Below the pieces are notes generated by a model. It searched no databases, was not told where the DNA came from, and was given only the letters and a program-made list of their open reading frames with translations. Source: Marmoricola sp. OAE513 (lineage in GTDB: Bacteria; Actinomycetota; Actinomycetes; Propionibacteriales; Nocardioidaceae). From it: DNA of 64,000 nucleotides. The stretch lies in contig NZ_JBEPOC010000001.1 of NCBI RefSeq assembly GCF_040546585.1, positions 868,001 to 932,000 of the forward strand, in the 5' to 3' direction. This document shows, piece by piece, positions 1 to 64,000 of the stretch (the first letter of the stretch is position 1; each line of letters starts with the position of its first letter). The position numbers and the translations under genes were made by a program.

Positions 1-377
1 CTCTCCGCGAAGATCATCGCCTGGATGCCCGACAGCGAGAGCCGCCGCTGGCTGTGCATGTGCACGGTCAGCCCGATCAGCAGCTCGCTGGCGGCCTCGG
101 CCGGCGACTGACCTTCCTTCGGCGACACCCGGGCCCGGTCGACCCGGTCCACCTGAGCGCGCATCACCGCCACCAGCAGGTGCACCTTGGACGGGAAGTA
201 CCGGTAGAGCGTGGCGATCGCGACCTCGGCCCCGGTCGCCACGTCCTGCATCTGCAGGCTGTCGAAGTCGTGCTGGGACCCGAGCTCCGAGGCCACCTCG
301 ATGATCCGCTGGTAGCGCGCCTTCTGCCCCTCCGAGCTGGGCTCGGCCGGCGGACGTGTGTCGGTGACGCGGGGCAC
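1..377 (-). CDS. TetR-family regulator, KstR-like, N-terminal part (runs off window)
   Basis: The reverse strand reads from a GTG at 377 to the window edge without a stop (125 residues). An N-terminal helix-turn-helix is visible, with the TetR recognition-helix signature IATLYRYFPSKVHLL near residues 54-68. This is close to the DNA-binding domain of KstR, the repressor of cholesterol catabolism in mycobacteria and rhodococci. The ligand domain lies mostly outside the window, so the assignment rests on the DNA-binding half. The start is 2 bp after the stop of the UPF0182 gene, suggesting co-transcription. The CYP125-like gene at the other end of the window fits a steroid link, but this is inference. 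Confidence 0.75.
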   Translation of the reverse strand, partial: MPRVTDTRPPAEPSSEGQKARYQRIIEVASELGSQHDFDSLQMQDVATGAEVAIATLYRYFPSKVHLLVAVMRAQVDRVDRARVSPKEGQSPAEAASELLIGLTVHMHSQRRLSLSGIQAMIFAE

Positions 378-379
378 GG

Positions 380-3343
380 CTAGCCCGTGCCCTTGGACTC
401 CGCCGCCAGCGCTCGGACCACCAGGTCCTCGGCCTTGTCGATGTGGTCGGCGTACTCCGCGAGGTTCTTGGCCTTGAGCGCCTCGTCCGCGAGCCGGAAC
501 TCCTCGTTCGCGTCCTTGAGCAGCTGGATCGCCGTGGCGTTCAGGTCCGGCTTCGTCGGGGTGTCCGGCGTGTCGGGAGCATCAGGCGTGTCCGGGGTGT
601 CCGGGGTGGAGGGTGCCTCCGAGTCGGTCCCCAGCACACCGTTCAGGGCCTCCTGCAGCGTCGAGCCGATCCCGACCTTCTTGCCGAGCGAGGCCACCAC
701 GAACCGGAGCACCGGGTAGTTGCCCGAACCGCCCTCGCGCAGCGTGTAGATCGGCTGCACGTAGAGGAGGCCGCCGCCGACCGGCAAGGTCAGCAGGTTG
801 CCGGACTTCACCGTCGTACCGCCGCGCTTGAAGTCGAGCAGGCGCCCGGCCACGGTCGTGTCGGAGTTGAACTGGTTCGCGATCTGCGAGGGGCCCGGCA
901 CCTGGGAGGTGTCCGGGAGCCGGAGCACCTGGAACTTGCCGTAGGTGCTGGGGTCAGAGGCGTCTGCGCCCACCGAGATGAACGAGGCCAGGTTCTGCTT
1001 CTTCGACGGCACGTAGACCGAGGTGAGCGAGAAGACCGGCTCCTCCCCCGTCTTGGTCGCGACCGAGAGCCGGTACGGCGGCTGCTTGTTGCTGGTCTTC
1101 TCGGGGTCCTCGGGGACCTCCCACTTGTCGCTGCCCTCGTAGAAGACCTTGGCGTCCTCGACGTGGTACTCGGCGAGCAGGTTGCGCTGCACCTTGAACA
1201 TGTCGCCCGGGTAGCGGAAGTGGTCGAGCAGGTCGGCCGGGATGCTCTTCTTCGACTTCACCACACCGGGGAACGCGCCCTCCCACGCCTTGAGGATCGG
1301 GTCGTCGCCGTCCCACTCGTAGAGCGTCACGGTGCCGTCGTAGGCGTCCACGGTCGCCTTGACCGCGTTGCGCATGTAGTTGATCTCGTCGGTCGGCAAG
1401 GTCGCGTACGCCGAGCGCGGGTTGAGCGCGTCCGAGGTCATGTCGGTCAGGGACCGCTTCTCCGACAACGGGTACTTGTCGGTGACGGTGTAGCCGTCGA
1501 GGATCCAGACGATCCGGCCGTCGACCACCGCAGGGAGAGCGTCACCGTCGACGGTCAGCCAGGGCGCGACCTTCTGCACCCGCTCGCGCGGGGACCGGTC
1601 GTAGAGGACCTTGGACTCGGAGCCGACGCGCGAGGACAGGACCATGTTCGGGTCGCCGAACTTCACGGCGTACAGCAGCTTGTTGAACAGCCCGCCGACC
1701 GGCACGCCGCCCTTGCCGTCGTACGTCGTGGTCTTCGCGTTGCCGGACGTTCCGCCACCTTCGGGGTAGTCGAGCTCGACGGCCTTCGCGCCCTTCTCGC
1801 GCCCGACGATGGAGTACTCGGGACTGTTCTCGCCGAAGTAGATCCGGCCCTCGTAACCACCTGGACTCAGATCGGTCAGGGCACCTTCGGGCGGCAGCTT
1901 CTCCTCCGCCCAGGCCGGGTCGCTGCCCGCCGAGGCGGCGACCGGCTTGCCGTCGGCGTCCTGCTGGTTGCCGAACGCCGCGATCATCCCGTACCCGTGG
2001 GTGTACACGGTGTGCTCGTTGGCCCACTTCTTCTGCGCGTCGGGCAGACCCGAGAGGTCCATCTCCCGCGCAGCGACGACCATGTCGCGCTCCTTGCCGT
2101 TGACGACGTACCGGTCGACGTCGAGCACCGACGGCACGCCGTAGTAGCGGCGGGGCTGCTGCAGCTGGTCGAACGCAGGGCCGACGACGCTCGGGTCGAG
2201 CAGGCGGATGCCCGGGAGCGAGGCGGCGTCGGTGTTGAGCTGCTGGTTCGAGACCGTGGTCTTGGAGTCGTAGGTGGTCACCTTGGTGTCGGTCAGCTGG
2301 AACGCTTTCCGGGTCGCCTTGATGTTGTTCTCGATGTACGACGACTCCTTGTCCGGCTCGTCCGGCTTCACCTGGAAGCGCTGGACCGTCGCCGGCCAGA
2401 CGGCTCCGAGCAGGATCGCGGCGAGCGCGAACAGGGCCAGACCCATGCCGGGGAGCATCCAGGTCCGCCGCCACACGTTGGCGAAGAAAAGCACCGCGCA
2501 GATCACGGCGATCGCGATCAGGATGTTCTTGCTCGGTAGCACCGCGTGCTCGCGGGAGTAGGTCATGCCGTCGATCAGGCTGCCGCCCTGCGAGGTCAGG
2601 TCGAAGCGGTCGAGGTAGTAGTCGACCGCCTTCAGCAGGACCAGCAGACCGAGGAGGACCGAGAGCTGTGCCTGGGCCGCACCGGAGACCTTGCCCGAGC
2701 GCGCCTGGAGACGGATGCCGCCGTAGATGTAGTGCACGAAGACCGCGGCGATGAGGCCGATGACGATCGCGGTCATCGCGAAGTCGACCAGCCAGTGCTG
2801 CCACGGCAGCGTGAAGACGTAGTAGCCCAGGTCCTTCTTGAAGTACGCGTCCTCCTGGCCGAAGGACTGGCGGTTCTGCCACAGCAGGTAGGTGCGCCAT
2901 TGACCGGTCGCCGAGGCGCCGGCGAAGATCGCGAAGACGAGGCTTGCCGCGACGAGCAGCACCTTGCGGATCGGGGTGATCACCTCGCGGTAGCGCTCGA
3001 GGTTCGCCTGCTCCGCCGAGTTCGGCCGGAAGAGCGGACGGATCCGGTAGGCGATGAACAGGTTGACGCCCACGACGAGCGCCATCACCAGGCCGAAGAC
3101 GAGGAACATGCCGACCTTGGTCCACAGCAGCTTGTTGAAGACCTCGGAGTAGCCGATGGAACGGAACCAGAGCTTGTCGGTCCAGACCGAGGCGAACAGC
3201 GAGAAGCCGATCAGCAGTGCGGCCATCACGATCAGGGTGAGGACCAGCGGGCGCGGACGGCGCGAGTCACCGCGACCGCCTGCTCCCGGCCGCGGCGGAC
3301 CCGGGCGGGTGGGGTCGGCGTCGTCGGCGAAGAAGTCACTCAT
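380..3343 (-). CDS. UPF0182 family large membrane protein
   Basis: A 987-residue protein matching the actinobacterial UPF0182/COG1615 family in length and layout. The N-terminal third holds about seven hydrophobic segments beginning near residue 33 (LVLTLIVMAALLIGFSLF). A large extracytoplasmic domain follows, then a low-complexity Pro/Asp/Thr linker near residues 907-930 (repeated PDTPDTPD) and a C-terminal helical segment. Function is unknown for the family. It overlaps the upstream PPA1309-family gene by 8 bp and is followed after 2 bp by the TetR gene. The neighbouring S16 protease gene is also close to the UPF0182 gene in mycobacteria. Confidence 0.9.
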   Translation of the reverse strand: MSDFFADDADPTRPGPPRPGAGGRGDSRRPRPLVLTLIVMAALLIGFSLFASVWTDKLWFRSIGYSEVFNKLLWTKVGMFLVFGLVMALVVGVNLFIAYRIRPLFRPNSAEQANLERYREVITPIRKVLLVAASLVFAIFAGASATGQWRTYLLWQNRQSFGQEDAYFKKDLGYYVFTLPWQHWLVDFAMTAIVIGLIAAVFVHYIYGGIRLQARSGKVSGAAQAQLSVLLGLLVLLKAVDYYLDRFDLTSQGGSLIDGMTYSREHAVLPSKNILIAIAVICAVLFFANVWRRTWMLPGMGLALFALAAILLGAVWPATVQRFQVKPDEPDKESSYIENNIKATRKAFQLTDTKVTTYDSKTTVSNQQLNTDAASLPGIRLLDPSVVGPAFDQLQQPRRYYGVPSVLDVDRYVVNGKERDMVVAAREMDLSGLPDAQKKWANEHTVYTHGYGMIAAFGNQQDADGKPVAASAGSDPAWAEEKLPPEGALTDLSPGGYEGRIYFGENSPEYSIVGREKGAKAVELDYPEGGGTSGNAKTTTYDGKGGVPVGGLFNKLLYAVKFGDPNMVLSSRVGSESKVLYDRSPRERVQKVAPWLTVDGDALPAVVDGRIVWILDGYTVTDKYPLSEKRSLTDMTSDALNPRSAYATLPTDEINYMRNAVKATVDAYDGTVTLYEWDGDDPILKAWEGAFPGVVKSKKSIPADLLDHFRYPGDMFKVQRNLLAEYHVEDAKVFYEGSDKWEVPEDPEKTSNKQPPYRLSVATKTGEEPVFSLTSVYVPSKKQNLASFISVGADASDPSTYGKFQVLRLPDTSQVPGPSQIANQFNSDTTVAGRLLDFKRGGTTVKSGNLLTLPVGGGLLYVQPIYTLREGGSGNYPVLRFVVASLGKKVGIGSTLQEALNGVLGTDSEAPSTPDTPDTPDAPDTPDTPTKPDLNATAIQLLKDANEEFRLADEALKAKNLAEYADHIDKAEDLVVRALAAESKGTG

Positions 3344-3917
3344 CGGCCGCTGTCTCCTCTGGGTAGAGCGTGGCTTTCAACTGGACGAGCAGGCCCGGGA
3401 CCAGGTCCGGCCCGGTCAGGACGAGGTCGTCGGCGTCATGTGACTTTAGCCGCAACGCGCAAGCAGTCTCGCCGGTGCGGAGCACGGCTGCGACCAGCCG
3501 CACCTCCTGCCGTTCCGGGTGGTTGGCGGCGAACTCCTTGGCCGCGACCGGGTCGGAGGGGATCTGGTCGTCGGTACCGGGTGGGAGCACCAACCTCTCG
3601 GCGATCGCGGCGACGCCGGCGACCTCCTCGGGCCACTCGATCTGCGCGAGCACGTCCTCCAGGCTCAGCCCCGGCGCGGTCGCCTCCTGCTCGATCGGCG
3701 TCAGGTCCTCGTCGCTGACCTCACCGTCGAGGCCGAGGGCCGAGGCCAGCGCGGGCTCGCGCTCGACGAGATCGGCGGTGCGGGCGATCGCGAACAGCTT
3801 GTCCGGCTGGTCCCAGCCGGCCTGGCTGGCATGCGCCTCGAGCTCGCGCGCGACGTCGTACAACGGGCCGACGTGGTGCTGCATCTCGGCCGGTCGTTCG
3901 GTGGGTCCTTGGCTCAT
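3336..3917 (-). CDS. PPA1309 family protein
   Basis: A 193-residue acidic, soluble protein with no signal peptide, recognised as the actinobacterial PPA1309 family (function unknown). An ATG nine bases upstream (3926) is possible. I chose the ATG at 3917 because it overlaps the last base of the upstream protease stop codon (TGATG), a typical translational coupling. The C-terminal half carries the family's conserved stretch around HPERQEVRLVAAVLRTGE. The 3' end overlaps the UPF0182 start by 8 bp, so protease, PPA1309 protein and UPF0182 protein are probably made from one mRNA. Confidence 0.8.
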   Translation of the reverse strand: MSQGPTERPAEMQHHVGPLYDVARELEAHASQAGWDQPDKLFAIARTADLVEREPALASALGLDGEVSDEDLTPIEQEATAPGLSLEDVLAQIEWPEEVAGVAAIAERLVLPPGTDDQIPSDPVAAKEFAANHPERQEVRLVAAVLRTGETACALRLKSHDADDLVLTGPDLVPGLLVQLKATLYPEETAADE

Positions 3918-5035
3918 CAGGAACATCCCTTCGGGGCCGCGTCGGGGTTCTCGCGGTAGGCCTTGATCGCCTTCAGGGCGTCGTCGATCGTGTGCACCTT
4001 CACCAGCTTGAGCTTCGACCTGTCGTAGTCGGAGTGGATCGCTTCCTGCCAGTTCTCGGCGGCAACCAGGAACAGGTGTGCGCCGTCGCGCTGCGCGCCG
4101 ACGAGCTTCTGCCCGATGCCGCCGATCGCACCGACGACGCCGTCCTCGCTGATCTCACCGCTGCCGGCGATGATCTTTCCGCCGGTCAGGGAGCCCGGGG
4201 TGAGCAGGTCGTAGATCGACAGCGCGAACATCATCCCTGCGGACGGACCGCCGATGTTGTCGCTCAGGTTCACCTTCACGTCGAAGGGGTACGTGTAGCG
4301 CGGCGCCGGCGTGATGCCGATCAGCGAGACCTTCTTGCTCGCGGTCTGCACGAGGCTGCCGTCGGGGCAGGTCTCCTGCTTCTTCGTCGGCGCCGGCAGC
4401 TCGATCTCGCTGGCGCGGGTCCGCACCGAGACGGTCAGCTTCTTGCCCTTGCGCAGCAGGTCGAAGGTGACCTTCGACCTGTCCGGCAGCGGCCGGATCG
4501 TCTTCTGCACCAGCTCGGGACTGGTGATCGTGGTGCCGTTGATCCTCAGCAGCTCGTCGCCCACCTCGAGCACGCCGGCCGAGGCACCCTTCGGGTCGAC
4601 CTGACCGACGAGCACCGACGTCTTGTAGGTGATGCCGGCCGCGTCCAGCGCCGCCACGGTCGCGTTGTCCTGCGACGTCGTCATCTGCAGCGCGGACTCC
4701 TGCTGCACCGACTTGGCGGTGTCCTGCTTCTGGTAGACCGCCCCACGCGGCAGGACCGCCGTGCTCGTGGAGAACCAGCCGGCCAGGACGGTCGCGAAGC
4801 TGAGCTTCTCCTTCGGGCCGGTCGGGTAGACGGTGACCATCCGGAGTGCGCCGTCGTCCTTGTACACCTTGCGCCCGGTGATCTGGATGATGTCCTTGCC
4901 GTCGTACGGCGCCAGCACGTTGATCGTCGGACCGGGGCGGAAGGTGACGTACGGGACGGGCATGACGACAGCCACGACCAGCAGTGCGGCGGCCAGGCCG
5001 AGGGCGAGAAGACCAGCAACGGTCCGGCGACTCAT
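3917..5035 (-). CDS. PDZ-containing Lon-like S16 serine protease (YlbL type)
   Basis: 372 residues. Residues 5-28 form an N-terminal membrane anchor, so the enzyme should act on the outer face of the membrane. A PDZ domain lies around residues 140-205 (VLEVGDELLRINGTTI). The C-terminal part is a Lon-type S16 protease domain: the catalytic serine is in GGPSAGMMF and the catalytic lysine in GGIGQKLVGA, giving the Ser-Lys dyad. This is the layout of YlbL/Rv3194c proteins. It leads a minus-strand operon with the PPA1309 and UPF0182 genes. The substrate is unknown. Confidence 0.88.
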   Translation of the reverse strand: MSRRTVAGLLALGLAAALLVVAVVMPVPYVTFRPGPTINVLAPYDGKDIIQITGRKVYKDDGALRMVTVYPTGPKEKLSFATVLAGWFSTSTAVLPRGAVYQKQDTAKSVQQESALQMTTSQDNATVAALDAAGITYKTSVLVGQVDPKGASAGVLEVGDELLRINGTTITSPELVQKTIRPLPDRSKVTFDLLRKGKKLTVSVRTRASEIELPAPTKKQETCPDGSLVQTASKKVSLIGITPAPRYTYPFDVKVNLSDNIGGPSAGMMFALSIYDLLTPGSLTGGKIIAGSGEISEDGVVGAIGGIGQKLVGAQRDGAHLFLVAAENWQEAIHSDYDRSKLKLVKVHTIDDALKAIKAYRENPDAAPKGCS

Positions 5036-5077
5036 GGAGCCACCCTCTCAAACGCGGGCAACAAAAGAGTGAGCGGC

Positions 5078-5269
5078 CTAGGAAGCGCGACGGGTCTGCT
5101 CGGTGCGCTGCACCCTCGGCGGCAGCGGCTTCGTGATCGCCGCCGCGAAGCGCTCGTGGTCGGCCTCGGTGGGTTCGCGCTCGGTGCGCTCGCGGCCGAT
5201 CCAGCTCACGTAGAGCGTGGCAAGCCCCGTCGTGACGGCGGCGGGCACGAGCCAGAGCAGAATCTCCAC
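5078..5269 (-). CDS. small membrane protein, unknown function
   Basis: A 63-residue reading frame with one clear N-terminal transmembrane helix (residues 3-23) and a charged cytoplasmic tail rich in Glu and Arg. No family was recognised with certainty. It lies 42 bp upstream of the protease gene on the same strand and about 50 bp after the end of cheB, also on this strand. It may be the first gene of the protease operon. Codon use matches its neighbours. Confidence 0.5.
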   Translation of the reverse strand: MEILLWLVPAAVTTGLATLYVSWIGRERTEREPTEADHERFAAAITKPLPPRVQRTEQTRRAS

Positions 5270-5317
5270 ACTCCGATAGTGCCTCGGCGAACCGGCTCGA
5301 TCGCCGAGGCGCGCCGC

Positions 5318-6373
5318 TCAGGCGAGGAGGGCGGTGAGCTTGCCGGCGATGTCCTCCAGCGGCAGCACCTCGTGCGCCAGGCCTGCGGTCGCCACGGCGC
5401 CGGGCATCCCCCACACCACCGACGAGGCCTCGTCCTGGACGACGACGCGCGCGCCCAGCTCGCCGAGTACCCGGCAGCCGACGAGCCCGTCCGACCCCAT
5501 CCCTGTGAGGATGAGTGCGGCCGCTGCACCCCCGTACACCTCAGCCGCGGATCGGAACAGGGCGTCGACGGCCGGCCGCACGAAGTTCTCCTGCGGTCCC
5601 TCGTCGAGATGGGCGCGCACGACCCCCGCCGTGCGCCGGACCCGCAGGTGGAACCCGCCGGGCGCGACCAGGACCTCACCGGGCCTCACCTCGTCGCCCT
5701 CGGCGGCCTCGCGCACCGCGAGCGCCGAGGCGCGGTCGAGCCGGTCGGCGAACATCGTGGTGAAGAGTGGAGGCATGTGCTGGACCACGAGCACGGGCAC
5801 CCGCAGATTCCCGGGCAGCTCCTCCAGCACGGTGGACAGCGCGTCCGGACCACCGGTGGAGCAGCCGATCAGCAGCACCTCGGGGCGCACGGCCGTCGGC
5901 GCGCTGGTGCGGACGGGTGCGGCGGCCACGACCGGCCGGGGACGCTCCCGCCCCTCGCCGATGATCCGCCGCGCCCCGACCAGCGCCTTGAGCTTGGGGA
6001 TCAGCTGTTCGCGCACGCTCGCCATCGACTCGGCCATCGAGGTGGTGTTCGACGGCTTGGTGACGAAGTCCGAGGCACCCAGCGACAGGGCCTCCAGGGT
6101 CTTCGTCGCCCCCTTCTCGGTGAGCGTCGAGAACATGATGATCGGCAACCGGGCGTGCTTGCGCCGGATCGCGTCGAGCGCGCCGATGCCGTCGAGGATC
6201 GGCATCTCGATGTCGAGGGTCACCGCGTCCGGCTTGAGCCGGTCGACGTACTCGATCGCCTCGCGGCCGTTGGTCGCCGTCCCGACGACCTCGATCTCCG
6301 GGTCGAGCCCGAGAGAGGTGGTGATCAGCCGCCGCACCAGGGCGGAGTCGTCGACAACCAGGACACGAATCAC
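5318..6373 (-). CDS. cheB: CheB, chemotaxis protein-glutamate methylesterase/deamidase
   Basis: 351 residues. Residues 1-120 are a response-regulator receiver domain with the acidic pocket VVDDS and phospho-acceptor Asp54 (TLDIEMP). A linker follows, then the methylesterase domain with Ser172 (GCSTGGP), His199 (VVQHMPP) and Asp295 (GMGSDG) as catalytic triad. It removes methyl groups added by CheR to chemoreceptors and is activated by CheA phosphorylation. Translation starts at a GTG 11 nt after the conserved CCGA of a FliA-type promoter, so the mRNA is probably leaderless. It is divergent from cheR. No CheA or receptor gene is in the window. Confidence 0.95.
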   Translation of the reverse strand: MIRVLVVDDSALVRRLITTSLGLDPEIEVVGTATNGREAIEYVDRLKPDAVTLDIEMPILDGIGALDAIRRKHARLPIIMFSTLTEKGATKTLEALSLGASDFVTKPSNTTSMAESMASVREQLIPKLKALVGARRIIGEGRERPRPVVAAAPVRTSAPTAVRPEVLLIGCSTGGPDALSTVLEELPGNLRVPVLVVQHMPPLFTTMFADRLDRASALAVREAAEGDEVRPGEVLVAPGGFHLRVRRTAGVVRAHLDEGPQENFVRPAVDALFRSAAEVYGGAAAALILTGMGSDGLVGCRVLGELGARVVVQDEASSVVWGMPGAVATAGLAHEVLPLEDIAGKLTALLA

Positions 6374-6380
6374 GCAGGCC

Positions 6381-6408
6381 CTATCGGCGCCCGGGCCGGT
6401 GTCCTGAG
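6381..6408 (-). promoter_or_regulatory. FliA-type promoter for cheB
   Basis: On the minus strand CTCA (6408-6405) is followed after exactly 15 nt by CGCCGATAG (6389-6381). The -10 part is nearly the classical sigma-28 GCCGATAA. The spacing equals that of the five other sites in this window. The cheB GTG is 11 nt beyond the A of CCGA. Confidence 0.7.
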
Positions 6409-6454
6409 CCCCCCGGGGTCCCGAGTGACCTTGGTCCGGGTTTCCGTACGACTG

Positions 6455-6483
6455 CTCAGGAACCCCGGGGCAGGACCGATGAG
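6455..6483 (+). promoter_or_regulatory. FliA-type promoter for the cheR operon
   Basis: CTCA (6455-6458), 15-nt spacer, then GACCGATGAG (6474-6483). The cheR GTG at 6490 is 11 nt past the A of CCGA, the same distance as for cheB, and no clear Shine-Dalgarno sequence precedes it. This suggests a leaderless transcript. Confidence 0.7.
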
Positions 6484-6489
6484 TCCGCC

Positions 6490-7353
6490 GTGACCATTTC
6501 CCCGTCGAGCTTCACGTTCGTCTCCGACCTGGTACGCCGGGAGACGGCCATGCTCTATGACCCCGGCAAGGAGTACCTCGTCGAGGCACGACTCCTGCCC
6601 CTGGCCCGCGAGGCCGGGTGCGCGGACGTCGACGCCTACGTCGTGAAGCTGCAGACCGACCTCGGCGAACGCGCCAAGGTCCTCGACGCGCTCACGATCA
6701 ACGAGACCTCCTGGTTCCGGGACAACGCGCCGTACCAGGCCTTCACCGACGTGATGCTGCCGTCGCTGATCCAGTCGAGGGCGCACGTGCGGCACATCTC
6801 GATCTGGTCCGCCGCGTGCAGCAGCGGGCAGGAGGCCTACAGCCTCGCCATGCTGCTGGACCAGCACCTGCCGCCCGGCTGGACCGCGCAGATCCTCGCC
6901 ACCGACGTCTCCCCCAAGATGCTGGAGCGGGTCAACGCCGGGCGCTACAGCCAGGTGGAGATGAACCGCGGACTGCCGGCCACCTCGCTGGTGAAGTACT
7001 TCACCCGGGCCGGCAGCGAGTGGGAGGTCTCCGAGGACCTCAAGAAGATGGTGCGCACCCAGCACCTGAACCTCTCGACCAGCTTCCCGCTGCTGCCGAC
7101 GTTCGACATCGTCTTCATCCGCAACGTGCTCATCTACTTCGACCTGGACATGAAGCGCGACATCCTGCGCCGCGTCCACCAGGTCGTCGCCTCCGACGGC
7201 TTCATGCTGCTCGGTTCGTCCGAGACCACCTTGGACATGGACGACCACTGGGGCCGCGAGGCCCACGGTCGCGTCCAGATCCACCGGCCGGCGGGCTACC
7301 AGCCCAGCACGACGGCCGCCCCGCTCCACCCCACTGCCATGACGGGAGCCTGA
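6490..7353 (+). CDS. cheR: CheR, chemoreceptor glutamate O-methyltransferase
   Basis: 287 residues with the full CheR architecture. An N-terminal all-alpha domain covers about residues 1-75. A SAM-dependent methyltransferase domain follows, with NETSWFRD, the SAM-binding loop IWSAACSSGQEAYS (near 106-119), ILATDVSPKML and the FDIVFIRNVLIYFD motif. It methylates receptor glutamates using S-adenosylmethionine, opposing CheB. The GTG start is set by the promoter spacing described for this gene. It is the first gene of a five-gene chemotaxis operon, with cheY beginning 3 bp after its stop. Confidence 0.95.
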   Translation: MTISPSSFTFVSDLVRRETAMLYDPGKEYLVEARLLPLAREAGCADVDAYVVKLQTDLGERAKVLDALTINETSWFRDNAPYQAFTDVMLPSLIQSRAHVRHISIWSAACSSGQEAYSLAMLLDQHLPPGWTAQILATDVSPKMLERVNAGRYSQVEMNRGLPATSLVKYFTRAGSEWEVSEDLKKMVRTQHLNLSTSFPLLPTFDIVFIRNVLIYFDLDMKRDILRRVHQVVASDGFMLLGSSETTLDMDDHWGREAHGRVQIHRPAGYQPSTTAAPLHPTAMTGA

Positions 7354-7356
7354 CCC

Positions 7357-7740
7357 ATGTACGCGCTGATCATCGACGACTCACGGGCGATGCGGAGCAT
7401 CCTGCGCCGGATCGTCACCGACCTCGGCTTCGAGACCCTCGAGGCGGCCGACGGCCAGGAGGCCCTGGACCACCTGAACGCCGGGCGGATCCCGACGCTG
7501 TGCCTGATCGACTGGAACATGCCGGTGATGGACGGCTACACGTTCATCACCAACGTCCGCGCCAACCCCGAGTGGCGAGACATCACGCTGATGATGGTGA
7601 CCACGGAGAGCGAGCACGGCCAGATCGTGCGGGCGCTCGCCGCCGGCGCCCACGAGTACGTGATCAAGCCGTTCACCCCGGACGCGATCGCGGACAAGCT
7701 CGAGCTGCTGGGTCTGGTCGCGAAGGCGGTGCCGGCATGA
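7357..7740 (+). CDS. cheY: CheY-type response regulator (first of two)
   Basis: A 127-residue stand-alone receiver domain. Visible features are the acidic pair IIDDSRAMR, phospho-acceptor Asp52 (CLIDWNMPVMDG), a conserved Thr in MMVTTESE and the Lys in VIKPFTPD. Such single-domain regulators receive phosphate from CheA and bind the flagellar switch (FliM/FliN). It is 3 bp after cheR and its stop overlaps the start of cheX (ATGA). A second paralogue lies 0.5 kb downstream; which one drives the motor cannot be told from sequence. Confidence 0.92.
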   Translation: MYALIIDDSRAMRSILRRIVTDLGFETLEAADGQEALDHLNAGRIPTLCLIDWNMPVMDGYTFITNVRANPEWRDITLMMVTTESEHGQIVRALAAGAHEYVIKPFTPDAIADKLELLGLVAKAVPA

Positions 7741-8189
7741 CGACGATGCTCGAGCCGTCGATGACCGACGTCGAGATGGTGGTCACCGAGGTGTGGTCCT
7801 CCTTCCTCGGCGACTCCGACCCGCTGCTGATCGGACCGCCCGCGACCCTGGACGTCGGGTGGTCCTCCGCGGTCACCGTCTCCGGCGAGTGGCACGGGAT
7901 GATCAGCGTCGAGCTGCCGACCGGCACCGCGGAGGAGATCACCCGGCGGATGCTGATGGTCGACGCCACCCCGGACGAGGACGTCGCGGACGCCGTCGGA
8001 GAGCTGGTCAACATGATCGGCGGCGGCGTGAAGAGCCTGATGCCCGGTCCGAGCGCGCTGTCGCTGCCCGTGGTCGCCGCCGGCCGCGTCGCCCGGCCCT
8101 CCGACGTCGTCGAGGTCTGCCGTTTCGACGCCACCTGGGCGGGCGCGCCGCTCGTCGTCAGCGTCCACGTCCAGAACTCCCACCACTGA
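7737..8189 (+). CDS. cheX: CheX-type CheY-P phosphatase
   Basis: 150 residues from an ATG overlapping the cheY stop. The central helix DAVGELVNMIGGGVKSL carries the conserved Glu...Asn pair of the CheC/CheX/FliY phosphatases, which position water to dephosphorylate CheY-P. There is one such helix, as in CheX (CheC has two). It probably provides signal termination, consistent with the absence of CheZ in Gram-positives. It sits between the two cheY genes in the operon. Confidence 0.8.
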   Translation: MTTMLEPSMTDVEMVVTEVWSSFLGDSDPLLIGPPATLDVGWSSAVTVSGEWHGMISVELPTGTAEEITRRMLMVDATPDEDVADAVGELVNMIGGGVKSLMPGPSALSLPVVAAGRVARPSDVVEVCRFDATWAGAPLVVSVHVQNSHH

Positions 8190-8228
8190 ACCACCGACTG
8201 AACCACCGACCACCACCAGGAGCACCCC

Positions 8229-8594
8229 ATGAAGATCCTCGTCGCCGACGACAGCCGCGTGATGCGGCAGATCGTGATCAGGACCCTGCGCCAGGCCGGG
8301 TACGCCGGCCACGACGTCGTCGAGGCCGAGAACGGAAAGGAGGCGCTCGACCTGGTTCGCAGCGAGGCCCCCGACCTCGTGCTCTCGGACTGGAACATGC
8401 CGGAGATGACCGGCATCGACCTGCTCGACGCGCTGCGCTCCAGCGGTTCGACCGTCCCGTTCGGCTTCGTCACCTCCGAGGGCTCGGCAGACATGCGCGC
8501 CCGCGCCTCGGCGGGCGGTGCGCTGTTCCTGATCGCCAAGCCGTTCACCCCGGAAGCCTTCGACGAGGTGCTCGCACCCGTCCTCAAGGGCTGA
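8229..8594 (+). CDS. CheY-type response regulator (second of two)
   Basis: A 121-residue receiver domain with VADDSRVMR, phospho-acceptor Asp54 (VLSDWNMPEMTG), FVTSEGS and the conserved Lys in LIAKPFTPE. It is a paralogue of the first cheY, with the same WNMP motif after the Asp, and may be a phosphate sink or an alternative output to the motor. It follows cheX after 39 bp; the gap holds an imperfect duplication of a short Pro/Thr-coding stretch (GAACCACCGAC-like). The start is ATG with AGGAG upstream. Confidence 0.88.
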   Translation: MKILVADDSRVMRQIVIRTLRQAGYAGHDVVEAENGKEALDLVRSEAPDLVLSDWNMPEMTGIDLLDALRSSGSTVPFGFVTSEGSADMRARASAGGALFLIAKPFTPEAFDEVLAPVLKG

Positions 8595-8599
8595 GCTCC

Positions 8600-9091
8600 G
8601 TGTACGTCCAGACCTCCTACCTGCCGCAGGTCAAGGAGATCCGCGACCTCCTGACCGACCTCCTCGACCGGGACATCCAGGTGAGTCCGACACCCCCGCT
8701 GGCGCCGACCCCGAACAACCCGTGCACGGTCGCGGTGTACGTCGACGACACCCTCCAGGTGACCTCGGTGATCGCGTTCGACCTCCCGCTGTCGGCGTAC
8801 GCCGGCGCCGCCATCGGGCTGGTGCCCGCCGCCGGCGCGGAGACCGCGATCGAGGAGCGCGTCCTGAACCAGACGCTGCAGGAGAACGTCTACGAGGTGC
8901 TGAACATCGCCGCCTCGCTGTTCAACCACGACGGCGCCACCCACGTGCGCCTGTACGACGCCCACCACGTCGGAGCTCCGCTCCCCGGTGACGTGATGGC
9001 CCGCGCCCTGACGCTGGGCCGCCGCGAGGACCTGGCCGTCGAGGTCGGAGGCTACGGCGCCGGACGGCTGTCGGTCGTCCTCGTCGCGTAG
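8600..9091 (+). CDS. CheX/CheC-like protein
   Basis: 163 residues from a GTG 5 bp after the second cheY stop. I do not recognise it firmly. The segment ENVYEVLNIAASLFN resembles the Glu-x-x-Asn helix of CheC/CheX phosphatases, and the overall alpha/beta pattern and operon position fit a divergent member. The preceding gene of this type also follows a cheY gene, so the operon may hold two regulator/phosphatase pairs. The stop codon directly abuts the first copy of the dispersed repeat. A structural role instead of a phosphatase role is possible. Confidence 0.6.
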   Translation: MYVQTSYLPQVKEIRDLLTDLLDRDIQVSPTPPLAPTPNNPCTVAVYVDDTLQVTSVIAFDLPLSAYAGAAIGLVPAAGAETAIEERVLNQTLQENVYEVLNIAASLFNHDGATHVRLYDAHHVGAPLPGDVMARALTLGRREDLAVEVGGYGAGRLSVVLVA

Positions 9092-9093
9092 TC

Positions 9094-9355
9094 GGTCGTC
9101 GAGCTTGCCGAGACGTCTGAACCAAACCCGGTCGTCGAGCCTGCCGAGACGTGGCGAGGTCACTGGAGCACCGAGCCCCCGGTCGTCGAGCTTGCCGAGA
9201 CGTGGCGAGGTCACTGGAGCACCGAGCCCCCGGTCGTCGAGCTTGCCGAGACGTGGCGAGGTCACTGGAGCACCGAGCCCCCGGTCGTCGAGCTTGCCGA
9301 GACGTGGCGAGGTCACTGGAGCACCGAGCCCCCGGTCGTCGAGCTTGCCGAGACG
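9094..9355 (+). repeat. dispersed repeat copy plus 51-bp tandem array (4.4 units)
   Basis: One copy of the GGTCGTCGAGCTTGCCGAGA element starts at 9094. A tandem array follows with units starting at 9130, 9181, 9232, 9283 and 9334. The period is exactly 51 bp (17 codons) and the last unit stops after the core. Units 2-4 look identical; unit 1 differs by one base in the core (CCTGCC for CTTGCC). The array begins 2 bp after the CheX-like gene and supplies the C-terminal codons and stop of the GIY-YIG gene on the other strand. Confidence 0.95.
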
Positions 9356-9651
9356 TCGGAACCCGCACTGCGATCGGCCATGCTCCGGGACAGCTCGGGC
9401 AGGTCCTCCAGACGGCCCTCCATCAACGCCTCACGCTTGGCCCTGCTCCAGCCCTGGACCTGCTTCTCCCGCGCGTACGCCTCCTCGATCCGGTCGAACT
9501 GCTGCGACCACTTGAGGACAACCGGCCGGCGCTTGCGGGTGTACGCGGTGCCCTTGCCGAGGTTGTGCTCCTGGACCCGTGCTTCGAGGTTCGTCGTGCT
9601 TCCGACGTAGTAGGAACCGTCGACGCACTCGAGGATGTAGAGGTAGCCCAT
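9313..9651 (-). CDS. GIY-YIG nuclease family protein
   Basis: 112 residues from ATG 9651. The GIY-YIG core is at the N-terminus: MGYLYILECVDGSYYVGSTT (GIY and YIG strands), then the Arg of LEARVQEHN, and later EEAYAREKQVQGWSRAKREAL with the conserved Glu-bearing helix. Single-domain proteins of this type (URI/YhbQ-like) are presumed structure-specific DNA nucleases; no target is known. The last ~13 residues (VSASSTTGGSVLQ) and the stop are encoded by the flanking repeat array. Inverted copies of the same repeat lie just upstream of the start. It breaks the path between the chemotaxis and flgB operons on the opposite strand and has no FliA-type promoter. Confidence 0.85.
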   Translation of the reverse strand: MGYLYILECVDGSYYVGSTTNLEARVQEHNLGKGTAYTRKRRPVVLKWSQQFDRIEEAYAREKQVQGWSRAKREALMEGRLEDLPELSRSMADRSAGSDVSASSTTGGSVLQ

Positions 9652-9677
9652 CGGTCGAGGATGCGCCCAGGTCACCA

Positions 9678-9800
9678 CGTCTCGGCGGGCTCGACGACCG
9701 GGACTGTGGACTCCCCATGACAGTTCGCCGCTGTGGTCACCACGTCTCGGCAAGCTCGACGACCGGAGCGCCACCACGTCTCGGCAGGATCGACGACCGG
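9678..9800 (-). repeat. three inverted copies of the dispersed repeat
   Basis: Copies in the CGTCTCGGCAAGCTCGACGA orientation lie at 9678-9701, 9743-9766 and 9777-9800, upstream of the GIY-YIG start. Two differ from the commonest core by one or two bases. With the direct array at 9094-9355 they bracket the GIY-YIG gene in opposite orientations. Confidence 0.9.
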
Positions 9801-9832
9801 ACGGGACCAACGTCCTGAATCGGTAGCAATCG

Positions 9833-9861
9833 CTCAACCCCCTCCTCGAGGGACCGAAGAG
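9833..9861 (+). promoter_or_regulatory. FliA-type promoter for the flgB operon
   Basis: CTCA (9833-9836), 15-nt spacer, GACCGAAGAG (9852-9861). The predicted leader to flgB is about 62 nt and ends with a good GGAGG ribosome site. Confidence 0.65.
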
Positions 9862-9929
9862 TCACCCGAGCACGGATCGCTCACCCCACGCCACGGACTG
9901 GCACCGCTCCCGCGCAACCGGAGGCTCCC

Positions 9930-10298
9930 GTGCCGTTCGCCGTGTCCGACGCCGTCAGCCAGGTCCTGGCTTCCGCGCTCGACGGTGTCTCCCTGCGGCA
10001 GCAGGTGACCGCCGACAACATCGCCAACGTCGACACCCCGAACTTCCGGGCGACCAGCGTCGACTTCGAGACGCAGCTCAAGGCCGCGATCGGGGGTGGC
10101 GAGTTCGCGAGCGGGCTCCCGGTCGAGGTCGGCGTGACCACCACCCCCACCGACACCCCGGTCGGCGCGAACGGCAACAACGTCGACCTCCGCAAGGAGA
10201 CGATGGCCGCGCTGCAGAGCCAGTTCCAGTACCAGATCCTCACCCGGGCGGTCTCCGACCGCTTCAACCTGGTGAAGACCGCGGCGACGGGCCAGTGA
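9930..10298 (+). CDS. flgB: FlgB, flagellar basal-body rod protein
   Basis: 122 residues. The N-terminal rod signature RQQVTADNIANVDTPNFRA (near 28-46) and the coiled C-terminal helix ending LVKTAATGQ are those of FlgB, a proximal rod component exported through the flagellar type III apparatus. GTG start with GGAGG 5 nt upstream. First gene of the flgB-flgE transcription unit, behind a FliA-type promoter. Confidence 0.93.
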   Translation: MPFAVSDAVSQVLASALDGVSLRQQVTADNIANVDTPNFRATSVDFETQLKAAIGGGEFASGLPVEVGVTTTPTDTPVGANGNNVDLRKETMAALQSQFQYQILTRAVSDRFNLVKTAATGQ

Positions 10299-10299
10299 C

Positions 10300-10689
10300 G
10301 TGGGTGCCTTCGACATGCTCCGCATTGCCAACTCCTCGCTCGGGATGCACCAGACCTGGCTGGACGCGCTGGCCAACAACATCGCCAACGTCAACACCGC
10401 GACCCGCACCAGCGAGAACGCCTTCCAGGGCCAGATGGTGATCGCGGGCGCGCGTTCCGACGGTGGCGTCGACGTCGCCGGCATCGCCTACTCCGACCCG
10501 ACCGGTCGCGTCGTCAACGACCCGACCAGCGCCCTGGCCGACGCCGACGGGAACATCCGCCTCCCCGACCTCGACCTGGCCAGCCAGATGAGCCAGCTGG
10601 TGATGGCGCAGCGCGGCTTCCAGGCCTCGGTGCAGACCACCAAGACCGCGCAGGACACCTACACCGCAGCCCTCCAGATCGGACGATGA
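10300..10689 (+). CDS. flgC: FlgC, flagellar basal-body rod protein
   Basis: 129 residues from a GTG one base after the flgB stop; an ATG at 10315 is an alternative start. It has the rod-protein signature WLDALANNIANVNTATRT near the N-terminus and the C-terminal FlgC pattern MAQRGFQASVQTTKTAQDTY. It assembles with FlgB and FlgG-like proteins into the rod. A dispersed repeat separates it from fliE. Confidence 0.93.
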   Translation: MGAFDMLRIANSSLGMHQTWLDALANNIANVNTATRTSENAFQGQMVIAGARSDGGVDVAGIAYSDPTGRVVNDPTSALADADGNIRLPDLDLASQMSQLVMAQRGFQASVQTTKTAQDTYTAALQIGR

Positions 10690-10691
10690 CG

Positions 10692-10776
10692 TGAACGAGC
10701 GCAGCGAGCGAACCAACCAGAACAGCGTCGACCGTGCCTCATCGGCGCCCGGAGCGAAGCGAGGACGTCGATGAGC
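10692..10776 (+). repeat. junction repeat copy 1 (flgC-fliE)
   Basis: About 80 bp between flgC and fliE. It opens with GAACGAGCGCAGCGAGCGAA and closes with GGAGCGAAGCGAGGACGTCG directly before the fliE ATGAG. The same closing block with a similar opening stands between fliF and fliG. The GAGG within it can act as the ribosome site of fliE. Confidence 0.85.
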
Positions 10777-11082
10777 GTCAGTGGCATCGAGAGCGTCGGC
10801 TTCACGCCGTACGTGCCGGCCTCCGTCAGCACGAACGGGTCGGCCAAGGTCACCGGATCGGGCAGCGAGTTCGGCAGCCTGGTGCTCGACGGTCTGGACC
10901 GCCTCGAACAGGTCCAGGACAAGACCGACCAGCTGTCGGTGAAGGCCGCGACCGGCGACCTCAACGCGATCCACGACTACACGATCGCCTCGACCGAGGC
11001 GAGCGTCACCACGCAGCTGACCGTCGCCGTGCGCAACAAGGCCGTTGAGGCGTTCAACGAGATCATGCGGATGCAGGTCTGA
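10771..11082 (+). CDS. fliE: FliE, flagellar hook-basal body adaptor
   Basis: 103 residues. The C-terminal part ([28 protein letters not shown]) is the conserved FliE helix that joins the MS ring (FliF) to the rod. The ATG and its GAGG ribosome site are inside the junction repeat. The stop overlaps the fliF start (TGATG), so fliE and fliF are coupled. The N-terminal 35 residues are Ser/Gly-rich and poorly conserved. Confidence 0.92.
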
Positions 11083-12677
11083 TGAAGGACTCCCTCAACC
11101 GCGCGTTGGCGCGGTACCAGCGCACGTTCCTGGCTTTCACCACCGGCCAGAAGCTCGTCGCCGTCCTCGGCACCGGGGCCCTGCTGCTCGCCGGCTTCCT
11201 GGTGTTCCGCTGGGCGTCGGCACCGAGCTACTCGCCGCTGTTCTCGAACCTCTCGGCCAAGGACGCCTCGGCAGTCGTCGACAAGCTGGACGCGGAGGGT
11301 ACGCCGTACGAGCTCACCGACGGCGGGTCGACCGTGATGGTGCCGAAGGACAAGGTCTACAGCTCGCGGATCGCCCTGTCCGGGGAGGGCCTGCCGAGCG
11401 GGTCCGAGGGCGGTTACTCGCTGCTCGACAAGCAGAGCCTCTCGACCTCCCAGGCCCAGGAGCAGACGAACTTCAAGCGGGCGATGGAGGGCGAGCTCTC
11501 CAACACCGTCGAGGCGATCGACGGCGTCCAGACCGCGGTGGTGCACCTGGCGCTGCCGCAGAAGCAGGTCTTCGCCGACAAGCAGGAGCCGGCCACCGCC
11601 TCGGTGCTGGTCGCGACCAAGCCGGGAGCCACCCTCGGGGCCGAACAGGTCCAGGCGATCGTGCACCTGGTCGCGTCCAGCGTCGACGGCCTGGACACCG
11701 ACAAGGTCACCGTCGCGGACTCCTCGGGCAAGGTGCTCTCCTCCACCGACGAGAGCGGCGCCGGCGGGGCCGCGAGCACGCGGGCCCAGGAGATCTCGGA
11801 CTACCAGGACCAGACCAAGAACCGCATCCAGGCGATGCTCGACCGCGTCCTCGGGGCCGGCAACTCGACCGTCACCGTCACCGCCAACCTGGACTTCGAC
11901 AAGTCGGTCACCGAGACCAAGAAGTACAGCTACGACAAGAACAACGTGCCGCTCTCGCAGACCGAGAACACCGAGAAGTACTCCGGCCAGGGTGCCGGTT
12001 CCGGGGTGACCGGGGTCGTCGGCCCGGACGGCCAGATGGACTCCTCCACGACGACCGGGACCGGGGACGGGTCGGCGTACGAGAAGACGTCGAAGACCTC
12101 CGACAACGCGGTCGACACCACGGTCGAGCGCCGCGAGAACGCCCCCGGGGCGGTCCGGAACCTGCACGTGAGCGCCGTGATGGACGCCGCCAAGGCGCGC
12201 AACATCAGCGGCGCCACGATCCAGGGCCTGATCGCCAGCGCCGTGGGCATCGACGCGAACCGCGGCGACACCATCCAGGTCTCCACGCTCCCCTTCGACC
12301 GGACCGCCGAGAAGGCCGCCGCCGCGGAGCTCGCCGCCGCCAAGAAGGCCGACGCCAGCGCCAACCAGATGGACCTGATCCGCAACAGCGGACTCGTCGT
12401 CCTGGTGCTGCTGATCGTGCTGCTCGCCTGGCTCAAGGGCCGCAAGCGTGCCAAGGCCCGCGCCGAGGCCACCTCGTACGTCGTCGAGCAGCTCCGTGCC
12501 GAGCAGCTCGAACGTGCCGCGGCCGCTGCGGTCGAGCCGTCACCGGCCATGCTCGCCCTGGAGTCGACCGAGCAGTCCGAGACCGAGGAGATGCTCGACG
12601 AGCTCGCCGCGCTGGTCGAGCGCCAGCCCGAGGACGTCGCCTCGCTGCTCCGCGGTTGGCTGGTGGAGCGGCCATGA
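11082..12677 (+). CDS. fliF: FliF, flagellar MS-ring protein
   Basis: 531 residues. The first transmembrane segment is at about residues 23-44 (LVAVLGTGALLLAGFLVF). The YscJ-like ring-building motifs follow (ALSGEGLPSGSEGGYSLLD; FKRAMEGELSNTVEAIDGV). A Ser/Thr/Gly-rich region spans about 290-350, the second transmembrane segment is at 430-448 (LVVLVLLIVLLAWL), and the cytoplasmic tail ends in an acidic FliG-binding helix (EEMLDELAALVERQPEDVASLLRGWL). It forms the membrane ring on which the rotor and export apparatus assemble. Confidence 0.95.
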   Translation: MKDSLNRALARYQRTFLAFTTGQKLVAVLGTGALLLAGFLVFRWASAPSYSPLFSNLSAKDASAVVDKLDAEGTPYELTDGGSTVMVPKDKVYSSRIALSGEGLPSGSEGGYSLLDKQSLSTSQAQEQTNFKRAMEGELSNTVEAIDGVQTAVVHLALPQKQVFADKQEPATASVLVATKPGATLGAEQVQAIVHLVASSVDGLDTDKVTVADSSGKVLSSTDESGAGGAASTRAQEISDYQDQTKNRIQAMLDRVLGAGNSTVTVTANLDFDKSVTETKKYSYDKNNVPLSQTENTEKYSGQGAGSGVTGVVGPDGQMDSSTTTGTGDGSAYEKTSKTSDNAVDTTVERRENAPGAVRNLHVSAVMDAAKARNISGATIQGLIASAVGIDANRGDTIQVSTLPFDRTAEKAAAAELAAAKKADASANQMDLIRNSGLVVLVLLIVLLAWLKGRKRAKARAEATSYVVEQLRAEQLERAAAAAVEPSPAMLALESTEQSETEEMLDELAALVERQPEDVASLLRGWLVERP

Positions 12678-12759
12678 GTGAGCGAAGCGAACGAATCGTC
12701 CAACGCCGCGTCCCTCGTGCCTCGTCGGCCCCCGGAGCGAAGCGAGGACGTCGATGAGT
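12678..12759 (+). repeat. junction repeat copy 2 (fliF-fliG)
   Basis: About 76 bp filling the whole fliF-fliG gap. It opens GTGAGCGAAGCGAACGAATC and ends GGAGCGAAGCGAGGACGTCG before the fliG ATGAG, like the flgC-fliE junction. The final ~40 bp match copy 1 with only a few differences; the first half is looser. Confidence 0.85.
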
Positions 12760-13770
12760 GCCGCAACGCTGGCGGGCCTCGGTGTCCGCAAGGCAGCGAT
12801 CCTGCTGATCCAGATGGGCCGCGACCGCGCGTCGTCGGTGATGGCGCACCTCTCCGACGGCGAGGTCGAGGCCATCTCCGCCGAGATCGCGCGGCTCGAG
12901 TCGATCAGCAGCGCCGAGACCCAGCAGGTCATCGGCGAGTTCAAGGACATGATGACCGCGCGGGCGCACATCGCCCAGGGTGGCATCTCCTTCGCTCAGC
13001 AGCTGCTCGAGCAGTCGCTCGGGCCCGAGCGCGCCGCCGAGATCATGGACCGGGTCAAGGCCGCGGCCGTGCAGATGCCGTTCCAGTTCCTCCACCGCGC
13101 GGACCCCGCCCAGCTGCGCTCGTTCATCGTCGACGAGCACCCGCAGGTGATCGCGCTCGTGCTCGCGCACATGACCCCGGACAAGGCATCGCTGCTGCTC
13201 TCCGGGCTCGCGCCCGACCAGCAGGCCAAGGTCGCCCACCGGATCGCCGTGATGGACCGGACCTCCCCGGAGATCATCCGCGCCGTCGAGAGCACCCTGG
13301 AGCGCAAGCTCTCCTCGATGCTTCAGCCGGCCGAGATGTCGCGCGTCGGCGGTGTCGACCCGCTGGTCAACATCATCAACCGCTCCGACCGCTCGACCGA
13401 GCGCCAGATCGTCGACGGCCTCGAGGCTCTGGACGCCGCGCTCGCCGACGAGGTGAAGAGCCGGATGTTCATGTTCGAGGACATCGTCAACCTCGACGAC
13501 CGCTCGGTGCAGCTGGTGCTGCGCTCGGTGGAGGGCAACGAGCTCGCGCTGGCGCTCAAGGGCGTCGCCGACCCGGTGCGCGACAAGATCACCACCAACC
13601 TCTCGACCCGCGCCGCGGAGAACCTCGTCGAGGAGGTCGAGCTGCTCGGTGCCGTCCGGCTGACCCAGGTCGAGGAAGCACAGCAGTCCATCATCCGCAC
13701 GATCCGTCAGCTCGAGGAGCGCGGCGAGATCATGGTCCGGCGAGGGAGCGACGATGAATTCGTCGAGTGA
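12754..13770 (+). CDS. fliG: FliG, flagellar motor switch protein
   Basis: 338 residues with the three armadillo-like domains of FliG, including the EHPQVIALVLAHM motif of the middle domain. The charged torque helix lies near 290-300 (DPVRDKITTNLSTRAAENL). FliG couples the rotor to MotA and binds FliF and FliM. The start codon and ribosome site lie at the end of the junction repeat. Its 3' end overlaps fliH by 17 bp. Confidence 0.95.
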   Translation: MSAATLAGLGVRKAAILLIQMGRDRASSVMAHLSDGEVEAISAEIARLESISSAETQQVIGEFKDMMTARAHIAQGGISFAQQLLEQSLGPERAAEIMDRVKAAAVQMPFQFLHRADPAQLRSFIVDEHPQVIALVLAHMTPDKASLLLSGLAPDQQAKVAHRIAVMDRTSPEIIRAVESTLERKLSSMLQPAEMSRVGGVDPLVNIINRSDRSTERQIVDGLEALDAALADEVKSRMFMFEDIVNLDDRSVQLVLRSVEGNELALALKGVADPVRDKITTNLSTRAAENLVEEVELLGAVRLTQVEEAQQSIIRTIRQLEERGEIMVRRGSDDEFVE

Positions 13771-14413
13771 GGCCGCCGTGGTCCCGCTCCCCGAGCTCCG
13801 CACGGGCGAGTGGACGCGCCTCGGCAGCGGCGCGGTCCTGGGCGACGCGATCACCGAGGCCACGCTGACCTCGCTCGCCGAGAGCACCCGGCTGGCCGCG
13901 AGCGCGCAGGGCTACTCCGTCGGCTGGGCAGAGGGTCAGCGGGCGGCACGCAGTGCCGCGGCCGACGAGGCAGCGCTGACCCGCGAGGCGCACGACCGGG
14001 CAGAAGCGCGTCGCTCCGCCGAGCACGCGGCCGCGGTCGCCGCCCTCGAGGACGCCGCCGCCCAGCTCCGGGCCGCCGTCACCGAGGTCTGCGCGCGGGT
14101 CGAGGACCAGGCCAGCGAGCTGGCGTGGGAGCTCACCCGCGAGCTGGTCGGGCACGAGCTGGCGGGACCCGGCATCGACGTCGTACGCCGCGTGCTCGCC
14201 CTGGACCCGACCGCCCCGATCACCCGGGTCCGGCTGCACCCCGACGACCTCGTCGCGGCCGGCGACGCTGCCACGGCGCTGCGCGACAGCGGGGCGGTCG
14301 TCGTCGGCGACCCGTCGCTCCAGCGCGGCGACGCCCTGGTCGAGGCCGACGAGCACGTGCTCGACCTGCGTCTCGACCAAGCCCTCGAGCGCGTCCGCGA
14401 GGTGCTCCGATGA
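13754..14413 (+). CDS. fliH: FliH, flagellar export ATPase regulator
   Basis: 219 residues, Ala/Arg/Glu-rich. A long helical region (about 55-125) leads into the conserved C-terminal FliH/YscL domain (VEDQASELAWELTRELVGHEL, then RVRLHPDDL). It forms the peripheral stalk that binds and regulates the FliI ATPase. The assignment rests on the C-terminal pattern and the position between fliG and fliI. It overlaps both neighbours (17 bp with fliG; ATGA with fliI). Confidence 0.88.
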   Translation: MNSSSEAAVVPLPELRTGEWTRLGSGAVLGDAITEATLTSLAESTRLAASAQGYSVGWAEGQRAARSAAADEAALTREAHDRAEARRSAEHAAAVAALEDAAAQLRAAVTEVCARVEDQASELAWELTRELVGHELAGPGIDVVRRVLALDPTAPITRVRLHPDDLVAAGDAATALRDSGAVVVGDPSLQRGDALVEADEHVLDLRLDQALERVREVLR

Positions 14414-15724
14414 GTGCGCTCACCCTGGACCGCCGCCTGCGCGCGGCGCGTGCTGCCGCCCCGCTCCGGCTCGGTCGCGTGGCCGAGCTGGTCGGGCTGC
14501 ACATGCTCGTCACCGGCCTCGACGCCGCGGTCGGCGACCTCGTCGAGGTCGAGGGGCCGCACGGTCTCTCCCTGGCCGAGGTCGCGGCGGGCGGCCCGCA
14601 GGGATTGATCTGCCTCCCGCTCGGCCACACCCACGGCCTCCAGGTGGGCGCCCTGGTCCGCCACACCGGTGGCCCGTTGCTGGTCCCCGTCGGCGACGCC
14701 CTGCGGGGTCGTGTGCTGGACGGCCTCGGTCGCCCGATCGACGGTGGACCTCCGCTCGACCTGCTGCCCCGGGTCCCGGTCGACAACACTCCCCCGGGTG
14801 CATTGAGCCGCCCGCGGATCCAGACGCAGCTCAGCCTCGGCGTCCGGGCCCTGGACACGTTGGTGCCGTGCGGTCGCGGGCAGCGGATCGGCATCATGGC
14901 CGGCTCCGGCGTCGGCAAGTCGACGCTGCTCTCGATGATCGCCCGCGGCACCGAGGCGGAGGTCTCCGTGATCGCCCTGGTCGGCGAGCGTGGTCGCGAG
15001 GTACGGTGAGTTCATCGACAACGACCTCGGCCCGGAGGGACTGGCGCGCTCGGTGGTCGTCGTGGCCACCAGCGACGCTCCTCCGGTCGAGCGCCTCCGC
15101 GCGGCGTTCGTCGCGACGCGGATCGCGGAGTCGTTCCGCGACGCCGGCAAGCACGTCGTGCTGATGATGGACAGCCTCACCCGGGTGGCGATGGCCCAGC
15201 GCGAGGTCGGTCTGTCGGCCGGTGAGCCGCCCGCTACTCGCGGCTACCCGCCCAGCGTCTTCGCGCTGCTCCCCCGGCTTCTCGAGCGCGCCGGCACTTC
15301 GCCGAACGGCAGCATCACCGGGCTCTACACCGTCCTCGTGGAGGGCGACGACCTGCAGGACCCGATCGGCGACACCGCACGCTCGATCCTCGACGGTCAC
15401 GTCGTGCTGTCCCGGGCCCTGGCGACCAGCGGCCACTTCCCCAGCATCGACGTCCTGGAGTCGATCTCCCGGGTCACCGGAGCGGTGACCGGTCCCGCGC
15501 AGCAGACCGACGCGACCACGCTGCGCCGCCTGATGGCAGCGCACCGCAACATCCGCGAGCTCGTCGAGATCGGGGCCTACGTCCCCGGCGGGGACGTCGA
15601 CGCCGACACCGCGCTGGCGCTGCTCCCGCAGATCAACGCGTTCCTGACCCAGCCGCTCGGCGAGGAGATTCCCGCCGCGACGAGCTGGAACCAGCTGGCT
15701 GCTCTCGTCGGAGGTGGTGCGTGA
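14410..15724 (+). pseudogene. fliI: FliI, flagellar export ATPase, broken by a single-base frameshift
   Basis: The gene starts at an ATG overlapping the fliH stop. The frame runs through the Walker A loop AGSGVGKST and the LVGERGREVR motif, then hits TGA at 15007-15009. The reading continues in the +1 frame: EFIDNDLGPEGL, Walker B region VVLMMDSLTRVA and the C-terminal domain to 15724. Removing one G from the GG at 15005-15006 restores GREVREFI as in intact FliI and gives a 437-residue protein of normal size. All motifs are otherwise present. Since the rest of the flagellar locus is intact, a sequencing or assembly error is the likeliest cause. FliI energises unfolding and export of flagellar substrates. 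Confidence 0.85.
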
Positions 15725-16176
15725 TGGCACGGATTCCTGATGCCGGCCTGATGGCCGTGGCCCGGGTGCGCGGCGTGCGCGAGTCCGACAGCCGCCAAGG
15801 CCTCCGGACGGCGTGGGACGAGTACCGCGCGGCGCAGACCAAGGTCGACGAGCTGCGGGCGCAGCTCGCCCGCGCCGACGACTTCGTCACCGGCTCGGCA
15901 CCCGAGTTCCAGGCCCTGCGGCAAACGGTCGCCATGCTCGGCGACGCGCTGATCGCCGCCGAGGATGCCCGCGACGCCGCCCAGGTGATCAGCCAGAGCG
16001 CCTACGCGCGCTGGCAGTACGACCGCACCCGGTTGGCCGCGGTCGAGATGCTGCTGGACCGCCGCGCCACCGAGCGCCGCGCCGAGATGGACCGGGCCGA
16101 GGCCCGTCAGCTCGACGACGTCGCCGTGCAGCGCTGGCTGCGCGACCGCGACGCCGAGGGAGGTGTAGCCTCGTGA
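15724..16176 (+). CDS. fliJ: FliJ-like flagellar export protein
   Basis: 150 residues, almost entirely heptad-like and charged, forming two long antiparallel helices (about 10-60 and 70-140), the size and fold expected of FliJ. FliJ helps the ATPase ring open the export gate. Sequence conservation in this family is low, so position directly after fliI is the main support. The ATG overlaps the fliI stop; a GTG three bases earlier is possible. The stop overlaps the next gene's GTG. Confidence 0.8.
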   Translation: MARIPDAGLMAVARVRGVRESDSRQGLRTAWDEYRAAQTKVDELRAQLARADDFVTGSAPEFQALRQTVAMLGDALIAAEDARDAAQVISQSAYARWQYDRTRLAAVEMLLDRRATERRAEMDRAEARQLDDVAVQRWLRDRDAEGGVAS

Positions 16177-17138
16177 GCGTCACCGACGTCACCGCACGCA
16201 TCCAGCAGATCCAGTCCCAGCTGGCCATGCTCGCTCCGGCCGGCACGAGCAGCAGCTCGGCCACCGACTTCGCGGCCGCCCTGGACGGGGTCACCGACAG
16301 CACGGGGACCACCGGCACCGGCACGACCGGCGACATCCTGCCGAGCGGCAAGGCCGTGGTCACGGAGGCCCGCAAGTACCTCGGCCTCCCCTACGTCTGG
16401 GGCGGCACCGACCCGGACAAGGGTCTGGACTGCTCCGGCCTGGTCCAGCTCGTCTACAAGAACCTCGGCATCGACCTTCCCCGGCTCTCCGCTGACCAGG
16501 CCAAGGCGGGCACCAAGGTCGCCAGCATGGCCGAGGCCCAGCCCGGGGACCTGATCGCCTGGGACAACTCCAGCCGCAACAACGGCGCGGACCACATCGC
16601 GATCTACATCGGCGACGGCAAGATGATCGAGGCGCCGCGCACCGGCCTGAACGTGCGGATCGTGGACGTCCCTTCGACCCCGGACTACATCCGCCGGATC
16701 GTCCCCGCGGACGGCGTCGGAGCGGTCGGCGCCGCAGGCGGCGCCAGGGTTTCTGCGAGCACGCCGTACGCGAACCTGTTCACGGCCGCATCGGAGAAGT
16801 ACGGCGTCCCGGCGGCGCTGCTCTCCGCGGTCGCGAAGCAGGAGTCGGGGTACAACCCGAAGGCAGTCAGCCCGGCTGGAGCCCAGGGCCTGATGCAGCT
16901 GATGCCCGGCACCGCGAAGGGCCTCGGCGTGACCGACTCGTTCGACCCCAACCAGGCCGTTGACGGCGCGGCTCGGATGCTTCGGGACCTGACCAACCGG
17001 TTCGGCAGCACCAGCCTGGCGCTCGCGGCGTACAACGCCGGGCCCGGTGCGGTGATCAAGTACGACGGCATCCCGCCGTACCCGGAGACCCAGCGCTACG
17101 TCCGCAACGTGCTGTCGATGATGAAGGCGGCCTCATGA
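16173..17138 (+). CDS. bifunctional NlpC/P60 endopeptidase - lytic transglycosylase
   Basis: 321 residues from a GTG overlapping the fliJ stop. After a ~60-residue Ser/Thr/Gly-rich N-terminus comes an NlpC/P60 domain (about 62-170): catalytic Cys in GLDCSGLVQ and His in GADHIAIYIG. An SLT domain follows (about 195-320): catalytic Glu in KQESGYNPKA, then GLMQLMPGTA and the AYNAGPGAV motif. The two domains cut peptide stems and glycan strands of peptidoglycan respectively. No signal peptide is visible; the N-terminus may be recognised by the flagellar export apparatus. The gene takes the place where rod-cap muramidase FlgJ functions occur in other bacteria, so it probably opens the wall for the rod. 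Confidence 0.85.
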   Translation: MSVTDVTARIQQIQSQLAMLAPAGTSSSSATDFAAALDGVTDSTGTTGTGTTGDILPSGKAVVTEARKYLGLPYVWGGTDPDKGLDCSGLVQLVYKNLGIDLPRLSADQAKAGTKVASMAEAQPGDLIAWDNSSRNNGADHIAIYIGDGKMIEAPRTGLNVRIVDVPSTPDYIRRIVPADGVGAVGAAGGARVSASTPYANLFTAASEKYGVPAALLSAVAKQESGYNPKAVSPAGAQGLMQLMPGTAKGLGVTDSFDPNQAVDGAARMLRDLTNRFGSTSLALAAYNAGPGAVIKYDGIPPYPETQRYVRNVLSMMKAAS

Positions 17139-18493
17139 GCATCACTCCGCTCGCCACCGCGGTGCCGGCGGTCGCTCCCGCCGCGGGCGCCGGGGACACT
17201 GCTGCGCTCCCGGGAGACTTCCTGGCCGTCATCCAGGCTGCGATGTCGCAGGCGGCACCGGTCGTCGAGCAGCCTCCGGTCGTCGAGCTTGCCGAGACGT
17301 CCGCACCCGATCTCCCGACCCGTCCCCACCCCACCCAGAACTCCGTCGACGGGCCCACCCCGCCAGACGGCAACTCCGTCGACGGGCCCACCCCGACCGA
17401 CGGAACCCCTCCGTTGGTTGAGGAGGCTGGCCTCCAGCTCCCTCAACCAACGGGGGACCTCCCGATCGACCCCGCGCTGGCGGCCGTCATCGCCCAGGTG
17501 CCGTTCGTGGTGAGCGTCGCGGTACCGGTGGCTCACCGGGTCTCGACAAGCTCGACCACCGGAGACGGCTCGACCACCGGAGAGGGCTCGACCACCGGGG
17601 CGGGGTCGACCAACGCGAGGTCGACCACCGCCGCGAGCTCCGCCACCGAGCACGTCTCGGCAGGCTCAACACCCGAACTTCCTCAGGCTGCGCACTCCGC
17701 CGCCGATAGGCCCATCGCTGCACCGCACGCACCCGCGCGCGGGGCAGCCCACGATTCCGCGGTGGCGGGTACGACTCCTCCGACGACGGAACCGGCTTCT
17801 GTCCCCGCCGATGCCGGTACGCCGACGGCCCCTGTGCCCGCCACCGCGCTCCAGACTGCTGCACCGAGCGCAGCCCAGCACCACTCCGCTCTGCAGGCGA
17901 CCCCCGCGATCGCGTCCCCAGCACCCGTGGCCGCTGCCGCGACGCCGGCTCCGGTCGCGGGCACGACCCAGCTCGACCAGGTGGCCGCACAGGTCTTCCC
18001 GGAGGTCACCCAGCTGGTCAGCCGCGGCAACGGCACCCACCGGATCGCGCTGACCCTGAACCCCGAGCAGCTGGGCGAGGTCCGCGTGATCATGACGATG
18101 CGCGACGGGAACGTGCACGTCCGCCTCGCAGCGGGCCACGAGGCGAAGGCCTCCCTGCTCGACGGCTCCCCCGAGCTGGCGCGGCTCCTCGAGCACGCCG
18201 GCGCGAGCGAGGCCCGGGTCGTCGTACACGACCTCCCGGCCGGCCTCGCGAACAGCACCAGCACGACCAGCACTCCGACCAGCACCCTGAACGCGGGCGA
18301 CCCCGCGCTCGGCGGTGACCGGTCCCCCGATCAGCACGCAGGGACGCGTGCCGACCAGCACACGGCCAAGGACGGCTCCGACCAGACCTCGAGGTCCACC
18401 CGGACCTCAGGAACGACCGCAACGGGGATCACCCCGCGGTCGATCGAGCCGGTCATCGGCACCCGCGTCGCGGGCGTCGACCTGACCATGTGA
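17135..18493 (+). CDS. fliK: FliK, flagellar hook-length control protein
   Basis: 452 residues. The C-terminal Flg_hook domain is clear (about 285-375: RIALTLNPEQLGEVRVIM, then DGSPELARLLEHAGASEARV). The N-terminal 280 residues are low-complexity Ala/Pro/Thr, as expected of the molecular ruler part. They include stretches encoded by dispersed repeats (PVVELAETS; VSTSSTTGDGSTTG; HVSAGSTPE) and a duplicated NSVDGPTP block. FliK measures hook length and switches export from hook to filament proteins. Start overlaps the preceding stop. Confidence 0.88.
   Translation: MSITPLATAVPAVAPAAGAGDTAALPGDFLAVIQAAMSQAAPVVEQPPVVELAETSAPDLPTRPHPTQNSVDGPTPPDGNSVDGPTPTDGTPPLVEEAGLQLPQPTGDLPIDPALAAVIAQVPFVVSVAVPVAHRVSTSSTTGDGSTTGEGSTTGAGSTNARSTTAASSATEHVSAGSTPELPQAAHSAADRPIAAPHAPARGAAHDSAVAGTTPPTTEPASVPADAGTPTAPVPATALQTAAPSAAQHHSALQATPAIASPAPVAAAATPAPVAGTTQLDQVAAQVFPEVTQLVSRGNGTHRIALTLNPEQLGEVRVIMTMRDGNVHVRLAAGHEAKASLLDGSPELARLLEHAGASEARVVVHDLPAGLANSTSTTSTPTSTLNAGDPALGGDRSPDQHAGTRADQHTAKDGSDQTSRSTRTSGTTATGITPRSIEPVIGTRVAGVDLTM
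17276..17675 (+). repeat. repeat-rich stretch inside fliK
   Basis: It holds a perfect copy of the 24-bp dispersed repeat (17276-17299) and a 33-bp in-frame tandem duplication (AACTCCGTCGACGGGCCCAC at 17339 and 17372). A long near-perfect hairpin spans 17411-17453, with arms CCGTTGGTTGAGG / CCTCAACCAACGG. Two inverted variants of the dispersed repeat follow (17541-17562, 17653-17675). All keep the fliK frame. Confidence 0.85.
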
Positions 18494-18502
18494 GGAGACA
18501 CA

Positions 18503-18937
18503 GTGTCGATCCCTGCGACAGAAGCAGTGACGTCGGGCATGTTCGGGACGGCGGGAACGTCGACGACCAAGACCGGCACCGCTGACAAGGAGATGTTCCT
18601 GCAGCTCCTGGTCGCGCAGATGCGCTACCAGGACCCGATGAACCCGACCGACTCCAGCCAGTTCCTGGCGCAGTCGGCGCAGTTCACCGCCCTGGAGAAG
18701 ATGCAGGACGTCGCCGACCAGACGGCCGCCCTGTTCTCCGCACAGATGGCGTTCGGCGCCAGCGGGCTGATCGGCAAGCAGGTCACGTGGACCGATGCCG
18801 ACGGCAACAACCAGACCGGCTCGGTCTCCGGCGTCACCTTCGGGGTCAAGGGCCCCGTGCTCGACATCGACGGCAAGGAAGTCCCGATCGCCGACGTCGT
18901 CTCCGTCAAGAACAGCACCGCGGCCACCTCGGCCTGA
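18503..18937 (+). CDS. flgD: FlgD, hook-capping protein
   Basis: 144 residues. The N-terminal FlgD signature is KEMFLQLLVAQMRYQDPMNPTD, followed by FLAQSAQFTALEKM. The C-terminal ~60 residues form a short beta domain (GKQVTWTDADGN). It lacks the FlgD Ig-like extension found in longer homologues, as in many Gram-positives. FlgD caps the growing hook to allow FlgE polymerisation. GTG start with GAGGAG upstream. Confidence 0.93.
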   Translation: MSIPATEAVTSGMFGTAGTSTTKTGTADKEMFLQLLVAQMRYQDPMNPTDSSQFLAQSAQFTALEKMQDVADQTAALFSAQMAFGASGLIGKQVTWTDADGNNQTGSVSGVTFGVKGPVLDIDGKEVPIADVVSVKNSTAATSA

Positions 18938-18982
18938 CCTCAGCTCGTCCGCAGCACCACAAGCCCTGGGAGGGGAATCACC

Positions 18983-19837
18983 ATGCTTCGTTCACTCTTC
19001 GCCGGCATCTCCGGCCTCCGCGTCAACCAGACCATGCTCGACGTCACCGGCAACAACATCGCCAACGCCAACACCACCGGCTTCAAGTCCAGCTCGGTGG
19101 TCTTCCAGGACACCCTGAGCCAGATGCTCACCGGCGCCGCTGCCGCCAACCCGAACCGCGGCGGCACCAACCCGATCCAGGTCGGCCTCGGCGTGCAGCT
19201 CGCCGCGACCAACGCCAACTTCACCCAGGGCTCGACCCAGACCACCGGTCGTCCGACCGACCTGATGATCCAGGGCGACGGCTTCTTCGTCGTGAAGAAG
19301 GGCAACGAGCAGCTCTACACCCGCGCCGGGGCGTTCACCTTCGACAACACCGGAACGCTCGTCGGCCCGACCGGCAACCGGGTGCAGGGCTACGCGCTCG
19401 ACGCCGCCGGCCTGCCGACCGGTGGCCTGATCGACGTCACCCTGGACACCTCGGCACTGACCCCGGCTGTGCCGGTGGGTGTCGAGCTGACGTCGTACAA
19501 CATCGGCAGCGACGGCAAGCTGCGCGGCATCTTCGACGACGGCATCCAGCGCGACATGGCGCAGATCGCGATCGCCGACTTCAACAACCCGATGGGCCTG
19601 GAGAAGGTCGGCGAGACCTCCTACCGGGAGTCGGCCAACTCGGGCGCCGTCCAGCTCGACGTCGCCGGCGCCGGCCGTCGCGGCACCCTGGTCGGCGGCT
19701 CGCTGGAGATGTCGAACGTCGACCTCGCCGCCGAGTTCACCAACCTGATCCTGGCCCAGCGCGGCTTCCAGGCGAGCTCGCGCGTCATCACCACCTCCGA
19801 CCAGGTCCTCGAGGACCTGGTCAACATCAAGCGCTGA
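18983..19837 (+). CDS. flgE: FlgE/FlgG-type flagellar hook protein
   Basis: 284 residues. The N-terminal rod/hook motif LDVTGNNIANANTTGFKSS, the central IQGDGFFVVKKGNEQLYTRA block and the C-terminal NVDLAAEFTNLILAQRGFQA motif are all present. The length is short for FlgE and close to FlgG; the position after fliK-flgD favours the hook protein FlgE, and no other flgE, flgF or flgG is in the window. Good GGGAGG ribosome site. It is the last gene of the flgB unit and is followed by a strong terminator hairpin. Confidence 0.88.
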   Translation: MLRSLFAGISGLRVNQTMLDVTGNNIANANTTGFKSSSVVFQDTLSQMLTGAAAANPNRGGTNPIQVGLGVQLAATNANFTQGSTQTTGRPTDLMIQGDGFFVVKKGNEQLYTRAGAFTFDNTGTLVGPTGNRVQGYALDAAGLPTGGLIDVTLDTSALTPAVPVGVELTSYNIGSDGKLRGIFDDGIQRDMAQIAIADFNNPMGLEKVGETSYRESANSGAVQLDVAGAGRRGTLVGGSLEMSNVDLAAEFTNLILAQRGFQASSRVITTSDQVLEDLVNIKR

Positions 19838-19858
19838 TCTACTCCCACCCCGAGAAGG

Positions 19859-19892
19859 CGACGGCCCGTCCCCTGGTGGGGACGGGCCGTCG
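19859..19892 (+). terminator. terminator hairpin after flgE
   Basis: A perfect 15-bp stem (CGACGGCCCGTCCCC / GGGGACGGGCCGTCG) with a TGGT loop, 21 bp after the flgE stop. There is no T-run, as is common in actinobacteria. It closes the flgB-flgE unit. Confidence 0.85.
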
Positions 19893-19932
19893 TGCTGCGT
19901 AAGGCGGCACGCCGTGCGCACGTCAGCGCCAC

Positions 19933-20067
19933 GTGCGACGACGAATCGGTATCGCGGTGGCGGCAGCGGCCGTCGTGGTCGCCGGCGTGCTGATCGCCTG
20001 GACGGCCACGGGCAAGGGCACCGCGAACGGCCCCGGGAGCGACACCGGCCTGATCCGGGTCCGCTGA
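19933..20067 (+). CDS. small single-span membrane protein, unknown
   Basis: A 44-residue frame from GTG: an Arg-rich start (VRRRIG), one hydrophobic helix (about 6-24) and a short Gly-rich tail ending in RVR. It lies between the flgE terminator and the convergent smpB gene, 5 bp from the smpB stop. No family was recognised. Coding status rests on the plausible membrane topology and fit in the gap. Confidence 0.45.
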   Translation: MRRRIGIAVAAAAVVVAGVLIAWTATGKGTANGPGSDTGLIRVR

Positions 20068-20072
20068 CCGCT

Positions 20073-20549
20073 CTAGTCTTTCCGGCCCTTCATCCTCCGG
20101 CTGACCGCTCGCTCGGTCTCCCGGGCTGCCTCGCGCTTGGCCAGCGCCTGCCGCTTGTCCCAGGTCTTCTTGCCGCGGGCCAGTGCGATCTCGACCTTGG
20201 CTCGGCCGTCCTTGAAGTAGAGCGCAACGGGTACGACTGTCAGGCCGCTCTCGTTGACCTTCCGCTCGATCTTGTCGATCTCGGCGCGGTGCAGCAGCAG
20301 CTTGCGGCGCCGACGTGACCCCGCCTCGACCCAGTGCGCCTGCGCGTACTGCGGGATGTGCACGTTGTGCAGCCACACCTCGTGGCCCTCGACGTCCACG
20401 AATCCGCCCGAGAGCGACGCGCGTCCCTGACGCAGCGCCTTCACCTCGCTGCCCTGCAGCACGATGCCTGCCTCCCAGGACTCGCCGAGGTCGAAGTCGT
20501 GGGCAGCCTTGCGGTTGCGCGCGACCACGCCGTCGGTCGAGAACTTCAT
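20073..20549 (-). CDS. smpB: SmpB, SsrA (tmRNA)-binding protein
   Basis: 158 residues. The SmpB beta-barrel motifs are visible: [51 protein letters not shown]. The C-terminal [19 protein letters not shown] helix that enters the decoding centre is also present. It binds tmRNA and rescues stalled ribosomes. The frame stays open upstream, but the ATG at 20549 starts the conserved domain. It lies inside the flagellar locus on the opposite strand; no tmRNA gene is seen nearby, nor the ftsE-ftsX neighbours usual in actinobacteria. Confidence 0.95.
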
Positions 20550-20610
20550 CACCGGAGGATCATCCCTCAGTAGGACGCGAACCGCTGGACCCACGGGGCA
20601 GGATGGATCC

Positions 20611-21903
20611 GTGAAGCAACGTGTTCGCTGGGCTCTGGACCACGCACTCCCCCGCACCGTCATGTCGTACGCCGCCAGGAAGGGCGACCTGCCGGGTCGC
20701 CTCATCGTGGAGTCCGGCGTCCGGGAGACCGCCGACCTCGTCGACCTGTTCGACGCGGCCCGCGCGTCCGGGCCGATCCACCAGGGCTCGTTCTCGTTCA
20801 CCACCGCGTCCCAGTCGACGGTGAAGGAGATCCTCACCAGCCCGGACTTCCGCACCGGCATCGTCCGCGCCGGTGGTCCGTTCGAGAAGATCCGCGCGTG
20901 GGCCGACGTGGACATGCTCGGCCCGCTGACCCCGCCGTCCCTGCTGGTCACCGAGCCGCCGGACCACACCCGCTACCGCAAGCTCGTCACCCGGGTCTTC
21001 ACGGTCCGTGCCGTCGAGCAGCTCCGCGGCCGCACCGAGCAGATCGCGAACGACCTGCTCGACCAGCTGGACCCGAGCTCGCCGGTCGACCTGGTCGAGG
21101 CCTACTGCGCCCGGCTGCCGCTCACCGTGATCACCGAGATCCTGGGCGTCGAGCCGGAGGACCAGGAGCGGGTGCTCACCTTCGGCACCGCCGCGGCTCC
21201 CAGCCTCGACCTCGGTCTGTCCTGGCAGTCGTTCCGCGACGTCGAGGCTGCGCTGACCGACTTCGCCGACTGGCTGGCCGCGCACCTGGAGCACCTGCGC
21301 GCGAACCCCGGAGACAACCTGATGAGCAAGCTGGTGGCAGCCGAGGAGGACGGCGTCGGGCTCAACGACGCCGAGCTCAAGGCCACCGCCGGGCTCGTCC
21401 TGGCTGCCGGTTTCGAGACGACGGTCAACCTGCTGGGCAACGCCATCGTCCTCTTCGACAAGCACCCCGACCAGCTCGACCGGCTCTGCTCCGAGCCGGA
21501 CCTCTGGCCGAACGCGGTCGACGAGGTGCTCCGTATCGACCCGCCCGTCCTGCTCACCGGCCGGATGGCCGTGCGCGACACCACCGTGGCAGGCATGCGC
21601 GTCCCGGAGGGCGCCGTCGTCTCGACCCTGCTCGCCGGCGCCAACCGCGACCCCGAGGTCTTCACCGACCCGAACACGTTCGACGTGTCCCGGGCCAACG
21701 CCGGCGAGCACATGGCGTTCTCCGCCGGACGGCACTACTGCCTCGGCGCCTCGCTCGCCCGGATGGAGGGCGAGGTGGGGCTGAAGGTGCTCTACGACCG
21801 CTACCCCGACCTCCGGGTGCTGCCGGGAGCGGAGCGGCGTACGACGCGGATCCTGCGGGGCTTCGAGACGTTACCTGCGTCACTGTCCCCGCGTGAGGGC
21901 TGA
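20611..21903 (+). CDS. cytochrome P450
   Basis: 430 residues from a GTG; the frame is open further upstream but that region is smpB on the other strand. The I-helix motif is AAGFETT, ExxR is in DEVLRIDPP, and the heme loop is [15 protein letters not shown] with ligand Cys377. It is a soluble bacterial class I P450 needing ferredoxin and a reductase from elsewhere. The substrate is unknown; it is not close to the CYP125-like protein at 60.6 kb. It lies between smpB and a GNAT gene in the segment that interrupts the flagellar genes. Confidence 0.9.
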
Positions 21904-21986
21904 ATAAAGAGGCGCCGTTCCAGCCCTGCGTGCCGTACACCGGAAGAGGAGGCGCCCCTGCCTCCCCCGGAGAAAGCCGCACCGAC

Positions 21987-22526
21987 ATGAACGAGGAGAT
22001 CAACGGCGATCTGGTCGCACACACCCTGCCCGACGGAGCCCGCATCACCCTGCGTCCGCTCGAGCCCACGGACGCTCTGGCGGTCCGCGAGATCTTCGAG
22101 CACCTCAGCCCGACCTCGCGCTACCAACGCTTCCTGGCCCCCAAGACCCACCTGACCTCGGCCGACCTGCGCCAGCTCCTCTCGGTGGACCACTGCACCC
22201 ACGAAGCGGTGATCGCGTTCGACGAGCGCGGCGTCCACCCGATCGGCGTCGCCCGGTTCATCCGCGGCTACGGTGTCCACCCCGAGGTCGCGGAGATCGC
22301 GGTCGAGGTGGTCGACGCGTGGCACTGGCGCGGCGTCGGAAGTGCGCTCACCGCCGCGCTGGTGCTCCGCGCGTACGCCCTGGAGGTGCTGCAGTTCTCG
22401 GCGTACGTCGCGCACGGCAACCTCGGCGCCACCAGCCTGATGCGACGGGTCCCCGGCCGGCTCGGCCGCGTCGGCAGCGAGTCCGGGGCGGCCGAGTACC
22501 GCCTGGTGCTCGACCCGGCCTGCTGA
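21987..22526 (+). CDS. GNAT family acetyltransferase
   Basis: 179 residues. N-terminal ARITLRPLEPTDALAVREIF and the acetyl-CoA binding pattern AEIAVEVVDAWHWRGVGSAL are typical of GNAT enzymes. The arrangement resembles the stand-alone protein acetyltransferase (Pat-like) domain with an R-x-x-F/L-x start. The substrate cannot be inferred. ATG start; the upstream in-frame extension lacks family similarity. The flbD promoter lies just beyond its end. Confidence 0.85.
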   Translation: MNEEINGDLVAHTLPDGARITLRPLEPTDALAVREIFEHLSPTSRYQRFLAPKTHLTSADLRQLLSVDHCTHEAVIAFDERGVHPIGVARFIRGYGVHPEVAEIAVEVVDAWHWRGVGSALTAALVLRAYALEVLQFSAYVAHGNLGATSLMRRVPGRLGRVGSESGAAEYRLVLDPAC

Positions 22527-22578
22527 GTCCGGCCCCTGTCGGTTTCGGGACCTTCGGACAATCGGGACCCCCGAGTAC

Positions 22579-22606
22579 CTCAGGTGCTCCCCCGCGGGGC
22601 CGATCA
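22579..22606 (+). promoter_or_regulatory. FliA-type promoter for flbD-motAB-fliL
   Basis: CTCA (22579-22582), 15-nt spacer, GGCCGATCA (22598-22606). Predicted leader of about 46 nt ending with AAGGAAGG before flbD. Confidence 0.7.
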
Positions 22607-22659
22607 CCAGGTGCGAAGGGCCAAGGACGGCCCTGGAGATCGCACAAGGAAGGTGCGCC

Positions 22660-22974
22660 ATGATCACGCTTACGCGACTCTCGGGGTCGGTGTTCGTCCT
22701 GAACGCCGACCTGATCGAGCGCATCGACGCGACCCCGGACTCCGTGGTGACGCTGGTGGACGGCAAGAAGTACGTCGTCGCCGAGACGCTCGACCAGATC
22801 ATCGACGAGGTCCGCACGTACCGGGCCGAGGTGATCGCGGTCAGCGCGCACCTCGCTGACGTCCCGATCCCCGACCCGATCTCCTACGGCAAGCCGGTCG
22901 AGCACGAGCGGCCGCTCGCCGCCGTCTCGCAGCTGCCCTCCGTCGGCACCTCTCTCGGGCACGGTGAAGCCTGA
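22660..22974 (+). CDS. flbD: FlbD/SwrD family flagellar protein
   Basis: 104 residues. The first 60 match the small FlbD/SwrD family (MITLTRLSGSVFVLNADLIERI, then VTLVDGKKYVVAE); SwrD raises motor torque in Bacillus by supporting the stator. The C-terminal 45 residues are an extension with no recognised similarity. Strong AAGGAAGG ribosome site. The stop overlaps the motA start (TGATG), which fits a stator-related role. Confidence 0.88.
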   Translation: MITLTRLSGSVFVLNADLIERIDATPDSVVTLVDGKKYVVAETLDQIIDEVRTYRAEVIAVSAHLADVPIPDPISYGKPVEHERPLAAVSQLPSVGTSLGHGEA

Positions 22975-23744
22975 TGGATCCCGCACCCGCGATCGGCATC
23001 GGCGGAGGCTTCGTCGTCGTCGTGGCAGCCAACGTGCTCGAGGGCGGCAACCCGATGAGTCTGCTCCTCGGCCCGCCCCTGATGCTCGTGTTCGGCACGA
23101 CGATCCTGATCAGCATCGCCGGCGGCACGATGATGGACGCCAAGAACATCGTCAGCTCGCTGAAGACGGCGTTCACCGGCAAGGTGGAGCCGCCGGGCGA
23201 CATGATCCCCGAGGTCGTCGGCCTGGCCGAGCGCGCCCGTCGCGAGGGCCTGCTCTCGCTCGAGGAGTCGCTGACCACCATCGACGACCCGTTCCTGGTC
23301 AAGGGCGTCACGATGGCGATCGACGGCACCGACCCCGAGGAGGTCCGCGACATCCTCGAGGCGGAGGTCTTCGCCAAGAAGAAGGAGGACAAGCAGCGCG
23401 CCAAGTTCTTCGCGGACGCCGGCGCCTACGCCCCGACCGTGGGCATCATCGGCACCGTCATGGGTCTGGTGCACGTGCTGGAGAACCTCGCCGCTCCCGA
23501 GGAGCTCGGGCACCTGATCGCCGGCGCCTTCGTCGCGACCCTGTGGGGCGTCACCTCCGCCAACGTCATCTTCCTGCCCCTGGCCAGCCGGCTGAAGCGC
23601 CTCGGCGAGCTCGAGTGCGCGCGCATGGAGCTGGCCATCGAAGGCATCGCCGCCATCCAGGCCGGCTCGAACCCGCGGATCATCGCGCAGAAGCTGCGCT
23701 CCCTGCTGCCTGCCGGCCAGCAGCCCGACGCCGAGGCTGCGTGA
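22974..23744 (+). CDS. motA: MotA, flagellar stator protein
   Basis: 256 residues with four hydrophobic segments (about 5-20, 25-47, 148-170, 180-203). The conserved MotA stretches are present: ALEGGNP near the start, PPGDMIPEVVGLAERARREGLLSLE in the cytoplasmic loop, and APTVGIIGTVMGLVHVLENL. With MotB it forms the proton channel that drives the motor. Coupled to flbD, 6 bp before motB. Confidence 0.94.
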   Translation: MDPAPAIGIGGGFVVVVAANVLEGGNPMSLLLGPPLMLVFGTTILISIAGGTMMDAKNIVSSLKTAFTGKVEPPGDMIPEVVGLAERARREGLLSLEESLTTIDDPFLVKGVTMAIDGTDPEEVRDILEAEVFAKKKEDKQRAKFFADAGAYAPTVGIIGTVMGLVHVLENLAAPEELGHLIAGAFVATLWGVTSANVIFLPLASRLKRLGELECARMELAIEGIAAIQAGSNPRIIAQKLRSLLPAGQQPDAEAA

Positions 23745-23750
23745 TCGGTC

Positions 23751-24659
23751 ATGAGCAGGCGCAAGCGTCACGAGGAGCACGAGGAGCACGAGAACCACGA
23801 GCGGTGGCTGGTCACCTACGCCGACATGGTCACCCTGCTCATGGTGCTGTTCATCGTCATGTTCGCGATGAGCCAGGTCGACCAGAAGAAGTTCAACGCC
23901 CTGCGTGACGGCCTCGCGGCCGGTTTCGGCCAGTCGACCTCGATCCAGGACGGCTCGAGCTCGATCCTCAACCAACCGGGACAGACGGTCGCCCAGCCGA
24001 TCGCTCCGAACAAGTTCGCCGTCGACGTGAAGCAGGTGAAGACCTCGGCGGAGTCCAAGGCCATCGCCGACCACGAGGACGCCGAGCACCAGCGCAAGTA
24101 CGACGACGCCCAGGAGGAGGTCAAGCGGCTCAACGAGCTGCTCGCCCGCCTGCAGACGGCGTTGGAGAAGCACCACCTCGAGGACGACGTGCAGGCCGCG
24201 ATCGACAACCGTGGCTTGGTGCTCAGCCTGGTCTCCAAGCACGTCGTCTTCGACGCCAACCTGGCCACCCTCTCGGAGCGCGGCCGGCTGCTGGTCGACA
24301 CGATCGCGCCGGTGCTGCGCGACATCCCCGACCCCCTCCAGATCGACGGCCACACCAACCAGGTCAAGGTGAAGCCGAAGTACTACCCGACCGACTGGGA
24401 GCTGTCCTCGGCCCGCGCCGTCACGGTGCTGCGGCGCCTCAACGAGGTCGACGGCGTACCGACCGCCCGGTTGACCGCCTCGGCGTTCGGTCACACCAAG
24501 CCGCTGATCGACCCCGGCAAGCCTGGCTCCCAGGCGCTGAACAAGCGGGTGGACATCGTCGTCCTGTCCAGCCTGCCCAGCGAGACCCGTGAGCTCATCA
24601 AGGACGTCATCGCCGACCAGAAGAGCAAGAGCACCGCCCAAGGAGGGCCGCACCCATGA
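23751..24659 (+). CDS. motB: MotB, peptidoglycan-anchored stator protein
   Basis: 302 residues. After a His/Glu-rich charged start, one transmembrane helix carries the proton-binding Asp (RWLVTYADMVTLLMVLFIVMF). A coiled segment around 105-145 follows. The OmpA/MotB peptidoglycan-binding domain (about 165-275) contains LQIDGHTN and DWELSSARAVTVLRRL. The Asp-based stator suggests a proton-driven motor. Its stop overlaps the fliL start (ATGA). Confidence 0.94.
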   Translation: MSRRKRHEEHEEHENHERWLVTYADMVTLLMVLFIVMFAMSQVDQKKFNALRDGLAAGFGQSTSIQDGSSSILNQPGQTVAQPIAPNKFAVDVKQVKTSAESKAIADHEDAEHQRKYDDAQEEVKRLNELLARLQTALEKHHLEDDVQAAIDNRGLVLSLVSKHVVFDANLATLSERGRLLVDTIAPVLRDIPDPLQIDGHTNQVKVKPKYYPTDWELSSARAVTVLRRLNEVDGVPTARLTASAFGHTKPLIDPGKPGSQALNKRVDIVVLSSLPSETRELIKDVIADQKSKSTAQGGPHP

Positions 24660-25099
24660 CCGTCACCGCCATGCCGCCGACCGCCACGGGCACCACCGAG
24701 GCCGCTCCGGTCGAGAAGAAGAGCAAGAAGAAGCTGATCATCATCCTCGTCGCGGTGCTCGCGATCGGCGGTGGTGGCTACTACCAGTTCATGATGCCGA
24801 AGAAGGAGGGTCCGCCCCAGCCCGGCGAGGTCGTGAAGCTCGAGCCGATCCAGATCAACCTGGCCGCCAACCACTACCTGCGGATCGGGATCGCGCTGCA
24901 GCTGACCACCAAGGCGCACGAGGCCGACGGGTCCCAGGCCTTGGACGCGACCATCGCGCTGTTCTCCGGCCAGCCGATGGCCGAGGTGAACAACCCGAAG
25001 AAGCGCGCCGAGCTCAAGGAGCACCTGGAGGAGGAGCTCGAGCACCTGTACCACGACGAGGTGATGGGGGTGTACTTCACCGAGTTCGTCACCCAGTAG
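24656..25099 (+). CDS. fliL: FliL, stator-associated flagellar protein
   Basis: 147 residues. A Lys-rich cytoplasmic start, one membrane helix (about 24-42: KLIIILVAVLAIGGGGYY) and an extracytoplasmic FliL domain with YLRIGIALQLTTK. It surrounds or supports the stator. It overlaps motB by 4 bp and is the last gene before the repeat hairpin at 25103. Confidence 0.9.
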   Translation: MTVTAMPPTATGTTEAAPVEKKSKKKLIIILVAVLAIGGGGYYQFMMPKKEGPPQPGEVVKLEPIQINLAANHYLRIGIALQLTTKAHEADGSQALDATIALFSGQPMAEVNNPKKRAELKEHLEEELEHLYHDEVMGVYFTEFVTQ

Positions 25100-25102
25100 G
25101 AC

Positions 25103-25158
25103 CCGGTCGTCGAGCTTGCCGACACGGTCCCAGACGTCTCGGCAAGCTCGACGACCGG
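25103..25158. repeat. inverted pair of the dispersed repeat (fliL-fliM gap)
   Basis: Perfect 20-bp arms (CCGGTCGTCGAGCTTGCCGA at 25103-25122 and its complement at 25139-25158) with a 16-nt loop. The first arm begins 4 bp after the fliL stop. In RNA it would form a strong hairpin, so it may also terminate the flbD-fliL transcript before the fliM promoter. Confidence 0.92.
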
Positions 25159-25166
25159 AAAAACCA

Positions 25167-25194
25167 CTCATATGAACCTCCCCGGGGCCGATAC
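25167..25194 (+). promoter_or_regulatory. FliA-type promoter for fliMNOPQR-flhB
   Basis: CTCA (25167-25170), 15-nt spacer, GGCCGATAC (25186-25194). The fliM GTG at 25203 is 12 nt past the A of CCGA, so the transcript would be leaderless or nearly so. Confidence 0.7.
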
Positions 25195-25202
25195 GTGCTG
25201 GC

Positions 25203-26171
25203 GTGAGCTTCCTTGCGTCCGCCCCCGGGCAGCTGTCCGCACCCCGATCCGGGTCTGCGGGCGCCCGCACGCGCCGTCGTTCGGGCGCTGAACCGGTCGC
25301 CTACGACTTCCGGCGCCCGATCCAGCTCTCCCGTGAGCACTCCCGCATCCTGCAGCTCGGGTACGACGGCTTCGCGCGCCAGGCGACCACGGTGTTCACC
25401 TCCTCGCTGCGCACCGTGTGCGGGGTGGCCCTCTCCTCGATCGAGCAGCGCAGCTACGCCGAGTACGTCGACTCGCTGGACGCCTCGACGTACCTGACCC
25501 TCTTCGCCGCCGACCCGATGCCGGGGTTGGGCGTGCTGGAAATTCCGCTGCCGGCCACGATGGCGTGCGTCGACCACATGCTCGGCGGGCCCGGCAACGC
25601 CGACCAGCCGCAGCGGCCGCTGACCGAGATCGAGGGCGGCGTCATCGGCGGCTTGATCGAGCGGCTGCTCTCGGAGATGCGCTACTCGCTGGCGGGCATC
25701 GTCCCGCTGGAGCCGACCGTCACCGGGATCGAGTACAGCCCCCAGTTCGCCCAGGTCGCCGGCGCCGCGGACGTCATGGTGGTCGCGACCTTCGACCTCC
25801 GCGTCGACGAGACCGCGCACAAGATGACGGTCTGCCTTCCGTTCAGCGGCCTGCTCCCCCACCTGGCCACCGCAGCCGCGCCGGCTCCGGCCTCGGACCG
25901 CGAGCGCGCCAAGCGGGCCCAGGCCGCCGAGCTGCTCCAGGCCCAGTTCGCCCAGGTGCCGATGGATGTGGCCGTGCGGTTCCGCTCGACCCGGCTCGCC
26001 CCCGACGCCCTGGCCGAGCTCCAGCCCGGCGACGTCGTCCGGCTGGCCCACCCCGCTTCAGCGCCGCTCGACGTCACGGTCGACGACACCACCTTCGCGC
26101 ACGCCACCGCCGGCGCCCAGGGACAGCGGCTCGCTGCCCTGATCGTCGGCACCCGTAAGGAGATCCGATGA
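25203..26171 (+). CDS. fliM: FliM, flagellar motor switch protein
   Basis: 322 residues. The FliM core begins around residue 33 (YDFRRPIQLSREHSRILQLGYDGF) and contains GLGVLEIPLPATMACVDHMLGGPG. A C-terminal SpoA-type domain covers about 245-320. The N-terminal peptide that binds CheY-P in other FliM proteins (LSQxEID-like) is not evident; the N-terminus is Ser/Arg/Gly-rich instead. The GTG start is 12 nt after the promoter core and no Shine-Dalgarno is visible. It overlaps fliN by 4 bp. Confidence 0.92.
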   Translation: MSFLASAPGQLSAPRSGSAGARTRRRSGAEPVAYDFRRPIQLSREHSRILQLGYDGFARQATTVFTSSLRTVCGVALSSIEQRSYAEYVDSLDASTYLTLFAADPMPGLGVLEIPLPATMACVDHMLGGPGNADQPQRPLTEIEGGVIGGLIERLLSEMRYSLAGIVPLEPTVTGIEYSPQFAQVAGAADVMVVATFDLRVDETAHKMTVCLPFSGLLPHLATAAAPAPASDRERAKRAQAAELLQAQFAQVPMDVAVRFRSTRLAPDALAELQPGDVVRLAHPASAPLDVTVDDTTFAHATAGAQGQRLAALIVGTRKEIR

Positions 26172-27022
26172 CCACGTCCCCCACGTCCAACCCCGTCGGC
26201 GCCGACCTCGCCCTGGCCGCCGCCAGCGCGGCCGCCGCCGTGCTGCCCTCGGTCGACCCGCTTGTCGCCGCCGGGGCGCAGCCGGGCAACGAGCACGTCA
26301 CCGCCGCCTTCTCCGGTGCCGCGATCGCCGAGCTCGACGGTGGTCTCTCGGGACGGATCGCCGTTCTCGTCGGGGACGAGCTCACCGGGGCGCTCGCGTC
26401 CAGCCCGATCGAGGGCCTCGACCTCGCTGCCGCGACCCAGCCCGCGCTGGACGCCGCGGCTGCGGTGCTCGGCGGGGCCGCGAAGGCGGCGCGCACCGTC
26501 GAGCTCGACCTGGTCATCTCCGACCTGGGCGACGACTTCACCGTCGTCCCGCTCATCGGTGCCGGGATCGCTGCGTCGGTGCTCATCCAGGACCACCTGC
26601 TCGAGGGCGGCGGTCCGTTGGTTGCGCCTGTCGAAGCCCCCGCACCCGTGACTCCGGTCGTCGAGCAGCCTTCGGTGGTCGAGCGGCCTTCGGTGGTCGA
26701 GCTTGCCGAGACCCCGGACATCTCGGCAAGCTCGATGACCGGGGGCACCGACGCGGTCGTCACGCCGCTTCCCCGCCGCGGCATCGAGATGCTGCACGGC
26801 GTCGACATGGAGGTGACCGTCGAGCTGGGTCGCACCCGGATGACCGTGCGCGACCTGCTCGCGATGACCCCGGGCGCCGTGCTCGAGCTGGACCGTGCGG
26901 CCGGCAGTCCCGCCGACCTGCTCGTCAACGGTCGGCTGATCGCCCGCGGCGAGGTCGTCGTGGTCGACGAGGACTTCGGCCTGCGGGTCACCGAGATCAT
27001 CGACGACAGCTCGGCCGGCTGA
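26168..27022 (+). CDS. fliN: FliN/FliY-like flagellar switch protein with CheC-like N-terminal domain
   Basis: 284 residues, twice the size of a minimal FliN. The C-terminal ~80 residues are the SpoA/FliN domain (MLHGVDMEVTVELGRTRM, then VNGRLIARGEVVVVDEDFGLRV). The N-terminal ~155 residues resemble the CheC/FliY fold, but the Glu-x-x-Asn phosphatase helices are not obvious, so catalysis is doubtful. The domains are joined by a Pro/Val linker encoded largely by copies of the dispersed repeat (VVEQPSVVERPSVVELAET). It forms the lower rotor ring. Confidence 0.88.
   Translation: MTTSPTSNPVGADLALAAASAAAAVLPSVDPLVAAGAQPGNEHVTAAFSGAAIAELDGGLSGRIAVLVGDELTGALASSPIEGLDLAAATQPALDAAAAVLGGAAKAARTVELDLVISDLGDDFTVVPLIGAGIAASVLIQDHLLEGGGPLVAPVEAPAPVTPVVEQPSVVERPSVVELAETPDISASSMTGGTDAVVTPLPRRGIEMLHGVDMEVTVELGRTRMTVRDLLAMTPGAVLELDRAAGSPADLLVNGRLIARGEVVVVDEDFGLRVTEIIDDSSAG
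26654..26740. repeat. dispersed repeat copies inside fliN linker
   Basis: Three direct degenerate copies (GGTCGTCGAG / GGTGGTCGAG blocks starting near 26656, 26674 and 26692), then one inverted copy. A 15-bp perfect inverted pair lies at 26697-26711 and 26721-26735. The reading frame is kept, giving VVELAET on the direct side and ISASSMTGG on the inverted side. Confidence 0.88.
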
Positions 27023-27029
27023 GGACGTC

Positions 27030-27521
27030 ATGCTGGAGCTCACCATCCGGCTGGTCGTCTCCCTGGCGATCGTCGTCGGACTCCTCCTCGTGCTGGCGCG
27101 CGTGGGCGCGCGCAAGTTCCGGGGTGGCTCCGAGGCCCTGGTGCACGTCGTGCACCGGCAGCCGCTGAGCCGCACGTCCGCGGTCGCCGTGGTCACCGTC
27201 GGCACGCGCGTCCTGGTGCTCGGCACCACCGAGCAGCAGATCAGCGTGCTCGCCGAGCTCGACCCTGACGAGATCGAGGGTGCTGAGGTCATCGAGCTCG
27301 ACGGGCTCACCGTCGTCGAGGACGATCTCCAGGTCCCCGTCGCCCTGCAGGCGATCACCGCTCCGGCGCCGGTGCGCGCACCGGGCTCGCACCGGGCTGC
27401 TCCGGCCGCGAAGGCGGCAAAGGTCTCGGCGAGCTCGACCAACGGGGGTGCGCTCGCCGGATCGATCCTCTCCGCGCAGACCTGGAAGCAGGCGTTCAAC
27501 GCGGCACGGCGAGCCTCGTGA
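27030..27521 (+). CDS. fliO: FliO-like flagellar export protein
   Basis: 163 residues. One N-terminal membrane helix (about 3-25: LTIRLVVSLAIVVGLLLVLARVG) precedes a small beta domain with VVTVGTRVLVLGTTEQQISVL, the pattern of FliO. The C-terminal part is Ala-rich and includes a repeat-derived stretch (VSASSTNGG, 27424-27445). FliO helps assemble the FliP ring. Position between fliN and fliP supports the call. Confidence 0.85.
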   Translation: MLELTIRLVVSLAIVVGLLLVLARVGARKFRGGSEALVHVVHRQPLSRTSAVAVVTVGTRVLVLGTTEQQISVLAELDPDEIEGAEVIELDGLTVVEDDLQVPVALQAITAPAPVRAPGSHRAAPAAKAAKVSASSTNGGALAGSILSAQTWKQAFNAARRAS

Positions 27522-28387
27522 GCTCCGCCGGCCAGCTCCTCGGACGGCTCCTGGTCGCGGCGGTCGCCGTGGCCGGGCTGCTCGTCCTCGGCGCCGGCAC
27601 GGCCTCGGCGGCAACCACGGCAGCAACCACGGCGACCAGCAGCACCGTCTCGACACTCGCTCCGATGCCCGACCCCGTCGGACCGACCGGACCGACCGGA
27701 CCGAGCACCGAGGTCGACGGCACCTCGGTCACTGTCGACCTCGACGGTCTGACCAAGAAGCCGAGCACGTCGGTCACCGTGATCATCGCGATGACGCTGC
27801 TCTCGCTGCTGCCGGCGATCCTGCTGACCTGCACGTCGTTCACCAAGATCCTGGTGGTCCTCGGCCTGACCCGCAACGCGCTCGGCCTCCAGCAGACGCC
27901 GCCGAACCAGGTCCTCGCCGGCCTGGCCCTGTTCCTGAGCCTGTTCATCATGGGACCGGTCCTCGGCGACATCAACGACGAGGGCGTCCAGCCCTACCTC
28001 AAGGGCGACAAGACGTCCTCGCAGGCGTACGCCGACGGCGTGAAGCCGCTGAAGTCGTTCATGCTCGACCACACCGACGACGACGAGCTCGAGCTGCTCA
28101 CGAACGTCGCGAAGCGGGACCTGCCCAAGGACCGCGACGACGTCTCGATGGCGACCCTGGTGCCGGCGTTCGTGCTCAGCGAGCTCAAGCAGGCGTTCAT
28201 CATCGGGTTCATCGTCTTCATCCCGTTCCTGGTGATCGACATCGTCGTCAGCGGGGCCCTGATGGCGCTCGGCATGATGATGATGCCGCCGGTGATGGTC
28301 TCGCTCCCGTTCAAGCTCCTGCTGTTCGTCCTCGTCGACGGCTGGGGCCTCGTGATCAAGTCTCTGGTAGCGAGCTACAACGAATGA
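27518..28387 (+). CDS. fliP: FliP, export gate protein
   Basis: 289 residues. N-terminal signal sequence (about 5-30), a Pro/Gly/Thr-rich spacer, then the FliP core from residue ~85: VIIAMTLLSLLPAILLTCTSFTKILVVLGLTRNALG, VLAGLALFLSLFIMGPV and the C-terminal ALGMMMMPPVMVSLPFKLLLFVLVDGW. FliP forms the export gate with FliQ and FliR. GTG start overlapping the fliO stop. Confidence 0.95.
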   Translation: MSSAGQLLGRLLVAAVAVAGLLVLGAGTASAATTAATTATSSTVSTLAPMPDPVGPTGPTGPSTEVDGTSVTVDLDGLTKKPSTSVTVIIAMTLLSLLPAILLTCTSFTKILVVLGLTRNALGLQQTPPNQVLAGLALFLSLFIMGPVLGDINDEGVQPYLKGDKTSSQAYADGVKPLKSFMLDHTDDDELELLTNVAKRDLPKDRDDVSMATLVPAFVLSELKQAFIIGFIVFIPFLVIDIVVSGALMALGMMMMPPVMVSLPFKLLLFVLVDGWGLVIKSLVASYNE

Positions 28388-28653
28388 CCGACACGGCCAT
28401 CATCTCGCTCGCGCTCCAGACCATGCTGGTCGCGCTGAAGCTGTCCGCCCCGATCCTGGTCACCTCGCTGGTGATCGGTTTCACGGTCTCGCTGTTCCAG
28501 TCGATGACCCAGATCCAGGAGTTCACGCTCTCCTTCGTCCCGAAGCTGATCGGCGTCGGGGTCGCACTGCTGGTCTGCGGCAACTGGATGCTGCACACGT
28601 TGGTGGACTTCACCAACGACCTGTTCGAGAAGCTCCCCGGGTTGCTGAGCTGA
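28384..28653 (+). CDS. fliQ: FliQ, export gate protein
   Basis: 89 residues with two transmembrane helices (about 15-38 and 52-72) and the FliQ signature SLVIGFTVSLFQSMTQIQEFTLSFVPK. The ATG overlaps the fliP stop (ATGA). It wraps the FliP/FliR gate. Confidence 0.95.
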   Translation: MTDTAIISLALQTMLVALKLSAPILVTSLVIGFTVSLFQSMTQIQEFTLSFVPKLIGVGVALLVCGNWMLHTLVDFTNDLFEKLPGLLS

Positions 28654-28659
28654 CCTCGC

Positions 28660-29424
28660 ATGACCATCACCATCGCCGGGGAGCCGCTGATCGCCTACCT
28701 GCTGGCCTCGGTCCGGATCGTGGCCTGGCTGGCGATCGTGCCGCCGTTCTCCTCGCGCGCCGTCCCGGCGATGGCCAAGGTCGTGCTGTCCCTCGGGCTC
28801 GCCTTCGCCGTGACCCCGGGGATGTCCGGCGACATCCCGGTGAGCTTCTGGGCGCTGGCGGTCAACATCGTCACCCAGGTGCTCATCGGAGCCGGAATGG
28901 GTTTTGTGACCTACCTGCTCTTCCAGGCGATCGCGACCGCGGGCAGCCTGATCGACATGTTCGGCGGCTTCGCCCTGGCCCAGGGTTTCGACCCGCTCGG
29001 ACTGACGATGAACACCGTCTTCGGCAAGTTCCACCAGATGCTCGCCACCATGCTGCTCTTCGCCACCGGCGCGCACCTGCTGATCATCGGCGGGCTCCTG
29101 CGCACCTTTCACTTCCTGCCGGTCGGCACGAACCCGGACGTCGACGAACCCACCGACATCCTGGTGACGGCCATGGGCATGTTCTTCACCACGGCCGTGC
29201 AGATCGCGCTGCCGATGATCGCCGTGCTGTTCATCGCCGACCTGGGCCTGGCGCTGCTGACCAAGGTCGCACCGCAGCTCAACGCGATCAACGTGATGTT
29301 CCCGGCCAAGATCGCCCTGACGCTGCTCCTCCTCGGCCTGTCCTTCCCGGTGCTGCCGCTGGCCACCGAGCGCCTCGTGGACCTCGCGAACGAGGCCATG
29401 GCAGCGATCGCCGGAGCGGGGTGA
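28660..29424 (+). CDS. fliR: FliR, export gate protein
   Basis: 254 residues, six hydrophobic helices. The FliR motifs PPFSSRAVPAMAKVVLSLGLAF, IGAGMGFVTYLLFQAIATAG, LIDMFGGFALAQGFDP and ALPMIAVLFIADLGLALLTKVAPQLN are visible. It completes the FliPQR gate; 6 bp after fliQ and 4 bp before flhB. Confidence 0.95.
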   Translation: MTITIAGEPLIAYLLASVRIVAWLAIVPPFSSRAVPAMAKVVLSLGLAFAVTPGMSGDIPVSFWALAVNIVTQVLIGAGMGFVTYLLFQAIATAGSLIDMFGGFALAQGFDPLGLTMNTVFGKFHQMLATMLLFATGAHLLIIGGLLRTFHFLPVGTNPDVDEPTDILVTAMGMFFTTAVQIALPMIAVLFIADLGLALLTKVAPQLNAINVMFPAKIALTLLLLGLSFPVLPLATERLVDLANEAMAAIAGAG

Positions 29425-29428
29425 TCGC

Positions 29429-30613
29429 GTGAGCGGCAGTGCCGGCGAGAAGACCGAGAAGGCCACACCCAAGCGGCGCAAGGAGAACCGCAAGGAGGGC
29501 CAGGTCGCGCGCACCCAGGAGCTCGGTGGCTGGTCGTCCCTGCTCGTCGTCGCGATGGCGTTCCCGATGCTGCTCGGTCACGAGCTCGGCAAGATCCGCA
29601 CGATCATGACCACCAGCCTCACCGTCGGTGACGAGGCGACCACGGCACTCGCGCTCAACCTGCTCGGTGACGCCGCGAAGCACGTGTTCCTCAGCCTCGT
29701 GGTCCTCGGCAGCGGCATCATGCTGATCAGCGTCACCGCCACCGTGGCCCAGGGCGGTTTCTACCTGGCCACCAAGAGCCTGAAGCCGAAGTGGTCCAAG
29801 CTCGACCCGATCAAGGGCGCCAAGCGGATCTTCGGCCCCCAGGCCCTGTGGGAGGGCGCGAAGATGCTGCTGAAGAGCGCCTTCGTCTCCCTGCTCGTCT
29901 ACTTCGGGATCAAGGCGATGATGCCCCTGATCGGCGGCCTGGTGCCGATCCCGGTCGTCATCGACACGGTCTCCGGCAAGGCGCTCGGCATGATCCGCAA
30001 CATCGGTCTGGTCGGCCTGGGCATGGCCGGCGCCGACTACGCGATCGCCCGACGGCGTACCGGGAAGCAGACCCGGATGTCGAAGGAGGAGATCAAGCAG
30101 GAGCACAAGCAGACCGAGGGTGACCCGATGATCAAGAGCGCCATCCGGTCGCGCCAGCTCGCGGCGGCCCGCAACCGGATGATGGCCGACGTGGCCACCG
30201 CGGACGTGGTGCTGGTCAACCCGACGCACGTCGCCGTCGCGCTGCGGTACGACGCCCAGAAGGGGGCTCCGCGGGTGGTCGCGCGCGGTGCCGGCGCCAT
30301 CGCCGCCAAGATCCGCGAGCTGGCGACCGAGGAGTCGGTACCGCTGGTGCGCGACGTCCCCCTCGCCCGTGCCCTCTACCGCTCGACCAAGGTCGGCCAG
30401 GAGATCCCTGCCGAGCTCTTCGCCGCGGTCGCCCAGGTGCTCGCGTTCGTGATCAGCCGCCGCAGCCGCGGCCAACGGGGCGGGCAGCACCGCTCGCCGC
30501 GCCCCGAGGGCGACCTGCCCGTCGTACCGGACGCCGGGCGGCGCCGGCGACACGTGCCGGGTTCCCAGACCGGTCCCAAGAAGCACTCAGCCAAGCTCGC
30601 TCTCGGCCGATAG
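29429..30613 (+). CDS. flhB: FlhB, export switch protein
   Basis: 394 residues. The N-terminal motif EKTEKATPKRRKENRKEGQVAR is followed by four membrane helices (to about 215). The cytoplasmic domain holds the autocleavage site NPTH (VVLVNPTHVAVALRYD), which controls the switch from hook to filament export. The C-terminal ~50 residues form an Arg/Pro-rich tail beyond the usual end. The last codons carry the flhA promoter; its CCGATAG includes the flhB TAG stop. GTG start. Confidence 0.95.
   Translation: MSGSAGEKTEKATPKRRKENRKEGQVARTQELGGWSSLLVVAMAFPMLLGHELGKIRTIMTTSLTVGDEATTALALNLLGDAAKHVFLSLVVLGSGIMLISVTATVAQGGFYLATKSLKPKWSKLDPIKGAKRIFGPQALWEGAKMLLKSAFVSLLVYFGIKAMMPLIGGLVPIPVVIDTVSGKALGMIRNIGLVGLGMAGADYAIARRRTGKQTRMSKEEIKQEHKQTEGDPMIKSAIRSRQLAAARNRMMADVATADVVLVNPTHVAVALRYDAQKGAPRVVARGAGAIAAKIRELATEESVPLVRDVPLARALYRSTKVGQEIPAELFAAVAQVLAFVISRRSRGQRGGQHRSPRPEGDLPVVPDAGRRRRHVPGSQTGPKKHSAKLALGR
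30586..30613 (+). promoter_or_regulatory. FliA-type promoter for flhA, inside the end of flhB
   Basis: CTCA (30586-30589), 15-nt spacer, GGCCGATAG (30605-30613); the terminal TAG is the flhB stop codon. It predicts a leader of about 67 nt with GGAG before the flhA ATG. Confidence 0.7.
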
Positions 30614-30687
30614 GGACTCAGACGTCAGGACGACGTCCCCCTTGCGCACCACGGACGGTGCTCCCGGTTCTGTGCGGAGTGAAGTCC

Positions 30688-32769
<2,082 letters not shown>

Positions 32770-32773
32770 CAGC

Positions 32774-33037
32774 ATGAGTCCACTCTCCGGCTGGGTCCTG
32801 GGTGCCGCAACGGTCGTTGCCTCCCCCGCCCTCTGGTCCACGTTCGTCGACGGCACCATGCCGATGGACGTCGGCCTGACCCGCCTGCTGATCGCGTTCC
32901 CGGTCTCCTGGCTGCTGATCAGCCTCGTCGCCGAGCTCGCCTTTCCCGCGCCGGGTGCGGTCAAGCCCGGGGACACGGCTCCCGAGGCCGCGGCGGACGG
33001 CCCGGTCCCGGACGCGGATCCCGCCGAGGCCGCCTGA
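32774..33037 (+). CDS. small membrane protein, unknown
   Basis: 87 residues with two hydrophobic segments (about 6-22 and 34-54) and an acidic Pro/Ala-rich tail. It begins 4 bp after flhA and so is likely on the flhA transcript. No family was recognised. It may be a locus-specific flagellar accessory protein, but nothing in its sequence proves this. Confidence 0.6.
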   Translation: MSPLSGWVLGAATVVASPALWSTFVDGTMPMDVGLTRLLIAFPVSWLLISLVAELAFPAPGAVKPGDTAPEAAADGPVPDADPAEAA

Positions 33038-33069
33038 ATCCTGTTGGCCGCGAGCCCTAGGGTCGAGGC

Positions 33070-33513
33070 ATGGAACTGGACGTGATGCTGTGCGACCACG
33101 CGCAGGTGTCGGGCGAGAAGCTGTTCATCAGCGGGGCGAACATCGACCGGATGGTCTTCCCCGCCGGGAGCCCCGCCCCGTACGTCGTGAACCTGAGCGC
33201 CGCCGGTCTGGTCAGCGTCCCGTGGGCAGCCACCAATGCCGAGCACACCCTCGCGTTCCAGATGGTCACCGAGGACGGCCAGAACCCGCCGCTGCTCGGC
33301 GAGGAGAAGCCCGGTGAGAACGTCATCGGCGGACAGATGGAGTTCAACCTCGGCCGCCCGCCCCAGCTCGCCGCCGGAGAGTCCCAGAACGTCCCGTTCG
33401 TCTTCAACTTCGCCGGCATCCCGCTGATGACGGTGGGCCGCTACGTGCTCGTGTTCACCCTCGATGGCGTGGAGGCGCGGCGGTTGAGCTTCGCGGTCGA
33501 GGCGTCGGGGTAG
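33070..33513 (+). CDS. DUF6941-like family protein
   Basis: 147 residues, predicted beta-rich and soluble, beginning MELDVMLCDHAQVSGEKLFI and containing VPWAATNAEHTLAFQMVTEDG. I recognise it as an actinobacterial family of unknown function (DUF6941-like). The layout suggests a single immunoglobulin-like or receptor-binding-like beta domain. It is 32 bp after the small membrane gene, possibly with its own promoter. Confidence 0.65.
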   Translation: MELDVMLCDHAQVSGEKLFISGANIDRMVFPAGSPAPYVVNLSAAGLVSVPWAATNAEHTLAFQMVTEDGQNPPLLGEEKPGENVIGGQMEFNLGRPPQLAAGESQNVPFVFNFAGIPLMTVGRYVLVFTLDGVEARRLSFAVEASG

Positions 33514-33521
33514 TCCCCCAC

Positions 33522-33614
33522 CTACTCCCCCAGCACCACCGAGATGATCGTCGCGGCGCCGGTCAGCACCATCGCGACCACCAGCACGAGCGCGACCACA
33601 CGCGTGTTCATCAT
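33522..33614 (-). CDS. 30-residue membrane peptide
   Basis: An ATGATG start (33614 or 33611) opens a frame of 30 residues, MMNTRVVALVLVVAMVLTGA onwards, which is almost wholly one membrane helix. The first ATG overlaps the stop of the upstream YdhR-like gene (ATGA), which argues for real translation. No family was recognised. It is too short for most gene finders. Confidence 0.5.
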   Translation of the reverse strand: MMNTRVVALVLVVAMVLTGAATIISVVLGE

Positions 33615-33967
33615 CCGGAGAACCTCGCCTCGGCCACGAACCCGGCGGCACCCTCGGCCACCGACACGATCGTGCACGCCTCGATGAGGATCGGCGAGGA
33701 CCCGATGATCTGCGAGCCCGCCGACTCCGGCGCGATGGCGGTGAACTCGGTCTGGAACGCGTCGCGCGCCGCGTCGTCGGCGAAGACGTAGCAGCCCTCG
33801 AACCACTCGCCGCGACGCATCCGCCAGGTCTTGAACCGCAGGTCCTCCATCGTGGAGAACCGGGCGTGCGACGTACCGGCGACGTAGTCGGCAAGAGCCT
33901 CCTCGACGCCGTCCGCGGCACCCGCCAACGACCAGCGCACGGTCAGGCCGGCGTGGGTGTCGCTCAC
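33611..33967 (-). CDS. YdhR-like (dimeric alpha/beta-barrel) protein
   Basis: 118 residues from a GTG that overlaps the leucyl aminopeptidase stop (GTGA). The stretch MEDLRFKTWRMRRGEWFEGC then YVFADDAARDAF resembles YdhR/antibiotic-biosynthesis monooxygenase-like ferredoxin folds, in which a Trp and a following F/Y-x-F strand are conserved. The family call is tentative and no substrate is suggested. It is translationally coupled to both neighbours. Confidence 0.55.
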   Translation of the reverse strand: MSDTHAGLTVRWSLAGAADGVEEALADYVAGTSHARFSTMEDLRFKTWRMRRGEWFEGCYVFADDAARDAFQTEFTAIAPESAGSQIIGSSPILIEACTIVSVAEGAAGFVAEARFSG

Positions 33968-35475
33968 GACCCGACCCCGTCCAGGGGTGCCTGCGAACCC
34001 AGCCAGTGCAGCAGCAGCCGTACGCCGAAACCGGTAGGACCGGGTGTCCACTCGCCGGCGTCGCGGGCCGAGTCACCGACCGAGGCGATGTCGAGGTGCG
34101 CCCACGGCAGACCGCCGGTGAAGTGCTGGAGGAACAAGGCTGCGGTGATCGCCGGGGCCCGTCCGGGGGCGTTGTCGGCGTCGGCGACCTTGGAGGCCAG
34201 GAACGACTCGTACTCCTCGGACAGCGGCATCCGCCACAGGCGCTCGCCCGACTCCGCACTCGCGTCCTCCAGGTGGCCGGCAGCAGCGTCGTCGGTGGCG
34301 AAGTAGCCGCCGATGTTCAGTCCCAGGGCGACCTTGATGCCGCCGGTCAGCGTCGCGACGTCGACCATGAGGTCGGGCTTCAGCTTGCTGGCGGCGTACT
34401 GCAGCGCGTCGGCCAGGACCAGGCGACCCTCCGCATCGGTGTTGGTGACCTCGGTGGTCCTCCCGCCCCAGTGCGTGATGACGTCACCGGGACGCAGGGC
34501 GTCGCCGCCGATGGAGTTCTCGGCGATCGGGAGCAGGCCGGTGACCCGAACCGGGCAGTCGACGGCGGCGAGCGCGCTGAGCGTCGCGGCGACGACGGCG
34601 GAGCCGGTCATGTCGCGCTTCATGTTGAGCATCGCCTCGCCCGGCTTGATCGACAGACCGCCGGTGTCGAAGGTGATGCCCTTGCCGACGAGCACGACGT
34701 GCGGGGCGCGGCGGCCGCCCTTGGCGGGCGTGTAGTCCAGCTGCACCAGGTACGGCGGGTTGGCGGAGGCCCGGCCGACGGCGACGATGCCGCCGAAACC
34801 CTCCTTCTCCAGCGCGGCGCGGTCCCAGACCTTCACCTTCAGGCCTGAGACGGCGGCGAGGTCGGAGACCTGCTCGACCAGCCACTTCGGCGACTTGATG
34901 TTCGACGGCGTGGTCGCGAGCCGGCGGGCCTGCCAGCTCGCGTGCGCGATGGCGGTGGCGCGGTCCAGCGCGTCCTGGTTCTCGGGCCCGGTCGAGGCCA
35001 GCACGATCTGACCGACGGGTGCAGGGACGGTCTCCTCGGCGCGCAGGCTGAACCGGAAGGACGACAGCACGGCACCGGCGACGAAGGCGGTGAGCCCGTC
35101 CGGACCGGCCACGGCCTGGACGGCGGAGACGACCTCGTCGCGTCCGGCTGCAGCACGCGCCACCGCGGCGCCGGCGGCGCGCAGGGCATCGGTCCCGGCG
35201 TCGCCGACCCCGACCGCGAGCAGGGTCCGACCGGGCAGCTCGAGCCGGGTCAGCGACCCGGCTGCGGCGCTGGCCCCGGCCTGCTCCAGCAGGCCCAGGA
35301 CGTCGAGGTCACCGGCGGCGTCGAGCAGGTCCGCGGAGCCTGGCCCGAGGACCAGGTCCTCGTCCTGGCTCAGCAGCGCCAGCGCGACGAGTCCGGCTTC
35401 CCTGCTCGGGCCGTCGGCGGTGAGGCTGAACGTCGGCGTGATGCTGGCGGAAGTCACTGCTCGGGTCCCGGACAC
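33964..35475 (-). CDS. pepA: leucyl aminopeptidase (M17)
   Basis: 503 residues. The C-terminal catalytic domain has the metal-binding and signature motifs VGKGITFDTGGLSIKPGEAM, MKRDMTGSA and NTDAEGRLVLADAL, as in cytosolic two-metal leucine aminopeptidases. The N-terminal ~170 residues are the typical variable domain. It cleaves N-terminal residues from peptides in the cytoplasm. Start is a GTG at 35475; a second GTG six codons later has a better-placed GGGA. Coupled to the YdhR-like gene. Confidence 0.93.
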   Translation of the reverse strand: MSGTRAVTSASITPTFSLTADGPSREAGLVALALLSQDEDLVLGPGSADLLDAAGDLDVLGLLEQAGASAAAGSLTRLELPGRTLLAVGVGDAGTDALRAAGAAVARAAAGRDEVVSAVQAVAGPDGLTAFVAGAVLSSFRFSLRAEETVPAPVGQIVLASTGPENQDALDRATAIAHASWQARRLATTPSNIKSPKWLVEQVSDLAAVSGLKVKVWDRAALEKEGFGGIVAVGRASANPPYLVQLDYTPAKGGRRAPHVVLVGKGITFDTGGLSIKPGEAMLNMKRDMTGSAVVAATLSALAAVDCPVRVTGLLPIAENSIGGDALRPGDVITHWGGRTTEVTNTDAEGRLVLADALQYAASKLKPDLMVDVATLTGGIKVALGLNIGGYFATDDAAAGHLEDASAESGERLWRMPLSEEYESFLASKVADADNAPGRAPAITAALFLQHFTGGLPWAHLDIASVGDSARDAGEWTPGPTGFGVRLLLHWLGSQAPLDGVGS

Positions 35476-35490
35476 CCCGCGAGAATACCG

Positions 35491-35527
35491 AAGGCCCCGG
35501 CCGCCCGTTCCCGGGCGCCGGGGCCTT
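35491..35527 (-). terminator. terminator hairpin after the DUF3117 gene
   Basis: AAGGCCCCGG (35491-35500) pairs with CCGGGGCCTT (35518-35527) and the stem extends inward by CGCCC/GGGCG. It lies between the DUF3117 stop and the pepA start, on the path of minus-strand transcription. Confidence 0.7.
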
Positions 35528-35568
35528 GTCCGCTCCGCGGTCGGAGCGTAGGTCTGGGGTGGCCGACC

Positions 35569-35736
35569 TCAGCCGACCACGTTCTTCAGTGCTTCGCCGA
35601 GAGCGCCGGCTTCCTCCGCGTTGAGCTCGACCACCAGGCGTCCACCGCCTTCGAGGGGAACCCTCATGACGATGCCACGACCTTCCTTGGTGACCTCCAG
35701 CGGCCCGTCGCCGGTCCGCGGCTTCATCGCCGCCAT
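35569..35736 (-). CDS. DUF3117 domain-containing small protein
   Basis: 55 residues: MAAMKPRTGDGPLEVTKEGR, then IVMRVPLEGGGRLVVELNAE and a short C-terminal helix. This is the highly conserved actinobacterial DUF3117 protein (function unknown). It is a single-gene unit with a strong hairpin behind it and a divergent enoyl-CoA hydratase gene upstream. Confidence 0.88.
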   Translation of the reverse strand: MAAMKPRTGDGPLEVTKEGRGIVMRVPLEGGGRLVVELNAEEAGALGEALKNVVG

Positions 35737-35861
35737 GCGCACACCTCTTCCTCAGACTGAATCAAAGCGCCGAGCAGATGTGACGCTGTTCGCACTCATT
35801 ATTCCCTATGAGTGGTGGCCTCGGACAATCCGGTGAGAACCCGTACGGCAGACTCGGGCCC

Positions 35862-36659
35862 ATGTCTGACGAAAATCCGGTCACCTACGCCGTCGAAGCC
35901 GGCGTCGCGACGATCACCCTGAACCGCCCCGAGGGCATGAACGGCCTGACCATCGCGACCAAGGAAGCGCTACTCGACGCGGTCACCCGCGCGGCCGACG
36001 ACACCTCGGTGCGCTGCGTCGTGCTCACCGGCAGCGGCCGGGCGTTCTGCGTCGGACAGGACCTCAAGGAGCACGTCGCACTGCTGGACGCCGGCAGCTC
36101 CGACGAGCTCTTCTCCACCGTCGAGAAGCACTACAACCCGATCGTCACCGCGATCGCGACGATGCCGAAGCCGGTGATCGCCGCGGTCAACGGCGTCGCC
36201 GCCGGCGCCGGCGCGAGCCTGGCGTTCGCCTGCGACCTGCGGATCGTCGCCGAGTCGGCCGGCTTCAACCTGGCCTTCCCCGGCGTCGCGTTGTCCTGCG
36301 ACACAGGGGCGTCCTGGACGCTCCCCCGCCTGGTCGGTCAGGCCAAGGCGATGGAGCTGCTCTACTTCCCGAGCACGATCGCCTCCGCCGAGGCGCTCAC
36401 CCTCGGTCTGGCCACCAAGGTCGTCGCGGACGCCGACCTCGAGACCGAGGTGACCGCCCTCGCGACGAAGCTGGCCGCCGGGCCGACGCTGTCCTACGCC
36501 TCCATCCGGCAGTCCGTGAACTACTCCGCCGGACACACCTTCACCGAGTCGCTGGAGTTCGAGGGCTCGAAGATGACGCTGACGGGCGCGAGCAACGACC
36601 ACCGGGTGGCGGTCGACGCGTTCATCGCCAAGGAGAAGCCGACCTTCACCGGCACCTGA
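35862..36659 (+). CDS. enoyl-CoA hydratase/isomerase family protein
   Basis: 265 residues of the crotonase fold. The oxyanion-hole motif is AAVNGVAAGAGASLAFACD; the segment GVALSCDTGASWTLPRLVG carries an Asp where PaaG-type isomerases have theirs and where hydratases have a catalytic Glu. An isomerase-type role in fatty acid or aromatic degradation is therefore more likely than plain hydration. The N-terminal TLNRPEGMNGLT is typical. ATG start at 35862. Confidence 0.88.
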   Translation: MSDENPVTYAVEAGVATITLNRPEGMNGLTIATKEALLDAVTRAADDTSVRCVVLTGSGRAFCVGQDLKEHVALLDAGSSDELFSTVEKHYNPIVTAIATMPKPVIAAVNGVAAGAGASLAFACDLRIVAESAGFNLAFPGVALSCDTGASWTLPRLVGQAKAMELLYFPSTIASAEALTLGLATKVVADADLETEVTALATKLAAGPTLSYASIRQSVNYSAGHTFTESLEFEGSKMTLTGASNDHRVAVDAFIAKEKPTFTGT

Positions 36660-36675
36660 GTCGAGTCAGGGCCGG

Positions 36676-37449
36676 TCAGCGGGACGCGAAGACAGCGGAC
36701 AGGAGGCCCTTCGGTCCGGTGACGGTCGCCTGGCGCTTGCTGACCTTGCCGCCGTACTCGACGGTGAGGGCGGCACCGGGCAGCTTCTTGTTGAACCACT
36801 GCGTCATGGTGCCGTGGCACCTGCTGCGGCAGTGGAACACCTTCTTCGGGAGCTTGAGCCCGGCGACCAGCCGCTGCGCGAGCCAGCGAGCCTTGCCGTA
36901 GGAGGAGTCCACGCCGTTGAGCGGCTGGTGCAGGCTGACGACGTACGCCGGCCGCACCGCGGTCAGGAACTTCATCAGCGCCTTCGTCTCCGGCTCCGAG
37001 GCGGCCTTCTTGCCGGAGTAGTACCTGCCGCCCTGCTTGACCCAGCTCACCGGGAAGTTGCGGTTCAGGTCGACCCCGCGGGCGTTGGTGCGCCTGTTCT
37101 TCGCGTAGCCGTCGCGGTTCAGGTAGGGGATCACCCAGATGTCGGCGCCGGTGACCGGTGGGCCGTCCATCAGGTTGAGCAGGATCTTGGCGGGACCGGC
37201 CTCGTTGCCGTGGATGGTGCCGATCAGCACCGCCTTGCGTGTCGAGGTCGGGTCGCCGATCCGGTAGGCGCGCATCTCGCGCCCCTTGACCGACCTGCCG
37301 AAGACCTTGATCTCGTGCACGGCCCGGACCTGTGCGCGCTGAGCGGTGGGCGCGACCTGGGCCGTGGGTTCCTCGGCTTCGGCCGGCGTCGCGAGCACAC
37401 CGAGCAGCAACGCCAGCGAGGCGAGGCCTGCTCCCGAGATGAATCGCAT
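36676..37449 (-). CDS. secreted M14 zinc carboxypeptidase
   Basis: 257 residues with a signal peptide (about 1-25, cleavage near AEA). Zinc-binding HxxE is in GTIHGNEAG with the third ligand His in VVSLHQP; the motif ARGVDLNRNFP and the catalytic Glu in LTVEYGG complete an M14 (DD-carboxypeptidase MpaA-like) site. It likely trims peptides or cell-wall stems outside the membrane. It is directly before the end of a minus-strand run with the DivIVA-like and LOG genes. Confidence 0.88.
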   Translation of the reverse strand: MRFISGAGLASLALLLGVLATPAEAEEPTAQVAPTAQRAQVRAVHEIKVFGRSVKGREMRAYRIGDPTSTRKAVLIGTIHGNEAGPAKILLNLMDGPPVTGADIWVIPYLNRDGYAKNRRTNARGVDLNRNFPVSWVKQGGRYYSGKKAASEPETKALMKFLTAVRPAYVVSLHQPLNGVDSSYGKARWLAQRLVAGLKLPKKVFHCRSRCHGTMTQWFNKKLPGAALTVEYGGKVSKRQATVTGPKGLLSAVFASR

Positions 37450-37737
37450 CTAGTCTCCGTCGTCGTCGGGGTCGCGCGGGCTGGTGTCTGCCCGGGCCTC
37501 GGCCAGCTGGGCCGCCAGCCGGTCCAGCAGAGCGTCCACCTCGCTGGCGCGATACCCGCGGACCACGGTGGTGAAACGAATGCTGCCGAGGTCCTCGGCG
37601 GTGAGCGGCCCCTCGGCCGGTACGACGACGTCCGGTCGGTCGTCGAACTCGACCGAGAGCGAATCGCCGTACCCCGCGGCGACCACGGCGACACCCCCGA
37701 TCACCAGGACGATCAGGACGGCGAAGAGCCACATCAT
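37450..37737 (-). CDS. DivIVA-domain small membrane protein
   Basis: 95 residues. N-terminal membrane helix (about 2-23), then ITFTTVVRGYRASEVDALLD-like text (actual: RFTTVVRGYRASEVDALLDR), the short DivIVA-type motif found in actinobacterial proteins of this size, and an acidic tail. It may associate with cell-pole or septum proteins. Overlaps the LOG gene stop by 4 bp and abuts the M14 start. Confidence 0.75.
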   Translation of the reverse strand: MMWLFAVLIVLVIGGVAVVAAGYGDSLSVEFDDRPDVVVPAEGPLTAEDLGSIRFTTVVRGYRASEVDALLDRLAAQLAEARADTSPRDPDDDGD

Positions 37738-38459
37738 CGGGCTGCTCCCATCAGGGCGACGGCCTCGGCGACGTCATCGGTCACCTTGAGCGCGTCGAGG
37801 TCGGCTTCGGAGATCTTGCCATCGGCCAGGACGGTGTCGCGGAGCCAGGACAGCAGTCCGCTCCAGTACTCCACCCCCACGAGCACGACCGGGAAGGACG
37901 TCACCTTCTGCGTCTGGGCCAGGGTGAGCGCCTCGAAGAGCTCGTCGAAGGTGCCGAGGCCTCCGGGCAGGACGATGAAGCCTTGCGAGTACTTCACGAA
38001 CATCGTCTTGCGGGCGAAGAAGTACCGGAAGTTGACCCCTACGTTCACGTACTCGTTCACGCCGTCCTCGAAGGGCAGCTCGATGCCGAGACCGACGCTG
38101 ACCCCTCCGGCCTCGGCAGCTCCCTTGTTGGCCGCTTCCATCGCACCGGGGCCGCCACCCGTGATCACCGCGTAGCCGGCCTCGACCAGGCGGGAGCCGA
38201 TCTCGGTGCCCTTGGCGTAGTACGGGTCATCGCGCCGGGTGCGGGCCGAGCCGAAGACCGCGATCGCCGGGCCGAGCTCGGCCAGCGCGCCGAACCCCTC
38301 GACGAACTCGGCCTGGATCCGCAGCACCCGCCACGGGTCGGTGTGCACCCAGTCGGAGTCGCCACGGGTGTCGAGGAGCCGCTGGTCGGTCGTGGACAGG
38401 TCGACCTGGTCGTCGCGCAGGAAGGTGGGCCCTTTCCGCTTGGTCTTTCGCGTGGTCAT
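37734..38459 (-). CDS. LOG family (TIGR00730) Rossmann protein
   Basis: 241 residues. The LOG motifs are present: VITGGGPGAMEAANKGA and PGGLGTFDELFEALT. Members hydrolyse nucleoside 5'-monophosphates such as cytokinin ribotides. It is immediately upstream of the DivIVA-like gene and overlaps the dapE stop by one base. A LOG gene near dapD/dapE is also found in mycobacteria. Confidence 0.9.
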   Translation of the reverse strand: MTTRKTKRKGPTFLRDDQVDLSTTDQRLLDTRGDSDWVHTDPWRVLRIQAEFVEGFGALAELGPAIAVFGSARTRRDDPYYAKGTEIGSRLVEAGYAVITGGGPGAMEAANKGAAEAGGVSVGLGIELPFEDGVNEYVNVGVNFRYFFARKTMFVKYSQGFIVLPGGLGTFDELFEALTLAQTQKVTSFPVVLVGVEYWSGLLSWLRDTVLADGKISEADLDALKVTDDVAEAVALMGAAR

Positions 38460-39517
38460 CAGGCCCCCAACCAGGCGCGCAGCGCTCGTTCGCAGTGGCG
38501 GATCTCCTCGAGCGGCACGTACTCCTCCTGCTTGTGGGCCAGCGTCGGGTCACCCGGACCGTAGTTGACGGCGGGGATGCCCAGGGCGGTGAAGCGGGCG
38601 ACGTCGGTCCACCCGAACTTCGGGTTCACCTCTCCCCCCACGGCCTCCACGAAGGCCTTCGCGGCGGGGCGGTCCAGGCCCGGCCGGGCGCCGGGAGCCG
38701 AATCGGTGACGGCGATCTCGTAGCCGGCGAAGAAGTCGGTGACGAAGGCCAGCGCCTCCGCCTCGGTGCGGTCCGGGGCGAAGCGGTAGTTGACGGTCAC
38801 CACGCACTCGTCGGGGATGACGTTGGTCGCCACTCCCCCGGTGATCAGCACCGCGTTGAGACCCTCGTGGTACTCCAGGCCGTCGATCACCGGCGTGCGT
38901 GCCTCGTACGCCGCGAGCCGGTTGAGCAGGTCGGCGACCCCGTGGATCGCGTTCACCCCGCGCCAGGACCGCGCCGAGTGCGCCCGCTCGCCGCGGCTGG
39001 TGACCTCGACCCGCAGGGTGCCCTGGCACCCGGCCTCGACCCCCGCGTTGGAGGGCTCCATCAGGATCGCGAAGTCGCACGCGATCAGGTCGGGCTGCTG
39101 CTCAGCGATGATCCGCAGGCCGTTGAACTCCGAGGCGATCTCCTCGCCCTCGTAGAAGACGTAGGTGACGTCGCGGCTCGGCTCGGTGAGCTCGGCGGCG
39201 AGCTTGAGACCGACCGCGACGCCGCCCTTCATGTCGCAGCTGCCGAGACCGTGCAGCAGCGTGCCGTCGTTGCGGGCCGGCAGGTTGTCGTTGAGCGGGA
39301 CCGTGTCGAGGTGGCCAGCGATGACGACCCGTTGCCCGCGACCGAGCTCGGTGCGCGCGACCAGGGAGTTCCCGATCCGGGTGACGGTGAGGTGCGCGAG
39401 GTCGGCGAGCCCCGCTTCGACCGCATCGGCGATGCCCTGCTCGTGGCGGCTGACCGACTCGAAATTGACCAGCTGTTCGGTGAGCGTGACGACGTCAGCG
39501 GTCAGGTCGAGAGCCAT
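38459..39517 (-). CDS. dapE: DapE, succinyl-diaminopimelate desuccinylase
   Basis: 352 residues, M20 metallopeptidase fold. Zinc ligands are in VVIAGHLDTVPLNDN, GLGSCDMKGG and YEGEEIAS, with a later HKQEEYV His; the lid domain has RGERAHSARSW. It removes succinate from N-succinyl-LL-diaminopimelate in the succinylase route to lysine and peptidoglycan. dapD lies 0.8 kb away on the other strand and dapC 5 kb away, so all three dedicated enzymes are here. Confidence 0.93.
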   Translation of the reverse strand: MALDLTADVVTLTEQLVNFESVSRHEQGIADAVEAGLADLAHLTVTRIGNSLVARTELGRGQRVVIAGHLDTVPLNDNLPARNDGTLLHGLGSCDMKGGVAVGLKLAAELTEPSRDVTYVFYEGEEIASEFNGLRIIAEQQPDLIACDFAILMEPSNAGVEAGCQGTLRVEVTSRGERAHSARSWRGVNAIHGVADLLNRLAAYEARTPVIDGLEYHEGLNAVLITGGVATNVIPDECVVTVNYRFAPDRTEAEALAFVTDFFAGYEIAVTDSAPGARPGLDRPAAKAFVEAVGGEVNPKFGWTDVARFTALGIPAVNYGPGDPTLAHKQEEYVPLEEIRHCERALRAWLGA

Positions 39518-39521
39518 GCCC

Positions 39522-40295
39522 TCATCTTGTCAGGTCCTTCCCCGGCGGCGGGAACACGCAGAACTCGTTGCCCTCCGGGTCGGCCAGCACGGTCCAGCGC
39601 GGCATGTCCCACAGCAAGGTCGCGCCGCGCTCGAGGAAGTCGGGGACCTCGCCGTACAGGTCCCAGTGCCAGCGGTTCTTGACGGTCTTCGGTTCGGGGA
39701 CGTCGCCGAAGACCCAGGCCTCGAAGGACATCCCGGGGACGTCCTCCAGCCAGACCCAGTCCGCGCCCTCCTGGCTGCGCACCTCGACACCGAAGATCCC
39801 CGCCCACCAGGTGGCGATCGCGACCGAGTCCACCGAGTCGACGACCATCTCGTAGGTCCGGTACGGCTTCAGCTTCTCGGGGCTCCGGACGAACGCGCAG
39901 AAGTCACCGCCCTCGGGGTCGGCCATGATCGTCCAGCGGATCCCACCCGGAACCGACGGAGCGTCCTGCGGCCGCAGCACCGTCGCGCCCAGCGCGACCA
40001 GCGAGTCGACGGAGTCGGTGTGCACGTCCAGGTGCACCCGGTGCTTCACCGTCCGCGGTTCGGGGACCGGGCAGATGGCGATGTTCATTCCCTCCTCGAC
40101 GCCGACGACGTCCCCGGGGTCGGTCGGGTCGCTCGGCCGGTCGCCACCCTCGGGCTGACCGACGAAGAACTTCTGCTCGCACCCGGTCGCCGCCGCCCAG
40201 AACCGGCTCAGGTCGGTGATCCCGACGGCACCCGTCGGGTGCGTGTCGAGGCAGAGCTCCTTGAACCTTGCGACGGCCGTGCTCTCGGTGCCCAT
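39522..40295 (-). CDS. VOC family (glyoxalase-like) protein, two domains
   Basis: 257 residues with two vicinal-oxygen-chelate-like halves. The first contains [17 protein letters not shown] and [16 protein letters not shown], the second [12 protein letters not shown] and [16 protein letters not shown]. Proteins of this kind are of unknown substrate in actinobacteria. The ATG at 40295 is used; the open frame upstream has no similarity. It sits between dapE and the divergent dapD, 4 bp from dapE. Confidence 0.8.
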
Positions 40296-40345
40296 GCCTG
40301 CAGCCTGCCACGGTCCCGTTCGCCCTGCCCGGTAACCTGAGCCGC

Positions 40346-41329
40346 ATGTCTGACGTCGCCACTTCTGCGCACACCCCTGGGCACACCCCTGGGCACGCCT
40401 GGGGTTTCGGCCTCGCCACCATCGCCTCCGACGGGACCACGCTCGACACCTGGTACCCGGCTCCCGCGCTCGGCGAGGCACCGGCCGACGCCGCTGCTCC
40501 GGCGTACCTGACGGCCCTGGTCGGCAAGGACGAGGTGCGCCGGGTGCACACCGAGGTGGTGCTGCGCTCGATCGTGCTGGCCGACGCCCCGGTCGACGCC
40601 AGTGACGTCTACCTGCGCCTCCACCTGCTCAGCCACCGTCTGGTCGCGCCGCACGGCCAGAGCCTGGACGGGCAGTTCGGCCTGCTCGCCAACGTCGTGT
40701 GGACCAGCAGGGGCCCGTGCTCGCCGGTCGGCTTCGAGGAGGTCCGGGCCGGCCTGAAGGCGACCGGCCCGGTCGAGGTCTTCGGTGTCGACAAGTTCCC
40801 GCGGATGACCGACTACGTGCTGCCCACCGGGGTCCGGATCGCCGACGCCGACCGGGTCCGTCTCGGCGCGCACCTGGCCGAGGGCACCACCGTGATGCAC
40901 GAGGGCTTCGTGAACTTCAACGCCGGCACGACCGGAACGTCGATGGTCGAGGGCCGGATCTCGGCCGGCGTCGTGGTCGGCGACGGCTCGGATGTCGGCG
41001 GCGGTGCCTCGATCATGGGCACCCTGTCCGGCGGCGGCAGCCAGGTCATCTCGATCGGCCAGCGCTGCCTGCTCGGCGCCAACTCCGGGATCGGCATCTC
41101 CTTGGGCGACGACTGCGTCGTCGAGGCCGGCCTGTACGTGACCGCAGGCACCAAGATCACCGTGCGCGAGGGCGAGGGCTCCGCGGAGGCGACCCGGACC
41201 ATCAAGGCGCTGGAGCTCTCCGGGAGCAGCAACATCCTGTTCCGCCGCAACTCGGTCACCGGCACCATCGAGGCCGTGCCGTGGCGTGCCGAGGGCATCA
41301 CCCTCAACGCCGACCTGCATGCGAACTGA
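40346..41329 (+). CDS. dapD: DapD, tetrahydrodipicolinate N-succinyltransferase
   Basis: 327 residues. The central and C-terminal regions form the left-handed beta-helix (hexapeptide repeats: [35 protein letters not shown]), with the actinobacterial DapD motifs [15 protein letters not shown] and NSVTGTIEA. It transfers succinate from succinyl-CoA. The N-terminus has a 12-bp tandem duplication encoding [12 protein letters not shown] start after a plausible -10 TAACCT. Confidence 0.93.
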
Positions 41330-41339
41330 CTGACCGGCG

Positions 41340-42200
41340 ATGGCACGCAAGCGGGCCGGCGGAGGAGTCGTCCTCTTCTTCCTGGCCGTGCTGGCGGTGA
41401 TCGGCGGTGTGGCCGTCGCCGTCTGGCGCGGCACGGGCCCGCTGCCCGACCCCGAGGCCTGCTACGCCGAGGTCGACGGACGGGAGGTCGCCGTCGATCC
41501 GGAGCAGGGCCAGAACTCGGCACTCATCGCGGCGATCGCCCAGCAGCGCGGACTCCCCGCCCGGGCGGTCACCATCGCGCTGGCGACGGCGTACCAGGAG
41601 AGCAAGATCCGCAACATCGCCCACGGCGACCGCGACTCGATCGGCATCTTCCAGCAGCGGCCGTCCCAGGGCTGGGGCACCGTCGAGCAGATCCGCGACG
41701 AGCACTACGCGATCAACAAGTTCTACGAGGCGCTGGAGAAGATCGGCGACTACCAGAGCCTGCGGGTCACCGAAGCTGCGCAGAAGGTGCAGCGCTCCGG
41801 ATTCCCCGAGGCGTACGCCGACCACGAGGCCGACGCGCGCGTCCTCGCCTCCGCCCTGACCGGGTACAGCGGCGGCGATGCGTTCAGCTGCGTCGTCGAG
41901 AGCACCGAGTCGCGCGGCACCGCGGCCGACGTGGAGACCTCGTTGACCGACGCCTTCGGCGACGACCTCGACGTGCGCCGGGGCACCCGCCAGGACGTGC
42001 TCGTCGACGTGGCCACCGACAAGGCCGGCAACCGCGAGGGCTGGAGCGTCGCGCAGTACCTGGTCGCTTGGGCCGGGCCGCTGAAGATCCGTTCGGTCGC
42101 CTTCGACGGCCGGATCTGGCAGACCGGCCGGGACTCCGAGAAGGGCTGGACGCCCTCGCCGTCTGCGGACGCCGATCAGGTCAAGGTCTCGCTGGGGTGA
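41340..42200 (+). CDS. membrane-anchored lysozyme-like protein, unknown
   Basis: 286 residues. One N-terminal membrane helix (about 9-29) places the rest outside. Residues 65-130 contain ALATAYQESKIRNIAHGDRD and SIGIFQQRPSQGWGT, which resemble the Glu-bearing active-site region of lysozyme-like transglycosylase folds. The rest is not recognised. It is 10 bp after dapD on the same strand, so it may be co-transcribed. Catalytic activity is not proven by sequence alone. Confidence 0.6.
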   Translation: MARKRAGGGVVLFFLAVLAVIGGVAVAVWRGTGPLPDPEACYAEVDGREVAVDPEQGQNSALIAAIAQQRGLPARAVTIALATAYQESKIRNIAHGDRDSIGIFQQRPSQGWGTVEQIRDEHYAINKFYEALEKIGDYQSLRVTEAAQKVQRSGFPEAYADHEADARVLASALTGYSGGDAFSCVVESTESRGTAADVETSLTDAFGDDLDVRRGTRQDVLVDVATDKAGNREGWSVAQYLVAWAGPLKIRSVAFDGRIWQTGRDSEKGWTPSPSADADQVKVSLG

Positions 42201-42203
42201 GGC

Positions 42204-42986
42204 TCAGTCGATCGCGATCGGCAGTGCGTTGACCTTGCAGTGCGCGCGCGGCAGGACCAGGTAGGTGTACAGGTTGTCGGGACGCGCGACCACGAGGCTG
42301 CTCACCGAGGAGGCCGACAGGTTGGCGAAGCCCTTCAGGGCCTCACCCCCGGTGACGTCGATGTCGGTGTTGACACCGTCCTGCTGGAACCGGACACCGC
42401 GCGTCTCGCCGCCGTCACCGTCGGTCAGACCCACCTGGGCCACGATGCGGTCGCACTGCTGGGCCAGGTTCCAGTAGAGGTAGGAGCTCCCGCCCATCGC
42501 GAACGAGTGCGCGGCGGGCTTCTTGCCGCCGATGCGCACGCTGTCCTGGACGCCGCGACTGATCACACCGCCCCCGCTCAGGTACGACTCGTCGTACAGG
42601 TCGAGCCAACGCCAGGCCTGCAGCGACACCGCCGGGCTCGTACCGGCGGCGACCTTCTTCCGCTTCGGCGCCACGACCCGGTAGGACACGGTCCCGGCGC
42701 TGGAGACCCGGGCCTTGAAGGAGTACTTGCCCTTCTTCGTGGTCCTCGTCGTGCCGACGCGCTTCCACGCCCCGGCCCCGATCTTCACGTCGACGGCGAC
42801 CTTCTTCTTGCCGGCTCCCGTGCCGGTGACCTTGCCGCTGAGCACGGTGACCTGGCCGACGTCGGCGACGGTGCGGCTCGAGGTCAGGGTCACGCCGTAC
42901 TTCCCGGCGGCCGAGGCAGGATCGGCGATGAATACACTGGCGGTGATGACGAGGATGCCGAGGGCGGCGACGGCGCGACGGTGCAC
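42204..42986 (-). CDS. secreted protein with Ig-like and NPCBM-like domains
   Basis: 260 residues from a GTG with AGGAG upstream. Signal peptide about 1-26 (ending PASAA). Residues 30-120 look like a bacterial Ig-like domain with many Lys/Gly/Thr, and residues 130-260 resemble an NPCBM-type carbohydrate-binding module (SFAMGGSSYLYWNLAQQCDR, then VGLTDGDGG). A wall- or glycan-binding role is plausible, but no enzyme domain is visible. Convergent with the lysozyme-like gene (3-bp gap). Confidence 0.65.
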   Translation of the reverse strand: MHRRAVAALGILVITASVFIADPASAAGKYGVTLTSSRTVADVGQVTVLSGKVTGTGAGKKKVAVDVKIGAGAWKRVGTTRTTKKGKYSFKARVSSAGTVSYRVVAPKRKKVAAGTSPAVSLQAWRWLDLYDESYLSGGGVISRGVQDSVRIGGKKPAAHSFAMGGSSYLYWNLAQQCDRIVAQVGLTDGDGGETRGVRFQQDGVNTDIDVTGGEALKGFANLSASSVSSLVVARPDNLYTYLVLPRAHCKVNALPIAID

Positions 42987-43072
42987 GAGAGCTCCTGAGA
43001 TTGTCCGATTTGCACCGAACCTAGCCGCCTCTCGCCGGACGCGTCCGGGGAATGGCCAACTGCCGTCGCGGA

Positions 43073-43669
43073 TCAGCCGGCGTGCGCGGACCGGCTCCGC
43101 CCGAGGCGCACCGCGGAGACCAGGAAGAAGATGCCGCCCAGGGTGGCGTACCCGGCCAACATCCCGAGCGAGCTCGCGTCGCCGGCAGTGGCCAGGAACG
43201 ATGCGCCGGCGAGCACCGAGATGCCTCCGCTCAGGATCATCGGGACGTGGCCGTCCACGCTCCGGCGCCGCAGACCGACCGCCAGCTGGACGACACCGGC
43301 GGCGATGGCCCAGGCTCCCCACACCCGGAGCGCGCCTCCGAGATCACCCGAGCCGACCAGGAGCAGACCCACGGCGGCGGCAGCGCTGATCGCGACGTTC
43401 GCACCGAGTGCGAGGCGGGAGCGGACGACAGGGTCCTCGGACGACGCGCGGTGGTCGACCAGCGCGGCGACGACGTCGAAGGTCGGGTACGCGACAGCCA
43501 GCACCAGTCCGAGCGTCTCGTACGGCGAGAACGCCCAGGCGAAGAGGCCTGCCCACACCAGGGCGAAACCGAAGCGCAGCAGGTAGAGCCGCCGCAGCGG
43601 GACGACGGCCGAGGTCGAGTCGGCGGCCGTCGCTCCGGCGACGAGGGCGGGTTTCTGGCTGAGGGTCAT
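43073..43669 (-). CDS. DUF308/HdeD-like membrane protein
   Basis: 198 residues with about six hydrophobic segments arranged in pairs (FALVWAGLFAWAF, LGLVLAVAYPTFDVVAALV, VAISAAAAVGLLLVG and others). It is similar in style to HdeD/DUF308 small integral membrane proteins. It is divergent from a TetR gene, and the shared gap holds two palindromes, so it is the likely regulated target. Confidence 0.65.
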   Translation of the reverse strand: MTLSQKPALVAGATAADSTSAVVPLRRLYLLRFGFALVWAGLFAWAFSPYETLGLVLAVAYPTFDVVAALVDHRASSEDPVVRSRLALGANVAISAAAAVGLLLVGSGDLGGALRVWGAWAIAAGVVQLAVGLRRRSVDGHVPMILSGGISVLAGASFLATAGDASSLGMLAGYATLGGIFFLVSAVRLGRSRSAHAG

Positions 43670-43707
43670 GTCTTCTCCTTGACGGGCTGGCGGCCACTAA
43701 AGAGAGC

Positions 43708-43766
43708 GACCGATCGGTCTGATCTTGAGCGTCCGTGCAGTAAAAGTCAAACAGACCGTTCGGTCT
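43708..43766. promoter_or_regulatory. two TetR-type operators
   Basis: Perfect palindrome GACCGATCGGTC (43708-43719) and AGACCGTTCGGTCT (43753-43766), sharing the half-site GACCG. They lie in the gap between the membrane protein gene and the TetR gene, the second 10 bp before the TetR start. Confidence 0.7.
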
Positions 43767-43776
43767 CTTCTGCGCT

Positions 43777-44394
43777 ATGATCGGTCCCATGACGGCCACC
43801 CCCGAGACGCGCCCCCGCCGCCGGTCCGAACCGCGCAACCGACTCCTGGCCACCGCGACGCAGGTCTTCTACGCCAAGGGCATCCACGCGGTGGGGATCG
43901 AGGAGATCGTCGCCGCGGCCGAGATCACCCGCTCGACGCTGTACCGGCACTTCCCGAGCAAGGACGACCTCGTCGTCGGCTACCTGCAGGCTGCCAGCGA
44001 GTACGAGCGCCAGGCCGTGGCCGAAGCACTCGCCCCCGACCTCACCCCCGCCGACGCCGTCCGGGCCGTCGCCCGGTCGGTGGTCGCCCAGCTGTCCAAC
44101 CCGGCGTACCGGGGATGCGCGTTCCTCAACGCCGCCGCCGAGTTCCCCGATGCCGAGCACCCGGTGCACGGCGCGGTGCTCGAGCACCGCGCCTGGTTCG
44201 CTGCGCTGGTACTGGACCTCTTCGAGGCCGTCGGACGGGCGACACCGGACGGCGGCACGTCTCCGGACCGCCTCGCCGCACTCTTCGTGATGCTGCGCGA
44301 CGGCGCGATGACCAGCGGGTGCCTGGGGGACCCGCGCACGGTGGGAGCCACGTTCCAGGCAGGCGTCGAGGAGCTCCTCGCGACCGCGGGTTAG
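43777..44394 (+). CDS. TetR-family regulator
   Basis: 205 residues. HTH at about 30-60 (IEEIVAAAEITRSTLYRHFPSKDDLVVGYL). A ligand-binding helical domain follows (RGCAFLNAAAEFPD is typical of the TetR_C group near AcrR/NemR-like regulators). It probably represses itself and the divergent membrane protein gene through the palindromes at 43708 and 43753. The inducer is unknown. Its 3' end overlaps the convergent dapC by 4 bp. Confidence 0.9.
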   Translation: MIGPMTATPETRPRRRSEPRNRLLATATQVFYAKGIHAVGIEEIVAAAEITRSTLYRHFPSKDDLVVGYLQAASEYERQAVAEALAPDLTPADAVRAVARSVVAQLSNPAYRGCAFLNAAAEFPDAEHPVHGAVLEHRAWFAALVLDLFEAVGRATPDGGTSPDRLAALFVMLRDGAMTSGCLGDPRTVGATFQAGVEELLATAG

Positions 44395-45515
44395 GCCAGG
44401 CGCGCGATCGCGGCGTCGATGCGCTCGTCGGTCGCGGTGAGCGCGACGCGGACGTGCTGCTTCCCGGCAGCGCCGTAGAACGCGCCCGGTGCAACGAGGA
44501 TGCCGCGGTCGGCGAACCAGGACACGGTCTCCCAGCAGTCCTCGGACCGGGTGCTCCACAGGTAGAGCGAGCCCTCGGAGTGGTCGATCCGGAAACCGGC
44601 CGCCTCCAGCGCCGCCTTCAACCGGGTACGCCGTGCCGCGTACCGGGCGTGCTGCTCGTCGACGTGGGCGTCGTCGTTCAACGCGGCGACCATCGCACGC
44701 TGCTGCGGTCCGGGCATCTGCAGGCCGAGGTTCTTGCGGACCGCGAGCAGCTCGGCGATCACCGTCGGGTCGCCGGCGACGAAGGCGCACCGGTAGCCGG
44801 CCAGGTTCGAGCGCTTCGACAGCGAGTGCACCGCGAGGATGCCCTTGGTGCTGCCACCACAGATGTCGGGGTGCAGGACCGACACGGCACGTTCACCCGT
44901 CCAGGTGAGCTCGAGGTAGCACTCGTCGGAGATCAGCAGCACCCCGCGCTCACGGCACCACGCCACGACCTTGCGCAGGTGCGCGGGCGGGAGCACCTTG
45001 CCGGTCGGGTTGGACGGAGAGTTGATCCAGAGGATCTTCGGCGTACGCGGCCCGATCGCGGTGAGCGAGTCGGTCGCGAGGATGTCGGCACCGACCAGCG
45101 CCGCGCTGACCTCGTACGTCGGGTAGGCCAGCTCCGGCTGGACGATCAGGTCACCGGGACCGAGGCCCAGGTGTGCGGGCAGCGAGGCGATCAGCTCCTT
45201 GGAGCCGATCACCGGCAGGACACCGTCGACACCCAGGCCGGTGACACCGAAGCGGCGCGCCAGCCAGTCCACGCACGCCTGCCGGGTCTCGGGCAGGCCG
45301 ATGGTCAGCGGGTAGCCCGGCGAGTCCGCGGCCTCGACCAGCGCACGCTGGACGAGCTCGGGGGTCGGGTCGACGGGAGTGCCCACCGACAGGTCGACGA
45401 TGCCGTCGGGGTGGGCGCGGGCCCGGTCGCCGTACGGCGTCAGATGGTCCCAGGGGAAGTCCGGAAGCCGCCCCGAGACGCCTCCCGACTTCCCTGCGAC
45501 GGGGTCAGGGCTCAG
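44391..45515 (-). CDS. dapC: DapC, succinyldiaminopimelate transaminase (start codon unclear)
   Basis: Class I/II PLP aminotransferase. The conserved N-terminus [42 protein letters not shown] and the PLP-lysine region [13 protein letters not shown] are present. It makes N-succinyl-LL-diaminopimelate. No ATG, GTG or TTG lies in frame near the conserved N-terminus. The given 45515 is a CTG overlapping the ferredoxin stop (374 residues); GTC at 45479 is another option. A base error in the start codon is possible. The fdxA-dapC pair is conserved in actinobacteria. Confidence 0.85.
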
Positions 45516-45838
45516 TGGTCCTGGTTCTGCGGCGGGAGCGCAGCCACCATCGGGTGGTCCTTGTCGGTGAAGTCCGTCTTCGCCGCGCCGCCGGGCGAGC
45601 CCAGGTCGTCGAAGAAGTGCACGTTGGCGTCGTAGTACTCCTTGGACTCCGCCGGCACGTCGTCCTCGTAGTAGATCGCCTCGACGGGGCACACCGGCTC
45701 GCACGCGCCGCAGTCGACGCACTCGTCCGGGTGGATGTACAGCATCCGCTTGCCTTCGTAGATGCAGTCGACCGGGCACTCGTCGACGCAAGCACGGTCC
45801 TTCACATCGACACACGGCTGTGAGATGACGTAGGTCAC
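45512..45838 (-). CDS. fdxA: ferredoxin, 7Fe (3Fe-4S/4Fe-4S) type
   Basis: 108 residues from a GTG with AGGAGG upstream. The cysteine pattern [13 protein letters not shown] and [17 protein letters not shown] is that of bacterial FdxA/FdxC 7Fe or 8Fe ferredoxins; the C-terminal ~40 residues form the usual helical extension. It carries electrons in the cytoplasm and could serve the P450s of this genome. It precedes dapC in one transcript, as in mycobacteria. Confidence 0.93.
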
Positions 45839-45921
45839 CGGGATCCTCCTGAGGTACGTGGTCCGAGCGGACTGGGCCAAGCCTAGTATCCCGAACGCAG
45901 GTCCTGGTGGCAGACCCGCGT

Positions 45922-45938
45922 TTTGACACGTGATCAAA
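45922..45938. promoter_or_regulatory. near-palindrome upstream of GNAT gene
   Basis: TTTGACACGTGATCAAA is a near-perfect inverted repeat that also contains a TTGACA-like -35. It lies 17 bp before the GNAT gene start, in the gap divergent to fdxA. Possible operator or promoter element; the binding protein is unknown. Confidence 0.3.
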
Positions 45939-45954
45939 TTGGAGGCGTGACCTG

Positions 45955-46944
45955 ATGGAGCCCGAGCGCACCGGTCACACCCTGGGTCCGCACGTGGTCG
46001 GCCAGCGCGTCGTCGTACGCCGCATCGTCCGCGGAGAGACCGGCCCGACGGGAGGTCCGGCCTTCACCGACCTGCTCGGGACGTGCCTCTCCTGGGGCCC
46101 GTCGCACGCCGTGATCGCTGGCGAGGACGGCACCACGACCCAGATCGCACTGGCCGACATCGTGTCCGGAAAGCCTGTCCCCCCGCGCGTGTCGCGGTTC
46201 AGTCGGCTGAGCGCCGACGAGGTCGAGGCGCGCTGCACCGCGTTCTTCACCCCGCGCGCCGTCGAGCAGGTGGGCGACTGGGTGCTGCGCTACTCCGGCG
46301 GTGCGAACGGGCGTCCCAACTCGGTGCTGCCGATCGGTGACCCCGGCGTCCCCGCGAGCGAGGCGCTGGAGCGGGTGCTCGCCTTCTACGCCGCCCACGA
46401 CCGGCGACCGGTCGCCCAGGTCGTCGTCGGCTCCCCCGCGCAGCAGGTTTTCGAGGAGGCCGGCTGGGACAGGCTGCGGCCCGACGAGGCCGACACCGAG
46501 GTCCTGCTCGCCGGCGTCGCCCGGCTGGCCCGTCAGCTCCGCGACGTGTCGACCGACTCGGTCGAGCACGCCGACGCCCTGACGAAGGAATGGCTGGTCG
46601 GCAACACCAGCGCCCAGGACAACTACGAGGCGGTCGAGGCCTCGCTCCGGTTGCAGGACGCGGTGTTCGCGAGCATCACCGAGGACGGGGTCCAGGTCGC
46701 GCGCGGACGTACGAACCGGATCGGCGACTGGGTGTTCTTCGCCGACCTCACCGTGCAGCCGCACGCCCGTCGCCGAGGCCTGGCGCGGATCATCATGGCC
46801 GACGCCGTCGACTGGGCAGCCGAGCGCGGGGCCAGCGTGATGGCACTCCAGGTCGTCGGCGACAACGAGCCCGCGCAACGCCTGTACGCCGAGCTCGGCT
46901 TCGAGCGGCACCACGCGTACCGCTACCTCGTCCCGCCGAGCTGA
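45955..46944 (+). CDS. GNAT family acetyltransferase with N-terminal domain
   Basis: 329 residues. The C-terminal ~90 residues are a GNAT fold with the acetyl-CoA loop [17 protein letters not shown] and the [11 protein letters not shown] signature. The N-terminal 70 residues are SH3-like ([17 protein letters not shown]), an arrangement seen in actinobacterial proteins such as Rv0428c relatives. The middle region is probably a degenerate second GNAT half. Substrate unknown. ATG preceded by GGAGG. Confidence 0.85.
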
Positions 46945-46948
46945 CGCG

Positions 46949-47869
46949 TCAGATCCCGTTGAACAGGTCCGTCTCGAGACCGTTCTCGTCGAACGGGCCG
47001 GCCTTCTCGCCCTTCGCGATCCGGTAGAACTCCTGGCCCCAGAAGGCGCTCTCGGACTCGCCGCCGAAGGCGAAGAACGGGCTGTCCGCCGTGATCTGGG
47101 TGGCGTGCGCGCGCAGCGCGTCCATCTTCTTGTCGAAGTAGTCGTTGCCGTCGACGACCGCGCCGAGGTTCTCGTCCTCGGTCACGAACGGCGGCAGGTT
47201 GTCGGGGTCCATGCCCTCGAACGACTCGGTGTCGCCGGCCTCGCGGAGCTTGCGCAGACCTTCGCGCATCCGGCTGGCCGACATCGCGCCCCAGTAGATC
47301 TTCGCGATGTCGTGCGCCTCACCCAGGTCCGGCCGGTACGACGGCACCGCCGCCAGCGAGGCGGCGTAGGTCGCGACCCGGTGCGCCTGGATGTGGTCGG
47401 GGTGGCCGTAGCCACCGAACTCGTCATAGGTGACCAGCACCTGCGGCCGGACCTCGCGGATCACGGCGACCAGGTCGTTCGCCGCTTCGGTCAGGTCGGC
47501 GGCCCAAAAGGAGTTCTCGTGGATCGTGTCGGCGGGGATCGCCGCCCCCGCGTGCGGGTGACCCTCGGGTGCCCACTGCATGCCGGAGTCGCGGTACTTC
47601 CCGAAACCACCGAGGTAGCGGAAGTCGGTGACGCCGAGAGCCGCCATCGCGTTGGCCAGCTCGATCTTGCGCTGCTCCCCCAGGGTGTCGTCCTGGTCGG
47701 CCGCCATGTGCGCCATCTCGGGCACCAGGATCTCGCCCATCTCGCCGCCGGTGCAGGTCACCAGGGTGACGCCGATGCCCTCGGCGACGTACTTGGCCAT
47801 CGTGGCGCCCTGGCCGATGCTCTCGTCGTCGGGGTGAGCGTGCACGAGCAGCAGGTGCTTCTTGGTCAT
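46949..47869 (-). CDS. mshB: MshB, GlcNAc-Ins deacetylase of mycothiol synthesis
   Basis: 306 residues, PIG-L/LmbE fold. The zinc motif AHPDDE is in LLLVHAHPDDESIGQGATMA and the third ligand in GYGHPDHIQAHRV. GQRKIELANAMAALGV and the C-terminal extension fit MshB better than Mca (an amidase on mycothiol S-conjugates). It deacetylates GlcNAc-inositol to GlcN-inositol. This marks a mycothiol-making actinobacterium. Confidence 0.9.
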   Translation of the reverse strand: MTKKHLLLVHAHPDDESIGQGATMAKYVAEGIGVTLVTCTGGEMGEILVPEMAHMAADQDDTLGEQRKIELANAMAALGVTDFRYLGGFGKYRDSGMQWAPEGHPHAGAAIPADTIHENSFWAADLTEAANDLVAVIREVRPQVLVTYDEFGGYGHPDHIQAHRVATYAASLAAVPSYRPDLGEAHDIAKIYWGAMSASRMREGLRKLREAGDTESFEGMDPDNLPPFVTEDENLGAVVDGNDYFDKKMDALRAHATQITADSPFFAFGGESESAFWGQEFYRIAKGEKAGPFDENGLETDLFNGI

Positions 47870-47879
47870 GCCCGAAACC

Positions 47880-48314
47880 CTAGTCGTCGTCGACGACAAG
47901 ACGCTCCATGATCTCGGCCACGAACGGCCGGTCGGCCTCGAGCCAGTCCAGCGAACCCAGGTCCGCGGGGGCGAGCCAGCGCACGGCGTCGTGGTCACCG
48001 GGGCTGGGGACCGGCTCGCCCGCGGAGAGGTCGGTCAGCGCGACGCGCAGGGTCAGGTCGGCCCGGATCTCCACCTCGGCGTCCAGCCACCCCACGACCT
48101 CGACCGCGCACCCGAGCTCCTCGCGGACCTCGCGCACGACCGCTGCCGCCGGGTCCTCCCCCGGCTCGACCTTGCCGCCGGGGAACTCCCACCCACCGGC
48201 CCCGTTACCGGCCCCGTCACCGGCAGCACGTCGCGCCGCCAGGATCCTGCCGTCACGCAGGATCGCGGCGCCGACGACGAGCTGCGTCTCGTCAGGCTCG
48301 ACGGCCGAGCTCAT
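47880..48314 (-). CDS. Nudix hydrolase (MutT-like)
   Basis: 144 residues. The Nudix box begins GGKVEPGEDPAAAVVREVRE and continues with ELG, matching the Mg2+-binding consensus. The fold and WEFPGGK context resemble MutT/CTP pyrophosphohydrolase enzymes that clear oxidised or non-canonical nucleotides. It overlaps the thioesterase stop (ATGA). A short tandem of GTTACCGGCCCCGTC-like sequence encodes the Gly/Asp/Ala-rich loop before the Nudix box. Confidence 0.88.
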   Translation of the reverse strand: MSSAVEPDETQLVVGAAILRDGRILAARRAAGDGAGNGAGGWEFPGGKVEPGEDPAAAVVREVREELGCAVEVVGWLDAEVEIRADLTLRVALTDLSAGEPVPSPGDHDAVRWLAPADLGSLDWLEADRPFVAEIMERLVVDDD

Positions 48315-49168
48315 CGCGGCTGCAGTGCCAGCTGGCGGGACTGCGCCACCAGCGTGCCCGTGGAGTCCCAGACCTCGCAGTCCTCCTCGAACAGGCCTCC
48401 GGCCATGGTCCGGGTGGCGTGCCGCACGATCGCCCAGCCCGGCGCCGGCTTGGCGCGCACGTGGGCAGTCAGCTCGAGCGTCGGCGCCCACCCCGGCATG
48501 CCGAGGTCGAAGGTCGTCGGCGGCAGGGCGTCGAGCACCATGAGCAGGGCGATCGGGTCCAGCGGTCGGTCGTCGGCGAGCTTGAACCAGCCCTGGATGA
48601 CGCCCTGCTTGCTGGGCTGACCCAGCGCCCACATGGCGGTGGCCGGGTCGAAGCGGGTGCCGAAACGGTCGAGCAGCGGCGCGATCGCCTTCACCTCCGG
48701 CGGAGCGTCCCGCGACTCCACGCACTGCTCCAGCGGCGGCAGCAGCGGCGCCGGCAGGGCGAGGCCGAGGGCTGCGGCGGCTGCGTCCGAGGCGGGGTCG
48801 TGGGCCCGGTCGAGGTCTCCGTAGGTTCCGGTCGCGGCGATCCGGGGCACCGGCTCGCCCTCGACGTCCTGCACCAGCGTCGCCGACACGGTCGAGAACC
48901 GACCGCCGGACCGCACCACCTCGGTCACGACGTACGCCGGACCGGGGGTCGAGGCGCTGAGGAAGTGCGAGCTGACCGAGAACGGATCGACGTGGCCCTT
49001 GGTCGGGAACCGCTCGGCGAGCTCGGCTGCGATGGCCTTGCCGATGATCGCGAGCAGGTAGCCGCCGTTGACCCCTCCCCCCACGACCCAGCCCGGTGCC
49101 AGCACGGCGCCGTACCGGCCGTCGCCGAAGGCCTGGATCCCGGTGTCGCGGTCGAACTCGTAGGTCAC
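48311..49168 (-). CDS. acyl-CoA thioesterase II-like (double hotdog) protein
   Basis: 285 residues from a GTG overlapping the old-yellow-enzyme stop (GTGA). The two hotdog halves are visible: VVGGGVNGGYLLAIIGKAI and FSVSSHFLSASTPGPAYV in the first; WFKLADDRPLDPIALLMVLDALPP and LELTAHVRAKPAPGW in the second. It is related to TesB/thioesterase-like superfamily proteins that hydrolyse acyl-CoA. Coupling to the oxidoreductase and the shared operator suggest one catabolic or detoxification unit. Confidence 0.82.
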   Translation of the reverse strand: MTYEFDRDTGIQAFGDGRYGAVLAPGWVVGGGVNGGYLLAIIGKAIAAELAERFPTKGHVDPFSVSSHFLSASTPGPAYVVTEVVRSGGRFSTVSATLVQDVEGEPVPRIAATGTYGDLDRAHDPASDAAAAALGLALPAPLLPPLEQCVESRDAPPEVKAIAPLLDRFGTRFDPATAMWALGQPSKQGVIQGWFKLADDRPLDPIALLMVLDALPPTTFDLGMPGWAPTLELTAHVRAKPAPGWAIVRHATRTMAGGLFEEDCEVWDSTGTLVAQSRQLALQPR

Positions 49169-50389
49169 ACCGAGGATGCTGGCACGAACGGGGCGATCTC
49201 GACGCAGCGGGTGCGGTTGTCGATCTTGTCCGAGGTCGCAGCAGCCCGGGTCATGCAGAGGTTGCAGTGCGAGCAGACCCCGCTGGTGACCTCGCCCGCC
49301 ATCATCTTGTTGACCAGGTCCGGCTCGCGGAGCAGCGCCCGACCCATGGCGACGAAGTCGAAGCCCTCGGCCATCGCGCGGTCCATCGTCTCCTTGGTGT
49401 TGATGCCGCCGAGCATGATCAGGGGCATCGAGAGCGCTTCGCGGAAGACCAGCGCCTTCTCCTCGAAGTACGCCTCCTCGAACGGGTAGGACTTGAAGAA
49501 CTGCTTGCCGATCGGGGACTTGAGGCCGAGCCGCAGAGCGGGCGGCATCGTCGCCGCGAACTCCTTGATCGGGACCGCGCCGCGGAACAGGTACATCGGG
49601 TTGAGCAGCGAGCTGCCGCCACTGAGCTCGAGCGCGTCGAGGGTCCCGTCGGACTCGAGCAGCTGCGCGAACTCGAGCGTCTCCGGCATCGAGAACCCGG
49701 CGCGCGACCCGTCGGTCAGACCGATCTTGGCGGTCACCGCGACGGCGTCGCCGACCTCCTCGCGGACCGCCCGTGCGACCTGCCGGGCGAACCGCGCCCT
49801 GTTCTCCAAGGATCCGTTCCACGAGTCCTTGCGGCGGTTCTGCTGCTTGGCCAGGAACGAGCTGAGCAGGTACCCGTGCGCCATGTGGATCTCGAGCACG
49901 TCGAACCCGGAGTCCGTCATGATCCGCGCCGTGCGCACGTAGTCGCGGGTGATCCGGGCGATGTCGGCCTCCGTGCAGGACCGGATCATCTGCATGCTCA
50001 TCGGGTGAGGGCATCCGCGACGACGACAGCGCGGGCACGCCGTTGGACCGACCGTTGGCGACCGGGCCGGCGTGACCGAGCTGGCCGGCGATCTTGGCGC
50101 CGGTCTCGTGGATCGCCTCGGCGATCCTCGCCAGACCCGGCGCCGCGGCGTCGTTGACGACGATGACCTCCCGGTGGGTCCGCCCCTCCGGCGCGACCGC
50201 GAGGTACGCGACGGTGGTCAGACCGACGCCGCCGCGCGCGGGAGCAAGGTGGTAGTCGATCAGCTCGTCGGTGACCAGGCCGTGCGGGGTCCGGCCCTCG
50301 AAGGTCGCCGCCTTGACGGTCCGGTTGCGCAGCTGGACGGGACCGAGGGTGGCCGGAGCGAAGACGTCCCGGGCGGGTGAGGAGGCCAT
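49165..50389 (-). pseudogene. old yellow enzyme-type NADH:flavin oxidoreductase, frameshifted
   Basis: The first part (from ATG 50389) reads ATLGPVQLRNRTVKAATFEG through VPALSSSRMPSP, then continues in a wrong frame. The second part, in another frame from about 50001, reads MSMQMIRSCTEADIARITRD to the end at 49165 with the FMN-binding NKMMAGE region and cysteines CSHCNLC. The two join perfectly (PALSSSRMPSP/MSMQMIRS) if one base is removed from the CGGG at 50002-50005; the repaired protein is 407 residues. It is an FMN TIM-barrel enoate reductase family member. A sequence error is as likely as a true mutation. Confidence 0.82.
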
Positions 50390-50408
50390 GCGACGACGGT
50401 ACACCAAA

Positions 50409-50425
50409 CGAGACGGTGCGTCTCG
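50409..50425. promoter_or_regulatory. TetR operator 1 (CGAGACG-GTG-CGTCTCG)
   Basis: A perfect 7-bp inverted repeat with 3-bp spacer in the 62-bp gap between the divergent oxidoreductase and TetR genes. A near-identical site lies at 51992-52010 before a thioesterase gene. Confidence 0.75.
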
Positions 50426-50451
50426 TCTCACGGTGTCCTAGTCTGTGCTCC

Positions 50452-51048
50452 GTGAGCACCACCCCCACGGACGCAGCCGAGGCCCGTCCTCGTCGGCGCA
50501 GCGAGCGCGCCCGGGTCGCGATCCTGCAGGCCACCAACGACCTGCTGCACGAGAACGGCCTCGACCAGTTCTCGATCGAGGCGGTCGCCGCGCGGGCCGG
50601 CGTGGGCAAGCAGACCATCTACCGCTGGTGGCCGCACCGGGCGATCCTGGTCGCCGACGCCCTGCTCGACCGGGACAACGTGGACCCGGTCCCTCCGGCC
50701 GACACCGGCGACGCCCAGGCGGACCTGAGCAAGTGGGCCGGCGACCTGGCAGCATCCCTGGGTTCTCCCCGCGGCGCAGCGACGTTGCGGATGCTCACCG
50801 CGGCGGCCATCGAGGACCCGGAGACCTCGCGCCGGCTGCACGAGAAGTTCAGCGGCCCGCTCCAGGAGCTGGCCACCGCGCGGCTGGCTGCGGCTCCCGA
50901 GCTGCCGACGACGCCGGCGCAGCGCCGCAATGCGGTCGACGCGATCATCGGGTTCATGGTCTTCCGGGTGCAGGCCCACCAGGACCTCACCCGTCGCGGC
51001 GCCACCGAGATGGCACGCACGGTCCTGCGCGGCCTGCGCACCGACTGA
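50452..51048 (+). CDS. TetR-family regulator
   Basis: 198 residues from a GTG. HTH around 40-65 (FSIEAVAARAGVGKQTIYRWWPHRAILVADALL), with the TetR_C_11-type ligand domain (LHEKFSGPLQELATARLAAA). The operator in its own promoter region and the matching site before the PaaI-like thioesterase gene point to a small regulon of two transcription units: the oxidoreductase-thioesterase-Nudix operon and the hotdog thioesterase. Confidence 0.9.
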   Translation: MSTTPTDAAEARPRRRSERARVAILQATNDLLHENGLDQFSIEAVAARAGVGKQTIYRWWPHRAILVADALLDRDNVDPVPPADTGDAQADLSKWAGDLAASLGSPRGAATLRMLTAAAIEDPETSRRLHEKFSGPLQELATARLAAAPELPTTPAQRRNAVDAIIGFMVFRVQAHQDLTRRGATEMARTVLRGLRTD

Positions 51049-51162
51049 AGGCAAGGATTCGTCGCGCGGACGGTCGCGGATGGCTGACGTTCCCCGCGGT
51101 CTAGAGCGGAGTTCACATCCCGGCGAACGCGCCGAGACCGTCCCGCAGAGCACTCGTTGAGA

Positions 51163-51205
51163 AGGAGTCCGCCGACTCCTGCCGGAGCACCCAGACATGC
51201 TCCGG
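51163..51205. terminator. two tandem hairpins between convergent genes
   Basis: AGGAGTC-CGCC-GACTCCT (51163-51180) and CCGGAGCA-N8-TGCTCCGG (51182-51205). They lie in the 257-bp gap between the TetR gene and the convergent thioesterase gene; nothing else was recognised in that gap. They could stop transcription from both sides. Confidence 0.5.
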
Positions 51206-51305
51206 ACGGCGCGACGTGGGCCTGCTCAACGATCACAGCCGCGAACCGGGCCCAGGCCACCCGACGGGCATCCCCCTGGTGCCCTCGGGTGGCACACCGG
51301 CCTTG

Positions 51306-51971
51306 CTAGGACGGGCCCGCGTCGCTCGCGACGACAGCCTCGAAGTCGCCCGACCACCGCGGGATGATGAAGACTCCGTGGGCCTCCAGCGCCACGCCGG
51401 CCGACCCCTTGATGGTCGCGTCGACGAACACCTTGCGCCCCTCCTCGCCGGAGATCCAGGCGTCCAGCCGGACGTCGCCGAGCGGCAGCGGGTTCACGTA
51501 GCGCAGGGTCAACGTGCCGGTCAGCGTCACCCGGTTCATGCCACTGGCCGTGACGCCCATGATGTGGTCGAGCAGCAGCGCGCTGACCCCTCCGTGCGCG
51601 CAGCCCGGAGGGCCTTCGTACGCCGCACCGAGGTGGACGTCGGCATGCATCCTGCCGTCGGGGTCGTGGACGACCTCCATCGGCGGCGCCGCGCCGTTGC
51701 GCAGGCCGATCGCTGCGTTGCCCCAGTTCCAGGCGCGCCCGGTGGCGTTGTAGTTGACCCCCGCGGGACCGTCGACCTGGTCGGCGCGCAGCTTCTCGGT
51801 GATCGCCCGGATCTGCTCGGTCGCCGGCCCGACGACGTCGTCTCCGACGTTGCTGCGGATGGTCGCGTCGACCAGCTCGCGCACGGCGGCGGCCAGCGGT
51901 CCGTACCGCTCCTCGACCTCGTCGACCTCCGCGTCGGTCACGTCGACGAGCTTGAACGCGGTCATTTCCAT
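51306..51971 (-). CDS. PaaI-like hotdog thioesterase
   Basis: 221 residues from the ATG at 51971, which has GGAGG 9 nt upstream (51980 and 51965 are alternatives). The hotdog motif is in GPPGCAHGGVSALLLDHIMG, with LTLRYVNPLPLGDVRLDAW after it; the first 85 residues are a helical extension. Likely an acyl-CoA thioesterase. The TetR operator at 51992-52010 overlaps its promoter region, so it should be controlled together with the oxidoreductase operon at 49-50 kb. Confidence 0.85.
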   Translation of the reverse strand: MEMTAFKLVDVTDAEVDEVEERYGPLAAAVRELVDATIRSNVGDDVVGPATEQIRAITEKLRADQVDGPAGVNYNATGRAWNWGNAAIGLRNGAAPPMEVVHDPDGRMHADVHLGAAYEGPPGCAHGGVSALLLDHIMGVTASGMNRVTLTGTLTLRYVNPLPLGDVRLDAWISGEEGRKVFVDATIKGSAGVALEAHGVFIIPRWSGDFEAVVASDAGPS

Positions 51972-51991
51972 CGGGACCATCCTCCGTACCG

Positions 51992-52010
51992 ACGAGACGA
52001 TGCGTCTCGT
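51992..52010. promoter_or_regulatory. TetR operator 2 (ACGAGACG-ATG-CGTCTCGT)
   Basis: A perfect 8-bp inverted repeat with 3-bp spacer, 21 bp upstream of the thioesterase start. It matches the site at 50409 in arms and spacing, so one TetR protein probably binds both. Confidence 0.75.
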
Positions 52011-52139
52011 GGAGGGAAGGATACCGGGAGCGAGGTCCCGCATTCGTTACAACCGCATCTTCGGATTGCTTGACCGGGCGTGTTCCTTGTCTGCGTTCAA
52101 CTCATGGATATTGCCCAGCAAATGCGGTCTGATATCTCC

Positions 52140-52931
52140 ATGCGTTTCTTCCGCACCCGCACCCGCGTCCTCACCGCTGTCGCTGCCGTGTCCCTCGCCC
52201 TGACCGTCGCCGCCTGCGGCTCGGACGACTCCGACGACCCGTCGAGCAGCACCCCGGAGCGGACGATCACCGTGTACGCCGCAGCGTCCCTGACCGGCAC
52301 CTTCACCGAGCTCGGCAAGCAGTTCGAGAAGGAGCACCCCGGCGCGAGCGTGGAGTTCTCCTTCGGCGGCTCCTCCGACCTGGTCACCCAGATCCAGGAG
52401 GGCGCGCCCGCCGACGTCTTCGCCTCGGCCGACGTCAAGAACATGACCAAGCTGACCGACGACGAGCTGGAGGGCCAGCTGCCGATCAACTTCGCCTCCA
52501 ACACCCTCGAGATCGTCACGCCGCCGGACAACCCGGCCAAGATCGACTCGCTCGACGACCTCGCTGGCAAGGGCGTCGACCTGGTGCTGTGCGCTCCCGA
52601 AGTCCCGTGCGGCAGTGCCGCCCAGACGGTCGCCACCGCCGCGAACCTGAAGCTCAAGCCGGTCAGCGAGGAGCAGTCGGTCAAGGACGTGCTCGCCAAG
52701 GTCACCTCGGGTGAGGCCGACGCCGGTCTGGTCTACGTGACCGACGTGATCGCAGCCGGCGACGCGGTCAAGGGCATCACGTTCCCGGAGAGCTCCTCGG
52801 CCGTGAACACCTACCCGATCACCACGGTCAAGGACAGCAAGCAGGCCGCCCTCGCCGAGGAATTCGTCGAGTTCGTGCTCAGCACGGCCGGCCAGGCCGT
52901 CCTCGCGGACGCCGGGTTCGGCAAGCCCTGA
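52140..52931 (+). CDS. modA: ModA, molybdate ABC transporter substrate-binding lipoprotein
   Basis: 263 residues. Lipoprotein signal (lipobox LTVAACGSD), a Ser/Asp spacer, then [40 protein letters not shown] and [16 protein letters not shown], the ModA pattern for tetrahedral oxyanion binding. It captures molybdate (or tungstate) for ModBC. ATG at 52140 chosen as the start of the signal peptide; an ATG at 52122 would add six residues. Confidence 0.93.
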
Positions 52932-52944
52932 TGACCCGGCCCTG

Positions 52945-53733
52945 ATGGCGACCTCCCGAGCGGTCGGACTGCCGCGCTGGCTCCTTGCTCCGGCCCTGGT
53001 CGGCGCGGCGTTCGTCCTGCTCCCCCTGGTCGCGATCGTGCTGCGGGTCGACTGGAGCAACTTCTTCGACCTGATCACCTCGGAGTCCTCGCGCGACGCG
53101 TTGTGGCTCAGTCTCCAGACCTCCGCGGCGAGCACCGTGCTCTGCGTGCTGCTCGGCGTCCCGATGGCCGTGGTGCTGGCGCGCACCGACTTCCCCGGGC
53201 AGAACCTGGCCCGCTCGGTCGTCCTGCTGCCGCTGGTCCTGCCACCGGTCGTCGGCGGTCTTGCGCTCCTCTACACGTTCGGCCGACGGGGGCTGCTCGG
53301 CCACGCACTCGAGGTGATGGACGTGCGGATCGCGTTCTCGACGATCGCGGTCGTGCTGGCCCAGACCTTCGTCGCACTGCCGTTCCTCGTGGTCAGCCTG
53401 GAGGGCACGCTGCGCAGCGCGGGCACCCGGTACGAGGCAGTGGCCGCGTCGCTCGGCGCCGGCCCCGGGACGGTGTTCCGACGGGTGACGCTGCCCATGG
53501 TCCTGCCCGGCCTGCTGGCCGGCGCGGTGCTCTCGTTCGCCCGGGCCATGGGTGAGTTCGGCGCGACGATCACCTTCGCGGGGAGTCTGCAGGGGGTCAC
53601 CCGGACCCTCCCGCTCGAGATCTACCTGCAGCGCGAGAGCGACCCCGACGCGGCGGTCGCGCTCGCCCTGGTGCTGGTCGTCGTCGCGGTCGTCGTGATC
53701 GCCGTCGCCCGGCCGGATCGGATGCGGACATGA
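52945..53733 (+). CDS. modB: ModB, molybdate ABC transporter permease
   Basis: 262 residues, five to six membrane helices. The binding-protein-dependent transport motif is [31 protein letters not shown] (EAA loop), preceded by [20 protein letters not shown]. It starts 13 bp after modA and overlaps modC by 4 bp. Confidence 0.94.
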
Positions 53734-54776
53734 GCATCGAGCTCGCCGCCTCCCTCGCCGAGCGCCGGTACGACGTCCGGTTCAGCATCGCTGCCGGTGA
53801 GACCGTCGCGCTGCTCGGTGCGAACGGTTCCGGGAAGTCGACGACCCTCGGCGTCCTGGCCGGGCTGGTGCGACCCGACGAGGGTCGGGTGGTGATCGGC
53901 GGGACGACCGTGCTCGACACCGCCGGCGGAACCGACCTGCCGCCGCACCGACGCCGGGTTGCCCTGATGACCCAGGACCCGCTGCTGTTCCCGCACCTGC
54001 GGGTCCGCGACAACGTGGCGTTCGGGCCGCGGAGCTCGGGCCGGTCGCGCAGCGAAGCGGCCCGGATCGCCGACCACTGGCTCGAGGAGGTCGGAGCGAC
54101 CGACCTCGCCGACCGGCGCGCGTCCGCGGTCTCCGGCGGCCAGGCCCAGCGGATCGCCCTGGCCCGGGCCCTGGCCGCAGATCCGGAGCTGCTGCTCCTC
54201 GACGAGCCGATGTCCTCGCTCGACGTCGCCCTGGCTCCGGGACTCCGGCAGACCCTGCGCTCGGCCCTCGCCGACCGCACCGCGGTCGTCGTCACCCACG
54301 ACGTCCTGGACGCCCTCCTGCTGGCAGACCGCGTCGTGGTCCTCGACGAGGGACGGGTCGTCGAGGACGGCAGCACCTCCGAGGTGCTCTCCCGGCCGCG
54401 CAGCGCGTTCGCCGCCAGGATCGCCGGGCTGAACCTGATGGCCGGGAGCTGGGACGGTGTGAACGTCGTGCTCCCCGGAGGCACGCTGCTGCACGGGATG
54501 ACCGCCGGCCCGGCACCGACCGCCGGCGGCGACGTGGTCGCGACCTTCCGCCCCGCCTCGGTCGCGGTGTTCCGCGAACCCGTTGCCGGCAGCCCCCGCA
54601 ACTCGTTCGTCGCGACGGTCGAGGAGCTCGAGCCGCTCGGCGACGTCGTCCGGGTGCGCTGCGGGGCGATCAGCGCGGACGTGACGCTGCGGGCCGCCGC
54701 CGAGCTCGGCCTGGTCCCAGGTCTGCAGGTGACCCTGAGCGTGAAGGCGACCGAGGTCGCGGTCTACGGACGCTGA
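53730..54776 (+). CDS. modC: ModC, molybdate ABC transporter ATPase
   Basis: 348 residues. Walker A is [11 protein letters not shown], the Q-loop [11 protein letters not shown], the signature [17 protein letters not shown], Walker [13 protein letters not shown] and the H-loop [10 protein letters not shown]. The C-terminal ~120 residues contain a TOBE/MOP-like domain ([20 protein letters not shown]). It energises molybdate import. The end of the gene is part of a shared terminator hairpin. Confidence 0.94.
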
Positions 54777-54802
54777 GGCGGACCCTCAGGCGCGCAGCGT
54801 CC
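54768..54802. terminator. bidirectional hairpin at the modC end
   Basis: GGACGCTG (54768-54775) pairs with CAGCGTCC (54795-54802), with an inner CTGAGG/CCTCAG. It spans both stop codons of the convergent modC and FMN-reductase genes. Confidence 0.6.
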
Positions 54803-55343
54803 CCACAGCAGCCGTCAGCTTCACGAGCTGGTTCAGCAGGTTCTTCAGCTCACCCTCGCGGCGGTCGCTCGGCGTGAACTCACCGTCCGGCCACTCGCTG
54901 AACGTGGAGAACGTGAGCTGGGCCCGGGTCGCGACCATCATCACGTTGGCCACGATCGTGCGCCAGTGCTCCACAGCGCGGACGCCCTCGTTGGCGCCGT
55001 ACGAGACGAAGCCGACGGCCTTGTGGGCCCACTCGGGGTAGAGCACGTCGAGGGCGTTCTTCATCGCCGCGGGGACACCGTGGTTGTACTCCGGCGTCAC
55101 CCAGACGAAGCCGTCGAACTCGTCGATCTTTGCGCTCCACGCGCGGGTCTGCGGGATCTCGTACTCGCGGTTCGCAGCGCCGGGGATCACCGGCTCGCAG
55201 AGCAGCGGCAGGTCGAAGTCGGCCAGCTCGACGATCTCGAACTCGGCGTCGCCCCGCTGGCGGGCGCGCTCGAGCACCCACTGCGCGACGTGCGTGCCCT
55301 TCCGACCGGGGCGGGTACTTCCGACAAGGATCGCGATCTTCAT
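54786..55343 (-). CDS. NADPH-dependent FMN reductase family protein
   Basis: 185 residues, flavodoxin-like fold. GSTRPGRKGTHVAQWV at the N-terminus binds the FMN phosphate, and VTPEYNHGVPAAMKNALD is the family signature. It reduces FMN or quinones/azo compounds with NAD(P)H; the exact substrate is unknown. Convergent with modC, divergent from the lipoprotein gene. Confidence 0.9.
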   Translation of the reverse strand: MKIAILVGSTRPGRKGTHVAQWVLERARQRGDAEFEIVELADFDLPLLCEPVIPGAANREYEIPQTRAWSAKIDEFDGFVWVTPEYNHGVPAAMKNALDVLYPEWAHKAVGFVSYGANEGVRAVEHWRTIVANVMMVATRAQLTFSTFSEWPDGEFTPSDRREGELKNLLNQLVKLTAAVGTLRA

Positions 55344-55372
55344 CCCGCAACCCTATGCGGCATGCTTGCAGC

Positions 55373-55780
55373 GTGAAGATCGTGGTAGCAGCCGCCAGCG
55401 TCCTGGCCGTGCTCGCCCTGAGCGGGTGCGGCGGCGACGGGGACACGCCCACCCCGGGCGACATCATGTCCACCGGCTTCCTGGACCAGGAGCCGACCGG
55501 CCTGGTGCGCGGCACGCTCTACCAGGTCGACGCGGACGGCAAGAACCCGAAGCCGGTCGCGGGCAGCGTCATCCTCACGGGCACCCGGGGAGCGACGCTG
55601 AGCACCGAGATCGACGCCACCGGTCGCTACGCGATCTCCGTGGCTCCCGGCGACTACGCGGTCACCGGCACCAGCCCGCAGCCCGACGGCGGTGTCGCCC
55701 AGTGCGCGGCGAAGGCCCGGTCGACGAAGGTGGCGGGTGACGCGGAGACCGTGGCGGACGTCTTCTGCTACGTCCGGTGA
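55373..55780 (+). CDS. small secreted lipoprotein
   Basis: 135 residues from a GTG. Signal peptide with lipobox LALSGCGGDG, so the mature protein is lipid-anchored outside. The rest is a single beta domain reminiscent of carboxypeptidase-regulatory/prealbumin-like folds (AGSVILTGTRGATLST, then GRYAISVAPGDYAVTGTS). Two cysteines near the C-terminus (AQC, DVFC) could form a disulfide. Function unknown. Confidence 0.7.
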   Translation: MKIVVAAASVLAVLALSGCGGDGDTPTPGDIMSTGFLDQEPTGLVRGTLYQVDADGKNPKPVAGSVILTGTRGATLSTEIDATGRYAISVAPGDYAVTGTSPQPDGGVAQCAAKARSTKVAGDAETVADVFCYVR

Positions 55781-55882
55781 CCGGCGCCACACAGTGATCT
55801 GACGACGGTCTGCAACCTTTCCGGTGCTCCCTGCATCTAGGTGTGTGAAACCCCCACACCGAAGAACAGGAACACGACCACC

Positions 55883-56497
55883 ATGAGCAAGAAGCAGATC
55901 ATCGCCGCGGCCGTCGCCGTCATCCTGGCAGGCAGCGTCGGCGTTCTCGCCAACGTTCTGACCAGCAACGACCCGGCATCGGCGGCCAAGAAGCCGAGCC
56001 ACACGAAGACCGTCGACGCGACGCCCACCCAGGCCGCCGACGTCGTCCTCCTCCCGGGTGCCGCTGGTCCGGTCAAGGCCGGGATGACCAAGGCCGAGGC
56101 GATCGCGACCGGTCTGTTCGACGCCGACGTGCCGTCCACCGTGGACGGCTGCGAGCCGTTCCCGCTGGTCTGGAAGGCACCGTTCAAGGGCCTCGACGTC
56201 CTGACCACGCGCGCCGGCGACATCACCTCGATCGGCGTCCGCGGCGCCGGCCCCACCACCAGGTCCGGCCTCGGCATCGGCAGCACCGTCGCCGACGTGC
56301 GCGCCGCCGTGAAGGACGCGAAGGTCGTCGAGACCGGCTTCGGCCAGAGCGCGATCTTCGAGCACGACGAGACCACCGACGGCTGGACTGGCTACCTGTT
56401 CAACACCCCGGTCTCCGACCTGCACGACGACGAGCAGGTCAGCTTCATCGAGCTCACCACCGGTGCCAAGCCGGAGATGATGCGCAGCGGTTGCTGA
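55883..56497 (+). CDS. secreted protein, unknown function
   Basis: 204 residues from the ATG at 55883. Signal/anchor helix (about 6-26), then an Ala/Thr/Lys-rich spacer and a folded region with PVKAGMTKAEAIATGLFD and GIGSTVADVRAAVKDAKV. The latter pattern of two helix-capped repeats is seen in extracytoplasmic actinobacterial proteins of unknown role. Cysteines in DGCEPF and at the very C-terminus may pair. Confidence 0.65.
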   Translation: MSKKQIIAAAVAVILAGSVGVLANVLTSNDPASAAKKPSHTKTVDATPTQAADVVLLPGAAGPVKAGMTKAEAIATGLFDADVPSTVDGCEPFPLVWKAPFKGLDVLTTRAGDITSIGVRGAGPTTRSGLGIGSTVADVRAAVKDAKVVETGFGQSAIFEHDETTDGWTGYLFNTPVSDLHDDEQVSFIELTTGAKPEMMRSGC

Positions 56498-56586
56498 CCA
56501 AGGACGCGTCAGCGGCCTTGGTCGATAGTCATCGAGCAGCGAGCGCCGAGGCGAGGTACGAGCTCGGCGACCGAGCGTGTCGAGAT

Positions 56587-56616
56587 GCGGTCATCGAGCT
56601 CGCCGAGATGCGGTGA
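56587..56616 (+). repeat. dispersed repeat variants
   Basis: GCGGTCATCGAGCTCGCCGA followed by GATGCGGTGA, with a further degenerate copy (TGTCGAGATGCGG) before it. It lies in the 132-bp gap downstream of the secreted protein gene. The gap also has an ACCAAGG/CCTTGGT hairpin near 56498-56523 that may be a terminator. Confidence 0.6.
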
Positions 56617-56629
56617 CGGACACGCCTTC

Positions 56630-58693
56630 CTAGCCGATCGCCGCCACCACCCGCGCCGCGTCCTCGGTCGCCTTCTGGATCAGACCGAGACCCGTCGCAT
56701 CACCGATCGCCTCCACCGGTACGCCGGGGAGGCGATCGGTCAATTCGTCGCGCAGCCTCAGCTCGGCCTCGGCCGCGCCCGCCAGGATCACCGAGTCGGC
56801 GGGCAGCACCCGGGCGGTGCCGCCGGACGGCACGAACTCCACACCGCTCGGCACGATCCGCACCACCTCGGCGCGGACGTGCACCGTCACGCCGAGCCGG
56901 TCGAGCCGGTGCATGTGCTCGGTCTTCCGCTTCCATCCGATCTCAGGAGCGATGTCGCGGCCGGCCTCGAGCACGGTGACGGTTCTGCCCCGCGTCGCGA
57001 GGAACTCGGCGAACTCGATGGCGACCAGGTCTCCCCCGACGATGACGACCTGCTTGCCGACCGGCATCCAGGCGCGCGTCGCGCGGCGTACGGCTGCCGG
57101 GGTGACCAGGCGCTGCCCGCGGCCGGCGACCAGGCGCGCACCCGCGCGGTGCAGCAACGGTTGGTCCGCGGTCGACCGACCCGCGAGCAGCTCGCGCAAC
57201 GCAGGACCGTGGAGCACGTGCGGGAGGTCGTCGCCAGGGATGGACGGGACGACGATCCGCGCACCGGTCGCCACGACCACGGCGTCCGGCGCCAGTGCGG
57301 CGACGTCGGCCGCACCGACCCTCACCCCGAGCCGTACGTCGACGGCGCTCGCCTCGATCTCGTGTCGCAGGTAGGTCAGGAACGGCTCGTTCTCCTCGTG
57401 GACGATCGAGGCCCAGAGCAGCGCGCCGCCGAGCTGCCGGTTGGCATCGAGCAGCGTGACCCGGTGCCCGGTGGCCGACGCGCTCCGGGCCGCCTCCATC
57501 CCTCCCGGACCGGCACCGATCACCACCACGTGCTTGCGCTCCCGGGTCGGGAGCAGCGCGAGGTCGGCCTCCTTGCCGGTGCGCGGGTTCACCGCGCAGT
57601 CGACCGAGAAACGCATCTCCAGCGCGTCGATGCAGTTCTCGCACGAGATGCACTGCCGCACGTTGCCGCCGGCAGCCAGCTTGGTCGGCAGGTCCGGGTC
57701 CGCGAGCAGGGGGCGCCCCAGCGCGACGAAGTCCGCGCGGCCGGAGGCGAGCACCTCCTCGGCGAGCGCGGGGTCGTGCAACCGGCCGACGGCGATCACC
57801 GGGACGTCGACGGCCTGGCGGACCGCGGCGGCCGCGCCGACGTTGAGCCCGTCCCCGTCGTCGGACCCGTTGACCATCTTGCTGACCAACCGGTCGATGA
57901 CCCCGCCGCTGACGTGGAACGCGTTCACCCCCGCCTCGACGAGGGCGGGCGCGACCTGGGCGGTCTCGTACATCGGGCGCCCGCCGGCGACCCGTTCGAA
58001 CCCGGAGATGCGCAAGGTGATCGGGAAGTCCTTCCCGACCTCCGAACGGATCGCCGTGAGCGCGTCGAGCACGATCTTCAGGCGCCCCGCGACCCGGTCG
58101 CCGCGGTAGTCGTCGGTGCGTCGGTTCCGCTGCGGCGCGAGGAAGGAGCCGAGCATCATGTAGCCGTGCGCGGCGTGCAGCTCGATGCCGTCGTACCCCG
58201 CTTCGCGAGCCCGACGTACAGCGGCCTTGTAGAGATCCATCAGCGCGCCGATCTGCAGCAGGCTGATCTCCTCCGAGGGCCGCCCCGTGAGGTACGACGG
58301 GATCACCGAGGGTCCCAGCGAGGTCACGCCGTGCATCTCCGGACCGAGGCCGTCGGGGCCGGCGTGCACGATCTGCGGCTGGATCTTTGCCCCGTGGGCG
58401 TGCACGGCCTCCACCAGACGGCGGTGCGCCTCGACGCTCGCGTCGGTGCCGAGGTGGAGGCCGCCCGGGGTCTCGGGGTGCTGGTGGTCGATGCCGGTCG
58501 CGCCGACGGTGATGAGCCCGACCCCGCCCGCTGCGCGTGCCGCGAAGTACGCCACCGTGCGCTCGGACGGTAGACCGTCCGGGGTGCCGTACATGGTCTC
58601 CATCGGCGACATCACGATCCGGTTCCGCAGCTCCATGCTGCCGATCCGACCAGGGGCGAGGAGGTGCGGGTAGGGGTTGGCCGACGACGTCAC
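56630..58693 (-). CDS. 2,4-dienoyl-CoA reductase-like NADH:flavin oxidoreductase
   Basis: 687 residues from a GTG (58693); an ATG at 58759 would add 22 residues. N-terminal FMN TIM-barrel of the old-yellow-enzyme family (IELHAAHGYMMLGSFLAPQ, then RNRRTDDYRG), Fe-S cysteines in RQCISCENCIDAL and DCAVNPRTGKE, then an FAD/NAD(P)-binding half with VVVIGAGPGGMEAARSA and VVIVGGDLVAIEFAEFLA. This is the architecture of FadH and of related bile-acid/steroid enoate reductases. It likely reduces unsaturated CoA esters or ketones. Given the CYP125-like gene nearby, steroid substrates are conceivable. Confidence 0.88.
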   Translation of the reverse strand: MTSSANPYPHLLAPGRIGSMELRNRIVMSPMETMYGTPDGLPSERTVAYFAARAAGGVGLITVGATGIDHQHPETPGGLHLGTDASVEAHRRLVEAVHAHGAKIQPQIVHAGPDGLGPEMHGVTSLGPSVIPSYLTGRPSEEISLLQIGALMDLYKAAVRRAREAGYDGIELHAAHGYMMLGSFLAPQRNRRTDDYRGDRVAGRLKIVLDALTAIRSEVGKDFPITLRISGFERVAGGRPMYETAQVAPALVEAGVNAFHVSGGVIDRLVSKMVNGSDDGDGLNVGAAAAVRQAVDVPVIAVGRLHDPALAEEVLASGRADFVALGRPLLADPDLPTKLAAGGNVRQCISCENCIDALEMRFSVDCAVNPRTGKEADLALLPTRERKHVVVIGAGPGGMEAARSASATGHRVTLLDANRQLGGALLWASIVHEENEPFLTYLRHEIEASAVDVRLGVRVGAADVAALAPDAVVVATGARIVVPSIPGDDLPHVLHGPALRELLAGRSTADQPLLHRAGARLVAGRGQRLVTPAAVRRATRAWMPVGKQVVIVGGDLVAIEFAEFLATRGRTVTVLEAGRDIAPEIGWKRKTEHMHRLDRLGVTVHVRAEVVRIVPSGVEFVPSGGTARVLPADSVILAGAAEAELRLRDELTDRLPGVPVEAIGDATGLGLIQKATEDAARVVAAIG

Positions 58694-58857
58694 GCGCTGA
58701 GGCTCGCACACCCGGGACGGGGCGTCCAGAGTTTTCGTAAAGGGCTTGATGAAACTCATGGGACCACTAAGGTCTCCCTGTGACCCTCACGTCGTTCGTC
58801 AACGAGCCCTCCGCCACTCGACCTCGAGCAAGCTCGGGCGCTCGGTAGCGTCGGCTC

Positions 58858-59724
58858 GTGGACTTCGCGATCGTGGGCGCCATGCTGCCCACCGACCAGC
58901 TCCGGCCGATCGCCGTGGCGGCGGACGAGCTCGGCTACGCCGGCTTCGCGATCGCCGACCACGTCGTCGACCTGGAGAAGCTGGCCACGCCGTACCCCTA
59001 CGAGGACGACGGCTCCCGCCGGTGGGACAGCACCTGCGAGTGGCCCGACCCGTGGGTGCTGGTCGGCGCACTGTCGGCCGTCACCACCCGGATCTCGTTC
59101 TTCACCTCGATCTACGTCGCGGCGATGCGCAGCCCGTACCAGGTCGCGAAGTCCGTCGGCACCGCCGCGGTGATGTCCGGCGGCCGGGTCCGGCTGGGCG
59201 TCGGCGTCGGCTGGTGCCGGGAGGAGTTCGACCTCCTCGAGGAGGACTTCGCGACCCGCGGCAAGCGCACCGACGAGGGCCTCGACCTGGTCCGCCGGCT
59301 CTGGACCGAGGAGTGGGTCTCCACCGACGGACCGCTCTACCCGACGCCGAACCTGACGATGAGTCCGCGTCCGCAAGGCAAGGTGCCGATCCTCATCGGC
59401 GGGATGTCCGAGGTCGCTCTGCGCCGGGCCGCCCGGTACGACGGGTGGATCGGTGACATCTCCTCGACCGAGGACGCGATCGGGTACGCGACCAGGCTGC
59501 GCGGGTACCGCGCCGAGATCGGCATCACCGAGAAGGCGACCGTCATCGCCGCCCTGAACGACGCCCTGACGCCGGAGCAATTCGCCGCTGCCGAGGCCGG
59601 CGGCGTCACCGACGCGATGACGATGCCGTGGCTCTTCTACCACGGCTACAAGGCCACGCTCGACCAGAAGCTGGACGGCATGGAGCGGTTCGCGAACGAC
59701 GTCATCAAGCCGCTCAACGGCTGA
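58858..59724 (+). CDS. LLM-class F420-dependent oxidoreductase
   Basis: 288 residues from a GTG. Luciferase-like TIM barrel: ELGYAGFAIADHVVDLEK, ISFFTSIYVAAMRSPYQVAKS, GGRVRLGVGVGWCREEFDLL and KVPILIGGMSEVALRRAARY. These match the F420-dependent TIGR03619-type enzymes. It probably transfers hydride between F420 and an unknown substrate. It is divergent from the dienoyl-CoA reductase-like gene. Confidence 0.9.
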   Translation: MDFAIVGAMLPTDQLRPIAVAADELGYAGFAIADHVVDLEKLATPYPYEDDGSRRWDSTCEWPDPWVLVGALSAVTTRISFFTSIYVAAMRSPYQVAKSVGTAAVMSGGRVRLGVGVGWCREEFDLLEEDFATRGKRTDEGLDLVRRLWTEEWVSTDGPLYPTPNLTMSPRPQGKVPILIGGMSEVALRRAARYDGWIGDISSTEDAIGYATRLRGYRAEIGITEKATVIAALNDALTPEQFAAAEAGGVTDAMTMPWLFYHGYKATLDQKLDGMERFANDVIKPLNG

Positions 59725-59750
59725 CGGTCTCCCTGACGTCGAGCGATCTC

Positions 59751-59774
59751 CCGGTCGTCGAGCTTGCCGAGACG
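59751..59774 (+). repeat. dispersed repeat, single perfect copy
   Basis: The full CCGGTCGTCGAGCTTGCCGA plus GACG element, between the F420-oxidoreductase gene and the convergent TetR gene. Confidence 0.9.
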
Positions 59775-59795
59775 CGGCGACCACAGCGCTCGAGC

Positions 59796-60437
59796 TCAGG
59801 CGCTCAGGTACGCCGCGATCGCGTTGCGCAGACCGCGCTTCGCGTCGTCCATGTCCGAGTAGGTGCCCAGGTGCCGCTCGTCGGTCAGCCCCTGCATGGC
59901 GCCGGGGATCATCGCGGCCATCTCGCGCACCCGGACCGGGTCGACGTCCAGGTCGGCGAACGCCTGCTGGCACGACTCGATCCAGCCGGACTGCCAGGCC
60001 GCCAGCTCTGCGGCGGTCTTCGGGAACGCACGCTCCAGCTCGTCGCGCTCGCGCGGCAAGGCTCCACGCAGCGTGTTCATCGCCCGTACGTCGGGGGTGT
60101 CCAGCCCGAGCCAGAGCAGGTCGACGATCTGCCCGACGCGGGCCTCGAGCCCGGCCTCGGGATCGGGGCGGAGCTCGAGCTGGCCCCGGCGCTCGGCCAT
60201 GTACCCGAGCACGGCCGCCCAGAAGTCGTCCACGTCGCCGAACTGGTACTTCACCGCTCCCCAGGTGACACCGACCTGCTTGGCGATGTGGTTGGCCGAG
60301 ACCGCCGTCGGGTCACCGGTGGCGAGCGCGTCCAGCGCGGCGGAGAGGACCTTCTGCCGGGTCTCGCTGCCGCGGCGGTTGGGGCGGTGCCCCGCGGAAC
60401 CGGCAGCAGACGTGGTCACCCGCCGGAGCATAGCCAT
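59796..60437 (-). CDS. TetR-family regulator
   Basis: 213 residues (start uncertain: 60437, 60431 or GTG 60419). HTH about 40-70: AVSANHIAKQVGVTWGAVKYQFGDVDDFW. It is divergent from the CYP125-like gene, 156 bp apart, and is its most likely regulator. The gap holds an ACACGTGT palindrome near 60504 and an ATTTG-N10-CAAAT inverted repeat near 60528. Ligand unknown. Confidence 0.87.
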   Translation of the reverse strand: MAMLRRVTTSAAGSAGHRPNRRGSETRQKVLSAALDALATGDPTAVSANHIAKQVGVTWGAVKYQFGDVDDFWAAVLGYMAERRGQLELRPDPEAGLEARVGQIVDLLWLGLDTPDVRAMNTLRGALPRERDELERAFPKTAAELAAWQSGWIESCQQAFADLDVDPVRVREMAAMIPGAMQGLTDERHLGTYSDMDDAKRGLRNAIAAYLSA

Positions 60438-60593
60438 CCGGCGGCACCGAGGAGCCGCGGGACGGTCCCGAACAGTCTCGAAACGATGTCGTGGCGTGGG
60501 TCACACGTGTTAGATTTTTCAGCGGCTATTTGTTCGCCTGTCCAAATGCCCGTTCGCGCCCCCGCCTCAGCGTCGAGACAAGGATTTCTGCAG

Positions 60594-61839
60594 ATGACGA
60601 TCACCGAGCTCCCCGAGGGATTCGACTTCACCGATCCCGACACCATCCTCAAGGGGATCCCGCACAACGAGCACGCGCTCGCACGCCAGACCTCCCCGAT
60701 CCACTGGGTCGAGCAGCCGCAGTCCTCGCGCGACGGCATGGAGGGCGGCACTGGCTACTGGGCGCTCTCCCGCCACGAGGACGTCTCGAAGGTCTCCAAG
60801 GACTCCAAGAACTTCTCCAGCGCCGAGAACTCCGCGATCATCCGGTTCCCCGAGGGGATGCTGCGCGAGATGATCGAGTTCCAGCGCGTGATGCTGCTCA
60901 ACCAGGACGGCGCCGAGCACGACGCCACCCGCAAGATCATCAGCCGCGGCTTCACCCCGCGCTCGATCATGGCGCTGGAGGAGGGCCTCAAGGACCGCGC
61001 CCACAGAGATCGTCGCCGACGCCATCGCCAAGTCCCGGGCCGAGGACGGGATCGACTTCGTGACCGAGGTCGCCGCCGAGCTCCCCCTGCAGGCGATCGC
61101 CAACCTGCTCGGCGTCCCGCAGGAGGACCGCAAGAAGCTCTTCGACTGGTCGAACATGATGCTCGCCGGCGAGGACCCGGAGTTCGAGGGCCAGAACGAA
61201 GTCGCCGCCGCCGAGATCCTGGCGTACGCGATGGGCATGGCCGCGGACCGCAAGGAGAACCCGCGCGACGACATCGTCACCAAGCTGATCACCGCCGACA
61301 AGGACGGTCGCGGCCTGACCGACGACGAGTTCGGCTACTTCGTGGTGATCCTGACGGTGGCCGGCAACGAGACCACCCGCAACGCCATCACCCACGGCAT
61401 GGACGCGTTCCTCAACCACCCCGACCAGTGGGACCGCTGGGTCAAGGACCGGCCGTCCACGATGGTCGACGAGATCACCCGCTGGGCGACCCCGGTGAAC
61501 GTCTTCCAGCGCACCGCCGTGAACGACGTCGAGGTCGGCGGCCAGCTCATCAAGGCCGGCCAGCGCGTCGGCCTCTTCTACGCGTCGGGCAACCACGACG
61601 AAGAGGTGTTCACCGACCCGCACACCTTCGACATCACCCGCGACCCGAACCCGCACCTGGCGTTCGGCGGCCACGGGGCGCACTACTGCATCGGGGCCAA
61701 CCTGGCCCGGGTCGAGATGAACCTGATCTTCAACGAGCTGGCCGACCAGGTCACCAAGATCGAGCGTCTCGGCGAGCCGGTCCGCCTGCGGCACAGCTGG
61801 ATCAACGGCATCAAGGAGATGCGCGTCCGGCTCAGCTGA
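60594..61839 (+). pseudogene. CYP125-like steroid C26 monooxygenase, frameshifted
   Basis: The N-terminus LPEGFDFTDPDTILKGIPHN and the block AEHDATRKIISRGFTPRSIM are very close to CYP125. The frame breaks near 61010-61012 (GCCCACAGAG); dropping one C gives DRATEIVADAIAKSRAEDG and joins the second frame. That frame carries ELPLQAIANLLGVPQEDRKK, the I-helix VAGNETTRNA, ExxR in DEITRWATP and the heme loop AFGGHGAHYCIGANLAR. The repaired protein is 414 residues. CYP125 oxidises the terminal carbon of the cholesterol side chain. As all motifs are intact, a sequence error is likely. Confidence 0.85.
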
Positions 61840-61852
61840 CCTGACCCGAGGG

Positions 61853-61885
61853 AGCCCGACCGCCCGGTGGCGGTCGGGCTTCTTT
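61853..61885 (+). terminator. intrinsic terminator after the CYP125-like gene
   Basis: A perfect 12-bp stem AGCCCGACCGCC / GGCGGTCGGGCT with CGGT loop (61853-61880), followed by TCTTT. It begins 14 bp after the P450 stop. Confidence 0.9.
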
Positions 61886-61938
61886 GCTGTCAGGAGCGGG
61901 AGAGCCCGGGTCAGGTCCGGAGGCACGCTCGTCGGACC

Positions 61939-62289
61939 TCAGCCGGCGGGACGAACGAGTCCCTCGACCAACGACACCGCGTCGTCGACCCGTCCGAGCT
62001 CGTGCAGCCGCGCGACGTACGCCGCCGCAGCCTCGCGCGCCTCGCGTTCGGCTCCGGCACCCGCGACGAAGCTGCCCGCCCTCCCCCGGGTCTCGATGAG
62101 GCCGGACTGCTCGAGCTCGCGGTACGCCCGCGCCACCGTGTTGGCGGCGAGCCCGAGATCCTCGGCGAGCCGCCGTACCGTCGGCAACCGGGTGCCGGCG
62201 ACGAGCGCGCCCGACCGGATCTGCTCGTCGTACTGGGCCCGCACCTGCTCGTACGGCGCCAGGGCGGAGTCCGCGTCGATCGTGATCAC
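61939..62289 (-). CDS. GntR-family regulator (YtrA-like)
   Basis: 116 residues. Winged HTH at about 10-75 (PYEQVRAQYDEQIRSGALVA, then LPTVRRLAEDLGLAANTVARAYRELE), followed by a short helical tail, as in small YtrA-type GntR repressors that often control ABC transporters. No transporter is adjacent. The perfect palindrome TGGTTCGAACCA 51 bp upstream of its start is a candidate operator. Confidence 0.9.
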   Translation of the reverse strand: MITIDADSALAPYEQVRAQYDEQIRSGALVAGTRLPTVRRLAEDLGLAANTVARAYRELEQSGLIETRGRAGSFVAGAGAEREAREAAAAYVARLHELGRVDDAVSLVEGLVRPAG

Positions 62290-62339
62290 GGCGCCATGGT
62301 GCTACGGAACGGCACCTTCTACCCAGCCGTCCAGACAAC

Positions 62340-62351
62340 TGGTTCGAACCA
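62340..62351. promoter_or_regulatory. palindrome, candidate GntR operator
   Basis: TGGTTCGAACCA, a perfect 12-bp palindrome in the gap between the GntR gene and the divergent hypothetical gene. Confidence 0.4.
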
Positions 62352-62417
62352 TGCCCACCGGTGCGGCACACTAGGGCCTGCACGCACACAGGAGGGGGGC
62401 TCCCGTGGAGGGGATCA

Positions 62418-62771
62418 ATGCAGCACGAGCGACCGGGGGGCCGTCATGCCGGGCCTCCGGCTGTCCCGGCGACGACCGCGCAGCTCGCCGGCCTCTGGTC
62501 AGCCGTCTCCGCCACGTTGCGAACCATCGAGGGGCGGCTCCGCTACTACACCGGCGGTGAGCACGACACGCGTCTCGGCGAGCAGCTGACCCTGCTCCCG
62601 GTGATGCACGAGTGGGCCGCCGTCACCGACGTCGAGGTGCGCGACGTCGTCGCGCTGCTCACCCAGTTCGAGACGCTCAGCGTCGGCGGCGAGGCCAACG
62701 AGGCGGCGTACGACGTGATCACCTACACCCGCGAGATGATCCGCTCGCGGTTGCGCGCGGTCCTCGTCTGA
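62418..62771 (+). CDS. hypothetical protein
   Basis: 117 residues from the ATG preceded by GAGGGG. Soluble and largely helical (TTAQLAGLWSAVSATLRTIE, then VRDVVALLTQFETLSVGG). No family was recognised. It is divergent from the GntR gene and convergent with a TetR gene. Confidence 0.6.
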   Translation: MQHERPGGRHAGPPAVPATTAQLAGLWSAVSATLRTIEGRLRYYTGGEHDTRLGEQLTLLPVMHEWAAVTDVEVRDVVALLTQFETLSVGGEANEAAYDVITYTREMIRSRLRAVLV

Positions 62772-62783
62772 GACGGGAGCGGC

Positions 62784-63443
62784 TCAGCCGGCCTGCAGGC
62801 CGCTGCTGGTGAACACGGCCAGCTGCTCGACGAACTCCGGGTCCAGGCCGGTCGGCCCGATCGGACGTCCGTAACCGCCGAGGTCGGCAGCCGCCAGGGC
62901 GGTCAGCATGGAGAACATCGCGATCGGCGAGCGCAGCTCGACGCTCGGTTCGTTGAGCGCCGGGACCTTGACCGCGGCGGTGAGGAACAGCGTGGCGATG
63001 TCGCCCTCACCCTGGTCGGAGATGGCGAACGCGATCACGTCGTCGCCCTGGAGCGCCAGCGTCATCACGATCTTGAGCCACCGCACGCCGTTCTCCGGGT
63101 CGGTGTTGATCTCCTCGACGAACGGCATCAGCACCGAGTCGACCAGGTCGCGCGTCGAGACGGCGTCCTTGTCCTGGAGCGCCGTGAGACGCACCCGGAC
63201 AGCGTTGCCGACCGCGCTGCCGCGGCGCATGACCACGGCCTCGACCAGCGCGCGCTTGTTCGGGAAGTGGTGGGTCAGCGCCGCCGGGGCGACGCCCGCC
63301 TCACGCGCGACCGAGCGCATTGACACGTTGTCGACGCCGTCGGCACCGAACAGGACCTCCGCGGCATCGAGCAGCACGACAGGAACGTCGAGGTCGACCC
63401 GGGGGCCTCGCCGACGCTGGCTCTCGCTCGCTGCGCTACTCAC
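62784..63443 (-). CDS. TetR-family regulator
   Basis: 219 residues from a GTG. HTH about 35-62 (VSMRSVAREAGVAPAALTHHFPNKRALVEAVV). The ligand-binding domain is helical, similar to lipid-metabolism TetR proteins. It is divergent from the GMC oxidoreductase gene, with a 69-bp gap, and is likely its regulator. Confidence 0.87.
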   Translation of the reverse strand: MSSAASESQRRRGPRVDLDVPVVLLDAAEVLFGADGVDNVSMRSVAREAGVAPAALTHHFPNKRALVEAVVMRRGSAVGNAVRVRLTALQDKDAVSTRDLVDSVLMPFVEEINTDPENGVRWLKIVMTLALQGDDVIAFAISDQGEGDIATLFLTAAVKVPALNEPSVELRSPIAMFSMLTALAAADLGGYGRPIGPTGLDPEFVEQLAVFTSSGLQAG

Positions 63444-63512
63444 CCGGCACACCTTAGTGGCCGCCGGGCCGTGATCCTTCCGAACACGCTTCGTCGGCAG
63501 TAGCGTCCCGGC

Positions 63513-64000
63513 ATGACGTCTTCCGCAGACCCCGGGTTCACCCCGCAGCACCTCGCCGCCCTTCGCCTGATCAGCGACACCTTCGCGCCGGGTGACGGCG
63601 CGGCGATCCCGCCCGCGAGCGCGGTCGGTGCTCCCGAGTTCGCCCTCGAGCTCGCCGGGACCAACCCGCGCGAGGCCGAGCTCAAGCAGCTCAAGACCCT
63701 CCTGAAGCTCTGGGACACCCGTTTGCTCGGGTTCCTGCTCACCGGGAGGCCGCGGAAGTTCTCCTCGCTCACCCAGACCCAGCGCGAAGCGGTGCTGCTG
63801 TCGCTGTCGGACTCACGGCTGGCCGCTAAGCGTGCGCTCTTCGCCGCCCTCAAGGGCGCCTGCCTGGCGCCGTACTACATCACCGGGGGGACGGTGCTCT
63901 GGGACAGCATCGGCTACCCCGGACCCCCGGGCCCGAACCCGGACGCCCCCGACCCGACGCTGAAGCCGGAGCACGTCACCCAGGACGAGACGATTGTCTG
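63513..64000 (+). CDS. GMC/long-chain alcohol oxidase-like protein, N-terminal part
   Basis: The gene runs off the window (162 residues seen). The visible part (FTPQHLAALRLISDTFAPGD, then PREAELKQLKTLLKLWDTRL, KRALFAALKGACLAPYYIT) is the helical N-terminal domain found in bacterial and plant long-chain fatty alcohol oxidases, before the FAD-binding GMC domain. It probably oxidises long-chain or sterol alcohols. The FAD motif itself is outside the window, so the call is an inference from the N-terminal domain. Confidence 0.7.
   Translation, partial: MTSSADPGFTPQHLAALRLISDTFAPGDGAAIPPASAVGAPEFALELAGTNPREAELKQLKTLLKLWDTRLLGFLLTGRPRKFSSLTQTQREAVLLSLSDSRLAAKRALFAALKGACLAPYYITGGTVLWDSIGYPGPPGPNPDAPDPTLKPEHVTQDETIV

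What the first reader, a model, noticed from the sequence alone, without database searches (positions are those of the whole stretch)
9094..9800. GIY-YIG nuclease gene bracketed by opposite arrays of a dispersed repeat
The nuclease gene has a five-core direct array plus one extra copy on one side and three inverted copies on the other. The repeat even encodes the protein's last residues and stop. The same repeat is scattered through the window in intergenic and coding DNA. This resembles the relation of RAYT transposases to REP elements, but with a GIY-YIG enzyme. It is my best candidate for an undescribed system: a nuclease that may maintain, cut or spread the repeat.
Basis: partly seen in the sequence, partly recalled or inferred. 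Interest (0 to 1): 0.8.

Follow-up and report, generated by a model that had tools for sequence, protein, structure and literature searches.

The report
Nuclease matched to its own hairpin repeats
A small DNA-cutting enzyme is bracketed by, and matched in sequence to, a short hairpin-like repeat scattered through its genome; the same pairing, with its own repeat type each time, recurs in several bacterial phyla.

Summary
A 112-aa GIY-YIG nuclease (window 9313-9651, minus strand) lies between six plus and three minus copies of a 23-bp repeat. The genome holds 246 copies of its 21-base core (up to 3 mismatches), against 4 for the reversed pattern. The pairing is general: 70 of 90 family nuclease loci examined (not a random sample) are bracketed by inverted repeats, against 37 of 792 control placements. 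The genome's second such nuclease is bracketed by a different repeat. At least 20 repeats occur in 34 of 157 genomes with the nuclease and 3 of 137 without. The repeat is an imperfect hairpin with covarying stem and apical pair. Its caps fall into classes, and one residue of the nuclease's C-terminal helix (90 here) tracks the class across phyla (identical in 134 of 304 same-cap, different-phylum pairs; 1 of 290 different-cap, same-phylum pairs). This supports recognition of the repeat, probably as folded single-stranded DNA. By recall this is the Ssn kind known from Neisseria (paper not held, not read); cutting was not tested. RAYT-like copying is not shown. New as far as I could search: the hairpin/cap anatomy, the residue-cap match, paralogues with separate repeats.

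The parts
9313..9651 (-). GIY-YIG nuclease A, 112 aa, ATG start at 9651; residue 90 = Ser
   Evidence: PF01541 E 2.6e-19; Y5, Y15, G17, R25, H29, E62 invariant in the 52 aligned sequences
9094..9116 (+). extra repeat copy, 0 mismatches
9130..9152 (+). array copy 1 (1 mismatch)
9181..9203 (+). array copy 2
9232..9254 (+). array copy 3
9283..9305 (+). array copy 4
9334..9356 (+). array copy 5; on the minus strand encodes nuclease residues 99-106
9677..9699 (-). inverted copy 1, upstream of the gene (2 mismatches)
9742..9764 (-). inverted copy 2 (0 mismatches)
9776..9798 (-). inverted copy 3 (2 mismatches)
17278..17300 (+). dispersed copy inside a fliK gene
   Evidence: PF02120
25105..25127 (+). 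dispersed inverted pair after a stop codon, left half
25134..25156 (-). dispersed inverted pair, right half
26692..26714 (+). inverted pair inside a FliN-type gene (26168-27022), left half
   Evidence: PF01052
26718..26740 (-). inverted pair inside a FliN-type gene, right half
59753..59775 (+). dispersed copy 28 nt after the stop of a luciferase-like monooxygenase gene
   Evidence: PF00296

Best explanation
A nuclease and its own dispersed recognition element. The repeat is an imperfect hairpin: a variable paired stem, then GAG ... CGA (positions where tandem G-A mismatches could form), an apical base pair with a cap, and usually an unpaired T before CGA. Most likely the small GIY-YIG enzyme binds this element when it is single-stranded and folded, and nicks it; the helix at its C-terminus (residue 90 and neighbours) reads the apical pair or cap. 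Each nuclease is matched to one repeat type, so two paralogues in this genome (A in the window, B at 1.586 Mb) have different repeats. The dispersed copies then act as cut or processing sites on single-stranded DNA, during DNA uptake, recombination or lagging-strand synthesis. Shown: bracket, copy-number association, hairpin covariation, residue-cap association. Inferred: binding, single-strand specificity, nicking, and the cellular role.
For: Inverted bracket in 33 of 75 loci against 167 of 4862 control placements after masking parS-like palindromes (38 of 75 and 172 of 4862 unmasked), and in 70 of 90 family loci against 37 of 792. Copy number: at least 20 repeats in 34 of 157 genomes with the nuclease and 3 of 137 without, Mann-Whitney p 2.8e-11; in the window's genus the 9 genomes without it have at most 9 copies. 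Stem pairing in 295 elements from loci not labelled actinobacterial: 75-80% at positions 1-4, shuffled means 31-66%. Apical pair, not used for selection: 89% of 284 against 37% shuffled; all 946: 79% against 36%; far DNA 39% of 712 against 31%. Residue 90: identical in 134 of 304 same-cap, different-phylum pairs and 1 of 290 different-cap, same-phylum pairs; it is the top of 56 columns and 0 of 300 within-phylum label shuffles reached it. Genome-wide: the GYTC-type core reaches 4 copies in 13 of 16 genomes whose nuclease locus has GYTC-type caps and 0 of 18 with CYTG caps. Prediction met: a genome rich in the B-type repeat (G130, 98 copies at up to 1 mismatch) has its nuclease bracketed by six plus and one minus copy. 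Residue 90 lies in predicted helix 81-96.
Against: No cutting or binding was tested. Of six elements folded, two beat all 200 shuffles; the window's own does not stand out (z 0.76; 157 of 200 shuffles as good), nor do B (49 of 200) or the G231 element (140 of 200). Genomes rich in repeats without a nuclease found: G212 (101), G232 (37, single contig), G050 (20), and G184 (30 of another type). G212's two further weak GIY-YIG hits are unlike nuclease A and not bracketed. 20 of 90 family loci and 42 of 75 of the wider set show no bracket by my scores. CYTG-type cores are also common in many genomes of the GYTC class. B and the G130 enzyme have Gly at 90, not the Cys of the four other GNA-class enzymes. 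A bracketed Sphingomonas plasmid homologue has a tail that does not fit (by eye). Of the 290 control pairs 237 are within Bacteroidota and 48 within actinobacteria (from the class counts), so independent switches are few; the association could reflect co-inheritance rather than contact.
Confidence: 0.62

Rival explanations
1. RAYT-like: the nuclease mobilises or copies the repeats, so repeats are its non-autonomous mobile elements and the bracketed gene is the autonomous one.
For: Elements fall in density from 3-7 per kb within 1 kb of the nuclease to 0.01 per kb at 40-100 kb in three related genomes; 18 of 53 exact copies in G247 lie within about 11 kb of the gene. Presence/absence differences at orthologous sites between G283 and G247. 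In G126 a bracketed nuclease sits in the middle of a DUF222/HNH-like gene whose homologue in G233 is uninterrupted.
Against: No such gradient in G040, G130 and G233, and G023 has two elements only (short-cap elements counted). The three genomes with a gradient share ancestry. No target duplication or clean junction was seen (by eye). I recall no strand-transfer function for a GIY-YIG nuclease. Tandem arrays not beside a PF01541 gene exist in the same genome (L267), so duplication can be host-driven.
Confidence: 0.2
2. Selfish homing cassette: the nuclease cuts repeat-bearing DNA and the repeat arms around its gene let it be copied into the break by recombination.
For: The cassette with both arms is present or absent as a unit at one site: 763 bp in G263 against 133 bp in G259. 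Genomes often hold several nuclease copies, up to five.
Against: Same-genome copies compared are mostly 69-79% identical in DNA over the gene, L130/L131 at 86% being the exception, and often have different brackets, so they are not recent copies. The nuclease's own brackets would be cut too. G259's site looks like loss with repeat scraps left (by eye).
Confidence: 0.12
3. The repeats are ordinary host elements (terminators, nucleoid or recombination sites) and the nuclease gene is merely a place where arrays are tolerated.
For: Repeats also occur far from the nuclease, after stop codons and as inverted pairs; some genomes have repeats and no nuclease found.
Against: Bracketing far above control placements, copy-number association, residue-cap match across phyla.
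Confidence: 0.06

Closest known systems
Ssn, site-specific single-stranded GIY-YIG endonucleases (Neisseria; recalled, paper not held and not read)
   Same: Small GIY-YIG enzyme; dispersed cognate repeats in large number; by recall many homologues each with a matching sequence
   Different: Single-strand cutting not tested here; Neisseria repeat and protein not compared; this report adds two paralogues with separate repeats, the hairpin/cap anatomy and the residue-cap match
UPF0213 proteins (1zg2 BH0048, 1ywl EF2693)
   Same: Closest solved relatives by sequence (E 2.5e-15 and 9.2e-13) and by fold
   Different: No function given in their names; repeats around their genes not examined
RAYT transposases with REP/REPIN elements
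   Same: One gene flanked by a short imperfect palindrome that is dispersed through the genome; some inverted pairs
   Different: RAYT are REP-associated tyrosine transposases (title of PMC2817692 in the listing; HUH class recalled); this is PF01541, and copying is not shown
Slx1-Slx4 structure-selective GIY-YIG nuclease
   Same: GIY-YIG fold match (7cq3, Foldseek E 0.019); acts on branched DNA (entry titles)
   Different: Two-protein complex; dispersed cognate repeats are not known to me for it (recalled)

Membership tests
Ssn (recalled) | GIY-YIG catalytic domain with intact core residues | tested here: met
   PF01541 E 2.6e-19; Y5, Y15, G17, R25, H29, E62 invariant in 52 sequences
Ssn (recalled) | Cognate sequence present in many copies in the genome | tested here: met
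   134 + 112 matches against 2 + 2 for the reversed pattern
Ssn (recalled) | Cuts single-stranded DNA only, at the cognate sequence | not testable with these tools
   needs an enzyme assay
Ssn (recalled) | Sequence relation to the Neisseria enzyme and its repeat | not tested
   paper not found; no Neisseria genome examined
Ssn (recalled) | Affects natural transformation | not testable with these tools
   no genetics; competence genes not searched
RAYT/REP | Y1 (HUH) transposase domain (recalled) | tested here: not met
   only Pfam match at E 0.001 is PF01541
RAYT/REP | Gene flanked by the dispersed imperfect palindrome | tested here: met
RAYT/REP | Tetranucleotide tag at one end of the repeat | not tested
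   tags named in the title of PMC3733652 (listing)
UPF0213-like GIY-YIG proteins | Sequence similarity over the domain | tested here: met
   1zg2 E 2.5e-15, 1ywl E 9.2e-13
Known anti-phage defence families (PADLOC-DB 2.0.0) | Match to a model | tested here: not met
   0 families for A and B at E 0.001
Rfam RNA families | Match to a covariance model | tested here: not met
   window 9000-9900, 0 matches up to E 1

The most novel reading that the evidence does not exclude
A phylum-spanning set of self-specified nuclease and hairpin pairs with a readable recognition code: one residue of the C-terminal helix (mostly A for a G-C apical pair, N or S for C-G, C or G for C-GNA-G triloops, K or R for long caps) helps decide which hairpin is recognised, and the nuclease is needed to keep its own repeat intact and abundant, so that copies erode when it is lost.
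Probability: 0.3. Interest if true: 0.85.

Novelty: new variant of a known kind. Interest (0 to 1): 0.65.

Why it matters
If the residue-cap match is a true code, one could predict from a nuclease's sequence which repeat a genome carries, and obtain a panel of site-specific enzymes for folded single-stranded DNA. It would also give a partner protein to a class of short dispersed repeats (cores such as TTCGACAAGCTCA and TTCGAGAGCCTCA) seen here in actinobacteria, Bacteroidota, Chloroflexota and others, and make their maintenance testable by deleting one small gene.

Tried and rejected
CRISPR-like array: rejected; the copies are dispersed on both strands and the array spacers are nearly identical. 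An Rfam RNA: no match. Known defence gene: no PADLOC match; no NCBIfam match. Phage or plasmid gene: 24 plasmid and 23 phage records match, all under 60% identity; 3 of the plasmid and none of the phage records cover 80%. Part of the first bracket count was not the repeat: five loci (L007, L035, L038, L059, L061) counted through a parS-like palindrome and drop out when it is masked. A general density gradient around the nuclease: seen in three related genomes, not in G040, G130 or G233. That 171 of 171 flanks hold a loose element is not used as evidence, because the loose pattern also occurs about once per kb far away (712 in 709 kb). My crude gene caller (38 intergenic, 17 coding, 1 edge) is unreliable: it called the fliK site intergenic. 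The strand skew suggested by the listing is an effect of the truncated list (counts are 134 and 112). Nearest-neighbour agreement of cap class and protein within the family alone was inside the shuffles (66 of 79, shuffled maximum 70), so the residue match rests on the cross-phylum set. One Pfam query (26167-27022) was out of frame; the corrected one is. Literature: searches listed no paper on such nucleases and repeats; most subscription papers are not held.

Full report
WHAT IS THERE. The window is G000:C1:868001-932000 of a single-contig genome of 3,890,914 bases. A 112-aa GIY-YIG nuclease (A) lies at 9313-9651 on the minus strand (PF01541, E 2.6e-19). Six plus copies of GGTCGTCGAGCTTGCCGAGACGT lie on one side, five of them in a 51-bp tandem array, and three minus copies on the other. 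The two sides face each other. The window has 15 matches at up to 3 mismatches and none in 100 shuffles. Genome-wide a 21-base version has 134 forward and 112 reverse matches; the reversed pattern has 2 and 2.

A SECOND NUCLEASE WITH ITS OWN REPEAT. The genome has four PF01541 matches: A, a paralogue B at 1.586 Mb, and two weaker ones (E 1.1e-12 and 3.6e-7) in longer open frames. B is bracketed by facing copies of another repeat, GGTGGTCGAGCGTAGTCGAGACC, and its 3.2-kb locus has no repeat-A match within 3 mismatches.

GENERALITY. With A and B added, 75 of 82 loci have at least 300 bp on both sides. Of these, 38 share inverted 13-mers across the gene, against 172 of 4862 control placements in the same loci. 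Five of the 38 did so through a parS-like palindrome; masked, the counts are 33 of 75 and 167 of 4862. In the window's family I examined 90 loci: 30 returned with the search, including the window's own, and 60 chosen by me from the listing, favouring multi-copy and repeat-rich genomes, so not a random sample. Of these, 70 of 90 have an inverted match of score 15 or more, against 37 of 792 controls; by the masked 13-mer test it is 77 of 90 against 66 of 554. Elements upstream are mostly on the gene's strand (175 against 80) and downstream mostly opposite (157 against 102). In 44 of 169 reading frames an element overlaps the last 45 nt or the stop.

COPY NUMBER. In the same 294 family genomes, 157 have the nuclease at E 1e-8 or better. 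Repeat A (up to 3 mismatches) reaches 20 copies in 34 of 157 with and 3 of 137 without; Mann-Whitney p 2.8e-11. In the window's genus (15 with, 9 without) the largest count without is 9. The exceptions are G212 (101), G232 (37) and G050 (20). A PF01541 search of them gives the two weaker matches that G000 also has; two further weak hits in G212 were fetched and are unlike A, with no bracket. The genomes are related, and the p-values do not allow for that.

COGNATE REPEATS BY GENOME. Pattern B at up to 1 mismatch occurs in 6 of 294 genomes: G130 98, G000 8, G262 4, G110 2, G053 1, G264 1; all six carry the nuclease. I then fetched G130's nuclease locus: six plus copies and one minus copy of GGTGGTCGAGCGAAGTCGAGACC bracket the gene. 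The bracket repeat of G231 occurs 13 times there, 30 times in G184, where no nuclease was found, and once each in 12 others.

ANATOMY. The elements share Y-GAG-S-cap-S'-T-CGA-R inside a variable stem. In 295 elements (distinct within a locus) from 59 loci not labelled actinobacterial, stem positions 1-4 pair in 75-80%, with shuffled means 31-66%. The apical pair S-S', not used to select elements, pairs in 89% of 284 (shuffled 37%) and in 79% of all 946 (36%); far from the gene 39% of 712 (31%). Cap classes are CYTG, GYTC, C-GNA-G and long hairpins. By recall, tandem G-A pairs and GNA triloops are stable in single-stranded DNA. The folding program gave two of six elements clear stability over shuffles, and the window's element none.

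RESIDUE-CAP MATCH. In 59 cross-phylum loci with one clear cap class (21 of the 80 were left out for want of one, of a phylum label or of a clean frame), the column at A's residue 90 reads A 15/R 2 for GYTC-like caps, N 14/S 9/C 2/P 1/G 1 for CYTG, C 4 for GNA and K 10/R 1 for long caps. It is identical in 134 of 304 same-cap, different-phylum pairs and in 1 of 290 different-cap, same-phylum pairs, the one being L025 and L033. It is the top of 56 columns, and 0 of 300 within-phylum label shuffles reach it. Of the 290 pairs 237 are within Bacteroidota and 48 within actinobacteria. Nuclease A has Ser 90 and a CYTG-type cap (CTTGC); B and the G130 enzyme have Gly there and C-GNA-G caps, so the GNA group is not uniform. 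In the family alone the class agreement of nearest neighbours was not above shuffles. The AlphaFold2 model (pLDDT 88.8) puts residue 90 in helix 81-96, where confidence is falling. Across 42 whole genomes (43 asked, one not held), TGAGGYTCTCGAA reaches 4 copies in 13 of 16 genomes of the GYTC class and 0 of 18 of the CYTG class (p 6e-7); TGAGCYTGTCGAA is common in both. The GNA core is higher in the 5 GNA genomes than in those 34 (p 0.013).

LOSS AND DECAY. In a clade with a shared locus (G243, G247, G249, G253, G263, G283), the close relative G259 lacks the nuclease and both arms: 763 bp of L161 (2276-3038) stand against 133 bp. In 200-kb stretches around the site the core motif occurs 35, 39 and 28 times in G263, G283 and G247 and 2 times in G259; reversed controls 0-1. 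Of 14 G263 sites with matched flanks in G259, none keeps the full motif and 3 keep a copy with 1-3 mismatches; against G283 it is 14 of 17 and against G247 9 of 17 at the same limit. Sites turn over with the nuclease present too: 11 of 16 G283 sites keep a copy in G247 at 95% flank identity. Flank identity is a little lower for G259 (87.6% against about 90%), this is one comparison, and the order of events was not established.

GRADIENT. In G263, G283 and G247 element density falls from 3-7 per kb near the gene to 0.01 per kb at 40-100 kb. It is not seen in G040, G130 and G233, and G023 has only two short-cap elements.

MECHANISM. The facts fit an enzyme that recognises its own hairpin. Single-strand nicking is the most likely activity because the conserved features are those of a folded strand, and by recall the Ssn family does this. 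Why a genome would keep hundreds of targets is open: control of recombination or uptake, or spread of the element by the nuclease. I put 0.62 on the cognate single-strand nuclease model and 0.2 on RAYT-like spread.

LITERATURE. Nine word searches gave listings only; I opened no paper. Sequence cores of the repeat were found in 16 papers, none about such repeats by title. The Ssn work is recalled, not read.

Noticed in passing
L161 (G263) at 2262 and 2942; L007, L035, L059, L061: In the G263 clade and four Microbacteriaceae loci the nuclease lies between copies of GTTTCACGTGAAAC, which by recall is the parS site for ParB.
   Followed up: partly
L130 and L131 (G126): The bracketed nuclease of L130 sits in the middle of a DUF222/HNH-like gene; a homologue in G233 (L299) is uninterrupted (family name recalled).
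   Followed up: partly
G000:C1:3081000-3084500 (L267): Arrays of repeat A on both strands (periods about 45-48 bp), not beside a PF01541 match of this genome.
   Followed up: partly
window 17135-18493 and 26168-27022: Repeats read in frame, without stop codons, inside a FliK gene and inside a FliN-type gene; in the latter both orientations occur.
   Followed up: partly
G013:C1:1391976-1392735: Two nuclease genes in tandem on the same strand, about 140 bp apart.
   Followed up: no
L285 (Sphingomonas parapaucimobilis plasmid NZ_CP155752.1): A bracketed homologue between nrdR and an RNA methyltransferase gene, with GNA-type elements by eye; its tail does not follow the residue pattern.
   Followed up: partly
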